Source: Agaricicola taiwanensis
GTDB lineage: Bacteria; Pseudomonadota; Alphaproteobacteria; Rhizobiales; Methylopilaceae
Direction: 5' to 3'
Assembly (NCBI RefSeq): GCF_014635245.1
Contig: NZ_BMCP01000001.1
Coordinates: forward strand, 1,364,001 to 1,428,000
Length of the DNA stretch: 64,000 nucleotides
Each line of letters starts with the position of its first letter. Positions within the stretch are counted from its first letter, which is position 1. Under the pieces are notes generated by a model. It saw only the letters and a program-made list of their open reading frames with translations. It searched no databases and was not told the origin of the DNA. The translations under genes and the position numbers were made by a program. Positions 1-64,000 of this stretch are shown piece after piece.

Positions 1-1
1 G

Positions 2-388
2 CGGCCGGATGATGGCCGGGGCTGGGACCTGCTGGCGCCGGTCTACCTCCGGGTGGGGCGGGCGACCGACGCGGCCAAGGCCTATGACAACGCCATCCGT
101 CTCCTCGGCTCGTCCCCGGAGCGCGAGGCCGGACGAGGCGAGGCCCTGACCATCGAAGCCAAGGGTATCGTCACCCCGGAGGCGAGAGCCGCCTTTTCGC
201 GGGCGGTTGAGAAAGATCCGGAAAACGCCCGGGCGCGCTACTTCCTGGCGCGCGCCAAGGCGCAGGATGGAGACCGGGCAGGGGCTGCGGCGGATATGAG
301 GGCACTGCTTGCGGAAGGTTCGGAGGATGCCCCCTGGCGTTCTTTCGTGGAGCGCGCGATCGAGGAATTTGAAGGAGCCCGGCCATGA
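2..388 (+). CDS. ccmI: CcmI, C-terminal part (cut by the window start)
   Basis: C-terminal end of the cytochrome c maturation factor CcmI (CycH), the TPR-containing chaperone that presents apocytochrome c to the CcmF/CcmH haem ligation machinery at the periplasmic side of the inner membrane. The reading frame is open from base 2 and contains tetratricopeptide-like helices (a motif reading [18 protein letters not shown] and a later unit around [16 protein letters not shown]). The stop codon overlaps the ccmE start (ATGA), as in rhizobial cycHJKL operons. The identification rests on the TPR character plus position directly before ccmE. The N-terminal membrane segments lie outside the window. 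Confidence 0.85.
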
Positions 389-828
389 CGCGCAAGCAGC
401 GGCGGCTGATCCTGATCGGCGCGGCGGGCGCCGTGCTGTCGCTGGCGCTCGCGCTGGTGCTCACGGCACTGCGCGATTCCATCGTGTTCTTCCGCACGCC
501 GACCGAAGTGGCTTCGGGCGGCATCGACAGCGGTTCGCGCCTGCGGCTCGGCGGGCTCGTGGGCCAAGGCTCGATCGAGCGCGGCGAAAATCTCGCGATC
601 CGCTTCAGCGTGACCGATGGCGGCAGCACGGTTCCGGTGTCCTACGTCGGGCTTCTGCCCGATCTTTTCCGCGAAGGCCAGGGCGTGGTGATCGAAGGCG
701 TGCTGGAATCCGGCGGCACGGTCCGGGCCGATACGGTGCTGGCCAAGCACGACGAGAATTACATGCCGCGCGAGGTGGCGGACGCCCTCAAGGCACAGGG
801 CGTCTGGAAGGGCGAGGGCGAAAGGTGA
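385..828 (+). CDS. ccmE: CcmE, periplasmic haem chaperone
   Basis: CcmE (CycJ) binds haem covalently through a conserved histidine and hands it to CcmF for attachment to apocytochromes c. The 147-residue protein has one N-terminal membrane anchor (residues about 8-28) followed by a beta-barrel (OB-fold) domain. The haem-binding motif is [10 protein letters not shown], with the histidine and following tyrosine present, so the protein should be functional. Length is normal for the family. It overlaps ccmI by four bases and its stop overlaps the GTG start of ccmF, indicating translational coupling in one operon. Confidence 0.95.
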
Positions 829-2807
829 TCATCGAAGCCGGCCATTACGCGCTCGTTCTCGCGCTGGTCCTCAGTATCGTGCAGGGGGTCCTGCCGTTCT
901 GGGGCGCGCGCGCCCATGATCGCACGCTCATTGAAACATCGGGGCCGATCGCGCTGGGTGTGCTCTTCTTCATCGCCGCCTCCTTCGCGGCCCTGACATG
1001 GGCCTATGTCGCCTCCGATTTCTCCGTGCTCAATGTCGTTCAGAACTCGCATTCGGCGAAGCCGCTGATCTACAAGATCTCGGGCGTCTGGGGGAACCAC
1101 GAAGGCTCCATGCTGCTCTGGGTCCTGATCCTGGCGCTTTTCGCCGCTCTGGTGGTCATCTTCGGCAGGCGCCTTCCGCCGGTGCTGCGTGCCGACGTGC
1201 TCGCGGTCCAGGGGTGGATCGCCGCCGCTTTTCTTGTCTTCATCATTGCGGCGTCCAATCCCTTCGCGCGGGTCAGCCCGCCTCCGATTGAGGGACAGGA
1301 CCTCAACCCTCTTCTGCAGGACATCGGCCTGGCGCTGCATCCGCCGCTGCTCTATCTCGGCTATGTCGGCTTCTCCATGTCCTTCGCCTTCGCCGTGGCG
1401 GCCCTCATCGAAGGTCGCATCGACGCAGCCTGGGCGCGCTGGGTGCGGCCCTGGACGCTGGCGGCCTGGATCTCGCTCACGCTCGGCATCGCGCTTGGCT
1501 CCTACTGGGCTTACTACGAGCTTGGCTGGGGCGGCTTCTGGTTCTGGGATCCGGTGGAAAACGCCTCGCTGCTGCCCTGGCTCGCGGGCACGGCGCTCCT
1601 GCACTCGGCACTCGTCGTGGAAAAGCGCGATGCGCTCAAAATCTGGACCGTGCTGCTCGCGATCCTTACCTTCTCGCTGTCGTTGCTGGGCACCTTCCTC
1701 GTACGCTCCGGCGTCCTTACCTCGGTTCATGCGTTTGCGGTCGATCCGCAGCGCGGACTGTTCATCCTGATCATCCTCGCCGTCTTCATCGGCGGATCGC
1801 TTTCGCTTTTCGCGGCAAGGGCGGGGGCGCTGAAGCCTGGTGGGCTGTTTTCGCCGATCAGCCGCGAAGGCGGGCTCGTCTTGAACAACCTGCTTCTGTC
1901 GGCGGTTACTGTCACGGTTCTCGTGGGGACGCTCTATCCACTGGCGCTGGAGGCGGTGACAGGGCACAAGATTTCGGTCGGCCCGCCCTTCTTCAACGCA
2001 ACTGTCGGCCCGCTCTTCCTGCCGCTCCTGATCGCGCTGCCGTTCGGGCCACTGCTGGCGTGGAAGCGCGGTGACATCGGAGCGGCGGCTCAACGTCTCC
2101 TCGCCCTCATGATCGCCGCCGCACTCCTTGCGATGGTGTTGATCGCCCTTGTCGATGGCGCGTCCATTCCGGCGATGCTGGCTCTCGCGCTGGGTGCCTA
2201 TGTCGCCGTCGGCGGTTTTTCGGAACTGGTCGAACGCTCCAGGCTCGGCCGGGTTTCGCCTGCGGAAAGTCTTCGCCGCCTGGTTGGCTTGCCGCGCTCT
2301 GCCTGGGGGGGCGCACTCGGTCACGCTGGGGTCGGCCTTACTTTGATCGGCATCGTCGCCGCCACGGCGGGACTTGAAGAGCACGGCGCCACCCTGACGC
2401 AGGGCCAGAGTATCGAGGCCGGCGGTTATACCGTGACCCTTGAACGGATCGAGCAGCGAAACGGCTCCAATTACCGCGACCTTGCCGGTGTCTTCTCGAT
2501 CCGGCGCGGCGGTGTGGAGAAGGGCGAGGTGGAAGCCGCCAAGCGGATTTACATCGCGCGCGGGATGGAAACCACGGAGGTGGGTCTCGTCACGTTCGGT
2601 CTGGGCCAGCTCTATGTCGTGACCGGGGAAAGGTCTGGCGGCACAACGCTCGACGTGCGCCTGTCGTGGCGTCCGCTGGTTCTTCTGATCTGGGGCGGCG
2701 CCTTCATCATGGCCGCCGGGGGCCTGCTGTCGCTGGCGGATCGCCGTCTGCGATTGGGTGCGCCTCGGCGTGCCGCCGCGCGCTCCGTGCCGGTGGCCGC
2801 CGAATGA
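825..2807 (+). CDS. ccmF: CcmF, haem lyase membrane subunit
   Basis: CcmF (CycK) is the large polytopic inner-membrane subunit of the cytochrome c haem lyase. I place the start at the GTG that overlaps the ccmE stop, giving 660 residues, the usual family length. An open frame continues further upstream but runs over ccmE. The tryptophan-rich haem-handling signature is visible ([19 protein letters not shown]), along with the [13 protein letters not shown] segment and many hydrophobic helices. The stop overlaps the ATG of ccmH (ATGA). ccmG is not next to it in this window. Confidence 0.95.
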
Positions 2808-3274
2808 GAAACGGCCTTTTCCCCGGCATGGCGCTGTTTGTGCTCCTTTCAGCCGGCACTGTCATGGCCGCCCCATTGGCCGATCCGGCGGAGGAGGCGC
2901 GGGCCCAGGCTCTGTTCCGGGAACTCCGCTGCCTTGTCTGCCAGAACCAGTCCATCGTCGATTCCAACGCTCCGCTCGCCGAGGATCTGCGCACCCTGGT
3001 GCGCGAACGGATAGAGGCGCGGGACAGCGACGAGGAGATCAAGCGGTTTCTGGTGGCGCGATATGGTGAGTTCATCCTGCTGCGGCCGAGACTGACGTGG
3101 GAGACCCTGCTGCTGTGGGGCGCCCCGGTATTCGCCCTCGTCGGGGGCCTTGCCTTGTCCGCGCGTGCCATGCGCCGCCGTCGCCATCTCTCTGGCAGGC
3201 AGATGGGTTTGAGCGAGGACGAGGAAGAGCGGCTGAAGGCTCTGCTTGGCCGTGATGAAGGTCCGATCTCCTGA
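2804..3274 (+). CDS. ccmH: CcmH, apocytochrome thiol oxidoreductase
   Basis: CcmH (CycL) is a membrane-anchored periplasmic thiol-disulfide protein that reduces the CXXCH motif of apocytochromes before haem ligation. The 156-residue protein has a signal peptide (residues 1 to about 22), the active-site motif LRCLVCQNQS with both cysteines, and a C-terminal transmembrane helix (about residues 100-122) followed by a short basic cytoplasmic tail. It is the short form, with the TPR part carried separately by CcmI. It overlaps ccmF by four bases and is the last gene of the operon. Confidence 0.95.
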   Translation: MRNGLFPGMALFVLLSAGTVMAAPLADPAEEARAQALFRELRCLVCQNQSIVDSNAPLAEDLRTLVRERIEARDSDEEIKRFLVARYGEFILLRPRLTWETLLLWGAPVFALVGGLALSARAMRRRRHLSGRQMGLSEDEEERLKALLGRDEGPIS

Positions 3275-3383
3275 ACCTTACGAAGATTTCATGTTGAAGT
3301 CATGGAGCCGTAAGGCGGGCAGGAGCATTTATGGTTCCAACCAATAGGGGCGTTTCGCCCAGTTCGGTTTGGAGAAAACAAAC

Positions 3384-4988
3384 ATGACCACCAATCAAGA
3401 TGCAGGCGCGCCGAAGGCTTCCAAGGGAGGCGTTCTGAACCGCCGCCGTATTGCCCTTCTCGGCTCCGTCTTCGCTGTGGCTCTCGCCGGTGCTGTGGCG
3501 GTCGAGCCCGTGTTCGGCCCCTCCGCTCCGGCATTTGCCCAAAATCCCATCCAGGCGCCGGCCGTCAACCAGCCGCCGAGCTTTGCCGACATCGTCGAGG
3601 CAGTGAAGCCTGCGGTTGTCGGCGTTCGCGTGAAGACAGCCGAGCGTGAAACGCAGACCAGCCAGACCCTGGAAGACATGCCCTTCTTCCGCGATCTGCC
3701 GAAGGATCACCCGCTGCGCCGCTTCTTCGACGATTTCGGTTTTCAGCAGGACAGCCCGAACCGCGACCGCTTCGGCCGCGGACCGCGCGGGGAGGGACCC
3801 CGCCAGCACCGCCGTTTCGGTATGGCGCAGGGCTCCGGTTTCTTCATCTCCGCTGACGGCTATGTCATCACCAACAATCACGTCGTTGAAAATGCCGACG
3901 AGGTCGAATTGACCACGGACGCCGGCGATACGCTGAAGGCCAAGATCATCGGCACCGACCCTCGCACCGACCTTGCGCTGCTGAAGGTTGATGGAGCCGG
4001 CAAGGACTTCCCCTTCGTGAAGCTGGCCGGTGCAGCGCCGCGGATCGGCGAGTGGGTCGTGGCTATCGGTAACCCGTTCGGTCTCGGCGGCACTGTGACC
4101 GCCGGCATCGTCTCAGCGCGCGGTCGCGACATCGGCTCCGGCCCCTACGATGATTTCCTTCAGATCGACGCGGCGGTGAACCGCGGCAACTCCGGCGGCC
4201 CGACCTTCAACATGCAGGGCGAGGTCGTCGGTGTGAACACCGCAATCTTCTCGCCGTCGGGCGGCAATGTGGGCATCGCCTTCGCTGTGCCGTCCGAGGT
4301 CGCCAGCCACGTCGTCGCTTCGCTGAAGGAGAATGGAACGGTCACGCGCGGCTGGCTCGGCATCCAGATTCAGCCGATCACGGAAGACATCGCGGCCAGC
4401 ATCGGCCTTGAAGACACCAAGGGTGCCTTGGTGGCCGAACCGCAGGCGGACTCGCCGGCGGCCAAGGCCGGCATTAAGGCTGGCGACGCCATCACCAAGG
4501 TCGATGGTCAGGTGGTGGAAGGCCCCCGCGAACTGTCCCGCCAGATCGCCAATCTGGAGCCGGGCAAGGAGACCGCGCTCACCGTCTGGCGTGACGGCAA
4601 GGAGCAGACCATCACCGTGAAGCTGGGCACCCTGCCGGATGACCCGCAGATGGCGAAGGCCGATAATCCGCGCGGATCCGATCAGGACAAGGGTGCAGGC
4701 TCGCGTGCCTTGACTGACTATGGCCTGGAGCTCGACTCCGCCCGCAACATGCCGGGTGCCGGCAGCGAAGGCGTCGTGGTGACCGATGTGGCGACCGACA
4801 GCGCGCTGGTCGATCGTCTGAAGTCGGGCGACATCATCCTCGAGGTGGGCGGCGAGAAGGTGAGCCGTCCTTCGCAGGTTGCTGAAATCCTGTCGACCGC
4901 CAAGGCGGATGGCAAGAAGGCGGTGCTCCTGCGCGTGAAGTCGGGCGACAGCACCCGCTTCGTGGCCATTCCCACCGATCACGGCTAA
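3384..4988 (+). CDS. degP: DegP/HtrA-type periplasmic serine protease
   Basis: Periplasmic serine endoprotease and chaperone that removes misfolded envelope proteins. I use ATG 3384 (534 residues), preceded by GGAG at 3371-3374; a TTG five codons upstream is less likely. A membrane or signal segment covers residues about 22-45. The trypsin-like triad is complete: His166 (NNHVV), Asp196 (RTDLALL) and Ser270 (GNSGGP). Two PDZ domains follow, at about 290-400 and 430-525. A Gly/Arg-rich loop (about 105-150) precedes the catalytic His. It lies between ccmH and a two-component pair, the usual rhizobial order. Confidence 0.93.
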   Translation: MTTNQDAGAPKASKGGVLNRRRIALLGSVFAVALAGAVAVEPVFGPSAPAFAQNPIQAPAVNQPPSFADIVEAVKPAVVGVRVKTAERETQTSQTLEDMPFFRDLPKDHPLRRFFDDFGFQQDSPNRDRFGRGPRGEGPRQHRRFGMAQGSGFFISADGYVITNNHVVENADEVELTTDAGDTLKAKIIGTDPRTDLALLKVDGAGKDFPFVKLAGAAPRIGEWVVAIGNPFGLGGTVTAGIVSARGRDIGSGPYDDFLQIDAAVNRGNSGGPTFNMQGEVVGVNTAIFSPSGGNVGIAFAVPSEVASHVVASLKENGTVTRGWLGIQIQPITEDIAASIGLEDTKGALVAEPQADSPAAKAGIKAGDAITKVDGQVVEGPRELSRQIANLEPGKETALTVWRDGKEQTITVKLGTLPDDPQMAKADNPRGSDQDKGAGSRALTDYGLELDSARNMPGAGSEGVVVTDVATDSALVDRLKSGDIILEVGGEKVSRPSQVAEILSTAKADGKKAVLLRVKSGDSTRFVAIPTDHG

Positions 4989-5047
4989 GACTTGCTTCCG
5001 GCGCGGGTGGCCGATCGCCGCCCGCGTCGGAGGAGTATTTCCGCACC

Positions 5048-5728
5048 ATGAAGATTCTCATCATCGAGGATGACGCGCCTGCGGCGACCTATCTGGTCAA
5101 GGCCCTGCGCGAGTCCGGCCATACCGCCACCCATGCCGCCGATGGTGAAGAGGGCCTAGCCCTGGCGCGAGGCGAGAGCTTCGATGTCCTGGTCGTCGAC
5201 AGGATGCTGCCGAAGCTTGACGGCCTCACCATTGTCGAACGGCTGCGGGAGGAGGGAGATCGCACACCCGTGCTGATCCTCTCCGCCATGGCGCAGGTGG
5301 ATGACCGCGTGGCCGGTCTGCGCGCCGGCGGTGATGACTATCTCACCAAACCCTATGCCTTTTCCGAGCTTCTGGCCCGCGTCGAGGCTCTGTCGCGGCG
5401 AACCGCACCCGCGGCCGCCGAGACCACATACCGCGTCGGTGGGCTGGAGCTGGACCGCCTGTCGCACAGCGTCACACGCGATGGACAGGAGATCATCCTG
5501 CAACCACGCGAGTTCAGGCTTCTGGAATACCTTATGCGTTACGCGGGGCAGGTGGTGACGCGCACCATGCTTCTGGAGAATGTTTGGGACTACCACTTCG
5601 ATCCGCAGACCAATGTGATCGACGTCCATGTCTCGCGATTGCGCTCCAAAATCGACAAGGGCTTCGATCGTCCCTTGCTGCACACCATCCGCGGCGCGGG
5701 ATATGTGGTCCGTGAAAGCGCTCGGTAG
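5048..5728 (+). CDS. OmpR-family response regulator
   Basis: DNA-binding two-component response regulator of 226 residues. The receiver domain has the acidic pair EDD (residues 7-9), phospho-acceptor Asp51 (VVDRMLP), Ser79 and Lys101 (LTKP). The C-terminal winged-helix domain shows the usual LQPREFRLLEYL and HVSRLRSKI segments. It sits about 60 bases after degP, and the kinase gene starts inside its 3' end, so the two are a cognate pair. The position suggests a link to envelope stress or degP control, but the target genes cannot be read from the sequence. Confidence 0.93.
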   Translation: MKILIIEDDAPAATYLVKALRESGHTATHAADGEEGLALARGESFDVLVVDRMLPKLDGLTIVERLREEGDRTPVLILSAMAQVDDRVAGLRAGGDDYLTKPYAFSELLARVEALSRRTAPAAAETTYRVGGLELDRLSHSVTRDGQEIILQPREFRLLEYLMRYAGQVVTRTMLLENVWDYHFDPQTNVIDVHVSRLRSKIDKGFDRPLLHTIRGAGYVVRESAR

Positions 5729-7103
5729 GCTTCTCCGCACCACTGCCTTCAAGTTGGCCCTCGGCCTTCTCGCGGTCTTCGCACTCGCGGCCGTCCTGGC
5801 GCTCGGCTACGGCGTCTGGCAGGCAAGCCGCCTGGTGCAGAGCCAGATTGCCGAGACGGTCGATGCGGAAATAGCCGTGCTGCGCGAGCAGTATCGCCTC
5901 GGCGGGCTGCGCCAGCTCGTCGTCGTGGTCGAAGACCGCGCCAAGCAGGCCAATTCCCTTCTCTACCTTTTGACCTCGCCCATGGGAGAGCCGCTGATCG
6001 GCAACATCGGCGCCATCCCTCCCGGCGTTATCAATCAGGCAGGCGTCAGCGAGGTGCCCTATAGCCGCGCGGACAGCGATATTGTGGCCCGCGATGATGC
6101 CTATGTCCGTGTCGAGGTGTTGTCGGGAGGTTTCCGCCTTCTGGTCGGGCGCGACCTCGGCGAACGTCGGCGTGTGGCGGAAGTCATCACCCGCTCGGTG
6201 CTCAGCGCTCTTGCCCTGGTGGTCATCGTCGGCCTCCTGGGCGGCTTCTTCGTCGCGCGCCGTGTGCTCTATCGCTTGGATGCCATGACGGCGACGAGCC
6301 GGCGCATCATGGCGGGTGATCTGACGAAGCGGCTGATGGTGACGGGAGCCGGCGATGAATTCGACCGACTCGCGCTTGCCACCAACGCCATGCTCGATCG
6401 CATCGGTATCCTGATGAGTGAATTGAAGGAGGTCTCGGACAATATCGCCCATGACCTAAGGACGCCGCTGACGCGCCTGCGCAACAGGGCCGAGGAGGCG
6501 CTTCGTACGGCTCACGACGAAGCCGGCTGGCGTGTGGCTCTGGAAGGCATCATCGAGGAATCGGAAGGGCTGACGCGCACCTTCGAGGCCCTCCTTCTGA
6601 TCGCTCGCGCCGAGGCCGGAGCCGTACGTGACCATATGACGACGATCGATCTTGCCGCCATGGCGACGGATGTGGTCGAGCTCTACGAGCCAGTCGCGGA
6701 AGAGGCTGATTTGGAGCTGAAGCTGGAAGCGAGCGGCCCCGTCGAGATCCATGGCCATCGGGAGCTGATGGGACAGGCGCTGGCCAATCTGCTCGACAAC
6801 GCCATCAAGCATGGTGGTGCGGCAGGAGGAGGTTCCATGGTTTCGGTCACCGTCGAGCGGTTGGGGGACAAGGCGCGCCTCGTTGTTGCCGACCGCGGGC
6901 AGGGCATTCCCGAAGAAGACCGGATGCGCGTGCTGGAACGCTTCGTGCGTCTGGAGGAGAGTAAATCACGCCCCGGCTCCGGCCTCGGCCTCAGCTTGGC
7001 CGCCGCGGTTGTTCGGTTGCATGATGGCGACATCGAGCTGCAAGACAATGCACCAGGCTTGAGGATCGTGGTCGACATTCCACTGGTCCAGGCAAAGACC
7101 TGA
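5712..7103 (+). CDS. Sensor histidine kinase, partner of the upstream regulator
   Basis: Membrane sensor kinase of 463 residues from GTG 5712, which overlaps the regulator gene; ATG 5703 is an alternative three codons earlier. A GGGA at 5698-5701 is better spaced for the GTG. Two transmembrane helices (about residues 10-32 and 155-180) flank a periplasmic sensor region of roughly 120 residues. A HAMP linker follows, then the HisKA box with His247 (NIAHDLRTPLTRLR), and the ATPase with N box (NLLDNAIKHGG), G1 (ADRGQGIPEE) and G2 (GSGLGLSLA). The signal sensed is unknown. Confidence 0.92.
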   Translation: MKALGRLLRTTAFKLALGLLAVFALAAVLALGYGVWQASRLVQSQIAETVDAEIAVLREQYRLGGLRQLVVVVEDRAKQANSLLYLLTSPMGEPLIGNIGAIPPGVINQAGVSEVPYSRADSDIVARDDAYVRVEVLSGGFRLLVGRDLGERRRVAEVITRSVLSALALVVIVGLLGGFFVARRVLYRLDAMTATSRRIMAGDLTKRLMVTGAGDEFDRLALATNAMLDRIGILMSELKEVSDNIAHDLRTPLTRLRNRAEEALRTAHDEAGWRVALEGIIEESEGLTRTFEALLLIARAEAGAVRDHMTTIDLAAMATDVVELYEPVAEEADLELKLEASGPVEIHGHRELMGQALANLLDNAIKHGGAAGGGSMVSVTVERLGDKARLVVADRGQGIPEEDRMRVLERFVRLEESKSRPGSGLGLSLAAAVVRLHDGDIELQDNAPGLRIVVDIPLVQAKT

Positions 7104-7183
7104 CGGATAAGCCCAGCCAATACGAATGGCGACAGCTTGAGGCTTGCCGTGCTTCATGGCACTCCAGTTCATAACGATAAGAT

Positions 7184-10111
7184 ATGGAGGAAGCCTTGGC
7201 TGTGCTTGCAGATCTCTTGAAGCAAGGCCCCCGCGTAGTCGATGCGGACCAGGCGGAACGGCGCCTGGGAGACATGCTGGCCGCCAGTTCCAGGCTCTCC
7301 AAGCTCGTCAACAAGCGTCCCCCTCTTGCAGATTTCCTCAAAGGGGTCTTCGACGGCTCATCCTATCTCTGGTCCCTGGCGGAGCGGGACCCGGATCGCT
7401 TCGCCACGCTCCTTGGCGCCGATGCGGATGAGATGGCAACGTCCATCCTTGCCTCCATGGCGGCCGCGGCAGGGCCGGACACCGATCGCAACGCTGCCAT
7501 GGCGCAGTTGCGGCAAGGCAAGCGCGACGCGGCACTGCTGGCCGGCATCTGTGATCTCGGCGGCGTCTGGCCGGGCCGGCGCGTCACAGCGTTTCTCACC
7601 GATATGTTCGATGCCGCCATCTCGGCCGCCATACGGCAACTTCTGTGGGAAGCCACCGCGCGGGGCCAATTCCATCCGCAAGACCCTGCCGATCCGGAAA
7701 GAGGGTCAGGCCTCATCATCTGGGGCATGGGAAAGCTCGGCGCCCGCGAGATCAATTATTCCTCGGATATCGACCTCATCGTCTTCTATGATCCGGCCAT
7801 TGCCCCGTTGGCAGACGGCGTTGAACCAGGCCCCTTCTTCACCAGGCTGACGCAGCACTTCGTGCGGATGCTGCAGGACCGGACAGCCGACGGCTATGTC
7901 GCCCGCACCGACCTCAGACTGCGGCCTGATCCAGGTTCAACCTCCGTGGCGATTCCGGTCGAGCAGGCGCTGGTCTACTACGAAACGGTCGGCCAGAACT
8001 GGGAACGCGCCGCCTTGATCAAGGCGCGCTGCTGCGCTGGCGATATCGCGGCCGGCGAGGCTGTCTACGCCGAGCTCGCGCCTTTCATCTGGCGCAAATA
8101 TCTCGACTATGCCGCCATCTCCGACATTCACGCGATGAAGCGCCAGATTCACGCGCATCGCGGCCATGGCGCCATCGCCATCGAAGGGCACAACGTCAAA
8201 CTGGGGCGTGGCGGCATCCGCGAGATCGAGTTCTTCGCCCAGACCCAGCAGCTGGTGGCCGGCGGACGCAATCCGGAGCTGCGCATCAAAGACACCGAGA
8301 GCGCGCTTGGCGCTCTGGTAGAGGCCAAATGGATCTCGCCTGAGGCGCGGGATGAACTGGTGGAAGCCTATTGGTTTCTGCGCGGCATCGAGCATCGGCT
8401 GCAGATGATCGCGGATGAGCAGACCCACGTCCTGCCGGACAGCCGTGAGGGCATGGAGCGCTTTGCCCGCTTCTGTGGATACAGCAGCCGGGATGAGCTG
8501 GCGGCGGCGCTGATGCAGCGGTTCGAGCGGGTGGAGGAACACTACGCCCATCTGTTCGAGGATGCCCCCACGCTTTCCTCGACCGCAGGAAATCTTGTGT
8601 TCGCGGGAGAGGACGACGACCCGGAAACGCTGGCAACCCTGTCCCGCATGCGGTTCGAGGATCCGGTGCGGGTCCTCCAGTTGGTGCGCGGCTGGCATCA
8701 CGGGCGGTATCAATCCATGAAAAGCGCGCGAGCGCGCGAGCTTTTGACGGAATTGATGCCGGCGCTGCTGCAGGCCTTTGCCGAGACCTATCGGCCCGAC
8801 GCCGCCCTTATCGCCTTCGACCATGTGCTGGGACGAATGCCGGCCGGTGTGCAGTTCATGGCTCTGCTTCGTTCCAATCCCAGTCTTCTCGGCCTCATCG
8901 CCGATGTGCTCGGCACAGCGCCGCGTCTGGGCGAGGCGGTGGCGCGGCGGCCGCATGTTCTCGATGCGGTCATCGAGCCCTCCTTCTTCGCGTCTGTTCC
9001 GACCCTGGAGGAGCAGTCCTCGCGCCTGTCGGTCGCATTGAACGAGGCGGAGAGCTACGAGGATGTGCTGAACCGTGCCCGCATCTTCGGTCAGGAGCAG
9101 ATGGTTCTGATCGGCGTCAGGGTGCTATCAGGCACGCTGCCGCCAGAACAGGCAGGCGCCGCCTTTTCGAGACTGGCCGACCTCATGATCCAGACGCTTA
9201 CAAAAGCGGCTGAAAGTGAGATCGTGACCGTGCACGGTCGCGTACCAGGTGGTGAGGCGGCCATCCTGGCCATGGGGCGTCTCGGATCCTGTGAGATGAC
9301 CGCCTCGTCGGATCTCGACCTCATCCTGCTCTATGACCACGACAACGACGTGCAGGGCTCCGACGGCAGACGCGAGCTATCACCGACGCAATATTTCTCT
9401 CGCCTGATCCAGCGCAGCGTATCGGCCCTGACCGCGCAGACGGCGGAAGGGGCGCTCTATGAAGTTGACATGCGTCTGCGTCCGTCCGGACGGGCAGGAC
9501 CCCTGGCCACCAGGATCACGGCGTTTGAGCGCTATCAGGCGGAGGAGGCCTGGACCTGGGAGCACATGGCGCTCACCCGCGCGCGCGTCGTCACCGGCTC
9601 GGAGGCCTTCCGCGCGCATGTTGAAACGGCAATCCGCGAGATCCTGTGCCGCAAACGCGATCCGAGGAAGATCGCGCGGGACGTCACTGAAATGCGGACC
9701 ATGATCGCCCAGGAGAAGGGCGATGCGGACCCTTGGGACCTAAAATTGGCGAAGGGCGGCCTGCTCGATATCGAGTTCCTGATCCAATACCTTCAACTGG
9801 TGCACGCCAATGCCCGGCCGGAGATATTGACGACATCGACCGGCGCGGCGCTCGACGTGCTGAAGAGCCACGATCTCCTTTCGGTTGGCGATTGGGAGGT
9901 TCTGAAGAGCGCGCATCGGCGTTATCACGCCTTGATGCAGGTGTTGCGCCTTTGCCTGAAGGGCCGCTTCGACCCCGGCACGGCCGGCGAGGGGCTCCTG
10001 CGCCTTCTGGCCCGATCCGCGGGCTTGCCGGATTTCGCCGCGCTGCAGGCAGAGCTGAGAGACGATCAGGTCGCGGTGCGGAAGATCTTCAAGCGGGTGG
10101 TTTCGGCCTGA
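7184..10111 (+). CDS. glnE: Glutamine synthetase adenylyltransferase/deadenylase
   Basis: GlnE adenylylates and deadenylylates glutamine synthetase in response to PII protein and glutamine. At 975 residues it is full length and contains two nucleotidyltransferase domains with intact metal-binding pairs: Asp195/Asp197 (SSDIDLIVFYD) in the N-terminal deadenylase half and Asp710/Asp712 (SSDLDLILLYD) in the C-terminal adenylylase half. The start is uncertain: GGAGG at 7186-7190 lies just inside ATG 7184 and is well spaced for TTG 7196, so the real protein may be four residues shorter. It converges with the PleC-like kinase gene. Confidence 0.95.
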   Translation: MEEALAVLADLLKQGPRVVDADQAERRLGDMLAASSRLSKLVNKRPPLADFLKGVFDGSSYLWSLAERDPDRFATLLGADADEMATSILASMAAAAGPDTDRNAAMAQLRQGKRDAALLAGICDLGGVWPGRRVTAFLTDMFDAAISAAIRQLLWEATARGQFHPQDPADPERGSGLIIWGMGKLGAREINYSSDIDLIVFYDPAIAPLADGVEPGPFFTRLTQHFVRMLQDRTADGYVARTDLRLRPDPGSTSVAIPVEQALVYYETVGQNWERAALIKARCCAGDIAAGEAVYAELAPFIWRKYLDYAAISDIHAMKRQIHAHRGHGAIAIEGHNVKLGRGGIREIEFFAQTQQLVAGGRNPELRIKDTESALGALVEAKWISPEARDELVEAYWFLRGIEHRLQMIADEQTHVLPDSREGMERFARFCGYSSRDELAAALMQRFERVEEHYAHLFEDAPTLSSTAGNLVFAGEDDDPETLATLSRMRFEDPVRVLQLVRGWHHGRYQSMKSARARELLTELMPALLQAFAETYRPDAALIAFDHVLGRMPAGVQFMALLRSNPSLLGLIADVLGTAPRLGEAVARRPHVLDAVIEPSFFASVPTLEEQSSRLSVALNEAESYEDVLNRARIFGQEQMVLIGVRVLSGTLPPEQAGAAFSRLADLMIQTLTKAAESEIVTVHGRVPGGEAAILAMGRLGSCEMTASSDLDLILLYDHDNDVQGSDGRRELSPTQYFSRLIQRSVSALTAQTAEGALYEVDMRLRPSGRAGPLATRITAFERYQAEEAWTWEHMALTRARVVTGSEAFRAHVETAIREILCRKRDPRKIARDVTEMRTMIAQEKGDADPWDLKLAKGGLLDIEFLIQYLQLVHANARPEILTTSTGAALDVLKSHDLLSVGDWEVLKSAHRRYHALMQVLRLCLKGRFDPGTAGEGLLRLLARSAGLPDFAALQAELRDDQVAVRKIFKRVVSA

Positions 10112-10118
10112 CCGCGCA

Positions 10119-12461
10119 TCAATGGCTGGCCGTAAGGCTTTCGATCTCCGGCATCTGTTCCAGCACATCGCCCTCGCGCATGGGCAGCCGGACAAGCACG
10201 ACGGTGCCGGCGCCCACCGAGGAGCGGATGCGCATGGAGCCATTGTGAAGCTCCACCAGCGATTTGGCGATGGCGAGGCCGAGACCTGATCCCTTGTGCG
10301 ACTTGGTGAATTGGTTCTCCACCTGCTCGAAGGGGCGTGCGAGCTTCGGCAGCGCCTCTCTCGGGATGCCGATGCCTGTGTCCTCCACATAGATGTTGAG
10401 GGCATCGCCGAGCGCACGCACCCGCACCGTCACACGGCCGCCTGATGGCGTGAACTTCACAGCATTGGAGAGAAGGTTGAGGAGAATCTGCTTCAGGCCG
10501 CGCTTGTCGGCCTCGATCGTGACGCCGGTGGCCGCTTCCGCACGCAGGGCAAGACCCTTTTCCTCCGCTTGCGGCGTCAGAACGCGGAGGGCATCGAGCA
10601 CCACCGCATCCACTTCCACCGTTTCGCGCTTCAGCTCCACGCGCCCGGCCTCCAGCGTGGACATGTCCAGGATGTCGTTGATGACATCGAGGAGGTAGCG
10701 ACCGCTGTCAGAGATATCGCGCGTGTATTCCAGGTATTTCGGCGAGCCGAGGCCACCGAAGGCGCCCGATTCCATGATTTCGGAAAAGCCGATGATGGCA
10801 TTGAGCGGCGTCCGGAGCTCGTGGCTCATATTGGCCAGGAATTCCGATTTGGCGCGATTGGCGGATTCGGCGGAGGCCTTCTGCTCCGCATATTTCTCAG
10901 CGAGATCCGCGAGCTGTTCGGCCTGCAGCTCGAGCGTCTGGCGGGATTTTCGGAGATCCGCCACCGTCGCCATCAAGCGTTTTTCGCTGTCCAGCAGCTT
11001 TTCCTCATGCCGCTTCAGCGAGGTGATGTCGGTGCCGACCGAGACAAAGCCACCGTCCTTGGTCCTGCGCTCGGACACATGCATCCAGCGCCCGTCCTCG
11101 AGGCGCGCTTCATAATTGCGCGCACCGGCCTCGCGCCGGCCGTCGGGTACGCTCTGTGTGGTCACCACCGTATGCCGCGCATCGCGCATCAGGGTTTCAT
11201 AGGGAGCGCCGGTGACAACGGCATCACCGGGAAGGGCATGAAGCTGCTGGTACTTCGAGTTGCACAACACCAGCCGGTTTTCCGCGTCCCACAGCACGAA
11301 AGCCTCGGAAATGGTTTCGATGGCATCGCGCAGCCGGAGGTCAGCCGTGGCGGTGCGCTCGGCAGTCTGCTTTTCCTCGGTGATGTCGACGCCTATGCCG
11401 ACGAGATGGTTGGAGCCATCGAGATCATCCATGACGATCTCAGCGCGGATGCGCAGCCAGATCCAGTCACCGGAGGCATGCCGGGCGCGAAACACCTTGT
11501 CGAGCGTCCGGGTGGCATCGGTCAAAAGCGCATCTGCCAGGGCGAAGAGATCGATGTCGTCAGGATGGACAAGTTTGTCGAATTCACCGAAGCCGACCTG
11601 TGTGTCGCGGGGGTCAAGGCCAAGTAATTCATGGAATGATCGCGACAGGAAAATGCGGCCGCGCGCCAGATCCCAGTCGATCAGTCCGGACTTGCCGCGT
11701 GCAAGCGCGGTGTCGATGCGCGATTGGACCCGGATGCTGAGGCTATCCGCCTCGCGGGCGCGTGCTGTCTGCCAGCGGACGGCGACCGTGAGCAAAAGCA
11801 CGATGCCACCTGTGATGAAGGAGAGCGAGGTCGCCAGCAGCGTCTCGCGCTTCCAAGGTGCGAGGGCCGCATCGAGCGGCGTGAGCAGCGCAAGCTGCCC
11901 GTAAGGCGCGCCAAGCGTGCGGACCGTTGCCAGCGCCTGCGCACCATCGGGCAGTTGCAGCGTCATCACGCCGGCCCGTTCCGCGAAGGTGGTCAACACC
12001 TGGCCGGTGCCCAGGATGTCAACCAGATTAACAGGATTGCCGGTGGGTGCGACCCCGCTGCGCAGGATGATCCGCCCGGTCGGGTCGCTGATCAGCAGCT
12101 GACGATCGGCCAAGGCAAGAGGCGGCAGGCTCGGCGCGTCGAGCACCGCGCGCAAATGAGCATCGGCGTCAGCGACGGACCCGCCGGCCGAGCGACGGGA
12201 GAGATCATCGGCCAGTACGCTGGCGACCAGCGCAAGATCAGATCCGGCGGCGGCGACGGCGCGTTCGCGCGAGACATTGATGTGAAGGAAGACGACGAGG
12301 GCGAGGACGATGAGGAAGACGCCGACCAGCATCGGCACTGCGGAGCGCAGCAGGCGATCGTTTGCGAGCAGGCGATGAAAGCTTTGCCTCGCGAAAGAAC
12401 GCCCCAGACTTTTTAAGTCATAGTTGCGTGCAGACGCTATGGCTGCGTGAGCGCGCGCCAT
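10119..12461 (-). CDS. pleC: PleC-like PAS sensor histidine kinase
   Basis: 780-residue membrane kinase resembling PleC, the polar kinase/phosphatase acting on DivK/PleD in the alphaproteobacterial cell cycle. Two N-terminal transmembrane helices (about residues 40-62 and 210-232) enclose a periplasmic domain. Two PAS domains follow (about 265-375 and 380-500), then a coiled coil rich in Glu and Ala. The HisKA box has His547 in NMSHELRTPLNAIIGFSEIM, typical of the PleC/DivJ/PdhS group, followed by an intact ATPase domain (NLLSNAVKFTP, DTGIGIP, GSGLGLAI). Its place after glnE matches my recollection of rhizobial pleC loci. The kinase assignment is firm; the PleC orthology is inferred. Confidence 0.75.
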   Translation of the reverse strand: MARAHAAIASARNYDLKSLGRSFARQSFHRLLANDRLLRSAVPMLVGVFLIVLALVVFLHINVSRERAVAAAGSDLALVASVLADDLSRRSAGGSVADADAHLRAVLDAPSLPPLALADRQLLISDPTGRIILRSGVAPTGNPVNLVDILGTGQVLTTFAERAGVMTLQLPDGAQALATVRTLGAPYGQLALLTPLDAALAPWKRETLLATSLSFITGGIVLLLTVAVRWQTARAREADSLSIRVQSRIDTALARGKSGLIDWDLARGRIFLSRSFHELLGLDPRDTQVGFGEFDKLVHPDDIDLFALADALLTDATRTLDKVFRARHASGDWIWLRIRAEIVMDDLDGSNHLVGIGVDITEEKQTAERTATADLRLRDAIETISEAFVLWDAENRLVLCNSKYQQLHALPGDAVVTGAPYETLMRDARHTVVTTQSVPDGRREAGARNYEARLEDGRWMHVSERRTKDGGFVSVGTDITSLKRHEEKLLDSEKRLMATVADLRKSRQTLELQAEQLADLAEKYAEQKASAESANRAKSEFLANMSHELRTPLNAIIGFSEIMESGAFGGLGSPKYLEYTRDISDSGRYLLDVINDILDMSTLEAGRVELKRETVEVDAVVLDALRVLTPQAEEKGLALRAEAATGVTIEADKRGLKQILLNLLSNAVKFTPSGGRVTVRVRALGDALNIYVEDTGIGIPREALPKLARPFEQVENQFTKSHKGSGLGLAIAKSLVELHNGSMRIRSSVGAGTVVLVRLPMREGDVLEQMPEIESLTASH

Positions 12462-12649
12462 TTAGACCTCCGCGAGGATAGTGATATGTGCCCGTAGATC
12501 CGAGGAAAGCCGCAAAAGAGCCTCGAATCGTCCTTATTTGAATCCTTGCCGTGAGCCTTGTCCAGCACCCCAACAGGCCGCTTCGGCGAGTAAATTCTTC
12601 TTGCTGTGAAATGCAGAGTCAGTTGAAGGGGTTAGTCCCACGAAAAAAG

Positions 12650-15295
12650 TTATCCAAGGGTGCGTGTCAGGATATCCGCGACGTCCGACGAGCGATTCCC
12701 GCCGCCGGCCAGTTGCTTCAGAGCGGCCTCTGCCCTTGCCCTGCGACCGGCCTCGAGAGTGCGCCAGCTGCGGAACGCGGTCAGCAGTCGTGCGGCCACC
12801 TGTGGGTTCTTGGCATCCAGCTCATCAATGATGCGCACAAGAAACTGGTAGCCAGTTCCATCGGCCCGATGAAACTGTGTCGGGTTTCCGCCGGCAAAGC
12901 TGCCGATCAACGCTCGGACACGATTGGGATTGGAGAGGCTGAAGTCCGGCTCCTTCATGAGGCGTTTTACGCGGTCCAGCGCGTCCTCTTCGGGAATGGC
13001 CGCCTGAATCGAGAGCCATTTGTCCATGACAAGAGCGTCGTTGCGGTAGCGTGCGCGGAAATCCTTGAGCACCTCTTCCCGTTCCGTGCCCGGAATGCGG
13101 GACAGGGCAGCGAGGCCCGAGATGCGGTCGGTCATATTGGTCGCCGAACGATAATGTGTGGCCGCAAGCTCGGCCGCCTCCTTGCCGTGGCTGGCGGTCA
13201 GGAGCCCCAGCAGGACCGCGCGCAGGGAACGTCGGCCAGCACTGGCCGCACCCGGTACGAATGGGCCACTGTCCTGAAGCGATCGGTATCGCTCCAGGGC
13301 CTGTGCGGCAATGCCGGCGCCGATTTCCTGGCGCAGCGACAGAAGAGCGGCATGCACGGCATCGGGATCGATATCACGCCCGATCTCCAGTGTGAGTTCG
13401 ACCTCGCTTGGCAGAGTCAGAAGCTGGGCCGCGAAGGCGTGCTCCAGGCTTTGATCCTCCAGCGAGGATGCAAAAGCCGAAATGAGACGCGGGTCGGTCG
13501 CGGGTGTCTCTCCGGCGCGAATGGCATCGACGGATTTGACCAACTCCCGCAGGGTGACCTTCTGCAAGGCTTCCCAGCGATTGAAGAAGTCGCTGTCATG
13601 CCGCGCGAGGAAAAAGAGATCGTCTTCCGTGATGTCGGCGATAAGACGGATCGGCGCGCTGAAGCCGCGATTGACCGACAGCACCGGGCGCGCTGACACG
13701 CCGGTGCAGGTGAAGCCTTTCTGTTCCTGATCGAGGACGATGACGCCGTTTTCAGCCCAACCGTCATCGGCCAGTCTGATCGGCAGATCACGGCCATCCT
13801 GATCGAGGAGACCGAAGGCAAGCGGCACGACCATAGGCTTCTTCGTCGGCTGGCCGGGTGTCGCCGGCACCTTCTGCGCCACATCGAGGTGCAATGTCTT
13901 GGCCTCGGCGTCATAGCGGGTCTGGACCTGAACCTCCGGCGTGCCGGCCTGGGCATACCAGAGCATGAACTGGCTTAAATCCTGCTTCGACACGTCCGCA
14001 AAACAGGCGATGAAGGCTTCGATGGTGGTGGCTTGGCCATCATGCCGATCAAAGTAGAGGTCCATTCCCTTGGCGAAGAGATCGGCACCGATCAGTGTCT
14101 TGAGCATGCGGATGATCTCCGCGCCCTTCTCATAGATGGTCGCCGTATAGAAGTTGTTGATCTCACGATAGGTGTCCGGCCGCACAGGATGCGCGAGAGG
14201 ACCGCTGTCCTCGGGAAACTGATGCGATCTCAGGGTGCGTACGTCCGCGATGCGTTTGACCGGGCGTGAACGCTCATCGGACGAGAACTCCTGGTCGCGG
14301 AACACCGTCAGCCCTTCCTTCAGGCAGAGCTGAAACCAGTCGCGGCAGGTGATGCGGTTGCCGGTCCAGTTGTGGAAATATTCATGGGCGATGACGCTTT
14401 CGATGCCGGCATAATCGGCATCGGTCGCGGTCTCGGGGCTGGCCAGAACATACTTATCGTTGAAGACGTTGAGACCCTTGTTCTCCATGGCGCCCATGTT
14501 GAAATCGGACACTGCGACGATGTTGAAGACATCAAGGTCGTACTCGCGCCCAAACACCTTTTCGTCCCAGACCATGGAGCGCTTCAGCGCATCCATGGCA
14601 TAGGTGGCACGCCCAGCCTTGCCGGGCTCCACATAGATGCCGAGTTCGACCTTTCGGCCGGACATGGTGGTGAAGCTGTCCGAAAGCCTGTCGAGATTGC
14701 CGCCAACCACGGCGAAAAGATACGACGGTTTCGGGTGCGGATCGTGCCAGACGGCGAAGTGGCGGTTGGTTTCGGGAATCTCGCCCTTTTGCTGAAGATT
14801 GCCATTGGCAAGCAGCACAGGCGCATCGTCGCGGTCAGCCGTGAGTGTGACGGTATAGACCGCCATGACGTCGGGGCGATCCGGGAAATAGGTGATCCGC
14901 CTGAAACCCTCCGCTTCACATTGGGTGCAATAGGCCGATCCGGAGCGGTAGAGCCCCATCAGCTTGGTATTGGCGGAAGGGTCGAGTTCCGTCTCGATCT
15001 CGAGGGTGAAGCTCTCCGCAGGTGGCTGGAGGATCGTCAGCTTCTGTGCCGTCGCCTCGTGCGCGTCTGCCGGCAACGGCCGGCCGTCGAGCTTGACCGA
15101 TAGGAGCTTCAGTTCGTCGCCGTCGAGTTCCAGTGCGGCAGGAGCCTGCCGCTCCGGATTGGCCCGGACCCGCAGAACCGAACGCACCCGCGTCCTGTGT
15201 CGGTCGAGATCGATCCCAAGTTCGACGGTGTCGATCAGAAACGCCGGCGGCTGATAATCGGCGAGGCGAACGGGGCGGGCGTCTTCAGAGCGCAT
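12650..15295 (-). CDS. pepN: Aminopeptidase N (M1 zinc metallopeptidase)
   Basis: Cytoplasmic aminopeptidase N, which removes N-terminal residues from peptides. ATG 15295 gives 881 residues, close to the E. coli enzyme (870); an upstream TTG at 15325 would add ten residues without family support. The exopeptidase motif GAMEN lies near residues 268-272. The zinc site is complete: His304 and His308 in HEYFH with Glu305 as catalytic base, and Glu327 in LKEGLTVF, with the same spacing as in E. coli. The remainder forms the large helical C-terminal domain. No signal peptide is present. It stands alone, on the same strand as the PleC-like kinase. Confidence 0.95.
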   Translation of the reverse strand: MRSEDARPVRLADYQPPAFLIDTVELGIDLDRHRTRVRSVLRVRANPERQAPAALELDGDELKLLSVKLDGRPLPADAHEATAQKLTILQPPAESFTLEIETELDPSANTKLMGLYRSGSAYCTQCEAEGFRRITYFPDRPDVMAVYTVTLTADRDDAPVLLANGNLQQKGEIPETNRHFAVWHDPHPKPSYLFAVVGGNLDRLSDSFTTMSGRKVELGIYVEPGKAGRATYAMDALKRSMVWDEKVFGREYDLDVFNIVAVSDFNMGAMENKGLNVFNDKYVLASPETATDADYAGIESVIAHEYFHNWTGNRITCRDWFQLCLKEGLTVFRDQEFSSDERSRPVKRIADVRTLRSHQFPEDSGPLAHPVRPDTYREINNFYTATIYEKGAEIIRMLKTLIGADLFAKGMDLYFDRHDGQATTIEAFIACFADVSKQDLSQFMLWYAQAGTPEVQVQTRYDAEAKTLHLDVAQKVPATPGQPTKKPMVVPLAFGLLDQDGRDLPIRLADDGWAENGVIVLDQEQKGFTCTGVSARPVLSVNRGFSAPIRLIADITEDDLFFLARHDSDFFNRWEALQKVTLRELVKSVDAIRAGETPATDPRLISAFASSLEDQSLEHAFAAQLLTLPSEVELTLEIGRDIDPDAVHAALLSLRQEIGAGIAAQALERYRSLQDSGPFVPGAASAGRRSLRAVLLGLLTASHGKEAAELAATHYRSATNMTDRISGLAALSRIPGTEREEVLKDFRARYRNDALVMDKWLSIQAAIPEEDALDRVKRLMKEPDFSLSNPNRVRALIGSFAGGNPTQFHRADGTGYQFLVRIIDELDAKNPQVAARLLTAFRSWRTLEAGRRARAEAALKQLAGGGNRSSDVADILTRTLG

Positions 15296-15383
15296 GGAAC
15301 TCGCGGGGCTTGTGGCGGAGGACAAGTACTTGCGGTGATAACAATCACCGGTGACATACGTCTACCGGATGGCTGCAATAAGA

Positions 15384-16472
15384 TCACTCGATAACGATCC
15401 GCGGCGCAGGGCGCGTCTTGCCCGCCTCAAGGGCACGCAGCACCTGATCGGCAACGGCCAGATAGGCCTTGCCGTGCGTCCCTTCGGGATCGGTCGCCGC
15501 GATCGGCTCGCCGCTATCGGATGTGGTGCGGATCTGCATGGCCAGGGGGATTTCGCCAAGGAACGGCACCTTTAGCTTCTCGGCCTCTTGCCGTGCGCCG
15601 CCATGACCGAAGATGTCCGACCGCCCGCCGCAGTGGGGACAAATGAAGGTGCTCATGTTTTCGATGATGCCGAGAATCGGTACTTCGACCTTCTGAAACA
15701 TAGCGACACCGCGACGGGCATCCATGAGAGCAAGATCCTGCGGCGTTGAAACGATGACCGCGCCGGAAAGCGGGGTCTGCTGTGACAGCGTCAGCTGCGC
15801 GTCGCCGGTGCCGGGCGGCATGTCGACCACGAGAACGTCGAGATCGCCCCAGGCCACCTCGCGCAGCATCTGGGTGATGGCGGAGATCACCATGGGACCA
15901 CGCCAGATCATCGCCGCTTCCGGATCGACCAGGAAGCCGATGGACATGACCTTGACGCCATAGGCCGTCACCGGCTCCAGCGTACGTGGTCCGATCAGTC
16001 GGGGCTTTTCCGTGATCCCGAACACCTTCGGCATGGATGGGCCGTAAATGTCGGCATCGAGGAGGCCCACACGTTGGCCGAGCTGTGCCAGCGCGACAGC
16101 GAGGTTCGCCGAAGTCGTGGACTTGCCCACGCCGCCCTTGCCGCTGGCAACCGCGATGATGTGCCGGACGCCCGGGATGTGGCGTGGCGTGGTGGCCGTC
16201 TTGGCACGAGGCGGCGGCGTCTGGCTGCGTTCGGCCGTCAGCATGACGAGCGCCTGATCGACCCCCCGCAGCGCCGCCACGGCGGCTTCCGCCTGAGCCC
16301 GCGTCGGCTCCAGCGCCATGGCCTCCTTGGGGCTGATGGCGATGGAGAATGCCACCCTGCCGCCGTCGACGACGATCTCGCTAAGGCGGCCGGAACGCAC
16401 GAGATTGGGGCCGCCGTCGGGAAGGTTGACGGCCTCCAGCGCCTTCAGCACATCGGAAGTGGTTATGCTCAT
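15384..16472 (-). CDS. mrp: Mrp/ApbC Fe-S cluster carrier ATPase
   Basis: Mrp/ApbC/NBP35-family P-loop ATPase that carries and transfers [4Fe-4S] clusters to apoproteins in the cytoplasm. The 362-residue protein has an N-terminal MIP18 (DUF59) domain (residues 1 to about 80), a linker rich in Pro and Thr, the deviant Walker A GKGGVGKSTT at 111-120, and the cluster-bridging CPHC motif (Cys278, Cys281). Its start codon overlaps the stop of tusA (ATGA), so the sulfur-transfer protein TusA and this carrier are translationally coupled. Confidence 0.93.
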   Translation of the reverse strand: MSITTSDVLKALEAVNLPDGGPNLVRSGRLSEIVVDGGRVAFSIAISPKEAMALEPTRAQAEAAVAALRGVDQALVMLTAERSQTPPPRAKTATTPRHIPGVRHIIAVASGKGGVGKSTTSANLAVALAQLGQRVGLLDADIYGPSMPKVFGITEKPRLIGPRTLEPVTAYGVKVMSIGFLVDPEAAMIWRGPMVISAITQMLREVAWGDLDVLVVDMPPGTGDAQLTLSQQTPLSGAVIVSTPQDLALMDARRGVAMFQKVEVPILGIIENMSTFICPHCGGRSDIFGHGGARQEAEKLKVPFLGEIPLAMQIRTTSDSGEPIAATDPEGTHGKAYLAVADQVLRALEAGKTRPAPRIVIE

Positions 16473-16705
16473 TGATCAGCTCCATTCGCGCGCCGGATGC
16501 GGAAGATGACCGCGTCATCGGTGCGGATGGTTTCCTCCAGCAGGTCCCCCAGCTCGCGGACCATGTTGGGAATATCGATCACCGCCATGGGATCGGTGCA
16601 CTCCACCAGGAGTTCGGTGCCCACAGCCGTTGCGCGCAGTGCCTTGCGCGCCTTGAGAGCGGGCAGGGGGCACTTCAGGCCGCGGAGATTGATAATCTGT
16701 GTCAT
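16469..16705 (-). CDS. tusA: TusA-family sulfurtransferase
   Basis: Small (78 residues) TusA/SirA-family sulfur carrier. The signature CPLP, with Cys12 as persulfide-bearing residue, follows the first strand, and the protein is of typical length. TusA proteins relay sulfur from cysteine desulfurase to tRNA thiolation, molybdenum cofactor or other acceptors; the acceptor here is not visible. It is the first gene of a two-gene unit with mrp, overlapping by four bases, which suggests a role connected with Fe-S or sulfur trafficking. Confidence 0.9.
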   Translation of the reverse strand: MTQIINLRGLKCPLPALKARKALRATAVGTELLVECTDPMAVIDIPNMVRELGDLLEETIRTDDAVIFRIRRANGADQ

Positions 16706-16856
16706 GACCGGCCGCTGGGAGAGCTCACTCCGTGCTTTAGGATGCTTTGCACCACCTCATCAACAGCTCACCGGTATTTGGGGGAGCTCTGGGTGAAGGC
16801 TGATCAGCGCCCGGAGCCATCGGATGTTCTGGCTGGCCGCGAAGGCTGAACGGCCG

Positions 16857-17789
16857 TCAGACCGCCGATGCCGTATGGCTCTGCGGTTGAGCCAGTCTTT
16901 GCCGTGGCGCGTAACGTTCGATCATCTGAGAGCAGAAGGCGGCGAACTCCTCCGGGACCTGTGGCGGGCTCGTGTGATGGGGGGCGATGCCGCGATGTTC
17001 AGGCGTAAAGCAGAAGGTCACGGTGACGTCAAAGTCCTCGAGTGCCTTCATCTGACGATCGAACCAATCGAGCGCGTTGGGGCGGAAGCTGTCCGCCCAG
17101 GATAGGCCGGTGCGCAAATAGCTCACCCCCAGGTGTTTCATCCAGGCAACGGCATCGTCCAACCGATGGTCCTCAAAGTGGAACCACTGCACGAGCCCCA
17201 TCGCGGGAGTGTGCTTGGCGAATTCCTCGGCCGCGGGCTTAGGGCTGCCATCCTCGCGTAAGAGGCCCATATGGAAATGCCTGTAGTAGGACGAGCCTTC
17301 CGCCTCGCGATGGCGGGTCGTGGCTTCCCAGGTGCGCGGCAGATCATAGAGGCTGTACCACTGGATGCGTTCGGCTTTGCCCTTGAGCAATTCCGCGGTC
17401 TGTTGCAGCCCCCAGAGCTGGACCTCCTCGGCACCGAAGGTGGAGACGCCCACCTCGCTGACCCAGATGGGCAGATCGGTGACCGTGCGGATATCGTCGA
17501 TTTTGGCGGGCCATTCGTGGATCTGCCACAGGTTCCAGTCGAGCGGAAAACCGTGAACCGCAACGGCATCAACCCGATCCAGGACGCCATAGTGCTTCAT
17601 CCGGTTCATGAAGCCGCAATCGATAGGGGAAATTCCGCCCAACACCTTCGTTATGCCGGGGTTGGCCGCGGCGATGGCATCGGCGGCAAGATTGGCCATA
17701 TTGCCGAACAGCTGCCATTCCGGATCGATTTCCGGATCCCAATGCGACTTGTTGTTGGGCTCGTTCCAGATCATCGCGGCCTCGATCAT
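16857..17789 (-). CDS. GH39/beta-xylosidase-like glycosidase
   Basis: 310-residue soluble protein resembling the TIM-barrel glycosidases annotated as beta-xylosidases (clan GH-A, GH39-like). The acid/base motif WNEPN (Glu10) and a nucleophile candidate Glu112 (PIWVSEVGVSTFG) have the spacing expected for clan GH-A. No signal peptide is seen, so it probably acts in the cytoplasm. It is short for a secreted GH39 enzyme, and the N-terminus begins almost at the catalytic motif. The start overlaps the methyltransferase stop (ATGA). It is the last gene of the inositol cassette. The substrate is unknown; a glycosylated inositol derivative is a guess from context. Confidence 0.75.
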   Translation of the reverse strand: MIEAAMIWNEPNNKSHWDPEIDPEWQLFGNMANLAADAIAAANPGITKVLGGISPIDCGFMNRMKHYGVLDRVDAVAVHGFPLDWNLWQIHEWPAKIDDIRTVTDLPIWVSEVGVSTFGAEEVQLWGLQQTAELLKGKAERIQWYSLYDLPRTWEATTRHREAEGSSYYRHFHMGLLREDGSPKPAAEEFAKHTPAMGLVQWFHFEDHRLDDAVAWMKHLGVSYLRTGLSWADSFRPNALDWFDRQMKALEDFDVTVTFCFTPEHRGIAPHHTSPPQVPEEFAAFCSQMIERYAPRQRLAQPQSHTASAV

Positions 17790-18544
17790 GCGCGTGCTCC
17801 CTTCGCCGGGTAAACAGGCTTGCTGTACTCCGATCGTGCGGCGGTTCGGCAGATGTAGACCTCGTCTTCCGGGTGACCGACGATCTCAAAACCGGAGCTG
17901 CGCAGCATGGCTTCCACGCAGCCGGCATTGGGCACCCACCAGTTGGTGGGATCGTCGGCATAACGATGCTCAATGAAGTGCATCTTCGGATAGGCCGGAT
18001 CATCGAAAAGCTTGGAGTTGGAAAAAGGATAGTTTTCCTCAAGCTCCAGCACCTTGCTGCTGCCGCGCTGCATGGACTGGAAGACCAGCATGTCCCGGGC
18101 AGCATGTTCCCGGATGAGGTCGAGGGCCAGCAGCGGATGGCGAAGATGATAAAGGACGCCCATGAAGATCACGACGTCGAATTTTTCTCCGAGCGCGCTC
18201 ACATCGTAGACGGAAAGTTTCTCGAACTCGATGTCGACGCCGGCGACTTCGGCGGCAAAGCGGGCCTGATTGAGATAGATGTCGTCGAAGTCGATTCCGA
18301 GAACTCGCTCCGCGCCACGTTTCTTCATCTCGATCGAATAGAAGCCGGCATTGCAGCCGATATCGAGCACGGTGCGGCCGGAAAGATCCTCGGGAATGGC
18401 ATCCGCGAATTTACGCCATTTCATATGCGGATAGTCGCCAAGGAAGTGGTCCGGGGCGGTCCGCACTCCCCTCAGATCAATATTGTGAAACCAGGGGCCG
18501 AGCGCCTCGATCCGCTTGCGTATTTCGCTGGCCGATAAGTTCAT
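17786..18544 (-). CDS. CmoB-like class I SAM-dependent methyltransferase
   Basis: 252-residue S-adenosylmethionine-dependent methyltransferase. Motif I is VLDIGCNAGFYS (residues 59-70), followed by an acidic residue after the second strand (LGIDFDD) and a post-motif region FDVVIFMGVLYHLRHP. The N-terminal helical part (PWFHNIDLRG, TAPDHFLGDYPHMKW) resembles CmoB-type enzymes, but gene context argues against a tRNA role. It is the third gene of the inositol cassette, overlapping the glycosidase by four bases and lying 42 bases after the phosphatase gene. It may O-methylate an inositol or sugar intermediate (inference). Confidence 0.8.
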   Translation of the reverse strand: MNLSASEIRKRIEALGPWFHNIDLRGVRTAPDHFLGDYPHMKWRKFADAIPEDLSGRTVLDIGCNAGFYSIEMKKRGAERVLGIDFDDIYLNQARFAAEVAGVDIEFEKLSVYDVSALGEKFDVVIFMGVLYHLRHPLLALDLIREHAARDMLVFQSMQRGSSKVLELEENYPFSNSKLFDDPAYPKMHFIEHRYADDPTNWWVPNAGCVEAMLRSSGFEIVGHPEDEVYICRTAARSEYSKPVYPAKGARA

Positions 18545-18586
18545 GGCTGCTCCTGTTCAGTTGGTCGGCGGTATGCTTCGGGGTGC

Positions 18587-19186
18587 CTAGGAAATGACTT
18601 CGTTGAGTGTCAGCAGTTTGGCGCCCCAGGTCCCGCTGACGACGGTGGTGATCGATGCTGGACTGATATCGAAACGCGGCCAGGCGTCGATCGGCATGCC
18701 AAGGACATGGCTCACTGCGGTCTTGATGACGTCGGCATGGCTCACGAGCACGATGGCGCCCTCGTCGTGGCGGACCGCCAGTTCTTCCATGAGCGACAAG
18801 ACCCGCCGTTGCACATCGAGCATGTTTTCACCGCCGGGAGTGCGGGTGAGACTGCGAATGGTATTCCACTGCCGCCAGAGCGGATCGGAATTAAGCGTCT
18901 CGAAGCTGTTTCCCGACCAGGTGCCGAAATCGACCTCGTCTAGCGCTTCGGTGATTTCCACCGCCATGCCGCCGCTCGCCGAGGCAATGGCAAAAGCGGT
19001 TTCCTGGGTGCGCTCACGAGGGCTCGCATAGATGGCGTCGAAACACTCGCGGGTCATGCGGGCCCCGAGCCGTGCGGCCTGCGCGAGGCCGGCTTCACCC
19101 AGACGCACCCCGGAAGAGCGACCGGCGAGATAGCCGCCGACGTTATCATGCGCGGCATGGCGGATCAGAAAGAAAGTGATTGTCAC
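18587..19186 (-). CDS. Histidine phosphatase family protein
   Basis: 199-residue phosphatase of the histidine phosphatase (phosphoglycerate mutase-like) superfamily. The catalytic motif is LIRHAAHD, with Arg9 and the phospho-accepting His10. A second histidine is in VLVSHADV (His150), with further conserved features [10 protein letters not shown] and an acidic LDEVDFG. I choose GTG 19186 because it overlaps the inositol-phosphate synthase stop (GTGA) and gives the canonical N-terminus; the frame stays open upstream only as a shadow. In context it may dephosphorylate inositol phosphate or a later phosphorylated intermediate (inference). Confidence 0.85.
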
Positions 19187-20286
19187 TCGGCGGCTCCGGC
19201 GAGTCGTCCCACATCGCCGGCGATAAAGCGTTGCGTCAGCCGGCGCGCCTCGTCGTCGGTGAACTGCTGGGGCGGCGATTTCATGAAATAGCTGGATGGG
19301 CCGATAAGCGCGCCGCCGATGCCGCGGTCGAGCGCCAGCTTGGCGCAACGGATGGCGTCGATGACCACTCCAGCTGAGTTGGGAGAATCCCACACCTCGA
19401 GCTTCACCTCGGCGTTGAGCGGGACGCCGCCAAAGGTCGTGCCTTCCAGGCGGATGTATGCCCATTTGCGGTCGTCGAGCCAGGGCACATGGTCGCTCGG
19501 GCCGACATGGACGTCGTTGGCGGCAAGCGGCACGTCGAGCTGGCTGGTGACGGCCTGTGTCTTTGAGATCTTCTTGGATACCAGCCGCTCGCGCTCAAGC
19601 ATGTTGAGGAAGTCGCTGTTGCCGCCGAAATTGAGCTGATAGGTGCGATCGACCCGCACGCCTCGTTCGACGAAGAGATTGGCAAGCATGCGGTGAACGA
19701 TCGTGGCGCCCACCTGGCTCTTGATGTCGTCGCCAATGATCGGGAGGCCTTTGGCCGCGAATTTCTGTTCCCATTCGTCGCGCGATGCGATGAAGACTGG
19801 AATGCAGTTGATAAGACCGCAACCGGCCTCGAGTGCCTGTTCGACATACCACCTGGTAGCTTCTTCTGAACCCACTGGGAGATAAGAGATCAGGATATCG
19901 GTCTTGGTGTGACGGAGGATTTTCGCCACGTCGGCCACTGGCGCGTCGGATTCCTCAACGGTGTCTATGAGATATTTTCCGATGCCGTCGAAGGTTGGGC
20001 CGCGCTCGACCGTGACGCCCGTGGGAGCGACCTCTGCGAAGCGCTGGGTGTTGTTGGGGGCAGCATAGATCGCCTCGGCGACGTCACGGCCGACTTTATT
20101 GCTTGCGACATCGAAAGCGGCGGAGATCTCGATATCATTGATCTGATAACCGCCGAGATCGACGTGCATCAGCCCCGGGATCGGCTCGTTGCCCGAAGCG
20201 TTGCGATAATAGGTCAGCCCCTGCACCAGCGAAGATGCGCAGTTGCCGACCCCCAAGATGCCGATCCGGATTTTCTTTTGTTTCAC
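19183..20286 (-). CDS. Inositol-3-phosphate synthase
   Basis: NAD-dependent inositol-3-phosphate synthase (ino1/MIPS family), converting glucose 6-phosphate to 1D-myo-inositol 3-phosphate. The 367-residue protein is the short prokaryotic form. A Rossmann [15 protein letters not shown] motif starts at residue 9, and the family segments [30 protein letters not shown] and [12 protein letters not shown] are all present. It is the first gene of a four-gene minus-strand operon (phosphatase, methyltransferase and glycosidase follow). A near-perfect EcfG promoter lies 40-64 bases upstream, so expression under general stress is expected. Confidence 0.92.
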
Positions 20287-20325
20287 GATCTGCCCTCCCG
20301 CTCAGCATCTACGATCCCGCAATGA

Positions 20326-20350
20326 AACGACACCTGCTGCGTTTAGTTCC
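20326..20350 (-). promoter_or_regulatory. EcfG (general stress sigma factor) promoter for the inositol cassette
   Basis: Read on the minus strand, GGAAC (20350-20346) is followed by exactly 16 bases and then CGTT (20329-20326). This matches the EcfG/RpoE2 consensus GGAAC-N16/17-CGTT of alphaproteobacterial general stress promoters. Transcription would start near 20316, giving a leader of about 30 bases before the ATG at 20286. I scanned GGAAC/GTTCC occurrences by eye and found no other match of this quality before a gene in the window. Confidence 0.8.
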
Positions 20351-20409
20351 TGATGTGCGCCAGCCGCTAAGGGGTTAGCCTTCGGGGAATTCACAGTGAG
20401 AGGGCCGAG

Positions 20410-20883
20410 ATGCTGGTCCATGGCGATATGGAGCGGACTGAGGAGATTGCTCGCGTAAGGTCCGCGATCCATCGCGATCTGGCCACTTACACCGGCCTCG
20501 AACCGGGGCTGCGACGTCATAGTCTGCTCATTCACGCAACGATCCGGGCCGGAGAACTGGCGCAAGGACTGGCCGATGCCGCATTCGAGACCACGGGTAT
20601 CGACGGCATTTCATCGGAACGGCAAGCCACCGGCCGATTACTTCTGATGCTGGGACTGGTGGCCGTGCGGTCTTGGCGGAGCGGCTTTGCGGATGATCTC
20701 GTGGGATGCCAGGATATCGCCTGGGACATCGCAGGGGCCGCGGTGGAACTTGATCTGTCTGAAAACGAAAGGGCTGCATTGGCCGAAAGAGTAGGGCGGC
20801 AAGCGAAGCGAGAGAACAGCATGGACTTGCTGCGTGTTCTTGAACCCTGCTATGTCGGCTTCCAGCTGGGTTTATGGACTTAA
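20410..20883 (+). CDS. Hypothetical protein, 157 residues
   Basis: I do not recognise the family. The frame opens at ATG 20410 after GAGGG at 20399-20403, with plausible spacing. The protein is predicted mostly alpha-helical and soluble, rich in Ala, Leu, Arg and Glu, with no signal peptide or clear metal motif. A segment reading RRHSLLIHATIRAGELAQGLAD and a C-terminal EPCYVGFQLGLW are the most distinctive parts. It is divergent from the inositol cassette, sharing a 123-base intergenic region with the EcfG promoter, and lies upstream of dusA. No paralogue is visible in the window. Confidence 0.65.
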   Translation: MLVHGDMERTEEIARVRSAIHRDLATYTGLEPGLRRHSLLIHATIRAGELAQGLADAAFETTGIDGISSERQATGRLLLMLGLVAVRSWRSGFADDLVGCQDIAWDIAGAAVELDLSENERAALAERVGRQAKRENSMDLLRVLEPCYVGFQLGLWT

Positions 20884-21073
20884 TGACGCCGGAAATGCTC
20901 CCGGGGAACGGGATCGGATCTCGGAGTTGAAGGCGCGCTATATCAGGCGATTGAAGGCGGTACTCGACTGAGGCGATCGCTGCGGAAAGCCGAACCGCTC
21001 TAGGGCGTCGGCGTTGAGATCGGAATCGGTCGTGGAATGGAGCGCACACCTTATCGTGCAACGCGTAGAAAAT

Positions 21074-22078
21074 ATGGCCAAGAAAGACCTGGATCGCGCG
21101 CGCAGGTTCGCCGTTGCCCCCATGATCGACTGGACCGATCGCCACTGTCGGTTCTTCCATCGCCAGCTGACGGCTGAGGCGCTGCTTTACACCGAGATGA
21201 TCACCACGGGCGCCATCATCCACGGCCCGCGCGAGCGACTGCTCGGCTACTCCGCCGAGGAACATCCGGTCGCGCTGCAGCTGGGTGGTTCCGATCCGGC
21301 GGATCTTGCCGAGGCGATCCGCATCGCTGAAGCCTTTGGCTATGACGAATACAACCTCAATGTCGGCTGCCCTTCTGATCGCGTCCAGAGCGGAAAGTTC
21401 GGCGCCTGCCTCATGCTGGAGCCCGAGCTCGTTGCTCGCTGCGTCGCGGCCATGAAGGCGGCGACGCAGAAGCCGGTCACTGTGAAATGCCGCATCGGTG
21501 TTGATGAGCAGGATCCGGAGGCGGCCCTCGATAACGTCGCGGATGCTGTCGTCGCCGAAGGTGTCGACGCGCTGATCGTCCATGCCCGCAAAGCATGGCT
21601 GAAGGGCCTCAGCCCGCGTGAGAACCGCGAAGTGCCGCCGCTTGATTATGGCCGTGTCTACCGTCTGAAGCAGCGCCTGCCGGATACGCCCATCGTGATC
21701 AACGGCGGCATCCGGTCACTGGAGGAGACGAAGGCGCATCTCGGCCATGTCGATGGCGTCATGCTCGGACGTGCCGCCTATCAGGACCCGGCGCTGCTCC
21801 TCGCCGTCGATCCGGATCTCTACGAGCGGCCGGCCCCCTCCGCAAGCGCGCGTGAAGCCATCGAGAAGATCCTGCCCTATATCGCGGACCACTTGGCAGC
21901 CGGCGGCAAGCTCTCCAATGTGACCAAGCACGTCCTCGGCGCCTTTCCCCGTGTCCAGGGGGCGCGCGCTTTCCGCCGCCATCTCTCCATTCATGCCCCG
22001 AGGCCGGAAGCCGGACCCGAGGTTCTGATCGAAGCTCTCTCCCTTCTGCGCGACGACACATCCTCCGCCGCCGCCTGA
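21074..22078 (+). CDS. dusA: tRNA-dihydrouridine synthase DusA
   Basis: FMN-dependent enzyme reducing uridine to dihydrouridine in the D-loop of tRNAs (U20/U20a for DusA). ATG 21074 gives 334 residues; the frame is open 20 codons further but the family begins near MAKKDLDRARRFAVAPMIDWTD. Visible signatures are VAPMIDWTDRHCR (FMN phosphate side), NLNVGCPSDRVQ, the catalytic cysteine in FGACLM, TVKCRIGVD, HARKAWLKGLSP (DusA-type), and INGGIRS with LGRAAY for FMN binding. No strong Shine-Dalgarno is seen. The TSUP permease gene follows after 20 bases. Confidence 0.93.
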   Translation: MAKKDLDRARRFAVAPMIDWTDRHCRFFHRQLTAEALLYTEMITTGAIIHGPRERLLGYSAEEHPVALQLGGSDPADLAEAIRIAEAFGYDEYNLNVGCPSDRVQSGKFGACLMLEPELVARCVAAMKAATQKPVTVKCRIGVDEQDPEAALDNVADAVVAEGVDALIVHARKAWLKGLSPRENREVPPLDYGRVYRLKQRLPDTPIVINGGIRSLEETKAHLGHVDGVMLGRAAYQDPALLLAVDPDLYERPAPSASAREAIEKILPYIADHLAAGGKLSNVTKHVLGAFPRVQGARAFRRHLSIHAPRPEAGPEVLIEALSLLRDDTSSAAA

Positions 22079-22098
22079 CCTGCCGTTAAGGAAATGTC

Positions 22099-22929
22099 AT
22101 GATCGCACAGTTTTCCGTCGAGGCTCTCGCCTGGCTGGCGCTCGCCATCGTTGCCGCTGGTGTCGTGTCCGGGGTTCTCGCAGGCCTCTTCGGCGTGGGC
22201 GGCGGCGCGGTGATCGTGCCCGTTCTCTATGAGATCTTCGGCCTCCTGGGAGTGCCCGAGGAAGTGCGCATGCACCTGTGCATCGGCACCTCGCTTGCCA
22301 TCATCATTCCAACCTCGATCCGCTCCTTCCGTGCCCATCGCGCCCGCGGGGCGGTGGATATGGATGCATTGAAGATCTGGGCCATCCCGGTTGTTCTGGG
22401 GGTGGTCGTCGGCAGCCTCGTCGCCGGCTTCGTGCCCTCGGCCTTTCTCAAGGGCGTCTTCATGACGGTAGGGGCGCTGATCGCGCTCAAGATGCTGTCC
22501 GGCTCGACCCTGCGCTTTTCCGACGATCTGCCAGGAAAACCGGCCATGACGGCTTACGGCCTGGGTATCGGGCTTCTATCGTCCTGGATGGGCATCGGCG
22601 GCGGGTCGTTCGGCAATCTCATCTACGCCATGCATAACCGGCCGGTGCACCAGGGGGTCGCCACCTCGTCCGGACTCGGCGTTCTCATCGCCATACCTGG
22701 CGCCATCGGCTACGTGATCGCCGGTTGGCCCGAGATGGCCCAGCTGCCGCCGGCATCCTTAGGATATGTCTCGTTGATCGGTGCCATCATCATGGCCCCG
22801 GTGAGCGTGCTGGTGGCGCCCCTCGGCGTAAAGCTCGCGCACGGCTGGTCGAAGCGCAGGCTGGAAATCGCCCTCGGCAGCTTTCTTCTGCTGGTCTCCC
22901 TGCGCTTTGCCTACGATCTTCTGGCCTGA
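22099..22929 (+). CDS. TSUP-family (TauE/SafE) membrane permease
   Basis: 276-residue polytopic protein of the TSUP family (TauE/SafE), which moves sulfite, sulfoacetate or other organosulfur and carboxylate anions across the inner membrane. About eight hydrophobic helices are visible. The N-terminal repeat has the typical GLFGVGGGAVIVPVL motif and the C-terminal repeat has GIGGGSFGNLIY, the two family signatures. The cargo cannot be inferred from context. The gene follows dusA closely, probably co-transcribed, and runs convergently into the small membrane protein gene with only two bases between stops. Confidence 0.9.
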   Translation: MIAQFSVEALAWLALAIVAAGVVSGVLAGLFGVGGGAVIVPVLYEIFGLLGVPEEVRMHLCIGTSLAIIIPTSIRSFRAHRARGAVDMDALKIWAIPVVLGVVVGSLVAGFVPSAFLKGVFMTVGALIALKMLSGSTLRFSDDLPGKPAMTAYGLGIGLLSSWMGIGGGSFGNLIYAMHNRPVHQGVATSSGLGVLIAIPGAIGYVIAGWPEMAQLPPASLGYVSLIGAIIMAPVSVLVAPLGVKLAHGWSKRRLEIALGSFLLLVSLRFAYDLLA

Positions 22930-22931
22930 CT

Positions 22932-23216
22932 CTAGGATATGCCGAGCATGTCCTTGATCGGCGCCTGCCACACGTAGATCGCCGTGATGAGGGTCGCGAT
23001 CGCGAGCCAGATCGCCAGATGTCGAAGCGCCTCTGAGCCACGTCCGCTATAGCGGCCGAGGAAGCCGGAGCCGACCCACACCGCGATCGCCAGCAGTGCG
23101 ACGAGGCTGGCAATGCGCCCATCGGTGACATCGGCGAAGCCGAAAACATCGGCAATGACGAGAGCTGCGCCACCGACAAGAACGATCAGAAGAGCGAAAA
23201 GAGGCGGCCCGCTCAT
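22932..23216 (-). CDS. Small membrane protein resembling the anchor of TIGR02281 proteases
   Basis: 94 residues with three hydrophobic segments (about 5-24, 32-50 and 64-82). ATG 23216 overlaps the stop of the DUF1289 gene (ATGA), so the two are coupled. In rhizobial genomes a DUF1289 gene is typically followed by a TIGR02281 retropepsin-like aspartic protease whose first 90 residues have the same three-helix pattern (recollection). Here the frame ends right after the third helix, and no DTGA-type protease motif exists downstream because tauE/safE begins. Either a truncated homologue or a separate membrane protein. Confidence 0.7.
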   Translation of the reverse strand: MSGPPLFALLIVLVGGAALVIADVFGFADVTDGRIASLVALLAIAVWVGSGFLGRYSGRGSEALRHLAIWLAIATLITAIYVWQAPIKDMLGIS

Positions 23217-23404
23217 GACGGCTCCATGGTCGTTTCCGTGGCGCGGTCGGGAAGCCTCGCCATGACTTTCCGGCGTTCCTCCGGCGTCATCGCCAGCCAG
23301 CCCATGATCTCGTCGAGGGTGCGCCGGCAGCCGGTGCACAGCCCGCTTGCGGGGTCGATCTTGCACACCTGGATGCACGGGGTTTCGATCTGGGGACCTT
23401 CCAT
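23213..23404 (-). CDS. DUF1289 small cysteine-rich protein
   Basis: 63-residue DUF1289 protein. The start at ATG 23404 gives the family-typical beginning. Four cysteines are arranged as TPCIQVCKIDPASGLCTGC, followed by RRTLDEIMGW and a helical TPEERRKVM segment, which matches the family signature. The cysteines may bind metal or an Fe-S cluster; the function is not known. It overlaps the small membrane protein gene by four bases and is divergent from cobT with a 220-base gap in which I see no riboswitch. Confidence 0.88.
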   Translation of the reverse strand: MEGPQIETPCIQVCKIDPASGLCTGCRRTLDEIMGWLAMTPEERRKVMARLPDRATETTMEPS

Positions 23405-23624
23405 GAAAGCAACATAGATTGCGGCTCGACGAACGCAATGCCTCCTCAAGAGGAGATCATAAGAGTCTGCCGCAGAAGGAAAATTGCAGCGGCGTTGAAT
23501 CAGAATGTGAGCGGGTTGAATCACTTTGTGAACATGAGCCGCGCGCAGGATGGTCAATGCCCTTCCGAGGCTTGGCCGACAGGGCTATACCTCCGGCCGA
23601 CAACAGATAATGGAAGCCGACGTC

Positions 23625-24650
23625 ATGACCAACGCCGCGGCCACTGGCCTGCCTTTCGATGATATACGCGCCTTGCTGCGATCACTGCCGGAACCGCAGG
23701 AGCATGCCGCCGCCCACGCGGCCGAACGTAACCGGCAGCTGATCAAGCCGGAGGGGAGCCTCGGCCGGCTTGAAGAGATCAACGCCTGGCTCGCCTCGTG
23801 GCAGACGGGAGGTGCGCCGGCCGTGACCCGTCCCATGGTCGCCCTTTTCGCGACGAGCCATGGCGTTGCGCTGCGCGATGGTGCTGCTCCCAGGATCGAG
23901 GCCACGCGTCGCATGATGGAGGCGCTGGCGGCGGGCGGCGCGGCAGTCAACCAGCTCTGCGTTGCCCATGAACTGGGCCTCAAGATCTTCGATCTCGCTA
24001 TCGATCATCCCACCCCTGATATCTCCAGCGCCGAAGCGCTTCCGGAGGCCGATTGCGCTGCTACCATGGCTTTCGGCATGGAGGCGATAGCCGGAGGCAC
24101 CGATCTCCTGATCCTTGGCGATCTCGCCATCGGCAACGGCATCGTCGCGGCTGCGATCTGCCTCGCGCTGTATGGCGGCGCGGCGGAAGACTGGCTCTGT
24201 GCTGCCCCGGGCGACGACGCGGCGTCGCTGGGGCGCAAGGCTTCCCTTGTTCGGGAGGCCGTTGCCTTTCATGCCGGTCACCTGAGCGATCCGCTGGAGG
24301 TGCTCCGGCGCCTGGGCGGCCGCGAGGTCATGGCCATCGCTGGAGCGATCCTGGCGGCGCGCCACCAGTACATCCCCGTCCTGCTCGACGGGCACGTCGT
24401 CTGCGCGGCGGCGGCGGTGCTGCACGCCATCAATCCGGCCGTGCTCGATCATTGCCTCGCCGCGCACAGATCACCCGATGCAGCGCATGGACGCCTTCTG
24501 GAAAAACTTGCGAAGGCGCCGCTGCTTGATCTCGGCATCAAGCTTGGAGAGGGCACCGGAGCAGCATTGGCCGTAGGGCTGGTGAAGGCGGCCGTCCAAT
24601 GCCACAGCGGCATGGCGACCCATGAACAGGCTGCCGTGACAGCGGGCTGA
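23625..24650 (+). CDS. cobT: Nicotinate-nucleotide:dimethylbenzimidazole phosphoribosyltransferase
   Basis: CobT (called CobU in some alphaproteobacteria) makes alpha-ribazole phosphate from nicotinate mononucleotide and 5,6-dimethylbenzimidazole, a step in assembling the lower loop of cobalamin. ATG 23625 (341 residues) is preceded by GGAAG at 23612-23616; the frame is open further up without support. The catalytic glutamate is Glu309 in KLGEGTGAALA, and the family segments KPEGSLGRLEE, LLDGHVVCAAAAVLHAI and GDLAIGNGIVAAAI are present. No cobalamin riboswitch is seen upstream, and no other cobalamin gene is in the window. Confidence 0.93.
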   Translation: MTNAAATGLPFDDIRALLRSLPEPQEHAAAHAAERNRQLIKPEGSLGRLEEINAWLASWQTGGAPAVTRPMVALFATSHGVALRDGAAPRIEATRRMMEALAAGGAAVNQLCVAHELGLKIFDLAIDHPTPDISSAEALPEADCAATMAFGMEAIAGGTDLLILGDLAIGNGIVAAAICLALYGGAAEDWLCAAPGDDAASLGRKASLVREAVAFHAGHLSDPLEVLRRLGGREVMAIAGAILAARHQYIPVLLDGHVVCAAAAVLHAINPAVLDHCLAAHRSPDAAHGRLLEKLAKAPLLDLGIKLGEGTGAALAVGLVKAAVQCHSGMATHEQAAVTAG

Positions 24651-26267
24651 TCAGATGGCGCGGCGAACGGCGAAGGATTGAAGCGTCTGTTTTTCTTCCG
24701 GAGCGACGGGCGCCAGCGCCGTCATCACACGGGAAGCAGGCAGCCGGACAATCGCCTCGGTGCCCTCACGCAGCTTGCTCCTCAACTCGAAGCTGCCGCC
24801 GTGGAGGTCAACAAGACCCTTCACGATGGGAAGGCCCAGTCCCGCTCCCTGTTCGGCGGTTTTCATGGCAAGCGTGCCTTGGCCGAAGGAGGACAGGACG
24901 ATGGGAATCTCGTCTTCCGGGATGCCGGGGCCGGTGTCGCGCACCGATAGGAATTGGCCGCCATCTCCCGTGCGTCCCACCGTCATGAGGATCTCGCCGC
25001 CCTGGGGTGTGAACTTGATGGCGTTCGACAGCAGGTTGAGCGTGATCTGGCGAATGGCGCGTTCATCCGCCCAGAGCATGGGCAGCCCTAGCTCGAAGCT
25101 CTCGCGGATGGTGGCCCCGCGATTGCGCGCGCGAAGCTTCAGGAGATGGTGGCAATCCTCCGCGATATAGGCAAGGGCCACGGCGTCTTCGTTGAGCTCA
25201 TAGCGGCCAGCTTCGATGCGCGAGAGATCGAGAATCTCGTTGATGAGATTGAGAAGATGTTCGCCGCTCTGATGGATATCGCCGGCATATTCGCGGTAGG
25301 TCGGCACGGCATGGGCCCCGAACACCTCGCTTTTCATGACTTCGGAGAAGCCGAGGATCGCGTTGAGAGGCGTGCGGAGTTCGTGGCTCATGGTCGCGAG
25401 GAAGCGGGACTTGGCGAGATTGGCTTCTTCCGCCCGGCGCCGCGCCTCGTCCGAGTTGGCCTTCGCCTGTTCCAGTTCGGCGATCAGCGCGTCCTTCTCG
25501 GCGCGATGCTGAAGCTGCATCAGGCCGCCATAGAACAGCTGCCGTCCAAGAACCAGAAAGTAGGCCAGGGCCAGCGGCGTCAGCAGTGCCACGGAGGTGG
25601 ACAGGGCATCGCCCCGGAGCGTGTAGAAGCCGATGACCGCGGCGCTCACCGGCAGTGCCGTGGCGTAAACGGCTGCCGGGAGGGTCGCCGACATCATGGT
25701 GCTGAGCGCGATGACGAGCAGCATCACGAAAAAGACGAAGATCTTGGAGGATTCGATGTCGATGCCGGCCAGATGAACGATGATGACCGACCAGACCAGG
25801 CCATGCACGAGCTCCGCCAGCGTAAAGCGGCCCCACCAGGTGCCGACCGATTTCTCCTCGGTCTTCTGGGCAAGAAAGCGACGGGCCATATAGCCCGTAC
25901 CAACAAGCGTCGCCACCAGCGCGAGGAACCAGGCGGTGACGATGCGCGGGTCGCTCCAAAGATAAGCGATCGACGCCACGCAGATCGCCAGCGCCATGAT
26001 GGCCACCGAGGAGGCGAAGCGATTGCGGGCATAGACGCGGATCAACTCGAGATCGAAGGCGCGGCGGGTGCCGGTGGTCGACGTCAGGCGCTCCCGGGCT
26101 TCGCGCACCTGGACCGCGACGTCGCGCCGGCGGAAGTTCTCAACCTGCTCTTTCTGAGCCTGGACGGCGGACATGCGTTCTCTGATCTCGCGAACGAGTT
26201 CAGCTGTGTCGAACGACGATGTGGCCGTTATGTTGTCGATGGACGCTTCTGCGTCACCGTCGGTCAT
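24651..26267 (-). CDS. DivJ/PdhS-like membrane sensor histidine kinase
   Basis: Sensor kinase of 538 residues from ATG 26267; a GTG at 26276 is an alternative. An N-terminal coiled-coil-like segment (about 20-65) is followed by about six transmembrane helices (75-250) with no large periplasmic loop, then a coiled coil, HisKA with His295 (TMSHELRTPLNAILGFSEVM) and a complete ATPase domain (NLLSNAIKFTP, DTGPGIP, GAGLGLPI). Multi-helix input with this HisKA type recalls DivJ and other kinases acting on DivK, but the motif also occurs outside that group. It converges with cobT, with adjacent stops. Confidence 0.85.
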   Translation of the reverse strand: MTDGDAEASIDNITATSSFDTAELVREIRERMSAVQAQKEQVENFRRRDVAVQVREARERLTSTTGTRRAFDLELIRVYARNRFASSVAIMALAICVASIAYLWSDPRIVTAWFLALVATLVGTGYMARRFLAQKTEEKSVGTWWGRFTLAELVHGLVWSVIIVHLAGIDIESSKIFVFFVMLLVIALSTMMSATLPAAVYATALPVSAAVIGFYTLRGDALSTSVALLTPLALAYFLVLGRQLFYGGLMQLQHRAEKDALIAELEQAKANSDEARRRAEEANLAKSRFLATMSHELRTPLNAILGFSEVMKSEVFGAHAVPTYREYAGDIHQSGEHLLNLINEILDLSRIEAGRYELNEDAVALAYIAEDCHHLLKLRARNRGATIRESFELGLPMLWADERAIRQITLNLLSNAIKFTPQGGEILMTVGRTGDGGQFLSVRDTGPGIPEDEIPIVLSSFGQGTLAMKTAEQGAGLGLPIVKGLVDLHGGSFELRSKLREGTEAIVRLPASRVMTALAPVAPEEKQTLQSFAVRRAI

Positions 26268-26544
26268 GCCGTACACCTAGCCCTCATGAGTGGACGACAA
26301 TGACTTGGAAACGTTAAGGACGGATTCACGGGGATGGTGGAGGAAAGGTTGCGAAAAAAGGTTGAGTAAAATCAGCCATTTGCAACTAAGCCGAAGAATC
26401 CTGAGAAAATCAGTCGTTTTCTGGCGGTTGCCGCCCGATCTTTCCTACCTGTGCTAACGCTGGGTTTTTGATCCCGACGTGGATTTTTGAATTTTTCTCA
26501 AGACAATGGGATTGATGCTGCGCAACTGACGCCGGGGGGATGAC

Positions 26545-27333
26545 ATGATGTCAGACGTGCTTGTGACGACCCACCGGGGCGCTGCTGCCATTTTGTCCAT
26601 CAATCGTCCCCAGCGCCTTAATGCACTGACACCCGAGGTCTTTTCCGCCCTCCAGCGGGCGTTGGATGAATGCGAAGCGGCACCGGATGTCCGCTGCGTG
26701 GTGCTCACGGGGGAGGGACGGGCCTTTTGCGCCGGACAGGATCTGACTGCTGAACTGCCGCGCGATGCGGAAGGGGCACTCGACATCGGCGGCATGTTGG
26801 ACCGCGATTACAACCCTTTGGTCCTGCGGCTGCAGAGCTTTCCCAAACCGACGATTGCTGCCGTCAACGGACCCGCTGTAGGCGCCGGCGCAAGTCTCGC
26901 CATGGGCTGCGACATCATAGTTGCCTCGCGCGCCGCCTATTTTCAGCAGGCATTCGTCCAGATCGGCCTGATGCCCGACGCAGGTGGAACCTGGCTTCTG
27001 CCGCGCATCATCGGCCTCAAACGCGCGCTTGCGCTCATGCTGACCGGCGATCGTCTGGACGCCGCCGCGGCCGAGCAACTGGGCTTGGTCTATCGGGTCT
27101 TTGAAGACGCAGCTTTCATGGAGGAAGCATCGGCATTGGCAGAAAAGCTGGCCCAGGGTTCGCTGTCCGCAATGAAGGCGATCAAGACCGCCCTGGTGCA
27201 GTCCGCCACCAATGATCTGGCTGGGCAGCTGCATCACGAGCGCAACGCGCAGGCGCAACTGGGACGCACAGCTGATTTTGCCGAAGGCGTCATGGCCTTT
27301 CAGGAAAAGCGATCGCCGCGCTTTCACAGGTGA
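26545..27333 (+). CDS. Enoyl-CoA hydratase/isomerase, PaaG-like
   Basis: 262-residue crotonase-fold enzyme. The oxyanion-hole segments are present (AFCAGQDL and NGPAVGAGASLAMGCD), and MPDAGGTWLLPRIIG resembles PaaG, the ring 1,2-epoxyphenylacetyl-CoA isomerase. No other phenylacetate-pathway gene lies nearby, so a general enoyl-CoA hydratase or isomerase role is equally possible. The upstream 270 bases are AT-rich compared with neighbours and may hold its promoter. It stands alone between a divergent kinase and the EF-hand gene. Confidence 0.85.
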   Translation: MMSDVLVTTHRGAAAILSINRPQRLNALTPEVFSALQRALDECEAAPDVRCVVLTGEGRAFCAGQDLTAELPRDAEGALDIGGMLDRDYNPLVLRLQSFPKPTIAAVNGPAVGAGASLAMGCDIIVASRAAYFQQAFVQIGLMPDAGGTWLLPRIIGLKRALALMLTGDRLDAAAAEQLGLVYRVFEDAAFMEEASALAEKLAQGSLSAMKAIKTALVQSATNDLAGQLHHERNAQAQLGRTADFAEGVMAFQEKRSPRFHR

Positions 27334-27507
27334 CAAGCTGGCTGCCTCTTGACAGGACTAGAACAAAATAAGAACATTTGGCGTGTAACTTGGTCCTGCC
27401 GCTCTCGATGAGATCGAACATGGACGAAATTTAATGATCATTGCGCGCCGGATCGTCGGAGGCCCGACGTTTGTAATGGCATTCGATACTCACGGATGGA
27501 GTGAACA

Positions 27508-28167
27508 ATGTCTCTCAAGCTTCCCCGCTTTCTGACCATGACGGCTGTTGGAGCGGCGCTCGCGCTGCCGGCCATTGTTGGTGCTCAGGCTGCGCCCAAG
27601 GCGCACGGCGAACAGCCCCGGGCCGAGCGTCTTTTCGAGCGCATGGACGTGGACGGTGATGGTGTCATTGACAAGAGCGACAGGGATGCGCAGCGCACCC
27701 GTGCTTTTGAGCGGATGGACACCAACAAGGACGGCAAGCTTGACGATGCCGAACTCAAGACGATCGCGGAACGTGGAGGCAAGCGTCGTGAGGCGCGGGT
27801 CGAGCGTAGCGAACGGCAAGTTCAAAGGCTCGACCGTATGTTCGAACAGGCCGATGCCGATAAGAATGGATCGGTCTCGCGTGAAGAATTCGACGTCGTG
27901 AAAGCGAAGTTCTCTGAACGTGCCGAGAAGGCGCGAGAGCGTGCGGAAAAGCGCGACGAACGCCGGCAGGAGCGGCTGGGTACCCTTGACACCGACAAGG
28001 ATGGAGCTGTGTCCAAGGAGGAGTTTTTGGCGGCCGATATGTCTCGCATGCTCGACCGTGCCGACGCCGATAAGGACGGCAAGGTGACCAAGGCGGAGTT
28101 CGACGCGGCCGGCGAAAAGATGCGCGCGGAGCACAAGCAGCGCCGCGGCGCAAAGGACGCGAAATAA
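27508..28167 (+). CDS. Secreted EF-hand calcium-binding protein
   Basis: 219-residue protein with a signal peptide (about residues 1-29, ending near VGAQA) followed by five EF-hand loops: DVDGDGVIDKSD, DTNKDGKLDDAE, DADKNGSVSREE, DTDKDGAVSKEE and DADKDGKVTKAE. Four loops end in the canonical Glu at position 12; the first ends in Asp. Between loops 2-3 and 3-4 are long, highly charged Arg/Glu helices. It should bind calcium in the periplasm or outside the cell. A perfect -35 hexamer TTGACA at 27349-27354 lies upstream, but the matching -10 is weak. The specific role is unknown. Confidence 0.88.
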   Translation: MSLKLPRFLTMTAVGAALALPAIVGAQAAPKAHGEQPRAERLFERMDVDGDGVIDKSDRDAQRTRAFERMDTNKDGKLDDAELKTIAERGGKRREARVERSERQVQRLDRMFEQADADKNGSVSREEFDVVKAKFSERAEKARERAEKRDERRQERLGTLDTDKDGAVSKEEFLAADMSRMLDRADADKDGKVTKAEFDAAGEKMRAEHKQRRGAKDAK

Positions 28168-28190
28168 GACTTCCCGCACCTGAACGGGAC

Positions 28191-28214
28191 ATGGCCGGCC
28201 GTCGCGCCGGCCAT
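28191..28214. terminator. Hairpin between convergent genes
   Basis: A 9-base-pair stem, ATGGCCGGC (28191-28199) with GCCGGCCAT (28206-28214) and a six-base loop, is followed by T-rich sequence on the plus strand. It lies between the EF-hand gene and the converging dehydrogenase gene, so it could end transcription from the left and perhaps from both sides. Confidence 0.6.
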
Positions 28215-28219
28215 TTGTC

Positions 28220-29089
28220 TTATGTCTTTGGCAGCCGCGCGATGAGAGACGACGTATCCCATCTCTGGCCGCCCATGGCCTGTATCTCGGCGTAGAACTG
28301 GTCGACCATGGCCGTCAGCGGGAGCGCGGCACCGTTGCGCCGCGCCTCATCGAGCACGATGGAAAAATCCTTGCGCATCCAGTCGACGGCAAAGCCGAAG
28401 TCGAAGCGGCCCTCGTCCATGGTCTTCCAGCGGTTCTCCATCTGCCAGGACTGAGCAGCGCCCTTTGAGATCACCTCGACGACGCTCTGCACGTTAAGCC
28501 CTGAATGCTGGGCGAAGTGGATGGCTTCCGACAGGCCCTGCACGATGCCGCCGATGCAGATCTGGTTGACCATCTTCGTCAGTTGACCCGCGCCGGCAGG
28601 ACCCATGTGTCCGATCATGCGCGCATAGGCACGGATGACCGGCTCGGCGGCGACATAGCTGGCCTCGTCACCGCCGACCATGACCGTAAGCGCACCGTTT
28701 TCCGCGCCGGCCTGCCCTCCCGAGACAGGAGCGTCGAGGAAATGAAAGCCCTTGTCCTGGGCTGCGGCATAAAGCTCACGGGCCACCTCAGCGGAGGCGG
28801 TGGTGTGATCGATGAAGGTGGCGCCGCTCACCATGCCTGAAAAAGCACCATCCGGTCCGGTCGCGATGCTGCGCAGGTCATCGTCATTACCGACGCAGGA
28901 AAAGACGAATTCCGCTCCTTCTGCTGCTTCGGCCGGACTTGCCGCGGCGCGTCCGCCATGCTTCGCGCTCCACGCCTGGGCCTTCTGCGCCGTGCGATTG
29001 TAGACCGTCACCTCGTGCCCTTTGGCGGCAAGATGCCCAGCCATGGGAAAGCCCATGACGCCGAGGCCGATAAAGGCAACTTTGCTCAT
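28220..29089 (-). CDS. 3-hydroxyisobutyrate dehydrogenase-family oxidoreductase
   Basis: NAD(P)-dependent beta-hydroxyacid dehydrogenase, 289 residues, of the 3-hydroxyisobutyrate dehydrogenase / tartronate semialdehyde reductase family. The Rossmann motif FIGLGVMGFPMAGHL starts at residue 5. The substrate-binding motif DAPVSGGQAGAENG is present, and the catalytic lysine lies in GQLTKMVNQ. A GlxR, HIBADH or 4-hydroxybutyrate reductase role cannot be separated by eye. It lies 14 bases after ilvA on the same strand and is likely co-transcribed with it. Confidence 0.88.
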   Translation of the reverse strand: MSKVAFIGLGVMGFPMAGHLAAKGHEVTVYNRTAQKAQAWSAKHGGRAAASPAEAAEGAEFVFSCVGNDDDLRSIATGPDGAFSGMVSGATFIDHTTASAEVARELYAAAQDKGFHFLDAPVSGGQAGAENGALTVMVGGDEASYVAAEPVIRAYARMIGHMGPAGAGQLTKMVNQICIGGIVQGLSEAIHFAQHSGLNVQSVVEVISKGAAQSWQMENRWKTMDEGRFDFGFAVDWMRKDFSIVLDEARRNGAALPLTAMVDQFYAEIQAMGGQRWDTSSLIARLPKT

Positions 29090-29103
29090 GAGGTAAGCTC
29101 CTT

Positions 29104-30627
29104 TTAGTGCTGCGTGCCGTCGAGGAAGGCCCGATAGGCAGGGTTTTCGGTTTCCTCCTCATGCCAGTAGCCGAGGGAGACAAGCCGGGCGAAGAAATCG
29201 GCGCGCGAGGCATGCGGCACCTGGATGCCCGCAAGCACCCGGCCATAGGCCGACCCGTGATTGCGGTAGTGGAACAGCGAGATATTCCATGCCGGATCGA
29301 GGCTCCGCAGGAACTGCATCAGCGCGCCCGGCCGCTCGGGAAACTGGAAGCGCAACAGGACCTCATCTTGGATACTGGGCGCAGGACCACCGATCATATA
29401 GCGGACATGGAGCTTGGCGAGTTCATTGTCGCTCATGTCGAGCACGGGGTATCCCTTGGCGGCAAGCGCCTCGATCACCTGGCGCTTCTCCTCCTCGCCT
29501 TCGGAAAGCTGGACACCGACGAAAATGCGGGCATCGCGCCCCCCGGCATAACGGTAGTTGAATTCCGTGATTGATCGCTTTCCAAGCGCCTGGATGAAGG
29601 CGCGATAAGCGCCGGGCCTTTCCGGTATGGTAACGGCGAGCAATGCCTCCCGTCGCTCCCCGATCTCGGCACGTTCGGCCACGTGGCGCAACCGATCGAA
29701 ATTCATGTTGGCGCCGCTGTTGATGGCGATTAGCGCACCGTCTTTCAGCTTATGGGCGGCGGCATATTTCTTGAGACCGGCAAGGCCAAGAGCGCCCGAA
29801 GGCTCCGATATGGCGCGCGTATCGTCATAGATGTCCTTCATGGCCGCACATATTTCGTCGGTGGTGACCGTTATCACATCATCAAGGAGCTCACGGCAGA
29901 GCCGAAAGGTTTCCTCGCCCGCCTGGCGCACGGCGACGCCGTCGGCGAAAAGACCGACCTGATCGAGCACCACGCGCTCGCCTGCATCCAAAGCGGCCTT
30001 CATGCAGGCGGAGTCCTCGGCTTCCACGCCGATCACGGGGATCTCCGGCCGCAGGAACTTGACGTAGCTGGCAACCCCCGCGGCGAGGCCGCCGCCGCCG
30101 ATCTGCACGAAGATCGCTGCGATGGCGCCTGAATGCTGGTTGAGCAGCTCCACCGCGATCGTGCCCTGGCCGGCGATGACATCCGGATCGTCATAGGGAT
30201 GAATAAAGGTCAGCCCCCGAGCCGCTTCGATTTCGCGGGCATGGGCATGGGCTTCGTCAAAACCGTCGCCATGCAGCACCACTTGGCCGCCGAGGCTCTT
30301 CACGGAGCGCACTTTGATTTGGGGCGTTGTCCGGGGCATCACGATGATTGATTTTATGCCGAGTTCGCGCGCGGCCAGGGCCACGCCCTGCGCATGGTTG
30401 CCAGCAGAGGCGCAGATCACGCCCTTCGCGGCAGCATCGGCCGGAAGCTGCGCGATGCGGTTAAAGGCGCCTCGCAGCTTGAACGAGAATACCGGCTGCA
30501 GATCCTCCCGCTTCAGGAGCACTGGACGGCCCAGCGCGTGGCTGATGCGGGGGAGGGGATCAAGCGGCGTTTCAATCGCTACGTCGTAAACGCGCGCGGA
30601 CAGGATCTTGCGGATGTAATCATGCAC
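29104..30627 (-). CDS. ilvA: Threonine ammonia-lyase, biosynthetic
   Basis: Pyridoxal-phosphate enzyme converting threonine to 2-oxobutyrate, the first step of isoleucine synthesis. GTG 30627 (507 residues) has GGAG eight bases upstream and gives an N-terminus like the family (HDYIRKILSARVYDVA); the longer frame to 30939 has no support. The PLP lysine is Lys50 in FSFKLRGAFNR, and the phosphate-binding loop SGANMNFDRL follows the catalytic domain. Two C-terminal ACT-like regulatory domains (about 335-500) indicate the isoleucine-feedback-regulated form, similar in length to E. coli IlvA (514). Confidence 0.95.
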   Translation of the reverse strand: MHDYIRKILSARVYDVAIETPLDPLPRISHALGRPVLLKREDLQPVFSFKLRGAFNRIAQLPADAAAKGVICASAGNHAQGVALAARELGIKSIIVMPRTTPQIKVRSVKSLGGQVVLHGDGFDEAHAHAREIEAARGLTFIHPYDDPDVIAGQGTIAVELLNQHSGAIAAIFVQIGGGGLAAGVASYVKFLRPEIPVIGVEAEDSACMKAALDAGERVVLDQVGLFADGVAVRQAGEETFRLCRELLDDVITVTTDEICAAMKDIYDDTRAISEPSGALGLAGLKKYAAAHKLKDGALIAINSGANMNFDRLRHVAERAEIGERREALLAVTIPERPGAYRAFIQALGKRSITEFNYRYAGGRDARIFVGVQLSEGEEEKRQVIEALAAKGYPVLDMSDNELAKLHVRYMIGGPAPSIQDEVLLRFQFPERPGALMQFLRSLDPAWNISLFHYRNHGSAYGRVLAGIQVPHASRADFFARLVSLGYWHEEETENPAYRAFLDGTQH

Positions 30628-30751
30628 GAGGAGAACTCCGGGACTGCCGGATGGCCAGACGTTCTGCGGATAGTCCCCGTGGGGTGCCGCGTCCACACAA
30701 AAAGGCGGATCTTCGCTCTTTGTTGGCGCGGCATCGGGGCTCAGGACTGGA

Positions 30752-31528
30752 TCACAATGCTTCGGCAGAAAAGAACTTGTCCTTGATGTCCTGGTAGGTG
30801 CCGTTCTCTCGTATGGTCTTGAGCGCTTCGTTGAACATCGCCCTGAGCCTTGGATCGGTTTTGCGAAAGGCGATACCAACACCTTCCCCGAGATAGGCAC
30901 TGTTGTTGATGTCTTCACCGACGAGGGTGCAGCAACCACCTTCTTCGGAATTCTTCAACCACTGCAGAAGGGTTGTCTTGTTGGCGAGGACAACGTCGAG
31001 ACGGCCTTTGGAGAGGTCAAGATTGGCCTCATCCTGAGTGGCATAGAGCCTTATGCGTGCTCCCGCCTTTGCATAGAGTTCCTGCAGCAGGGTGGCATAT
31101 GTCGTGGAGGACTGCCCGCCCAGCGTAAGGTCTTTCATGGCGTCCGGAGCGGTGTCTCTTATCGTGCTGCCTTTGCGCGCAACGAATGAGGCGGTGCTGA
31201 CATGATATCTGTCGCTGAAGGCCACCTGCTGCTTGCGCTGCCCAGTGATCGACATCGCCGCCATGACGGCATCATATCGATGAGCGAGCAGCGCGGGAAT
31301 GATGCCGTCCCAATCCTGTATGACGAATTCGCACTCGACCTTCATCTCGGCGCACAGCGCCCGGCCGATTTCGATGTCAAAGCCTTGGATCTGGTTATCG
31401 GCGTCGATGAAATTGAACGGGGGATAGGCACCTTCCGTGCCGATGCGCACCGTCGTCCATTCTTTCGCGTGGGAACCCGCCACGGCGGCGAGGAAAATGA
31501 AAAAGGCAAAGAGCAGGCGACTTATCAT
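30752..31528 (-). CDS. Amino acid-type ABC transporter substrate-binding protein (orphan)
   Basis: 258-residue periplasmic solute-binding protein of the SBP_bac_3 (HisJ/ArtJ-like) family. ATG 31528 starts a clear signal peptide (SRLLFAFFIFLAAVAGSHAK); the frame extends 22 codons further without signal features. The family start VRIGTEGAYPPFNFIDADNQ and the GFDIEIGRALCAEM segment are typical of polar amino acid binding, and AAMSITGQRKQQVAFSDRY matches the family. No permease or ATPase gene is adjacent, so its transporter is encoded elsewhere or the protein acts as a sensor. Confidence 0.88.
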   Translation of the reverse strand: MISRLLFAFFIFLAAVAGSHAKEWTTVRIGTEGAYPPFNFIDADNQIQGFDIEIGRALCAEMKVECEFVIQDWDGIIPALLAHRYDAVMAAMSITGQRKQQVAFSDRYHVSTASFVARKGSTIRDTAPDAMKDLTLGGQSSTTYATLLQELYAKAGARIRLYATQDEANLDLSKGRLDVVLANKTTLLQWLKNSEEGGCCTLVGEDINNSAYLGEGVGIAFRKTDPRLRAMFNEALKTIRENGTYQDIKDKFFSAEAL

Positions 31529-31633
31529 GGGACGTAAATTCTGAAAGTTCTGGCACCGTACCGCTGAAGACCCACGGTTCTCCCCGTTTCCCATCAGCAG
31601 ATGGAACTTGCAATGATCATGTCAGTGGGAGGT

Positions 31634-31664
31634 GCCGCAGCAGCGAGACCTTCGCTGCTGCGGC
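31634..31664 (-). terminator. Perfect 13-bp hairpin after the tctC-like gene
   Basis: Inverted repeat with a 13-base-pair perfect stem (31634-31646 with 31652-31664) and a five-base loop, beginning eight bases beyond the stop of the minus-strand tctC-like gene. No T-run follows, so it may be a Rho-assisted terminator or an mRNA-stabilising 3' hairpin rather than a classical intrinsic terminator. Confidence 0.6.
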
Positions 31665-31671
31665 GGTCACC

Positions 31672-32634
31672 CTATTGAGGTGTGATGCCGGCGTCCTTGG
31701 CCAGGCGATTCCATTTTTCCACGTCGGCCTTCACATGTTCGATGAATGGCTTCTCCTGGTCCTGCATGGTTTCAAAGCCCATGTCGCCCAGCTTTTTCCG
31801 AATGTCGTCGCGCTTGGCGATGATGCCGATCTCCGTGCGGAGCTTTTCGACAATCGGTTCGGGCGTACCCTTTGGCGCGAAGACCCCGCTCCAGGCAGCG
31901 GCCGGGAACAGGGGCATGCCGGCTTCGGTCAATGTCGGCACCTCCGGCAGAAGGTCTGATCGATTTTCCGTGGACACGGCAAGAATGCGAAGCGCGCCGC
32001 TTTTCACTTGGGGAAGGGCCGCTGTCAGGTCGTTGAACATATAGGTGATGCGTTGACCGAGCAGATCCTGGATCGCAGGCGGGCTGCTTTTGTAGGGCAC
32101 TGCGGTGATGTCGAGATTATAGCGGTTCTTCAGGATGCCGCAGATCAACTGGCCGAGTGAGTTGCCATAGCCATAGCTGAGTTCGCCTGGCGTCTTGCGG
32201 ATGCCCTCAACCAGAGATTTGAGATCAGGGTAGGGGTCCTTGGCGTTGACAAGCAGGAAATACGGGTATTCCCCGAGGCCGGCCACTGCGTCGAAATCAG
32301 TAACCGGATCATAGGTTACATTCTTCAGGATGGAATGGCTGGCAGCGTGGGAGGTGGTGCCGCCGATGACGAGCGTATAGCCATCGGGTTCGCTGCGCGC
32401 GACCACCCCTGACGCGGTTGTCCCGTTGGCGCCCGGACGGTTTTCCACGACGAAGGGCTGGCCGAATTTCTTTTCAAGCTCCTGTGCGAAGACACGGGTA
32501 ACAACATCCGTGCCGGTGCCTGCAGAAAAGGGCACCACGATGGTGACGGCCCGTTCAGGCCAGGCGTCTTGGGCCAGAGCTGATACGGTGCTGAGGCTGA
32601 AGGCCGCCAGAGCCGTGGTGATCCATTTCTTCAT
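31672..32634 (-). CDS. Bug/TctC-family tricarboxylate-type binding protein (orphan)
   Basis: 320-residue periplasmic binding protein of the Bug (TctC) family, which captures carboxylates for tripartite tricarboxylate transporters. ATG 32634 opens a typical signal peptide (MKKWITTALAAFSLSTVSALAQ). The family motif WPERAVTIVVPFSAGTGTD follows, then VENRPGANGTTASGVVA and GYTLVIGGTTSHA. No tctA or tctB membrane genes are near, a common situation for this family. A perfect palindrome (32718-32730) 84 bases upstream of the start may be its operator. Confidence 0.92.
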   Translation of the reverse strand: MKKWITTALAAFSLSTVSALAQDAWPERAVTIVVPFSAGTGTDVVTRVFAQELEKKFGQPFVVENRPGANGTTASGVVARSEPDGYTLVIGGTTSHAASHSILKNVTYDPVTDFDAVAGLGEYPYFLLVNAKDPYPDLKSLVEGIRKTPGELSYGYGNSLGQLICGILKNRYNLDITAVPYKSSPPAIQDLLGQRITYMFNDLTAALPQVKSGALRILAVSTENRSDLLPEVPTLTEAGMPLFPAAAWSGVFAPKGTPEPIVEKLRTEIGIIAKRDDIRKKLGDMGFETMQDQEKPFIEHVKADVEKWNRLAKDAGITPQ

Positions 32635-34169
<1,535 letters not shown>

Positions 34170-34203
34170 CTCTGTGCGGGGCGGGCTTGCCCGCGCCGCA
34201 TGA

Positions 34204-35346
<1,143 letters not shown>

Positions 35347-35368
35347 CTGAGATTGAAACCCATCTGGC

Positions 35369-35397
35369 AGCCCGGAACCTCGGTTCCGGGCTTTTTT
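35369..35397 (+). terminator. Rho-independent terminator after the TRAP binding-protein pair
   Basis: An 11-base-pair stem (35369-35379 with 35382-35392) closed by a very short loop is followed by a run of T up to 35397. It lies 22 bases after the stop of copy 2 and separates the pair from otsB. Confidence 0.85.
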
Positions 35398-35507
35398 GTT
35401 GCCGCCTTGAACAAATCCGCCGATAAAAACATTGTAGTCACACAAATGAGGCTTCGCGGGGCCATGCTCCGTCCTCACATCGAAACGCCGAGATCCAGCT
35501 TTCTGAT

Positions 35508-36293
35508 ATGACGATCGACACGGCCGAAGATGCCGTCGCAAAATCCGATCCCGACTGCCACTCACGCCCCCTTCCTGAAGATTTGACAGGTTGGGCACTT
35601 TTTCTCGACATTGATGGCACGCTCTTGGACCTCGCGGCGGCGCCGACGGAGGTGGTGGTGCCCGAATGGATGCCCGGGGCCCTCGAGAGATTGTCGCGGC
35701 GGCTTGATGGAGCGCTGGCGCTGGTGACGGGCCGGGCGCTTGAAAATGCGGACGAGCTTTTCACTCCGCATCGCTTCGCGGTCGCTGGCCTTCACGGTGC
35801 CGATATTCGCTTTGCCAGCGGACAGATGCACATGGCGCCACGGTCTAGCTTTCTGGATCCGCTCCGCAATGAGTTGGCCTCGCTGGCTGCGCTGAACCCG
35901 GGCCTTGTGCTGGAGGATAAGCAGGCAGGGGTTGCCATCCACTACCGCCTTGCCCCGAAGTTTGGCGATGGTCTGATCGCCAAGCTCACCAATTTTGCCG
36001 AGGCAAGCGCCGGTGCTTTTGAAGTCCAGCTCGGGAAGATGGTTGTGGAGGTGCGGCCGGCCGGAGCGAATAAGGGAACAGCTGTCACCGCCCTGTTGTC
36101 CCAGCCGCCGTTCCAGGGGCGCAAACCTCTCGCTATCGGTGACGATTTGACCGACGAAGCCATGTTCGTCGTCGTCAACGCCTATGGTGGCAGGGCCGTT
36201 CGTGTCGGCCGTCCTGATCGCCCCACCGTTGCCACCGCCGAGGTTGACCAAGCCGAAGACGTTCGCAACTGGTTGGAGCGGATCGCCGCCTGA
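35508..36293 (+). CDS. otsB: Trehalose-6-phosphate phosphatase
   Basis: HAD-superfamily phosphatase that releases trehalose from trehalose 6-phosphate. The 261-residue protein has the nucleophile motif LFLDIDGTLLD (Asp34, Asp36), a VTGRALEN motif, NKGTAVTALL with the conserved lysine, and the late motif IGDDLTDEAMF. Length is normal. It is followed after about 180 bases by otsA on the same strand, so the two steps of the OtsA-OtsB trehalose pathway are together, although the gap suggests otsA also has its own promoter. Confidence 0.93.
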   Translation: MTIDTAEDAVAKSDPDCHSRPLPEDLTGWALFLDIDGTLLDLAAAPTEVVVPEWMPGALERLSRRLDGALALVTGRALENADELFTPHRFAVAGLHGADIRFASGQMHMAPRSSFLDPLRNELASLAALNPGLVLEDKQAGVAIHYRLAPKFGDGLIAKLTNFAEASAGAFEVQLGKMVVEVRPAGANKGTAVTALLSQPPFQGRKPLAIGDDLTDEAMFVVVNAYGGRAVRVGRPDRPTVATAEVDQAEDVRNWLERIAA

Positions 36294-36332
36294 CGGTCAG
36301 TCGTCTTTTTGCTCCGATCTTTCCACCAGCAT

Positions 36333-36358
36333 GGAACGATACAGGGCTCCGTCGCATT
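36333..36358 (+). promoter_or_regulatory. Weak EcfG-like promoter before otsA
   Basis: GGAAC at 36333-36337 is followed after 17 bases by CATT (36355-36358), one mismatch from the EcfG -10 element CGTT. It lies about 120 bases before the otsA start. Trehalose synthesis genes are known general-stress targets in rhizobia, but the match alone is not strong. Confidence 0.3.
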
Positions 36359-36477
36359 TTGTCGAAAGTGCGGCTCGGCGGCGCCGCTATCCTTAAGGGA
36401 AAGCCGTTCCAGACACGACAACAGAGAAGAGGGCGGTTCAGATCGAACCCCCCTGTTCTCACATCGGAGGAGAAATT

Positions 36478-37899
36478 TTGGGCCGCCTGATTGTTGTCTC
36501 AAATCGCGTACCGGTGCCGAGCAAGGCCGCCGGATCTGCTGGCGGTCTCGCCGTCGCATTGCAATCAGCACTCGAAGCTCAAGGCGGCATCTGGCTCGGC
36601 TGGTCGGGCAAGACAAGCGGCGTGCGAGAGCCTGAAGATATCGAGTTCAACGAACAGGGACGCATCACCTATGCGGTGACCGATCTCAGCCGCAAGGATG
36701 TCGACGAATATTACACCGGCTTTGCAAACCGGGCGCTCTGGCCTCTGTGCCATTACCGCCTCGACATGACAGAATTCGACCGGAACGACATGGCTGGCTA
36801 TTTCCGGGTCAATCGCTTCTTCGCCAAGCTGCTGGGGCTGATGGTTCGGCCCGACGACATCATCTGGGTGCACGATTATCATTTCATACCCTTGGCAGCG
36901 GAGCTGCGCCAACGAGGGTTCAAGAACCGGATCGGCTTCTTTCATCACATTCCCTGGCCGCCGGCGGATATCTTGTTCGCCCTGCCGGTGCATGAAACGA
37001 TCATGCGCAATCTCGCTTCCTACGACGTGGTGGGCTTTCAAACGGAGCACGACGTCGAGAATTTCGCCGGCTGCCTTCTGCGTGAGGGCATCGGGGCCAA
37101 TCTGGGCGACGGCCATTTCGAGGCCTACGGGCATAAATTCCAGGTCGGAGCCTTTCCCATCGGCATCGAAACGCGTGCTTTCGCGGAAGCTGCGAGCGAT
37201 GCCAAGAAAAATCCCATTGTCCAGCGCATGAAGACCAACTTGGGTGACCGTCAGCTCATCATTGGCGTCGATCGGTTGGACTATTCCAAAGGCATCGGTC
37301 AGCGCATCGAAGCTTTCGCCAAGCATGTCGAGAACAATCCTGCCAGCCGGGGCAAGGTCACGCTGCTCCAGATCACGCCCAAGTCGCGCTCCGAAGTGCC
37401 TGAATACGGCAAGATGCAACGGGAGGTGGCAGAGCTCGCAGGCCGCGTCAACGGCGCCCTTGGCGACGTGGACTGGACGCCGATCCACTATGTGAACAAG
37501 GCTCTGAACCGGAACACACTCGCCGGCCTCTACCGGATGGCGCGTGTCGGCCTGGTGACGCCTCTGCGCGATGGCATGAACCTGGTGTGCAAGGAATATG
37601 TCGCGGCTCAGGATCCGAGCGATCCGGGCGTGCTCGTGCTGTCGCGTTTTGCAGGTGCGGCACGGGAACTTGGCTGCGGCGCCCTTCTGGTCAATCCCTA
37701 TGAGGTCGATTCCATCGCCAATGCCATCGGTCGTGCGCTCGCCATGCCGCTGAAGGCGCGGCGCGAGCGCTGGCACGCCATGATGGAGCGGCTGCTGGAC
37801 TACGATGTCTCACAGTGGTGCTCTGATTACCTCAGTATGCTGAAGGGTACGCCCGTGCAGCGCACACCGGAGCCGGCGCGGCGCAGCCTTGCCGGCTGA
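36478..37899 (+). CDS. otsA: Trehalose-6-phosphate synthase
   Basis: GT20 glycosyltransferase joining UDP-glucose and glucose 6-phosphate to trehalose 6-phosphate. The start is TTG 36478, supported by a strong GGAGG at 36466-36470 and by the family N-terminus GRLIVVSNRVPVP. The 473-residue protein has the family motifs WVHDYHFIPLA, GFFHHIPWPPADI, VGFQTEHDVENF, GVDRLDYSKGI and TPLRDGMNLVCKEYVAAQ. The rare TTG start with a strong Shine-Dalgarno may set a moderate expression level. It is followed by a strong bidirectional terminator. Confidence 0.95.
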   Translation: MGRLIVVSNRVPVPSKAAGSAGGLAVALQSALEAQGGIWLGWSGKTSGVREPEDIEFNEQGRITYAVTDLSRKDVDEYYTGFANRALWPLCHYRLDMTEFDRNDMAGYFRVNRFFAKLLGLMVRPDDIIWVHDYHFIPLAAELRQRGFKNRIGFFHHIPWPPADILFALPVHETIMRNLASYDVVGFQTEHDVENFAGCLLREGIGANLGDGHFEAYGHKFQVGAFPIGIETRAFAEAASDAKKNPIVQRMKTNLGDRQLIIGVDRLDYSKGIGQRIEAFAKHVENNPASRGKVTLLQITPKSRSEVPEYGKMQREVAELAGRVNGALGDVDWTPIHYVNKALNRNTLAGLYRMARVGLVTPLRDGMNLVCKEYVAAQDPSDPGVLVLSRFAGAARELGCGALLVNPYEVDSIANAIGRALAMPLKARRERWHAMMERLLDYDVSQWCSDYLSMLKGTPVQRTPEPARRSLAG

Positions 37900-37918
37900 A
37901 ATCCCAAACGCTGAAAAT

Positions 37919-37955
37919 GTAAAAGGCCCCGCTTGGAAAGAGCGGGGCCTTTTAC
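37919..37955. terminator. Bidirectional terminator between otsA and dctM
   Basis: A 15-base-pair stem (37919-37933 with 37941-37955) has a seven-base loop. A-rich sequence on the left arm and TTTT on the right arm let it act in both directions, for otsA rightward and for the TRAP permease operon leftward. Confidence 0.88.
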
Positions 37956-37964
37956 GTTGCCGCC

Positions 37965-39638
37965 TCAGTTGATCGTGGGAGGCGGAAGATCGAAGCTCGG
38001 TGCGCCCGGCGCGCTGTCGCCGCCGAAGGTCGGCATCTGGATCTCTTGCGGCGCCATCGCAGGAGGGGTGCCCTTGTAGTGCATCACGAGATTGGGGAAG
38101 GTTATCACAAGCGCGATCATGACGATCTGGATCACCACGAAAGGCAGGGCACCCCAATAGATGTCGCTGCTCTTGATACCCTCGATGCGGGCGCCCGTGA
38201 TGCGGTCCTTGTAGGCGTTCTTGGGTGCGACCGAGCGCAGGAAGAACAGCGCGAAGCCGAACGGCGGGTGCATGAAGCTCGTCTGCATGTTGACCGCCAG
38301 CATCACGCCGAACCAGACGAGATCGATGCCCAGGGCATTGGCGGCAGGCACCAGCAGCGGAATGACGATGAATGCGAGCTCGAAATAGTCGAGGAAGAAC
38401 GCCAGGAAGAAGATCAGGATGTTGACGACGATCAGGAAGCCGATGACGCCGCCCGGCGTGCTGGTCAGCAGATGTTCGACCCAATGATGTCCGTTGACGC
38501 CGATGAAGGTCAGCGAGAACACCGTAGCACCCAGAAGGATGAACATGACGAAGGCGGAGAGCTTGGCCGTCGAGTCGACCGCCTGTGTCAGCAGACTGAA
38601 AGGCAGCTTGCCGCGCCCCATTGCCATGATGAGCGCGCCGACGGCGCCCATGGCGCCACCTTCGGTTGGAGTGGCGATGCCAAGATAGATGGTGCCGAGT
38701 ACGAGGAAAATGAGGCCGAGCGGCGGGATCAGCACGATGACGACCGCCTCGGCCAGCCGTGACAGCATGTTGAGCTTCAGGTAGCGGTTGGCCAGAGCGA
38801 TCACATAGGCAACGACGAAGCCGAAGGCTGCCGCCAGGATGCCGGCGTTGCTTTCCGAATGGCTCGGATCCACCGCCTTGAAGCTGTAATAGGCGCCCAT
38901 AGACAGCGCCACCACCGCGACCAGCACGACCAGCACCGAGATCACGCCGCTCGATCCATCCGGCTCGCGCAGCCTGCGGGCTTCCGGCGGAAGGGCGGGC
39001 GCACTGTTCGGCCGGATCATGCTCATGATGAAGACATAGAGCATGTAAAAGCCCGCCAGCATGAGGCCGGGTATCATGGCGCCCTTGTACATGTCGCCAA
39101 CGGAACGCCCGAGCTGGTCGGCCATGACAATGAGCACTAGGCTTGGCGGAATGATCTGCGCCAATGTACCCGAGGCGGCGATCACGCCCGAGGCGACCTT
39201 CCGGTCGTAGCCATAGCGCAGCATGATCGGCAGCGAGATAAGCCCCATGGAGATGACCGATGCCGCAACCACGCCGGTGGTGGCGGCAAGGAGCGCGCCG
39301 ACGAAGACCACGGCATAGCCAAGGCCGCCGCGGATAGGCCCGAACAGCTGGCCGATGGTATCCAGCAGATCCTCGGCCATACCGCTTCGTTCAAGAATGA
39401 GACCCATGAAGGTGAAGAACGGGATGGCGAGCAGTGTCTCGTTGCGCATGATGCCGAAGACGCGTTCGGGCAGGGCCTGCAGGAAGTTCTGACCGAAGAG
39501 TCCCAGTTCCATGCCGATGAGAGCGTAGGTCAGCCCCACCGCTGCAAGCGAGAAGGCGACGGGATAGCCGATCAACAGGAAGATGAGGAGGCTCGCGAAC
39601 ATGATGGGCGCCATGTTCTCGGCGAGGAAATGCGTCAT
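37965..39638 (-). CDS. TRAP transporter large permease (DctM type)
   Basis: 557-residue polytopic membrane protein, the transport subunit of a TRAP system. ATG 39638 has GGAG seven bases upstream. The family features IPFFTFMGLILERSGMAEDL, AATTGVVAASVISMG and a C-terminal helix with MQTSFMHPPFGFALFFLR are present. It is longer than usual (about 430) owing to a loop insertion (about 230-300), as in the large permeases paired with mannitol/chloroaromatic-type binding proteins, and a Pro/Gly-rich C-terminal tail. It is the second gene of a dctQM unit, probably the partner of the binding proteins at 33072-35346. Confidence 0.92.
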   Translation of the reverse strand: MTHFLAENMAPIMFASLLIFLLIGYPVAFSLAAVGLTYALIGMELGLFGQNFLQALPERVFGIMRNETLLAIPFFTFMGLILERSGMAEDLLDTIGQLFGPIRGGLGYAVVFVGALLAATTGVVAASVISMGLISLPIMLRYGYDRKVASGVIAASGTLAQIIPPSLVLIVMADQLGRSVGDMYKGAMIPGLMLAGFYMLYVFIMSMIRPNSAPALPPEARRLREPDGSSGVISVLVVLVAVVALSMGAYYSFKAVDPSHSESNAGILAAAFGFVVAYVIALANRYLKLNMLSRLAEAVVIVLIPPLGLIFLVLGTIYLGIATPTEGGAMGAVGALIMAMGRGKLPFSLLTQAVDSTAKLSAFVMFILLGATVFSLTFIGVNGHHWVEHLLTSTPGGVIGFLIVVNILIFFLAFFLDYFELAFIVIPLLVPAANALGIDLVWFGVMLAVNMQTSFMHPPFGFALFFLRSVAPKNAYKDRITGARIEGIKSSDIYWGALPFVVIQIVMIALVITFPNLVMHYKGTPPAMAPQEIQMPTFGGDSAPGAPSFDLPPPTIN

Positions 39639-39684
39639 TGAAATTCTCCGTCGCGCAGGGGCGGGATGATCATCAGGGTCAGGG

Positions 39685-40248
39685 TCAGGCGCCTTCGAGC
39701 TTGACCTCGGCGGGCTCGTCATCGGTGACGGCGTGCGGATCTTCGATCACGCCACGGATGACGGCGATACGTTTGATGATTTCCGAGACACCCTGAAAGA
39801 ACATCATGGCGAAACCGATTACGATGAAAGCCTTGGCAGGCCAGATGATCAGACCGCCGGCGTTGGAAGATATTTCGCCCGAGCGATAGGAGGACAGGAA
39901 TGACAGACGTGACTCGATGAAGAGCAAGATGACGAAGGGCATGAGGAAGATGAGGTGCCCAACGAGTTCGATCCAATTCTGGGTGCGCCGGGAAAATCGT
40001 GAAAGAACGATGTCGATTCTCACGTGTTCGTTCTTCAAAAAAGTATAGGCGGCACAGAGCATGAAGACGGCGCCGAACAGATACCACTGAACCTCAAGCC
40101 AGGCATTCGAGCTGACGTTCAGGAACTTGCGGCTCATCGCATTGGCAGCGCTGACGATGACAGCAATCAGAATAAACCAGCGTATCCACTTGTGGATGAA
40201 AGTGTTCACCGCATCGATGACGCGGCTGATGGCAAGTAACGCGGTCAC
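39685..40248 (-). CDS. TRAP transporter small permease (DctQ type)
   Basis: 187-residue four-helix membrane protein, the small subunit of a TRAP transporter. GTG 40248 is preceded by GAGGG at suitable distance. The family pattern NAMSRKFLNVSSNAWLEVQWYLFGAVFML is spread over the second helix, and the acidic C-terminal tail is cytoplasmic. It precedes the large permease by 46 bases on the same strand. No binding-protein gene lies in this unit, which supports pairing with the tandem binding proteins on the other side of otsBA. Confidence 0.9.
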   Translation of the reverse strand: MTALLAISRVIDAVNTFIHKWIRWFILIAVIVSAANAMSRKFLNVSSNAWLEVQWYLFGAVFMLCAAYTFLKNEHVRIDIVLSRFSRRTQNWIELVGHLIFLMPFVILLFIESRLSFLSSYRSGEISSNAGGLIIWPAKAFIVIGFAMMFFQGVSEIIKRIAVIRGVIEDPHAVTDDEPAEVKLEGA

Positions 40249-40375
40249 GGAGAACCCTCAAATGATGTGAGTGCGGCGCATGGCACCTATGCGAAAAGTG
40301 CATACCTATCAATATTTAGCATTGCTTGGCCTCGCGCGCGACTCCGAAAAGCCCTTCTCCCCTTCGACTTCTGGC

Positions 40376-41596
40376 CTATTGGGGAGGCAGTGTCCGGCTG
40401 ATCTCAGACCGGGCGCGCCCCCGTGGATCGCTCTCCGCGAAACGGTGCGCGACTTTGCCCGCAATCAGGGCGCCGATGGTGGTGATGAGCATGACAGCGA
40501 CCAGAGGCCAGGACGTCTGGTCCAGCAGATGGGCAACGGTCCAGGCACAGAAGGCGCTGAAACCGAGCTGAACCGCGCCGGACAAACCCGCTGCGGCGCC
40601 GGCAAGGTCGGGACGCACCGAAACCGCCGAGGCGGTGACGCTCGGCAGGGTCAGCCCCTGGGCGATGGAGAGGGGCAGCATGGGCAGGAACAACGCCAAA
40701 GGCGACTGGGGCCACATCCATTGCGCCGCCGCCATGGAAACCGCGCCGAAAACGGCGAGCGCCGTCCCATATCGGATCAGGGCCAGCGCCCCGACGCGCT
40801 CCGCCGTTCGGCCGGCGATGAAGTTGCCGACCATATAGCCGAACGAACCGATGATGAAATAAAGCCCGTAGGTGCTCGGCGGCTGACCTTGGAGAGTGAC
40901 CACGACATAGGGCGCGCCGCCAAGGAAGGAGAAAAAGGTAGCTGCCGTTGCTGCGAGTGTTGCCGAATGGGCGACGAAAAGGCGATTGCGCATCAAGATG
41001 CCGAAGGCGCCGATGAAGCCCGGCCCGGTGCCGGGGGCGACCGGCGCACGCGTTTCGTGCAGGCGCGAAAGGGCGATCAGCAGCACCACGCCGCCGGCGA
41101 GCCCGAGGAAGGCGAAGATGCCGCGCCATCCCAGCTCGGCATCAAGGAAACCACCCATGGCCGGTGCCAGCATGGGAGCGACCACCATGACAGTGGTGAT
41201 GTAGCCAAGCTGGCTCGCGGCCTTCGCCTGGCCGTGAATATCGCGCACGATCGCGCGTGCCAGAACAAAGCCGGCACAGCCGCCGGCGGCCTGGAGAACG
41301 CGCGAGGCAATCAATTCTTCGATGGAATTTGCAAATCCGCAGGCCAGCGTGCCGATCAGAAAAACCACGAAACCGCCGAGAACAACCGGTCGGCGGCCGT
41401 AACGGTCGGACAAGGAACCATGCAGGAGCTGGGACAGCGCGAAGGAGAGCAGATAGGCCGTAAGCGTCAGCTGCGCGGTCGCGTAGTCTGTGGCGAAGGT
41501 GACAGCAAAGCCCGGAATGGCGGGTTGCACGATGTTGAGCGAAAGCGGATTGATCGCCGAGATCGCCACCAGAACGAAAAGCCCGGGACGTCTCAT
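40376..41596 (-). CDS. Bcr/CflA-family MFS drug efflux transporter
   Basis: 406-residue major facilitator with about twelve transmembrane helices. The N-terminal motif NIVQPAIPGFAVTF and the loop 2-3 motif GSLSDRYGRRPVVLGG fit the Bcr/CflA drug-resistance subfamily. The motif C region (RAIVRDIHGQAKAASQLGYI) is also typical. Its start overlaps the stop of the EamA gene by four bases (ATGA), so the two exporters form an operon. The substrate is unknown. Confidence 0.9.
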   Translation of the reverse strand: MRRPGLFVLVAISAINPLSLNIVQPAIPGFAVTFATDYATAQLTLTAYLLSFALSQLLHGSLSDRYGRRPVVLGGFVVFLIGTLACGFANSIEELIASRVLQAAGGCAGFVLARAIVRDIHGQAKAASQLGYITTVMVVAPMLAPAMGGFLDAELGWRGIFAFLGLAGGVVLLIALSRLHETRAPVAPGTGPGFIGAFGILMRNRLFVAHSATLAATAATFFSFLGGAPYVVVTLQGQPPSTYGLYFIIGSFGYMVGNFIAGRTAERVGALALIRYGTALAVFGAVSMAAAQWMWPQSPLALFLPMLPLSIAQGLTLPSVTASAVSVRPDLAGAAAGLSGAVQLGFSAFCAWTVAHLLDQTSWPLVAVMLITTIGALIAGKVAHRFAESDPRGRARSEISRTLPPQ

Positions 41597-42537
41597 CGCG
41601 TACCCGGAGGTGACTGGACGACGGGCGCGGTCGTTGCGGCGCGCGCCCGCAGACGGTTTTCACGATGGATGGTGTAGATGCCGGAGCCGACGATGAGCCC
41701 TGTGCCAAGAAGGGCAAAGGTATCAGGAACATCGCCCCAGATGAGGAAGCCCAGCAGCAATGCCCAGAGCACGACGCTGTAGCGAAAGGGCGAGACCGTC
41801 GGCAGGTCGACGCCGCGGCAGGCGATGACCATGCACCAATTGCCGAACACTAGTGCCACGGCGGCAATGGCGAGCCGCGCGACGTCTCCCGAAGATGGCA
41901 TGCCCCAGGGCATGAAAGGCGTGAGGAGAAGTCCGCCGCTGAAGCTGCCGAGCGTAGAGCCGAGACCGACGACGAGGGCGGGTATCAGCGGGCTGATCCT
42001 GAGCGTCATCAGATCCCGGATGGCCATGAAGACGGCGGTCCCGAGCGCCAGCAGCGCTGCCATGTTGAACCCCGAGATCCCCGGCCGGAGGATCAGGAGG
42101 ACGCCTGCGAAGCCTGTGAGGACGGCCGCCCACCGCCGCCAGCCGACCTTCTCGCCGAGAAAAGGCACGGAAAGGGCGGTCAAAATCAAAGGCGTCGCCT
42201 GGACGACTGAAACGATCTCACCCAAGGCCATATAGGCGATCGCCGACACATAGCTGACCCCGATGATCATTTCGGCGCAGCCGCGCAGCGCGACGATGGG
42301 GGAGGCAAGGGCCCGCAAGCTGCGCCAGGCTCCCGAGGCCAGGATCAGCGCCATCATGAAGGCGATGGCGAAACCGCCTCTTATGGTCATGATTTGCGAA
42401 GCCGGCAGGGAGGCTGCCGTGAGCTTCACCAGGGCATCGTTGACCGTGAACAAGGCCATGGCGCCCAGCATGGCGAGAATGCCCCGCTGATTGGCGGAAA
42501 GAACGGGCAGTGAGGTGCCGGAGAAGGGCAGCGACAT
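41593..42537 (-). CDS. EamA/DMT-family membrane transporter
   Basis: 314-residue drug/metabolite transporter with about ten helices arranged as two EamA repeats. The first repeat starts ILAMLGAMALFTVNDALVKL and the second begins around FNMAALLALGTAVFMA. The cytoplasmic tail is basic and short. The start is ATG 42537, with no good Shine-Dalgarno. It is the first gene of a two-gene unit with the MFS exporter. The substrate cannot be assigned. Confidence 0.9.
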   Translation of the reverse strand: MSLPFSGTSLPVLSANQRGILAMLGAMALFTVNDALVKLTAASLPASQIMTIRGGFAIAFMMALILASGAWRSLRALASPIVALRGCAEMIIGVSYVSAIAYMALGEIVSVVQATPLILTALSVPFLGEKVGWRRWAAVLTGFAGVLLILRPGISGFNMAALLALGTAVFMAIRDLMTLRISPLIPALVVGLGSTLGSFSGGLLLTPFMPWGMPSSGDVARLAIAAVALVFGNWCMVIACRGVDLPTVSPFRYSVVLWALLLGFLIWGDVPDTFALLGTGLIVGSGIYTIHRENRLRARAATTAPVVQSPPGTR

Positions 42538-42628
42538 GGCAACACGCAGGAGGAACTCACGACGCAGTTTGCGCGAGGATGCCCTGGTTCAGCACGGATC
42601 AAGATGTTCTGCAACCAAATGCTGGCGA

Positions 42629-43639
42629 CTAGCCACCGGTCACGGACATATGCCGGGGCATCGCACCTTGGGAACGGTCCCGCGCGATGACGAAGTCATG
42701 CCCCTTGGGTTTCCGCGCGATCGCTTCATCGATCGCGGCGTCGAGCAGGCTATCGTCTGTGCTCGCCCTGAGCGGCGCCCGAAGATCGGCCGCATCCTCC
42801 TGCCCAAGGCACATGTAGAGCGTGCCGGTGCAGGTGAGCCGCACTCGGTTGCAGCCTTCGCAGAAATTATGGGTCAGCGGTGTGATGAAGCCAATCCGGC
42901 CGCCTGTTTCCGCCGCCCGGACGTAGCGTGCAGGACCGCCTGTCTTATGGGGGATGTCATCCAACCGGTAGCGCTGGGAAAACCGCGCGCGAACCAGAGA
43001 AAGCGGCAGATATTGATCCGTTCGGTCACCTTCGATGTCGCCCATGGGCATGGTCTCGATGAAGGTGATATCGAAGCCCCGGCCATGAGCCCACTGAACC
43101 ATGTCCGCGAGTTCATCTTCATTGGTGCCGCGCAGGGCAACGGTGTTGATCTTCACCGAGAGCCCGGCAGCCTGCGCCGCATCGATGCCGGCAAGGACAC
43201 GATCAAGATCGCCCCAGCGGGTCACGCGGCGGAAGAGCTCCGGATCCAAAGTGTCGAGCGACACATTGATGCGTCGGACGCCGGCCGCAAAGAGATCGCC
43301 GGCAAAGCGGGCGAGTTGGCTGCCGTTGGTGGTGAGCGTCAGTTCATCGAGTGCGCTGCTGTCGAGGTGACGGCCGAGCGCGCGCACAAGATCCATCATG
43401 CCCCGTCGAACCAGCGGCTCGCCTCCCGTCAGTCTCAGTTTCCTGACGCCGCGGCGGACGAAGGCCGTGCACAGCCGGTCCAGCTCTTCCAGCGTGAGAA
43501 GATCGCGTTTGGGCAGGAAGGTCATGTGTTCCGACATGCAGTAGGTGCAGCGAAAGTCGCAGCGGTCGGTTACGGAGACGCGGAGATAGGAGATCGCGCG
43601 CCCGAAAGGATCTATCAAAGATGGGAGCTGGGCTGCCAA
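42629..43639 (-). CDS. moaA: GTP 3',8-cyclase MoaA (molybdenum cofactor synthesis)
   Basis: Radical SAM enzyme that, with MoaC, converts GTP to cyclic pyranopterin monophosphate. The 336-residue protein has the N-terminal [4Fe-4S] motif CDFRCTYC (Cys27, Cys31, Cys34), the GGEPL motif, and a second cluster site in [12 protein letters not shown] near the C-terminus. The catalytic Gly-Gly tail is present at the end (SVTGG). The start is uncertain: TTG 43639 or TTG 43618, since no in-frame ATG exists. It is divergent from the DUF971 gene, sharing an 89-base promoter region. Confidence 0.95.
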
Positions 43640-43728
43640 TCGCTTAAATATCCATCTCTCGCCGAAGCCATCGCTCGCGAAACGATAACCACACCTCTAA
43701 ACTAGGAAGATCAGGTTACGACGTAAAG

Positions 43729-44109
43729 ATGCACAAAGGAAACGAAGGCGTGACAGCCCTGTGGCCGCTGGAACTACGGCTCGCCAAGAGCCGCGATCAC
43801 CTCACCGTCATGTGGGACGATGGCCGCAGTGATCGGCTCGATGCGGAATACCTGCGCGTTGAAAGCCCCAGCGCCGAGGTGCAGGGGCATGGGCCGGGAG
43901 AGAAGAAGCTCGTGGCCGGAAAACGCCAGGTCCGCGTTGAGGCTGTCGAGCCGGTCGGAAATTACGCGGTGAAACTCGTCTTTGACGACGGCCACAGCAG
44001 CGGCATCTTCACCTGGAACTATCTCCGAACGCTCGCCGACGACCATGGCGAGCGATGGGCTCGCTATCTTGCGGAGCTGGAGGCAACCGGGTCACGCCGC
44101 GATCCCTAG
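43729..44109 (+). CDS. DUF971 domain protein
   Basis: 126-residue stand-alone DUF971 protein (the fold found at the N-terminus of gamma-butyrobetaine hydroxylase and at the C-terminus of some Mrp-type Fe-S carriers such as plant HCF101). Recognisable parts are LTVMWDDGRSDRLDAEYLR and the later VGNYAVKLVFDDGHSSGIFTW. No cysteines are present, so it does not itself hold a cluster through Cys. It is divergent from moaA, a double Fe-S cluster enzyme. The function is unknown. Confidence 0.85.
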   Translation: MHKGNEGVTALWPLELRLAKSRDHLTVMWDDGRSDRLDAEYLRVESPSAEVQGHGPGEKKLVAGKRQVRVEAVEPVGNYAVKLVFDDGHSSGIFTWNYLRTLADDHGERWARYLAELEATGSRRDP

Positions 44110-44112
44110 CAA

Positions 44113-44135
44113 GAGGCCGGCTCGTCGCCGGCCTC
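44113..44135. terminator. Hairpin between DUF971 and L,D-transpeptidase genes
   Basis: A nine-base-pair GC-rich stem GAGGCCGGC/GCCGGCCTC (44113-44121 with 44127-44135) with a five-base loop lies four bases after the DUF971 stop, between convergent genes. No clear T-run follows, so it may be a weak bidirectional terminator. Confidence 0.5.
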
Positions 44136-44154
44136 CGATCTGGCGATGAATGGC

Positions 44155-44736
44155 TCAGCGCATCACGACGACGCGGGTGCCGACGTTCACACGTTCATAA
44201 AGGTCGGCGACATCTTCATTGGTCATGCGGAAGCAGCCGGATGACACCGCCGTTCCGATGGTCCAAGGCTCGTTGGAGCCATGGATGCGGTAGATGCTCG
44301 ACCCAAGATAGAGAGCGCGGGCGCCCAGCGGGTTCTGGGGGCCCCCCGGCATGAAGCGTGGCAGGTCCGGCTGTCGCTTCAGCATGGGCGCGGGCGGGCG
44401 CCAATCCGGCCATTCGCGCTTCGCGCTGATGCTGTGCGCTCCGCCCCACTGGAAGCCATCACGACCGACGCCGATGCCGTAGCGCAGCGCCTTGCCGTCA
44501 GGCATCACCAGATAGAGCCGCCGTTCGGTCGTGTTGACGACGATGGTGCCTGGCTTGTGCTTTGTCTCGTAGTCGATGATCTCGCGGGGAATGGACGAGC
44601 CGCGGGCCCGGCTGGGCTGCGCGATGATCGGCTCGCGGGTCACGGGATCAATCATATAGGCGTCGGCAGAGGTCATCCCCCCTGCGAGCGCGGCGGCGAC
44701 CAATGTCGCGCGCAGAACGTAATGGCTCAACGTCAT
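44155..44736 (-). CDS. YkuD-family L,D-transpeptidase
   Basis: 193-residue exported L,D-transpeptidase, which crosslinks peptidoglycan peptides or attaches proteins to them. ATG 44736 begins a signal peptide (residues 1 to about 26, ending near TSADA); the frame extends 11 codons further. The catalytic motif is complete: His152 (YRIHGSNEP) and Cys168 (SSGCFRM). The family segment GTIVVNTTERRLYLVMPDG marks the start of the YkuD domain. The protein is the small form common in alphaproteobacteria, without extra binding domains. Confidence 0.93.
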   Translation of the reverse strand: MTLSHYVLRATLVAAALAGGMTSADAYMIDPVTREPIIAQPSRARGSSIPREIIDYETKHKPGTIVVNTTERRLYLVMPDGKALRYGIGVGRDGFQWGGAHSISAKREWPDWRPPAPMLKRQPDLPRFMPGGPQNPLGARALYLGSSIYRIHGSNEPWTIGTAVSSGCFRMTNEDVADLYERVNVGTRVVVMR

Positions 44737-44981
44737 CGCTGGCTCTATCTCTCGTAAGACGGCGCGCATGTGCCATGCGCCATGCGCTTATCCTCGCGGC
44801 GAGGGATCCCCGCAACGGTTGCAGCGGCAATCAGAGACCGCGGCGGTGCGTATTTTCGACATATGTGTGGCTTGGGTGACAGAAGGGAGATAGCTGCCCC
44901 CACACGGTTACGTTCCGCTAACCGATTCCGCTGCTTCATGACCCTCGTTAGACAAGGTGATTCGCCGCTGGCGGAGGATGC

Positions 44982-45182
44982 ATGGGCATTGTAATTGAGT
45001 TCCCGAAGCAAGCTGCTGCGGACCAGGAAGACCCTCAGATCGACCTGATGACTGCCGTGGATGTGGCCATACGTGACCTAGCGGATGTGCTGCGCAATTG
45101 GGACACGGAGGAGGCACGTCGTCAGGCGCGCGAATGCCGTAACACGCTGCTGAACGCCTATCTTCTCTCGCTCGCCGAATAG
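44982..45182 (+). CDS. Small hypothetical protein, 66 residues
   Basis: A compact soluble protein with a well placed GGAGG at 44973-44977 before ATG 44982. The N-terminus MGIVIEFPKQAAADQ is followed by a predicted helical region with alternating charge (AVDVAIRDLADVLRNWDTEEAR). It contains one cysteine and no signal peptide. I do not recognise the family. It sits between the divergent L,D-transpeptidase gene and an MFS gene on the same strand. Confidence 0.6.
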   Translation: MGIVIEFPKQAAADQEDPQIDLMTAVDVAIRDLADVLRNWDTEEARRQARECRNTLLNAYLLSLAE

Positions 45183-45283
45183 CGTCTGTCCCTCGTTCCG
45201 CAGTATGTCGCCAGCCCCAGTCAGCCGGCGGACAAGCGGTAGAGCAGGGCAGATGATAAAGGTGCGATTGCCTGGCGCACAGG

Positions 45284-45302
45284 GCTGTGTATTGTTCACA
45301 GC
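45284..45302. promoter_or_regulatory. Inverted repeat abutting the MFS start codon
   Basis: GCTGTG (45284-45289) and CACAGC (45297-45302) form an inverted repeat with a seven-base spacer that ends exactly at the ATG of the next gene, which has no Shine-Dalgarno. It could be an operator or an mRNA hairpin over the start site. Confidence 0.45.
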
Positions 45303-46523
45303 ATGACCGCTTCGGTATCTCCCACCACGTCTGCAGAGGCCGTGACGCGTAGAAACGTCCTGGTCCTGTCGGTTGCACAGGCCTTGGGCGGCGCGAGCGG
45401 TCCGATCATCATCTCGCTTGGCGGAATCGTCGGTCAGATGTTGTCGCCGGCCGGTGCCTTGGTCACCCTACCGGTGACCTGCTATCATATGGGCTTGGCC
45501 CTCGGGGCTCTTCCTGCCTCTTTCATCATGCGCCATCTTGGCCGCCGCAGCGGCTATCTGCTCGGCGCCACCTTGGGAATGCTGTCGGGGCTGATCGCCA
45601 CCTTCGGCATCATCAGCTCGGCTTTCCTCATCTTCTGCCTAGGCACGTTGATCGCCGGCTTCTACGGCTCCTATGTCCAGAGCTATCGCTTCGCCGCGGC
45701 AGATGAGGCGGCGGGGCCGCTGAAGGCGAGGGCGATTTCATCCGTGATGGTCGGAGGCCTCGTTGCCGCGGTCATCGGACCGCAGCTTGTGATCTGGATG
45801 CGTGACGCCATCCCCGGTGTCCCCTTTGCGGGAAGCTTCATCAGCCAGACTGCTCTGGCCGTTCTTGCCCTGCCTGTCCTCGCCTTCTTCCGCGCCACAC
45901 GGCCCACGCCTGGTGTCAAACTGGAAAGTGCCGGGCGGCCGTTGCGCCAGATCATGCTGAAGCCCCGTTTCATCCTGGCGGTTGCCACCGGCATCGTCTC
46001 CTACGGCCTCATGAGCTTCATGATGACGGCGGCGCCAATCGCAATGGTGGGATGCGGCTTCACCGTGGGAGAGGCGGCGCTTGGCATTCAATGGCACGTG
46101 CTGGGCATGTTCATGCCGAGCTTCTTCACCGGACGGCTCATTACGCGCTTCGGCAAGGAGAAGGTCATGGCATTCGGCTTGCTGCTCATCGCGGCATCCG
46201 CCGCGGTCGCGCTGTCAGGTATCGCACTGACGCATTTCTGGCTCTCGCTTGTGCTGCTCGGCCTTGGCTGGAACTTCGGCTTCATCGGCGCTACCGCCAT
46301 GGTCACCGACTGCCACACCCATGAGGAGCGGGGCAAGGTCCAGGGAATGAATGACTTCCTGATCTTCGGGTCGGTCGCCGTGGCTTCGTTCTCGTCGGGC
46401 ACGCTGCTATCGACGGTGGGCTGGGAAATTCTCAACTGGGCCATATTCCCGATCGTGGCCGCCGTGCTCGTGCCGCTCCTGTGGCAGGCCAGGGCAGGGG
46501 CTCGTCCCGCAGGCATTGCCTGA
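45303..46523 (+). CDS. MFS transporter
   Basis: 406-residue major facilitator with about twelve transmembrane helices (LSVAQALGGASGPIIISLGG near the N-terminus). The loop 2-3 motif is FIMRHLGRRSGYLLG, and loop 8-9 has GRLITRFGKEKVMAFG. It resembles uncharacterised alphaproteobacterial carriers rather than Bcr/CflA drug pumps. The substrate is unknown. The start at ATG 45303 lacks a Shine-Dalgarno and directly follows an inverted repeat; GTG 45342 is an alternative but would lose little of the cytoplasmic N-terminus. Confidence 0.88.
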   Translation: MTASVSPTTSAEAVTRRNVLVLSVAQALGGASGPIIISLGGIVGQMLSPAGALVTLPVTCYHMGLALGALPASFIMRHLGRRSGYLLGATLGMLSGLIATFGIISSAFLIFCLGTLIAGFYGSYVQSYRFAAADEAAGPLKARAISSVMVGGLVAAVIGPQLVIWMRDAIPGVPFAGSFISQTALAVLALPVLAFFRATRPTPGVKLESAGRPLRQIMLKPRFILAVATGIVSYGLMSFMMTAAPIAMVGCGFTVGEAALGIQWHVLGMFMPSFFTGRLITRFGKEKVMAFGLLLIAASAAVALSGIALTHFWLSLVLLGLGWNFGFIGATAMVTDCHTHEERGKVQGMNDFLIFGSVAVASFSSGTLLSTVGWEILNWAIFPIVAAVLVPLLWQARAGARPAGIA

Positions 46524-46562
46524 GCTCCTATCGAAGCTAAAACCGCTGTTATGTGAGGGGAA

Positions 46563-46637
46563 TGGTGGGCGGTACAGGGATTGAACCTGTGACCCCACGC
46601 GTGTGAAGCGTGTGCTCTCCCGCTGAGCTAACCGCCC
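46563..46637 (-). tRNA. tRNA-Val (anticodon CAC), CCA encoded
   Basis: On the minus strand the sequence folds as a tRNA: acceptor GGGCGGT/ACCGCCC, D-arm GCTC...GAGC, anticodon stem CACGC/GCGTG with loop TTCACAC, and T-arm ACAGG TTCAATC CCTGT. The anticodon CAC reads GTG (valine). The 3' CCA is encoded. No integrated element is seen next to it. Confidence 0.95.
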
Positions 46638-46671
46638 GGTGCGCCGTTCCTATGAGCGCGCCGCGTGCCTG

Positions 46672-48420
46672 TCAAGCGGCGCCATCGAAGGCATAGGCCG
46701 TTCTGACCGCGCCCCAATGCCGCCCGCCGACGCGGATCGGCGCGTCCACCTCCATCATCAGCACCATCCGGCCTCCGCCCATGTCGCGCTTGTACGACTG
46801 GATCAGGAAGGGGCGCATGTTGCGGGCGGCGGCAAGGCCGGCCCGATCGTCGAAGATACGGCGGTTGCGACAGTGCGCGGCGTTCCAGATCGGATCGTCC
46901 GGACGCTGCGGTTGGGAGTAGATGGTGTTGTGAACCGGCAGGTAGCCGTTGCGATCAACGGCGGCGCAGAAGCTCATCCGCCGATCCTCGGCCACCGCCG
47001 CCTCCTGGATCGGCGGCAGGACACGATCAAGCTCAGCCAGGGCAGGGTGGTCATGCTGAAGAGGATCGGTGTTGGGAATGGGAGTGTAGGTCGTCTCGAA
47101 CAACTCCTCCATGCGGAGCCGGCCTTCGCCGATGCAGCGCTCCATGGCCTGACCGACCTCCATGGAGACGCGCAGCGCACGTTCCACGAAGCCGGCATAA
47201 TTCTCGTCGAGCCGCGAGAGCGTCGCGCCCAGTGCCGCCCGCGTCTGTTCTGATAGCGCCTCGAACGAACAGTGCAGCCCAGCGGTACTGACGCCCCGAA
47301 CCTGAAGCGCGACGGCACCGATGCCGTCGATGTCGGCTTCGATCCGGGCTCCCGGTTTGACCTCGTGCTCACCGAGCGTGATCAGCACGCCACCTTCCGA
47401 CAGATCAAAGGTCGTTCCGGCATAGCGCCCTCCGCTTGCGCGAACCTCCGCCTTGAGGCTGGCAGGCCTGCGGCGGTGCGTGCGCCGGTCGCCGGCTTCC
47501 GTTTGGCGCAGGAAGAGCGTGAGGCGGCGCTCCAGGTCGTTCGCGCGCCTTGCCGCCTGCTGACCGTTTTCCTCAATGCGGCTCGCGATCGCCGTGGTAT
47601 TGGCGGCGGACACATCGATCTCGGCCGCCGATTGTGCCACCACATCGACGGCGCGGCCTGCCTGAGCGGCCAGCGTGCCGAGCGTTCCGGTGACGGAGCG
47701 TTGAAGATCCACCGATTGCGAAACAGCGGCGAACACCGGCTCGATGGTGTCGATCGCCGAGCCGATGCGCTCCACGGCGTCGACCGAGTTCTTCGTCACG
47801 CTGTTGAGCTGCTCGATCTTGCGGCGGATTTCCTCCGTCGCGCGCTGAGTTTCCAGCGACAGGTTCTTCACCTCGCTGGCGACGACGGCGAAGCCGCGGC
47901 CGGCTTCACCCGCTCGCGCCGCCTCGATGGTGGCATTGAGCGCCAGGAGGTTGGTCTGCCTCGCGATATTGGCGATGAGACTGACGACCTCGCCGATCTC
48001 CACGGTTGACGCGGTGAGGTCACTGACGGATTGCCGGGTGTCCCGGGCCGCATGTGCCGCCCGTTCAGTGAAGACCTTTGCTTCGGCAACACGGCTGTCG
48101 ATATCGGCGCTTGCTTCGCTCAGCCGCTCGGCAGCCGCGGCGATGTCGCTGCCGGTATTGCCAAGGCCGGCGGCCATCTCACCGAGGCTGCCTGTCTGGC
48201 CTTGGATGCCGCGCAGCGCGTCGGTGATCTCCCTGGTTTCCTCTGAAACAGCGCTCATGGCAGCGCCGATGGCGGCAGATGTCGCCTTCAAATCATCTTC
48301 AACGAGGTCGAGCGTTTCGCGCACGCCGTCGAGCGCGCTTTGCTCATCGGCCGATGTGACATGGCTGTTCTCCCGGATGGGCGGAACGGCGGCATCTTCC
48401 CGAGACGGCATCGGCAGCAT
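46672..48420 (-). CDS. Soluble methyl-accepting chemotaxis protein with PilZ domain
   Basis: Cytoplasmic chemoreceptor-like protein. ATG 48420 (582 residues) follows GGAGG with good spacing; an upstream ATG 48456 has no such site. There is no transmembrane or HAMP segment. Residues about 25-305 form the coiled-coil MCP signalling domain with the tip [19 protein letters not shown] (156-174). A PilZ domain follows with the complete c-di-GMP signature: Arg312-xxx-Arg316 and DLSEGG (339-344). The C-terminal part (about 410-582) looks like a globular sensor domain with [16 protein letters not shown] and [11 protein letters not shown]. Order signal-PilZ-sensor is unusual. It is monocistronic beside tRNA-Val. 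Confidence 0.88.
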
Positions 48421-48504
48421 GATCGGTCCCCTCCGGATGTGAAGCTTGAGCTTCATCTTGTCCGAAGTGACGATTGCAGGTTGTATTTAACGGCGGGTGA
48501 AGGG

Positions 48505-49176
48505 TTAGCCGAAGCCAAGTTGCTTGAGTGCGGGCCGAAGCTCACGATAACTGCCGATGACAGCATCTGCCCCAAGTTCTGCCGCAGGAACGTCAGTATA
48601 GCCGAAATCGACCAGCACGACCGGGATCGCCGCCTCGCGCCCGGCTCGAAGGTCGGTGAGGCTGTCTCCGATCATCACGGCGCGTTTGGCATCTCCGCCG
48701 GCACGTTCGATCGTGCCGAGAAGGTGGCGCGGGTCGGGTTTGGACGCGCCGAAGGTGTCGCCGCCGCCGATGGCCGCAAAATGTGGTGAGAGCTCCAACT
48801 GGTCGAGCACCATCCTGGCCAGTCGTTCCAGCTTGTTGGTGCAGACCGCAAGCCGCGCGCCTTCGAGGGCGAGTGACTCCAGCACCGGCACCATATCGGG
48901 AAAGGGGCGGCTCTCGAAGGCGATGTTGGCGACATAATGGTCCAGAAAGGCCGCCATCAGCTCATCGAAACGCTCGGGAGGAACACAGTGTCCATGTTCC
49001 CGCAGTCCCCGCTCGACGAGGGCGCGCACACCGGCGCCGACGAGATGCTTGGCATCGCCCAGCGAAACCGGGGCCAGCCCTTCCATGGCCAGCACCTTGT
49101 TGAGCGCCCCGATGAGATCGGGAGCCGTATCCACAAGCGTGCCGTCGAGATCGAAAACCAGTGTGACGTCGCGCAT
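48505..49176 (-). CDS. gph: Phosphoglycolate phosphatase
   Basis: HAD-superfamily phosphatase of 223 residues, cleaving 2-phosphoglycolate arising from DNA repair or Rubisco oxygenation. Motif I is VFDLDGTLVDTAPD (Asp9, Asp11), motif II is AVCTNK, motif III has the lysine in ASKPDPRHLL, and motif IV is MIGDSLTDLRAG. The cap domain is of the size found in Gph proteins. Other small phosphate monoesters are possible substrates. It lies between the chemoreceptor and a divergent small secreted-protein gene. Confidence 0.9.
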   Translation of the reverse strand: MRDVTLVFDLDGTLVDTAPDLIGALNKVLAMEGLAPVSLGDAKHLVGAGVRALVERGLREHGHCVPPERFDELMAAFLDHYVANIAFESRPFPDMVPVLESLALEGARLAVCTNKLERLARMVLDQLELSPHFAAIGGGDTFGASKPDPRHLLGTIERAGGDAKRAVMIGDSLTDLRAGREAAIPVVLVDFGYTDVPAAELGADAVIGSYRELRPALKQLGFG

Positions 49177-49277
49177 AATGGCTCTAACGAAGGTGTGACA
49201 AGAAAGCGGGGTCTGAATTCGGCGCGGACCATAGCCGCCGCGTATGATGCTGTCGATTCGGGGAAGGGAGCCTTGCC

Positions 49278-49658
49278 ATGACGAAATCCCAAAGATGCCT
49301 CTCGGCGGTCGCCCTGGCTCTCGTCACCATGGCGACGGCTGGATCCGCCGCGGCCGATGAATATATTTTCAAGGCCGCACCGCAGACCGACATCAACCGC
49401 GTCTACCGCGTCAACCGGCTGACCGGCGAAGTAGGAGCCTGCCAATATGCCTTGAAGGACAACAGCGTGGGCGTGACGCTCTGCTACGCCACGGGGGAGG
49501 GCGCCGGTCCCCAGAGCGAGCCCGGCGACTACGATCTGGTCGCCTCCAGCCATGAGCGTGAAGGCGGCATCTTTCGCGTCAACCGTCGCACGGGCGAGAT
49601 GAGCGTCTGCTATGTCCTGCCGCCCGATACCGTCGTTTGCACGCCGTCCTCGCGATAA
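49278..49658 (+). CDS. Secreted hypothetical protein with repeated VNR-TGE motif
   Basis: 126 residues with a signal peptide (1 to about 26, ending SAAADE). The mature part contains two similar units, VYRVNRLTGEVGACQYALK and IFRVNRRTGEMSVCYVLPP, each ending in a short strand with a cysteine. A third cysteine pair position is in VTLCYAT. The motif pattern suggests two beta-hairpin repeats. I do not recognise a family with a known role. It precedes gabD on the same strand by 79 bases. Confidence 0.75.
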   Translation: MTKSQRCLSAVALALVTMATAGSAAADEYIFKAAPQTDINRVYRVNRLTGEVGACQYALKDNSVGVTLCYATGEGAGPQSEPGDYDLVASSHEREGGIFRVNRRTGEMSVCYVLPPDTVVCTPSSR

Positions 49659-49737
49659 GGCCGGCAGGCTAGCGAGTTTGCGAGCGGGCGTGCTACACGC
49701 GGGTCCCGCCGAAACGCCAATGTAAGGAGCCGCCGTC

Positions 49738-51186
49738 ATGAAACTCAGCGACCAGTCCCTGCTGAAGGAGCAGTGCTACGTCGGTGGCGAATGGCTGGGC
49801 GAGCCTGCGGACGAAGTCACCAACCCCGCAACCGGTGAGGTTCTGGCCCGCGTGCCGCGCTTCGGCAGTGAGGAGGCGGCGCTTGCCATCGGCAAGGCGG
49901 AGGCGGCCTTCACGTCCTGGGCGGCGAAAACGGCAAAGGAACGCGCCGCGGTGATGCGGCGCTGGTATGAGTTGATGGTACAGCATCGGGAGGATCTAGC
50001 CCTCCTGATGACGAGCGAGCAGGGCAAACCGCTGGCTGAGGCCCGTGGCGAGGCGGATTACGCCGCCTCTTTCGTCGAGTTCTACGGAGAGGAAGCCAAG
50101 CGCATCAACGGCGAGACCTTGCCGAGCCACCGCGACGACGCCCGTATTCTGGTGCTGCGGCAGCCGGCCGGTGTGGTGGCGGCGATCACGCCTTGGAACT
50201 TCCCCATGGCCATGATCACGCGCAAATGTGCGCCGGCGCTGGCGGCCGGTTGCACGGTGGTGGTGAAACCTGCCGGAGAAACGCCGCTGACGGCGCTGGC
50301 ACTCGGCGTGCTGGCTGAAAAGGCCGGCGTTCCCGCGGGCGTGTTCAACATCGTCACCGGCGATGCCAAGGCCATCGGCGAGGTCTTCACCTCGCACCCG
50401 GCGGTGCGGGTGGTGGCCTTCACCGGCTCGACCCCCGTTGGCAAGCTCCTGATGAAGCAGGCGGCCGAAGGCGTGAAGAAGGTCGCGCTGGAACTCGGGG
50501 GCAACGCCCCCTTCATCGTCTTCGATGATGCCGATCTGGACGAGGCCGTTGCCGGCGCTATCATCTGCAAGTTCCGCAACATGGGCCAGACCTGTGTCTG
50601 CGCCAATCGCATCTATGTCCAGGATGGCATCTACGACAGCTTCATCGAAAAATTCGCCAAGGCCGCCGAGGGCCTGAAGGTCGGAAATGGTGCGGAAGCC
50701 AATGTGCAGCAGGGCCCGCTGATCACACCCAAGGCAGTGGACAAGGTCGAGCAGCATATCGCCGATGCCACGGAGAAGGGCGCCCGCGTCATGGTGGGCG
50801 GCAAGCGGCATTCGCTCGGCGGCACCTTTTTCCAGCCCACGGTCCTCGCCAACGTCACTCAGGACATGGCCATTGCCCATGAAGAGACCTTCGGGCCCGT
50901 GGCCGCGATCTTCCGTTTCCGTACCGAGGACGAGGTGGTGCGCTACGCCAACGACACGGAATTCGGCCTTGCAGCCTATTTCTATTCCCGCGACGTCGGC
51001 CGCATCTTCCGGGTTGGCGAAGCGCTGGAATACGGCATCGTCGGCATCAACTCCGGCCTGATTTCAACCGAGCTTGCGCCCTTCGGGGGCATCAAGGAGT
51101 CCGGTATGGGGCGCGAGGGCTCGCACCACGGCATCGATGAATTCACCAACATCAAATACATGCTGGTCGGAGGTCTCGGCACGTGA
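49738..51186 (+). CDS. gabD: NAD(P)-dependent succinate-semialdehyde dehydrogenase
   Basis: 482-residue aldehyde dehydrogenase oxidising succinate semialdehyde (from 4-aminobutyrate) to succinate. The catalytic residues are Glu252 ([11 protein letters not shown]) and Cys286 in GQTCVCANR, with a second cysteine at 288 as in GabD enzymes. The segment [23 protein letters not shown] is GabD-like. The stop overlaps the GTG start of rpiA. No gabT aminotransferase is near, so the source of the semialdehyde is not shown here; glutarate semialdehyde is an alternative substrate. Confidence 0.92.
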
Positions 51187-51884
51187 CGCAGGACGAAGCA
51201 AAGCGGGCCGTCGCGGCCGTTGCGATTGAAGCTGTACGGCCGGGAATGCGCCTCGGTCTCGGGACCGGATCGACGGCAAAGCATTTCGTGGATCTCCTCG
51301 GGGAGCTGGTGCGCGACGGCCTTCAGGTCATCTGCGTTCCCACCTCCGAGGCGACACGCGCCCAGGCGCAGAGCCTGAACATTCCGCTCACGACCCTGGA
51401 CGAGACGCCGGAACTCGATCTGACGGTCGACGGCGCCGATGAACTGGACGCTCATCTCAATCTCATCAAGGGCGGCGGAGCCGCCCTTCTGCGCGAGAAG
51501 ATCGTCGCCGCCGCCAGCGCCCGGATGATCGTGATCGCCGACGCTTCGAAGAAGGTCGAGACGCTGGGCCGCTTTCCCTTGCCCATCGAGGTGATCCAGT
51601 TCGGTCTCGGCGCGACGAAGATCGCTGTCGCCAAAGCCATCGAGGCTGCCGGTTGCACCGGGCCGACGCGCTTGAGGCTTGCCGCTGACGGCCATCCTTT
51701 GGTCACGGATTCCGGCCATGTGATCCTTGACGCCGCACTGGAACGGATACCCGATGCGCGCGCCCTTGCCGACAATCTGGCCGCCGTTCCCGGCGTTGTC
51801 GAACACGGTCTTTTCATTGGTCTTGCCAGCGAGGCACTGATCGCCGGTCCAACCGGAGTTGAGCGCCTGGCGTCGCCCGCCTGA
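51183..51884 (+). CDS. rpiA: Ribose-5-phosphate isomerase A
   Basis: Cytosolic isomerase interconverting ribose 5-phosphate and ribulose 5-phosphate in the pentose phosphate pathway. GTG 51183 overlaps the gabD stop (GTGA), so it is translationally coupled. The 233-residue protein has [14 protein letters not shown] (phosphate loop), [25 protein letters not shown] (with catalytic Asp and Glu candidates), and [10 protein letters not shown] near the end. Length matches the family. Confidence 0.95.
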
Positions 51885-51918
51885 AGCGGGATGTTCGTTT
51901 ACCGGAGGAATGATCCCT

Positions 51919-52449
51919 ATGAAGTCCCTTACGTCTTCCCTGTCGGCCATTGCGCTGGCGGCGGCCCTCGTGCTTCCGGCATCGGCCGCATTCGCGCAGG
52001 CGCCGACCACGACCCAGGCTCAGGCCGAGATCTCACCCGAACATCTGGCGCTTGCGCGGGCGGTCATCGATTTCACCGGAGCCGGTAATAGCTTCGACAA
52101 TATCGTTCCGCAGATCCTGGCTGACGCGCAGGCGCTGATCCTGCGCACGCAGCCGGCGCTTCAGAGCGATCTTGCCGCGGTCGTGCCGCAGCTGGAGCAG
52201 GAATTCGAAAAGCGCCGTGATGATCTTCTCAACGACATCGCCCGCACCTATGCCGAATCCTTCTCCGAGGATGAGCTGAAGCAGATCGCCGCCTTCTATC
52301 AATCCGCCATTGGCCGCAAGCTCACCGAGACGACGCCGAAGGTGCTGGAGCAGAGCTACGTCAAGGCGCGCAACTGGGGTCAGGCTGTATCCTCTGAGGT
52401 CATGATCCGGCTGCGTGAGGAGATGGAAAAGCGCGGGCACAATATCTGA
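51919..52449 (+). CDS. Secreted DUF2059 protein
   Basis: 176-residue protein with a signal peptide (1 to about 28, ending AAFAQ) followed by a helical DUF2059 domain. ATG 51919 is ten bases after GGAGG (51904-51908); ATG 51910 would be only one base away. Family marks are LARAVIDFTGAGNSFDNIVPQ and the later YAESFSEDELKQIAAFYQSAIGRKL. The molecular role is unknown, and the protein is periplasmic. It is probably co-transcribed with gabD-rpiA upstream and gor downstream. Confidence 0.88.
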   Translation: MKSLTSSLSAIALAAALVLPASAAFAQAPTTTQAQAEISPEHLALARAVIDFTGAGNSFDNIVPQILADAQALILRTQPALQSDLAAVVPQLEQEFEKRRDDLLNDIARTYAESFSEDELKQIAAFYQSAIGRKLTETTPKVLEQSYVKARNWGQAVSSEVMIRLREEMEKRGHNI

Positions 52450-52515
52450 CCTGAACCCAGACGGTCGCGCTATGGTGCGGCCTTCCATCCGCACCTGCTG
52501 TCCCGGAAGATCAAG

Positions 52516-53889
52516 ATGAAAACGGAAGTCGATTTCTTCGTCATCGGCGGAGGATCAGGCGGAGTACGTGCCGCGCGGATCGCCGCGCAACACGGTGCCT
52601 CCGTCGCCATCGCTGAGGAATATCGCTTCGGAGGCACCTGCGTGGTGCGGGGCTGCGTGCCGAAAAAGCTGTTCGTCTACGCCAGCCGCTTTCACGACGC
52701 CTTCGAAGATGCCAGGGGCTTTGGCTGGAGCGTTGGCGACATCGCGTTCGATTGGAAGGTGTTGAAGCAGGCCAAGGATACGGAGATCCAGCGCCTGACC
52801 GAGGTCTATGAGCGCAACATGCACCGTGCCGACGTCGAGGTGCATAAGACGAGGGCGGTCCTAGAGGATGCCAACGCGGTTCGCCTCGCCGATGGGACGG
52901 TGATCAAGGCCAGGCATATCCTCATCGCCACCGGCGGGCGACCGCACATGCTGGACATCCCCGGAGGGGAGTTCGCCATCAGTTCCGATGACATCTTCGA
53001 GATGGAGGCCCTGCCGGCGCGCATGACCATCATCGGCGGCGGCTACATCGCGGTGGAGTTCGCGGCGCTGCTGCAGCGCCTGGGGGTCAAGGTCACGCTG
53101 GTGCACCGCGGCCCCATGCTGCTCGCCGGCTTTGACGAAGATCTGCGCATCGGTGTCATGGCCACCCTGCAGGCCGCTGGCGTGAATCTAAAGATGAACG
53201 ACACGGTCGAAGAGATTCAGAAATCAGGCCAATCTTTCCTCACGACCTTCGCAACAGGTGATCAGGTCGAGACGGACCTTGTTCTGATGGCAACCGGCCG
53301 GCGGCCGAATACATCGCAGCTGGGCTTGGAAAAATTGGGCGTGAAGATGAACGCCAAAGGGGCCATCGAGGTCGACGCGGCCTCGCGCTCGAGCGTCCCC
53401 TCCATCTATGCCGTCGGTGATGTGACCGACCGTGCCAATCTCACGCCTGTCGCCATTCGCGAAGGCCATGCCGTGGCCGACAGCCTGTTCGGGGAGATGG
53501 CCTGGACCGTTGATCATGACCTGATCGCAACAGCCGTTTTCAGCACGCCGGAGCTTGGAACCGTCGGTATGACGGAGGCTGCGGCCCGCGCCAGGGAAAT
53601 CGACATCGACGTTTACCGCACGCTGTTCCGTCCCATGAAGCATGTTCTCAGCGGGCGCGATGAGCGGACCATCATGAAGCTCGTCGTCGACAAGAAGACG
53701 GATCGCGTGCTGGGCGTCCATATCCTCGGCGAGGATGCGGGCGAGATGATCCAAACGGTGGCGATCGCCGTCACGATGAGGGCGACCAAGGCGGACTTCG
53801 ACCGCACCATGGCGGTTCATCCGACAGCGGCGGAAGAGCTCGTCACTCTCCGGGAAAAAATGCACGTCCCCAATCCGGGCAGCGTTTAA
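52516..53889 (+). CDS. gor: Glutathione-disulfide reductase
   Basis: FAD-dependent enzyme reducing oxidised glutathione with NADPH. The 457-residue protein has the FAD motif FFVIGGGSGGVRAARIAA, the redox disulfide GGTCVVRGCVPKK (Cys42, Cys47), an NADPH motif IIGGGYIAVEFAALLQRLG and the C-terminal catalytic base in MAVHPTAAEELVTL. The spacing GGTCVVRGCVPKK is that of glutathione reductases rather than lipoamide dehydrogenases. It follows the DUF2059 gene after 66 bases. Confidence 0.93.
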   Translation: MKTEVDFFVIGGGSGGVRAARIAAQHGASVAIAEEYRFGGTCVVRGCVPKKLFVYASRFHDAFEDARGFGWSVGDIAFDWKVLKQAKDTEIQRLTEVYERNMHRADVEVHKTRAVLEDANAVRLADGTVIKARHILIATGGRPHMLDIPGGEFAISSDDIFEMEALPARMTIIGGGYIAVEFAALLQRLGVKVTLVHRGPMLLAGFDEDLRIGVMATLQAAGVNLKMNDTVEEIQKSGQSFLTTFATGDQVETDLVLMATGRRPNTSQLGLEKLGVKMNAKGAIEVDAASRSSVPSIYAVGDVTDRANLTPVAIREGHAVADSLFGEMAWTVDHDLIATAVFSTPELGTVGMTEAAARAREIDIDVYRTLFRPMKHVLSGRDERTIMKLVVDKKTDRVLGVHILGEDAGEMIQTVAIAVTMRATKADFDRTMAVHPTAAEELVTLREKMHVPNPGSV

Positions 53890-54090
53890 TCGCTACAGGG
53901 CTGACGTTCCTGCATGGCTGCCAGCCATCTGTGGGAGTTTCGCGGGCTCCTACCTACATACGCGTGATCTGCAAGCCGGAGAATCGAGCCCGGTTCATTT
54001 TAGCACACTGTCAAGCTGACGCTTGGCCCGGTGCATCAGCGGGTTTATAAGGCGCGCGATGCAAACGTGAACGCGTGGAAGGAATATACA

Positions 54091-55476
54091 ATGGCGCAGT
54101 TGTGGAGCCCGGACAGCTGGAGGTCGAAGCCGATCGTCCAGGTGCCTTCCTATCCCGATCCCGCAGTCCTGAAGGCTGTGGAGGAGCAACTCGCGACATT
54201 TCCGCCGCTCGTTTTTGCAGGTGAGGCCCGCAAGCTGAAGCGCGCGCTGGGCAAGGTCGCCGCCGGCGAGGCCTTCTTGCTGCAGGGGGGCGATTGCGCC
54301 GAGAGCTTCGCCGAACATGGCGCTGACAACATCCGCGATTTCTTCCGCGTGTTCCTGCAGATGGCCGTGGTGCTGACCTTCGCAGCCTCGTCACCTGTGG
54401 TGAAGGTGGGCCGCGTCGCGGGCCAGTTCGCCAAGCCGCGTTCGGCGGACACCGAGACCGTCGATGGCGTGACGCTGCCGAGTTACCGCGGCGACATCAT
54501 CAATGACATCGGCTTCACGGCGGAGGCACGCCTTCCGGATCCGCAGCGTCTGCTGCGTGCATACCGGCAGTCCGCGGCGACGCTGAACCTGCTGCGGGCC
54601 TTCGCCACTGGTGGTTACGCCAATCTCGACCATGTGCATTCCTGGATGCTGGGCTTCGTCAAGGAAAGCCCCCAGTCCAGCAAGTACCGGGAGCTGGCGG
54701 ACCGCATCACCGAGACGCTCGACTTCATGCGGGCCTGCGGCGTTGATCCGGAAGGTCATCCGGAACTGCGCACCACCGAGATCTACACCAGCCATGAGGC
54801 TCTTCTTCTCAATGTGGAAGAGGCCATGACCCGCGTCGATTCCACCTCGGGCGACTGGTACGCCACATCAGGACACATGCTGTGGATCGGAGACCGCACG
54901 CGGCAGCCGGACCACGCGCATGTCGAGTTCTGCCGCGGCGTGAAGAACCCAATCGGTATCAAGTGCGGCCCCTCGCTCGCCATTGACGAGCTAAAGCGCC
55001 TCCTTGATCTTCTTGATCCCGACAACGAGCCGGGCCGGATCACACTGATCGCGCGCTTCGGTTCCGACAAGGTGGCCGATCATCTGCCGGCCATGGTGCG
55101 GGGCCTGAAGGCTGAAGGTCGCAATGTGGTCTGGTCGTGCGATCCGATGCATGGCAACACCATCAAGGCGACCAGCGGCTACAAGACCCGACCGTTCGAG
55201 CGCATCTTGCAGGAGGTTCAGGCCTTCTTCGCCGTGCATCGCGCGGAGGGCACCCATGCCGGCGGCATCCATGTGGAAATGACCGGCAAGAATGTCACCG
55301 AATGCACCGGCGGTGCTCGTGCCATCACCGATATGGATCTGTCCGATCGCTACCACACCTATTGCGATCCGCGCCTCAACGCGGAACAGGCGATCGAGCT
55401 CGCCTTCATGGTGGCGGAAGAGTTGAAGAAGGAACGGCTGACGCGCGAACGACCGCGGGTTGTTGCGGCCGAGTAA
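54091..55476 (+). CDS. Class II 3-deoxy-7-phosphoheptulonate synthase
   Basis: DAHP synthase joining phosphoenolpyruvate and erythrose 4-phosphate in the first step of the shikimate pathway, of the plant-like class II (AroA-II) type. ATG 54091 follows GGAAGG at 54077-54082 (461 residues); the frame extends 20 codons without support. Signature segments are [63 protein letters not shown] and [18 protein letters not shown]. It is followed by a strong terminator. No other aro gene is near. Confidence 0.95.
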
Positions 55477-55486
55477 GGAACGACAA

Positions 55487-55511
55487 AAACGCCCGGCCTG
55501 GCCGGGCGTTT
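55487..55511. terminator. Terminator after the DAHP synthase gene
   Basis: An 11-base-pair stem (55487-55497 with 55501-55511) with a three-base loop CTG has a T-rich right arm and A-rich left arm, so it can act in both directions between the convergent DAHP synthase and small membrane protein genes. Confidence 0.85.
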
Positions 55512-55526
55512 CTGCTTCTGGTCTGC

Positions 55527-55721
55527 TTAGGAGGGCCGGACTTCCTTCTTCAGAGATTCGCGCCTCTCCGGATAGGATTCCGGATGCTCGTACATTTCAT
55601 GGGTCGCCTTCTCGGTAATCCGATCGTTGGCGCGGTTTCGCGTGCTGTACTGGACAACACCCCAGATCAGCGCCGCGAACAGCACCACAGTGCCCAACCC
55701 CCACAGAAGTTCCGGTGACAT
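55527..55721 (-). CDS. Small single-helix membrane protein, 64 residues
   Basis: The protein has one N-terminal transmembrane helix (about 5-24; LLWGLGTVVLFAALIWGVVQY) and a charged C-terminal tail of about 40 residues rich in Arg, Glu and Tyr. ATG 55721 has GGGAG with a spacing of eight, supporting translation. I do not recognise a family with a known role. It is flanked by the DAHP synthase terminator and the oxidoreductase gene. Confidence 0.7.
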   Translation of the reverse strand: MSPELLWGLGTVVLFAALIWGVVQYSTRNRANDRITEKATHEMYEHPESYPERRESLKKEVRPS

Positions 55722-55805
55722 GGCATCGCTCCCTTTGTTCTGGATGCCGCATTTTCACGCGGCAATCTCTTGTCAGGAAAACAGAGGCCTGCCACCGATG
55801 GTTCC

Positions 55806-56822
55806 TTAGAAACCCTCGAGGACGGTCTTGCCGATCGAACTGCCGCTTTCAATTTTCTGGTGGACCGCCCGCAGGTTGGCCGCGTTGATCCCCTTCACCC
55901 GTTCGGTCAGTGTCGTCACCAGAAGGCCAGCATCCACCAGAGACGATACTTCCATCAAAAGACGATGCTGCTCGATCATGTCGGCGGTCTTCTGTACGGG
56001 ACGCGTGAACATCAGCTCCCACAGGAAGCCGGCGGCTTTGCTCTTGAGCTTGCGCACATCGATGACGTCTTCCGGATCGTCGATCACGCCGATCAGGCCC
56101 TGGGGCGCGATGATGTCGATATAGGCGTCGAAATGGACCGCCGTTCCCGTGATGCTGAAGATGTAACGTGGGGCGGTAACACCCAGTGACTTGATCTGCT
56201 CGGCCATCGGTTTGCTGTGGTCGATGACATGATGGGCGCCCATCTTCCTGGCAAAGGCGGCGGTCTCGGGGCGTGACGCCGTCGTGATGACGGTCAGGCG
56301 TGTCAGACGGCGCGCAAGCTGGGTGGCGATGGAACCGACGCCGCCGGCACCGGCCATGATGAGGATGCTCTCGCCGGACCCGCCGCCCGGAGTGATGCGG
56401 AAGCGGTCGAACAGCATCTCCCAGGCTGTGATTGAGACGAGTGGCAAGGCCGCCGCTTCCGCGAAGTCCAGGGTCTTCGGCTTGATGCCGACGATACGCT
56501 CATCGACGAGGTGAAGCTCGCTGTTGGTGCCGGGGCGCGAGATATCGCCGGCATAAAACACCTCGTCGCCCGGCGAGAAGAGGGTGACCTCCGGCCCGAC
56601 GGCCTCCACGACGCCGGCAGCATCGTACCCCAGCACCTTGGGCGCCTCAGGCGTTCCCGGCGCGCGCTTGCGCACTTTGGTGTCGACCGGATTGACGGAG
56701 ACGGCCTGGACTCGGACGAGAAGATCATGGCCCTCAGGGGCGGCGGGAGCGGGCAGGGTGACATCGCTCAGTGCCTCGGCGTGGGAGATCGGCTGGTTCG
56801 ATGTCGAGGCTATGGCTTTCAT
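55806..56822 (-). CDS. Zinc-type alcohol dehydrogenase/quinone oxidoreductase family protein
   Basis: 338-residue medium-chain dehydrogenase/reductase related to quinone oxidoreductases. The N-terminal half has VNPVDTKVRKRAPG and the GYDAAGVVEAVGPEV motif of non-metal MDR enzymes. The nucleotide motif is MAGAGGVGSIATQLARRL. Cysteine zinc ligands are absent, so despite the usual family name it is probably zinc-free. It is divergent from an HxlR-type regulator, a common pairing for electrophile or quinone stress responses. Confidence 0.9.
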   Translation of the reverse strand: MKAIASTSNQPISHAEALSDVTLPAPAAPEGHDLLVRVQAVSVNPVDTKVRKRAPGTPEAPKVLGYDAAGVVEAVGPEVTLFSPGDEVFYAGDISRPGTNSELHLVDERIVGIKPKTLDFAEAAALPLVSITAWEMLFDRFRITPGGGSGESILIMAGAGGVGSIATQLARRLTRLTVITTASRPETAAFARKMGAHHVIDHSKPMAEQIKSLGVTAPRYIFSITGTAVHFDAYIDIIAPQGLIGVIDDPEDVIDVRKLKSKAAGFLWELMFTRPVQKTADMIEQHRLLMEVSSLVDAGLLVTTLTERVKGINAANLRAVHQKIESGSSIGKTVLEGF

Positions 56823-56931
56823 GATTCAATCCCTATGATGCGTGTCGATGCTGCGGCGGCGTCGGATCGATCGTCACAAGATCAGATGTCGGCAGCCGGT
56901 TTCAAGAACGCACAGAATCGTCCGCCAGGAT

Positions 56932-56950
56932 ACAAACTGTGCCTGTAAGT
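56932..56950. promoter_or_regulatory. Imperfect inverted repeat, candidate HxlR operator
   Basis: ACAAAC (56932-56937) and GTAAGT (56945-56950) form an imperfect dyad with a seven-base spacer in the region between the oxidoreductase and HxlR genes, just before the regulator's Shine-Dalgarno (GAGG, 56951-56954). The position fits autorepression; four of six bases match across the arms. Confidence 0.3.
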
Positions 56951-56964
56951 GAGGTCAGAGCGTG

Positions 56965-57324
56965 ATGAAAAACGTGCCTTACGGCTGTGCTCCGGGCTGC
57001 CCGGTCGAACAGACGCTCGCCGTCATGGGCGGCAAATGGAAGGGGGTGATCCTCTATCATCTCCTCGACGGCACGATGCGCTTCAACGAACTCATGCGCC
57101 AGATCCCGAGCGTGACACAGCGGATGCTGACCCGGCAATTGCGCGAGCTGGAATCGGCGGGCCTCGTCCGAAGAACCGTCTATCCTGTGGTGCCGCCACG
57201 GGTGGAGTATGATCTGACGGATCTCGGGCGTTCGCTGGAGGCGATTGTCCGGGCCATGCGTGATTGGGGCGAGCTTTATCGCCGAAGGCTGGAGGAGGTT
57301 CCGGCAGGCATAGCTGCCGAATAA
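56965..57324 (+). CDS. HxlR-family transcriptional regulator
   Basis: About 119-residue winged-helix regulator of the HxlR (DUF24) family. Start is ATG 56965, or GTG 56962 one codon earlier; both lie behind GAGG at 56951-56954. The N-terminal CAPGCPVEQTLAVMGGKWK carries the family cysteines used by relatives such as YodB and HypR to sense quinones or reactive species; the recognition helix region is RFNELMRQIPSVTQRMLTRQL. It is divergent from the quinone oxidoreductase-like gene, which it probably controls. Confidence 0.9.
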   Translation: MKNVPYGCAPGCPVEQTLAVMGGKWKGVILYHLLDGTMRFNELMRQIPSVTQRMLTRQLRELESAGLVRRTVYPVVPPRVEYDLTDLGRSLEAIVRAMRDWGELYRRRLEEVPAGIAAE

Positions 57325-57378
57325 TTCGTTTTCCTTCGTCCATCTGGCTTCGACGCCGCTTCGAACTACATCCCCGAC

Positions 57379-59043
57379 ATGACATCACCCCACACGCTTC
57401 GCATCGCCCTCGCACAATTGAATCCAACCGTCGGCGACGTCGCCGGCAACCTCGACAAGGCGCGGAAAGCCCGCGATGAGGCGGCAAGGCAGCAAGCTGA
57501 TCTTGTCGTCTTCTCCGAATTGTTCCTCGCCGGCTATCCGCCGGAGGATCTGGTGCGCAAGCCCGCCTTTCTTGATGCTTGCGAGGACGCGATTGTTCAA
57601 CTCGCCACCGCTACGGGGGACGGCGGTCCCGCCGTCATCATCGGGGCGCCGGTGCGCGAAGGAGACAACGTCTACAACGCCGCGGTCGTGATGGATGCCG
57701 GCGAGGTCGTCGCACGCACGTTCAAGGCCGACCTGCCGAACTACGATGTTTTCGACGAGAAGCGCGTATTTGATCCCGGCCCACTGCCTGGCCCGATTTC
57801 CTTGCGCGGCGTTCGCTTCGGCATTCCCGTCTGCGAGGACATCTGGAGCCCCGATGTCATCGAGTGTCTCGCTGAGACGGGTGCCGAACTTCTGATCGTG
57901 CCCAATGGCTCACCCTACAATCGCGGCAAGGTGGAGCAGCGGCTGAACATCACGGTTGCCCGGGTGGTGGAGAGCGGGCTGCCGCTGGTCTACGTCAACC
58001 AGATCTGCGGCCAGGATGAACTGGTTTTCGATGGCGGCTCCTTCGTCCTCAATGCCGACCGAAAATTGGCCGCCCAGATGCCGCAGTTCACGGAAGCGGT
58101 TGCGGTGACCGAATGGCGGCGGAACGACGACGGCTGGGCCTGTGTCAGTGGTCCCCAGCATCAGCTTGCCGAGACCGATGAGGCCGACTACAGCGCCTGC
58201 ATGCTCGGCCTCAAGGACTACGTCAACAAGAACCGTTTCCCGGGAGTGGTGCTGGGACTGTCCGGCGGGATCGATTCCGCGCTCGTCGCCGCCATGGCGG
58301 TGGATGCCATCGGCCCGGAGCGGGTGCATGCCATCATGCTGCCTTACCGGTACACATCCGGGGAGAGCCTGGCGGACGCCAAGGCCATCGCCGATCTGCT
58401 TGGGCTGCGCTACGACGTTCTGCCTATCGCCAGCGCTGTCGAGGGGCTGGAGGAGAGCCTCCAGCCTCTTTTTGCCAATCTGCCGCGCGACACCACGGAG
58501 GAGAACCTTCAGTCGCGAACACGCGGGACGATCCTGATGTCGGTGTCCAACAAGTTCGGGCCGATGCTGGTGACCACCGGAAACAAGTCGGAGATGTCGG
58601 TCGGCTATGCCACGCTCTACGGCGACATGAACGGCGGCTTCAATCCCATCAAGGACCTCTACAAGACGGAGGTTTTCCGCCTGTCGGCCCTGCGCAACCG
58701 ATGGAAGCCTGAAGGGGCCCAAGGCCCCGATGGCGCCGTTATGCCTGATGGCGTCATCACCAAGCCGCCCTCGGCGGAACTGCGCGAGGATCAGACGGAT
58801 CAGGACAGCCTGCCGCCCTATGAGATCCTCGATGCCATTCTCGAACGCCTGGTCGAGCGCGAGATGCGGGTACGCGACATCGTGGCCGACGGTTATGACG
58901 AGGAGGTGGTGCGAAAGGTCGAGCGCCTGCTCTACATCGCCGAATACAAGCGCCGCCAGTCGGCTCCCGGTGTGAAGGTGACACGCAAGAACTTCGGCCG
59001 CGATCGCCGTTACCCCATCACCAACGGCTTCCGCGACCGGTGA
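57379..59043 (+). CDS. nadE: Glutamine-dependent NAD+ synthase
   Basis: Last step of NAD synthesis, amidating nicotinate adenine dinucleotide with glutamine as nitrogen donor. The 554-residue protein has an N-terminal nitrilase-type glutaminase domain with Glu47 (VVFSELFL) and Cys152 (IPVCEDIW), and a C-terminal synthetase domain with the PP-loop SGGIDS at 295-300. The ammonia-channel-type two-domain architecture is complete. Start ATG 57379; 54 bases after the HxlR gene. It converges with the ABC-2 permease gene. Confidence 0.95.
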   Translation: MTSPHTLRIALAQLNPTVGDVAGNLDKARKARDEAARQQADLVVFSELFLAGYPPEDLVRKPAFLDACEDAIVQLATATGDGGPAVIIGAPVREGDNVYNAAVVMDAGEVVARTFKADLPNYDVFDEKRVFDPGPLPGPISLRGVRFGIPVCEDIWSPDVIECLAETGAELLIVPNGSPYNRGKVEQRLNITVARVVESGLPLVYVNQICGQDELVFDGGSFVLNADRKLAAQMPQFTEAVAVTEWRRNDDGWACVSGPQHQLAETDEADYSACMLGLKDYVNKNRFPGVVLGLSGGIDSALVAAMAVDAIGPERVHAIMLPYRYTSGESLADAKAIADLLGLRYDVLPIASAVEGLEESLQPLFANLPRDTTEENLQSRTRGTILMSVSNKFGPMLVTTGNKSEMSVGYATLYGDMNGGFNPIKDLYKTEVFRLSALRNRWKPEGAQGPDGAVMPDGVITKPPSAELREDQTDQDSLPPYEILDAILERLVEREMRVRDIVADGYDEEVVRKVERLLYIAEYKRRQSAPGVKVTRKNFGRDRRYPITNGFRDR

Positions 59044-59047
59044 TACA

Positions 59048-59809
59048 TCAATTCTTCAGCCGATAGCCCGTCTTGAAGATCCAGGCGACGGCCGCGATGC
59101 ACAGGCCGAGGAAGACAAGCGTCATCGTCAGGCTGATGCCGATGCTGACGTCGGCTGTGCCGTAGAAGGCCCAGCGAAACCCGCTGATGAGATAGACGAC
59201 GGGGTTGAGGAGCGAGATGGTCTGCCACAGCGGCGGCAGCATGGTGATGGAATAGAAGCTGCCGCCGAGGAAGGTGAGGGGCGTGATCACCAGCAGCGGG
59301 ATCAGCTGCAATTTCTCGAACCCATCAGCCCAGATGCCGATGATGAAGCCGAACAGGCTGAAGGTGACGGCGGTCAGCACCAGGAAAAAGAGCATCCAGA
59401 AGGGATGCTGGATCTGAAGGTCCACGAACAGGGCGGCTGTCGCCAGGATGATGAGCCCCAGCATGATCGATTTGGTGGCAGCAGCCCCGACATAGCTGAT
59501 CGTGATCTCGATGTAGGAAACCGGCGCCGACAGGACCTCATAAATCGTGCCGGTGAACTTCGGAAAGTAGATGCCGAAGGATGCATTGGCGATGCTCTGG
59601 GTCAGCAGCGAGAGCATGATGAGCCCGGGCACGATGAAGGCGCCGTAGCTGATGCCGTCGATCTGGGTGATGCGCGAACCGATCGCCGAGCCGAAAACGA
59701 CGAAATAAAGCGATGTAGTGATGACGGGCGAGATGATGCTCTGCGTCAGGGTGCGAAAGGCGCGGGCCATTTCGAATACATAGATCGCGCGGATGGCGTG
59801 GAGGTTCAT
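59048..59809 (-). CDS. ABC-2 type transporter permease
   Basis: 253-residue membrane subunit of an ABC-2 exporter (YadH/NodJ-like), with about six helices. The family motif [18 protein letters not shown] and the later [18 protein letters not shown] are visible. ATG 59809 overlaps the ATPase stop (ATGA), so the two subunits are made together. Cargo unknown; relatives export polysaccharides, lipids or drugs. Confidence 0.92.
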
Positions 59810-60732
59810 GCCTGCTCCCTCACGAGGCTGACGAAGATGTCTTCCAGCGAGCTCTGCCGTGTCTGAAGGTCCTTGAAACGGATCCCGCGTTCGCTCAGTC
59901 CCTGGAGGAGGGAGGTTATGCCGGTGCGCTCGCTCTGCGTGTCATAGGTATAGGTGATCTCCTCGCCATCCTCCGACAGGGTCAGGCGATATTCGGCAAG
60001 CTCTGTCGGAACGACGGTGATCGGGTTCTGGAGTTGGAGCGTGAGCTGCTTCTGGCCGAGCTTGCGCATCAACTCACGCTTTTCCTCCACAAGGATGATC
60101 TCGCCCTTGCGAATGACGCCGACCCGATCCGCCATCTCTTCGGCTTCTTCGATGTAATGCGTGGTGAGAATGACGGTGACGCCGCCTTCGCGCAGCCGGC
60201 GCACCAGCTCCCACATGTCGCGCCGCAATTCGACATCGACACCGGCGGTCGGTTCATCAAGGAACAGGATGCGTGGTTCGTGCGACAGCGCCTTGGCGAT
60301 CATGACGCGCCGCTTCATGCCGCCGGACAGAGTCATGATCTTCGCATCGCGCTTCTCCCACAGCGAGAGATCACGCAGGACCTGCTCGATATGAGCGGGG
60401 TTGGCGGAATGACCGAAGAGCCCACGGCTGAAGCTGACGGTTGCCCAGACGGTTTCGAACGCGTCCGTGGTGAGTTCCTGCGGGACGAGACCAATCTTGG
60501 ACCGGGCGGCGCGGTAGTCGGTGATGATGTCGTGACCGTCGGCTGTAACCGTGCCGGTCGATGCCTTGACGATGCCGCAGATGATGCTGATGAGCGTCGT
60601 CTTTCCGGCCCCGTTCGGGCCGAGCAAGGCGAAAATCTCGCCATGCCCGATATCCAGATTGACGTTTTTTAGGGCTTGGAAGCCGGACTCATAGGTCTTC
60701 GACAGGTCGCGGATCGAAATGGCCGGTTGCAT
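59806..60732 (-). CDS. ABC exporter ATP-binding protein
   Basis: 308-residue ATPase of the YadG/NodI/CcmA group. Walker A is [12 protein letters not shown] (residues 37-48), the signature is LSGGMKRRV, and Walker B is [14 protein letters not shown]-terminal extension of about 80 residues (after residue 225) is typical of ABC-2 type ATPases. It is the first gene of a two-gene operon with the permease. A possible leader of about 100 bases separates it from the TRAP terminator. Confidence 0.93.
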
Positions 60733-60834
60733 GGGATGACGCCGAGGGAGGGGTGAAGGTCTCCGCTAGATAGGAGGTTTATCGCCCAGGCGCATCCCCG
60801 GGGCGACGAAAAATCCTCTTTCGGTACTCAAAAG

Positions 60835-60863
60835 AAAAAAGCGCCCGGACGATGTCCGGGCGC
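60835..60863 (-). terminator. Terminator of the dctPQM operon
   Basis: On the minus strand a ten-base-pair stem (60863-60854 with 60850-60841) with a three-base loop is followed by six T residues (60840-60835) and more T-rich sequence. It lies 22 bases beyond the dctM stop. Confidence 0.88.
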
Positions 60864-60885
60864 CGATTTGCACTTTTGCTGTCGG

Positions 60886-62160
60886 CTAACCGTAGACGAG
60901 CCGTGGCAGCCAGAGCGACAGTTCCGGGAAGACGATCACCAGCACCATCAGGATGGCGATGAGGATCGTGAACGGCGTCGTGCCGCGGATCACCTCCAGC
61001 AGCGGCGCCTTGCTGATGGAGGAGAGCACGAAGAGGTTCATGCCTACCGGTGGCGTCAGCAGCGCGAGTTCCATGTTGATGGTTACGATGATGCCGAAAT
61101 GGATCGGATCGACGTTGAACACCGGCAACAGAGGAATGATGACCGGCATGGCGATCAGCAGGACAGCGAACACCTCAAGAAATGTTCCCAGCACGAACAG
61201 CAGCAGGCTGATCACGATCAGGAACTGCCAGCGCGTCATACCCCATTCCTGAGCTGCTTCGATCAGGGCGGGGGCAAGCCCGCTTTCTGTGACCCAATGG
61301 CCGAACACCAGGGCGCAGACCACGATGATCATGATCGCGGCGGCGTGCCGGGTTCCATCGGCCAGCAGCGGCACGATCTCCGAGACCTTGGTCGTCCGGT
61401 AGATGAAGACGCTGACAAGCACTGCGGCGATGGCCGAAAGGGCTGCCGCCTCCGTCACCGTGGCGATGCCGCCATAGATGCCGCCGAGAACGATCAGCGG
61501 GATCAGATAGGCCGGAACCGCCCGCAGGTTGATCGCCCAGAATTCTTCGCGGTTCTGCACCTTGAAGGTGGGATATCCGCGCTTCCGCGCCTGATAGATC
61601 ACCCAGCCGCCGATCATCGCCGATTGCAGCAGGCCGGGAATGACCCCTCCGAGGAACAGGCGTGGCACCGATTCATCGGCCAAAAGCCCATAGACCACCA
61701 TGGCAAGGCTCGGCGGGATCAGGATGCCCACGGTGCCCGCCGCACCGATCAGTCCGGTGGAAAGAGATCGATCATAGCCGTTGCGCAGCATGGTCGGCAG
61801 CAGGATCGCACCCATGGCGAGTGCGGTTGCCACGCTCGAGCCGCTCATGGACGCGAACATGGTGCAGGCCAGCACGCAGACCAGGCCGAGACTGCCCCGG
61901 ATCGAGCCGACCCAGGTGGTGATGGCATCGATCAGGGCACGGGCGATGCCACCGCGCTCCATGAAAGTGGCCGCGATGACGAAGAAGGGGATCGCCACCA
62001 GCGTCTGCGAGTTGAGTTCGTCCGCCAGCTTCTGGGCGACCGTGATCATCGGTGTGCCCGTCAGCCACAGCAGCAGCACGGCTGTGGCGCCGAGGACGAG
62101 ATAGATCGGCGCGCCGATGACCAGCAGGCTGCCGAAAGTTGCGATGCCTAGGCCTCCCAT
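60886..62160 (-). CDS. dctM: TRAP transporter large permease DctM
   Basis: 424-residue membrane subunit of a TRAP transporter, the usual family size without extra loops. Typical segments are ATFMERGGIARALIDAITTWVG, SMSGSSVATALAMGAILLPTM, GTVGILIPPSLAMVVYG and a C-terminal ELALLTPPVGMNLFVLSSI. ATG 62160 has GAGG upstream and overlaps the dctQ gene by 13 bases. It is the last gene of the dctPQM operon and ends at a strong terminator. Substrate unknown; the family mainly moves C4-dicarboxylates and other organic acids. Confidence 0.94.
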   Translation of the reverse strand: MGGLGIATFGSLLVIGAPIYLVLGATAVLLLWLTGTPMITVAQKLADELNSQTLVAIPFFVIAATFMERGGIARALIDAITTWVGSIRGSLGLVCVLACTMFASMSGSSVATALAMGAILLPTMLRNGYDRSLSTGLIGAAGTVGILIPPSLAMVVYGLLADESVPRLFLGGVIPGLLQSAMIGGWVIYQARKRGYPTFKVQNREEFWAINLRAVPAYLIPLIVLGGIYGGIATVTEAAALSAIAAVLVSVFIYRTTKVSEIVPLLADGTRHAAAIMIIVVCALVFGHWVTESGLAPALIEAAQEWGMTRWQFLIVISLLLFVLGTFLEVFAVLLIAMPVIIPLLPVFNVDPIHFGIIVTINMELALLTPPVGMNLFVLSSISKAPLLEVIRGTTPFTILIAILMVLVIVFPELSLWLPRLVYG

Positions 62161-62732
62161 CGTTTCACCTCGTCCTCATCAATGGTTTCGGCGCTCGCCG
62201 GTGCAAGCCGCCCGGTGATCAGACCGATGGTCGTGGTTAGATGGGCGGCGCACATCAGCACGGCGGCCACCGGTAGGGCGGAATAGTAGATCCACAGCGG
62301 GAACCGCACATGGCTCGCCGACAAATCGTTGTAGGTATAGGCCTCCTGAGCCACCTGGAAGCCGTACCAGACGAGAAATGCCGCAAAGGCGAAGCCCAGC
62401 AGGTTGGCGGCGATGTCGCAGATCCGCTGCCACGGCGGCGACATGAAACCGACCACAAGGTCAGCACGCACATGCGACCTGGTGCGAGTGACGCCGCCGC
62501 AGGCGATCAGAACCGCCCAGACCACCATGTAAACGGTGACCTCCTCGGAGAATGCCGGCGCCATGGCCGGCACGAACAGGCGCATCAGCACCGTGACGGT
62601 CACCAGCAGGAGAGCGCCTCCGATAAGGACGCCGGAGATGCCCTTTTCAACCAGGTCGAGCACATGCCCGACCCCTGATCGCGGCGGCCTTTCGGCCGCC
62701 GCGTCATGGGTGAGCTCAGTTGCCTGATTCAT
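62148..62732 (-). CDS. dctQ: TRAP transporter small permease DctQ
   Basis: 194-residue four-helix small subunit. ATG 62732 lies inside the end of dctP and has GAGGAG at suitable distance; TTG 62741 is too close to it. The family segment AFSEEVTVYMVVWAVLIACGGVTRTRSHVRADLV is seen over helix 2. A hydrophilic N-terminus of about 30 residues precedes helix 1. The start overlaps dctP by 17 bases and its end overlaps dctM, giving one coupled operon. Confidence 0.92.
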   Translation of the reverse strand: MNQATELTHDAAAERPPRSGVGHVLDLVEKGISGVLIGGALLLVTVTVLMRLFVPAMAPAFSEEVTVYMVVWAVLIACGGVTRTRSHVRADLVVGFMSPPWQRICDIAANLLGFAFAAFLVWYGFQVAQEAYTYNDLSASHVRFPLWIYYSALPVAAVLMCAAHLTTTIGLITGRLAPASAETIDEDEVKRWEA

Positions 62733-63786
62733 GCTTGGCAAACTCCTCGCGCGCCATCTTTACGAGATCAGGATCGATCTTCATGGTGTCGATCAAGGCC
62801 TGCTCATGCTTGAGCAGTTCCTGCCGGAAGGCTTTGAGGTCGTCATCCGAGGCCGTGATGACCTCGATGCCGTTCTCGATGTTGCCGTTGCGGGTTTTGA
62901 CCTGCGACGCGCGGGCATCCTCGCGGGCCTGACCAATGACCTCTGCCCAAGCCTCCACGAGCGCCTTCTGAACGTCCGCGTCCTGCTTGTCCCAGAAGCG
63001 CTTGGAGACCATCGGCACGTATTGGCTGAACCACTGGCGGTCCTCGAAGGCGTATTTGATGCCGGAATCCCACATCTTGGCGACATTGATGGATTCATGT
63101 GTGCTGACGAGTCCATCGACCACCTTGGTCTGCAGCGCCAGCGCAGCATCGGCCCAGGGGATCGCATTGGGCGTTGCGCCCATGATCTCCACCCGCCGCG
63201 CATTGGCGGTGCCGCCCGGGATACGGAACTTGAGGCCTTTCAGGTCCTCGATCTTCTCGGCCTTCCTGCCGACCATGAAGTAATGGTTGAAGCCCAGGCT
63301 CATCCACGGGCCAAGGACCTTCACGCCAATGGTATCCTCGGCGTTCTTGTTGATGGCCTGGCCAACCGGGCCGTCCGTCACGTCAAGGATCAGATCTTCG
63401 GGCATGCCGTAGAAAGTCGGCAGCGAGGTGATGGCGAAGTTGGGATCGGTGCCGTCGAGCTGCCAGGTGCCCGGAACGCCCATTTCGACGGCGCCCTGGC
63501 GGAGCGCCCGCGGAATATCGCGGTCCTTGTACAGCTGGGAGCTGGGATAGATCTCGAATTCCAGCTTGTCGCCGATGCGCTTTTTCACGGCTTCGACGTA
63601 TTTGTCGATGGTGATGTTCTTGACGTGGTTGGGATTGGTTTCGAGCGATATGCGGAACTTCTCAGCCCGCGCATCACTCGCCGAAAACACCGAAACACCC
63701 ACGGCGGCGAGGGCCAGGAACCCCGTGAGAATGCCCCTGCGTTTTGTGGTGGTAAGTGCGGCAGGCAAGCAAGTTGCTGATCGCAT
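62716..63786 (-). CDS. dctP: TRAP transporter substrate-binding protein DctP
   Basis: 356-residue periplasmic binding protein of the DctP family. ATG 63786 follows AGGGAG with good spacing; the frame extends 28 codons more without signal features. A Sec signal peptide (about residues 14-41, ending DARAE) is preceded by a Lys/Arg-rich n-region. The ligand arginine lies in LKGLKFRIPGG, and THESINVAKMWDSGIKYA is typical. No relation to the Tat-exported pair beyond the superfamily. First gene of the dctPQM operon. Substrate unknown. Confidence 0.93.
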   Translation of the reverse strand: MRSATCLPAALTTTKRRGILTGFLALAAVGVSVFSASDARAEKFRISLETNPNHVKNITIDKYVEAVKKRIGDKLEFEIYPSSQLYKDRDIPRALRQGAVEMGVPGTWQLDGTDPNFAITSLPTFYGMPEDLILDVTDGPVGQAINKNAEDTIGVKVLGPWMSLGFNHYFMVGRKAEKIEDLKGLKFRIPGGTANARRVEIMGATPNAIPWADAALALQTKVVDGLVSTHESINVAKMWDSGIKYAFEDRQWFSQYVPMVSKRFWDKQDADVQKALVEAWAEVIGQAREDARASQVKTRNGNIENGIEVITASDDDLKAFRQELLKHEQALIDTMKIDPDLVKMAREEFAKHESGN

Positions 63787-63867
63787 ACGTTCTCTCCCTT
63801 CCTTGATTTTGCCCGGCCGGATGCGGCGGGCTTTTGATCGAGCGGGAGGATTGCGTGCCCCTGTCTT

Positions 63868-63901
63868 CAAGTCAATGTTAGACTGTAGACAACTTGACTC
63901 G
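63868..63901. promoter_or_regulatory. Imperfect inverted repeat upstream of dctP
   Basis: CAAGTCAA (63868-63875) and TTGACTCG (63894-63901) are inverted repeats with an 18-base spacer, 82 bases upstream of the dctP start. The left arm read on the minus strand gives TTGACT, a fair -35 element. GntR-type regulators often control such operons, so this may be an operator. Confidence 0.4.
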
Positions 63902-63969
63902 ATGTCTCGGCACCGCCCGCAACGTCCTGAAACGCCCGTGATGAAATCGTTCGGATGACGTGGAAAGAT

Positions 63970-64000
63970 ATGCTACCGGCACCTTATTATGGCTCCATCA
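63970..64000 (+). CDS. Possible start of a divergent gene (cut by the window end)
   Basis: An ATG at 63970 follows GGAAAG at 63962-63967 and opens a frame that runs off the end of the window after ten codons (MLPAPYYGSI). A regulator gene divergent from the TRAP operon would fit this position. With so little sequence the call is weak. Confidence 0.25.
   Translation, partial: MLPAPYYGSI

Follow-up and report, generated by a model that had tools for sequence, protein, structure and literature searches.

The window, a stretch of 64,000 nucleotides from Agaricicola taiwanensis (contig NZ_BMCP01000001.1), encodes on its minus strand (46672..48420) what most likely is a cytoplasmic chemoreceptor of the Cbp1 type with two inputs, namely, c-di-GMP through a PilZ domain and a small molecule through a Cache-like domain, a reading to which we assign a probability of roughly 0.7. 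The idea of a soluble chemoreceptor that reads c-di-GMP is already known through Cbp1, and the receptor described here is of that type. The new part is the unnamed C-terminal Cache-like domain, which is common to Cbp1 and many other chemoreceptors and is predicted to sense an internal ligand. Because domain databases show nothing at the C-terminal end of these proteins, such a sensor would be an overlooked input of Cbp1 and of widespread chemoreceptors of Pseudomonadota.

The open reading frame (46672..48456, minus strand) encodes 594 amino acids from the first ATG. The ATG at 48420, which yields a protein of 582 amino acids, is the better start because a GGAGGGG Shine-Dalgarno sequence lies just upstream; residue numbers throughout are those of the 594-residue frame. 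The protein consists, in this order, of an MCPsignal domain, a PilZ domain and a conserved C-terminal domain. Its maximum 19-residue Kyte-Doolittle mean is 1.33, and therefore, it has no membrane segment. The MCPsignal domain (PF00015; residues 135-281; 47614..48054, minus strand) was detected by Pfam well above the cut-off (E 7.6e-28), and its hairpin tip, the region that contacts CheA and CheW (47857..47976, minus strand), aligned to other MCPs of the same genome with no insertions or deletions. Thus, the protein has the signalling hairpin and the conserved tip of a chemoreceptor. The genome encodes a single CheA, along with 12 GGDEF matches and four PilZ matches, the latter spread over three frames.

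No chemotaxis genes adjoin the receptor gene. It is flanked on the same strand by tRNA-Val (cac) (46563-46637), 34 bases 3' of the stop codon, and, 84 bases upstream of its start codon (48420), by the end of a phosphoglycolate phosphatase-like (gph-like) gene (48505-49176). The latter belongs to a run of gph-, aldehyde dehydrogenase-, rpiA- and glutathione reductase-like genes (48505-53889). Among 80 related loci, gph-like and rpiA-like genes are present in 32 each and glutathione reductase-like genes in 30, indicating that the receptor locus is often conserved.

The PilZ domain (PF07238; residues 323-411; 47224..47490, minus strand) was likewise identified well above the Pfam cut-off (E 2e-11). 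It includes both the RxxxR motif (R325-T-H-R-R329; 47470..47484, minus strand) and the DxSxxG motif (DLSEGG, residues 351-356, with D351, S353 and G356; 47389..47406, minus strand), and the corresponding part of the AlphaFold model resembles c-di-GMP-bound PilZ structures, those of Alg44, PA0012, MapZ and YcgR, with MapZ in complex with CheR1 (5xly) among the matches. The protein thus combines the fold of PilZ proteins with their RxxxR and D/NxSxxG motifs. Both motifs are intact in 44 of the 65 family members. Two positions adjoining the second arginine of RxxxR are atypical in the receptor: R328, where 61 of the 65 members have Asp or Glu, and R330, where the usual residue is Leu. In the lineage of Bradyrhizobium, Rhodopseudomonas and Afipia, the motifs have decayed, with VYEIS.. 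replacing DxSxxG and RxxxR often lost, and the flanking domains, including the C-terminal one, are still conserved (loci L077, L083, L085, L086, L094, L095, L098, L100, L104, L106, L107, L110, L113 and L114).

Among characterised proteins, the nearest relative is Cbp1 (AZC_3349) of Azorhizobium caulinodans ORS571. This soluble chemoreceptor comprises MA and PilZ domains and binds c-di-GMP (KD 14.9 uM), and the binding is required for normal chemotaxis; the R320A variant neither binds c-di-GMP nor rescues chemotaxis (PMC6454048). The description of Cbp1 ends in the PilZ domain and does not mention a C-terminal domain (PMC6454048). We located the cbp1 gene through the published R320 mutagenesis site, which matched one of 392 genomes of the family. 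The resulting frame of 581 residues has the published start primer at its start codon and the 3' complementation primer at its stop codon, both exact, and residue 320 is the first arginine of RxxxR, the counterpart of R325. Over 446 residues, the receptor and Cbp1 share 45% identity, and they remain colinear up to the C-terminus; therefore, Cbp1 itself has the C-terminal domain, and the receptor shares with it the same three domains and the lack of a membrane segment. By analogy with Cbp1, the receptor probably binds c-di-GMP. As a side observation, the published reverse primer for Cbp1 expression lies 181 bases beyond the stop codon (L140:2958-2974), so that the expressed protein may lack the C-terminal His tag described for it.

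The C-terminal domain (about residues 403-590; 46687..47250, minus strand) matched no model of Pfam or NCBIfam. AlphaFold predicted it with high confidence (mean pLDDT 93, pTM 0.87) as a 41-residue N-terminal helix (H5-45) followed by a PAS-like sheet, that is, the arrangement of Cache domains, which are distinguished from PAS by the long N-terminal helix (PMC4822843). The best Foldseek matches, all remote (TM about 0.5-0.66), included the sCache domain of WalK (TM 0.64-0.66 by target length) and the dCache sensors of the chemoreceptors TlpC, TlpA, PctD and PacA. A sequence search of solved structures with a profile built from diverse members yielded four matches, all non-significant; three of them were dCache chemoreceptors, each aligned over the same PIxxxGKxWG stretch (E 0.5-1.3). 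The Cache and PAS models of Pfam matched none of the 51 or of the 15 domain members, and for this reason, we only call the domain Cache-like; the predicted structure suggests affinity to Cache without making it a proven member. Cache families are principally extracellular, with Diacid_rec and YkuI_C as exceptions (PMC4822843), and among the papers available to us, we found none relevant to chemoreceptors whose Cache domains are cytoplasmic or C-terminal. The C-terminal domain is not mentioned in the accessible parts of the descriptions of Shewanella MCP_0387 and of the magnetotactic PilZ receptors. Two further candidates were considered: the Caulobacter copper receptor McpR was rejected as a relative given that its sensor is N-terminal, and Pseudomonas PctP (PA1608), a possible carrier of the domain, was not established as such, being described, in the accessible part of the source, with a periplasmic 4HB sensor only.

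The initial annotation of this gene, made from the sequence alone, had described a soluble receptor with an N-terminal MCP signalling hairpin, intact PilZ motifs and a globular C-terminal domain of a ligand-binding type. The hairpin, the solubility and the motifs are confirmed by the Pfam match, the hydropathy profile and the residues listed above; the confident model and the recurrence of the C-terminal domain bear out its globular character, and structure prediction with the fold search gives the suspected ligand-binding fold a PAS/Cache-like identity. The further suggestion that a receptor of this kind feeds c-di-GMP into chemotaxis agrees with the experiments on Cbp1 (PMC6454048), and the same architecture recurs, with MCP, PilZ and the C-terminal domain arranged in this order in all 63 complete frames from named genomes, usually of about 590 residues.

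Among the sampled genomes, the C-terminal domain was detected in 108 of 297 from the order, in 47 of 289 from the class and in 88 of 398 from the phylum, but in the organism's own family in only 2 of 12; its best relatives within the order are 52-62% identical. Nearly always, it is located C-terminal to the MCP module. Alphaproteobacterial relatives lacking PilZ are soluble proteins consisting of MCP and this domain, and those from other Pseudomonadota mostly contain predicted membrane helices followed by MCP and the domain. Further architectures include PAS-4HB-MCP-PilZ-domain and protoglobin-MCP-PilZ-domain, the latter with a globin-type sensor, PilZ and the Cache-like domain in a single chain (L123:548-2665 and L136:79-2322). 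In one protein (L126:3-1559, a locus from genome G165), a LytTR DNA-binding domain replaces the MCP hairpin, so that this sensor apparently also serves transcription control. In a domain tree built on a thinned sample, the PilZ-bearing proteins form essentially one group, requiring two changes vs 34 in shuffles, with moderate support of 80-87, and thus, PilZ was probably gained or lost only a few times. Cbp1 and the receptor both belong to this group (SH-aLRT 80-87), within which the inner branches are weak and the gene neighbourhoods of the two differ.

Taken at the level of sequence, the domains, motifs, colinearity with Cbp1 and conservation are established. How the receptor could work is suggested by the AlphaFold model of PilZ together with the C-terminal domain (pTM 0.81), in which one helix (117-157) joins the two, such that the final helix of PilZ runs on without a break as the long initial helix of the Cache-like domain; hence, either ligand could move the base of the hairpin. 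Such helix coupling is proposed from a single-chain model, whereas receptors work as dimers. Under the proposed mechanism, the N-terminal hairpin would join the chemoreceptor array and control the only CheA of the genome, the middle PilZ domain would read c-di-GMP via R325/R329 and D351-S353-G356, and the C-terminal PAS/Cache-type sensor would bind a conserved cytoplasmic small molecule or cofactor. Either ligand might shift the hairpin base through the joining helix, with c-di-GMP most likely adjusting how the receptor responds to the other one. That the C-terminal domain binds a ligand is suggested by its fold, conservation and modular use, its partners (protoglobin, PAS/4HB, LytTR) being those expected of a sensor module.

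Three alternatives deserve consideration. The C-terminal domain might serve in protein interaction or localisation, anchoring the receptor to the array or to a partner, and leave PilZ as the sole sensor. This would fit a domain without a known ligand and has a precedent in the soluble receptor TlpD, which, according to the accessible part of the source, requires its C-terminus for polar placement (PMC13001251). We regard this as unlikely given that the fold belongs to a sensor superfamily, that conservation of its polar residues extends from Hyphomicrobiales to distant members of Pseudomonadota, and that the fusion to a LytTR output suggests sensing rather than placement in the array. Similarly improbable, in our judgement, is that c-di-GMP causes the PilZ domain to bind CheR, in the manner of MapZ, altering the methylation of this and other receptors without switching CheA. 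This mechanism was put forward for Cbp1 by its authors (PMC6454048), and the PilZ part does match the MapZ-CheR1 complex structurally, but that match reflects the general PilZ fold.

The PilZ domain could also have ceased to bind c-di-GMP in this species, such that the receptor senses only its C-terminal ligand. The decay of the motifs in the Bradyrhizobium, Rhodopseudomonas and Afipia relatives, the many proteins that combine MCP and the C-terminal domain without PilZ, and the unusual R328 and R330 all point in this direction; nevertheless, the receptor retains every motif residue, as do the majority of the family members noted above, making this the least probable of the three. Accepting instead the two-input receptor of the Cbp1 type, a broader reading, which we consider evenly balanced between right and wrong, is that the C-terminal domain represents a so far unrecognised family within the Cache superfamily, cytoplasmic and placed after the MCP hairpin in many chemoreceptors of Pseudomonadota. 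Most of these chemoreceptors are soluble in alphaproteobacteria, whereas in the other Pseudomonadota most have predicted membrane helices. In Hyphomicrobiales, PilZ would then lie between hairpin and sensor, so that c-di-GMP and an internal metabolite are read together. Receptors of the Cbp1 type connect c-di-GMP, and with it the choice between swimming and settling, with steering, and Cbp1 influences both root colonisation and nodulation; the identity of the C-terminal ligand would reveal what these receptors track.

Among known systems, Cache sensors, both the sCache of WalK and dCache domains, resemble the C-terminal domain in the long N-terminal helix and the PAS-like sheet, and dCache receptors additionally share with it a PIxxxGKxWG-type stretch; the present domain differs in being cytoplasmic, in its position C-terminal to the hairpin and in having no Pfam Cache match. 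In Tlp1 and Aer of Azospirillum brasilense, PilZ also follows the MCP signalling module and is needed for sensitivity (Tlp1) or normal behaviour (Aer), but these receptors are membrane-anchored, with N-terminal sensors (periplasmic in Tlp1, PAS in Aer), and are described as ending in PilZ (PMC6406031). The closest counterpart is Cbp1, which, despite a different neighbourhood (a TctC-like gene follows cbp1, whereas gph and tRNA-Val flank the gene described here), is likewise soluble, has the same order of MCP, PilZ and C-terminal domain, retains the RxxxR arginine and is nearly identical in length (581 vs 582 amino acids).
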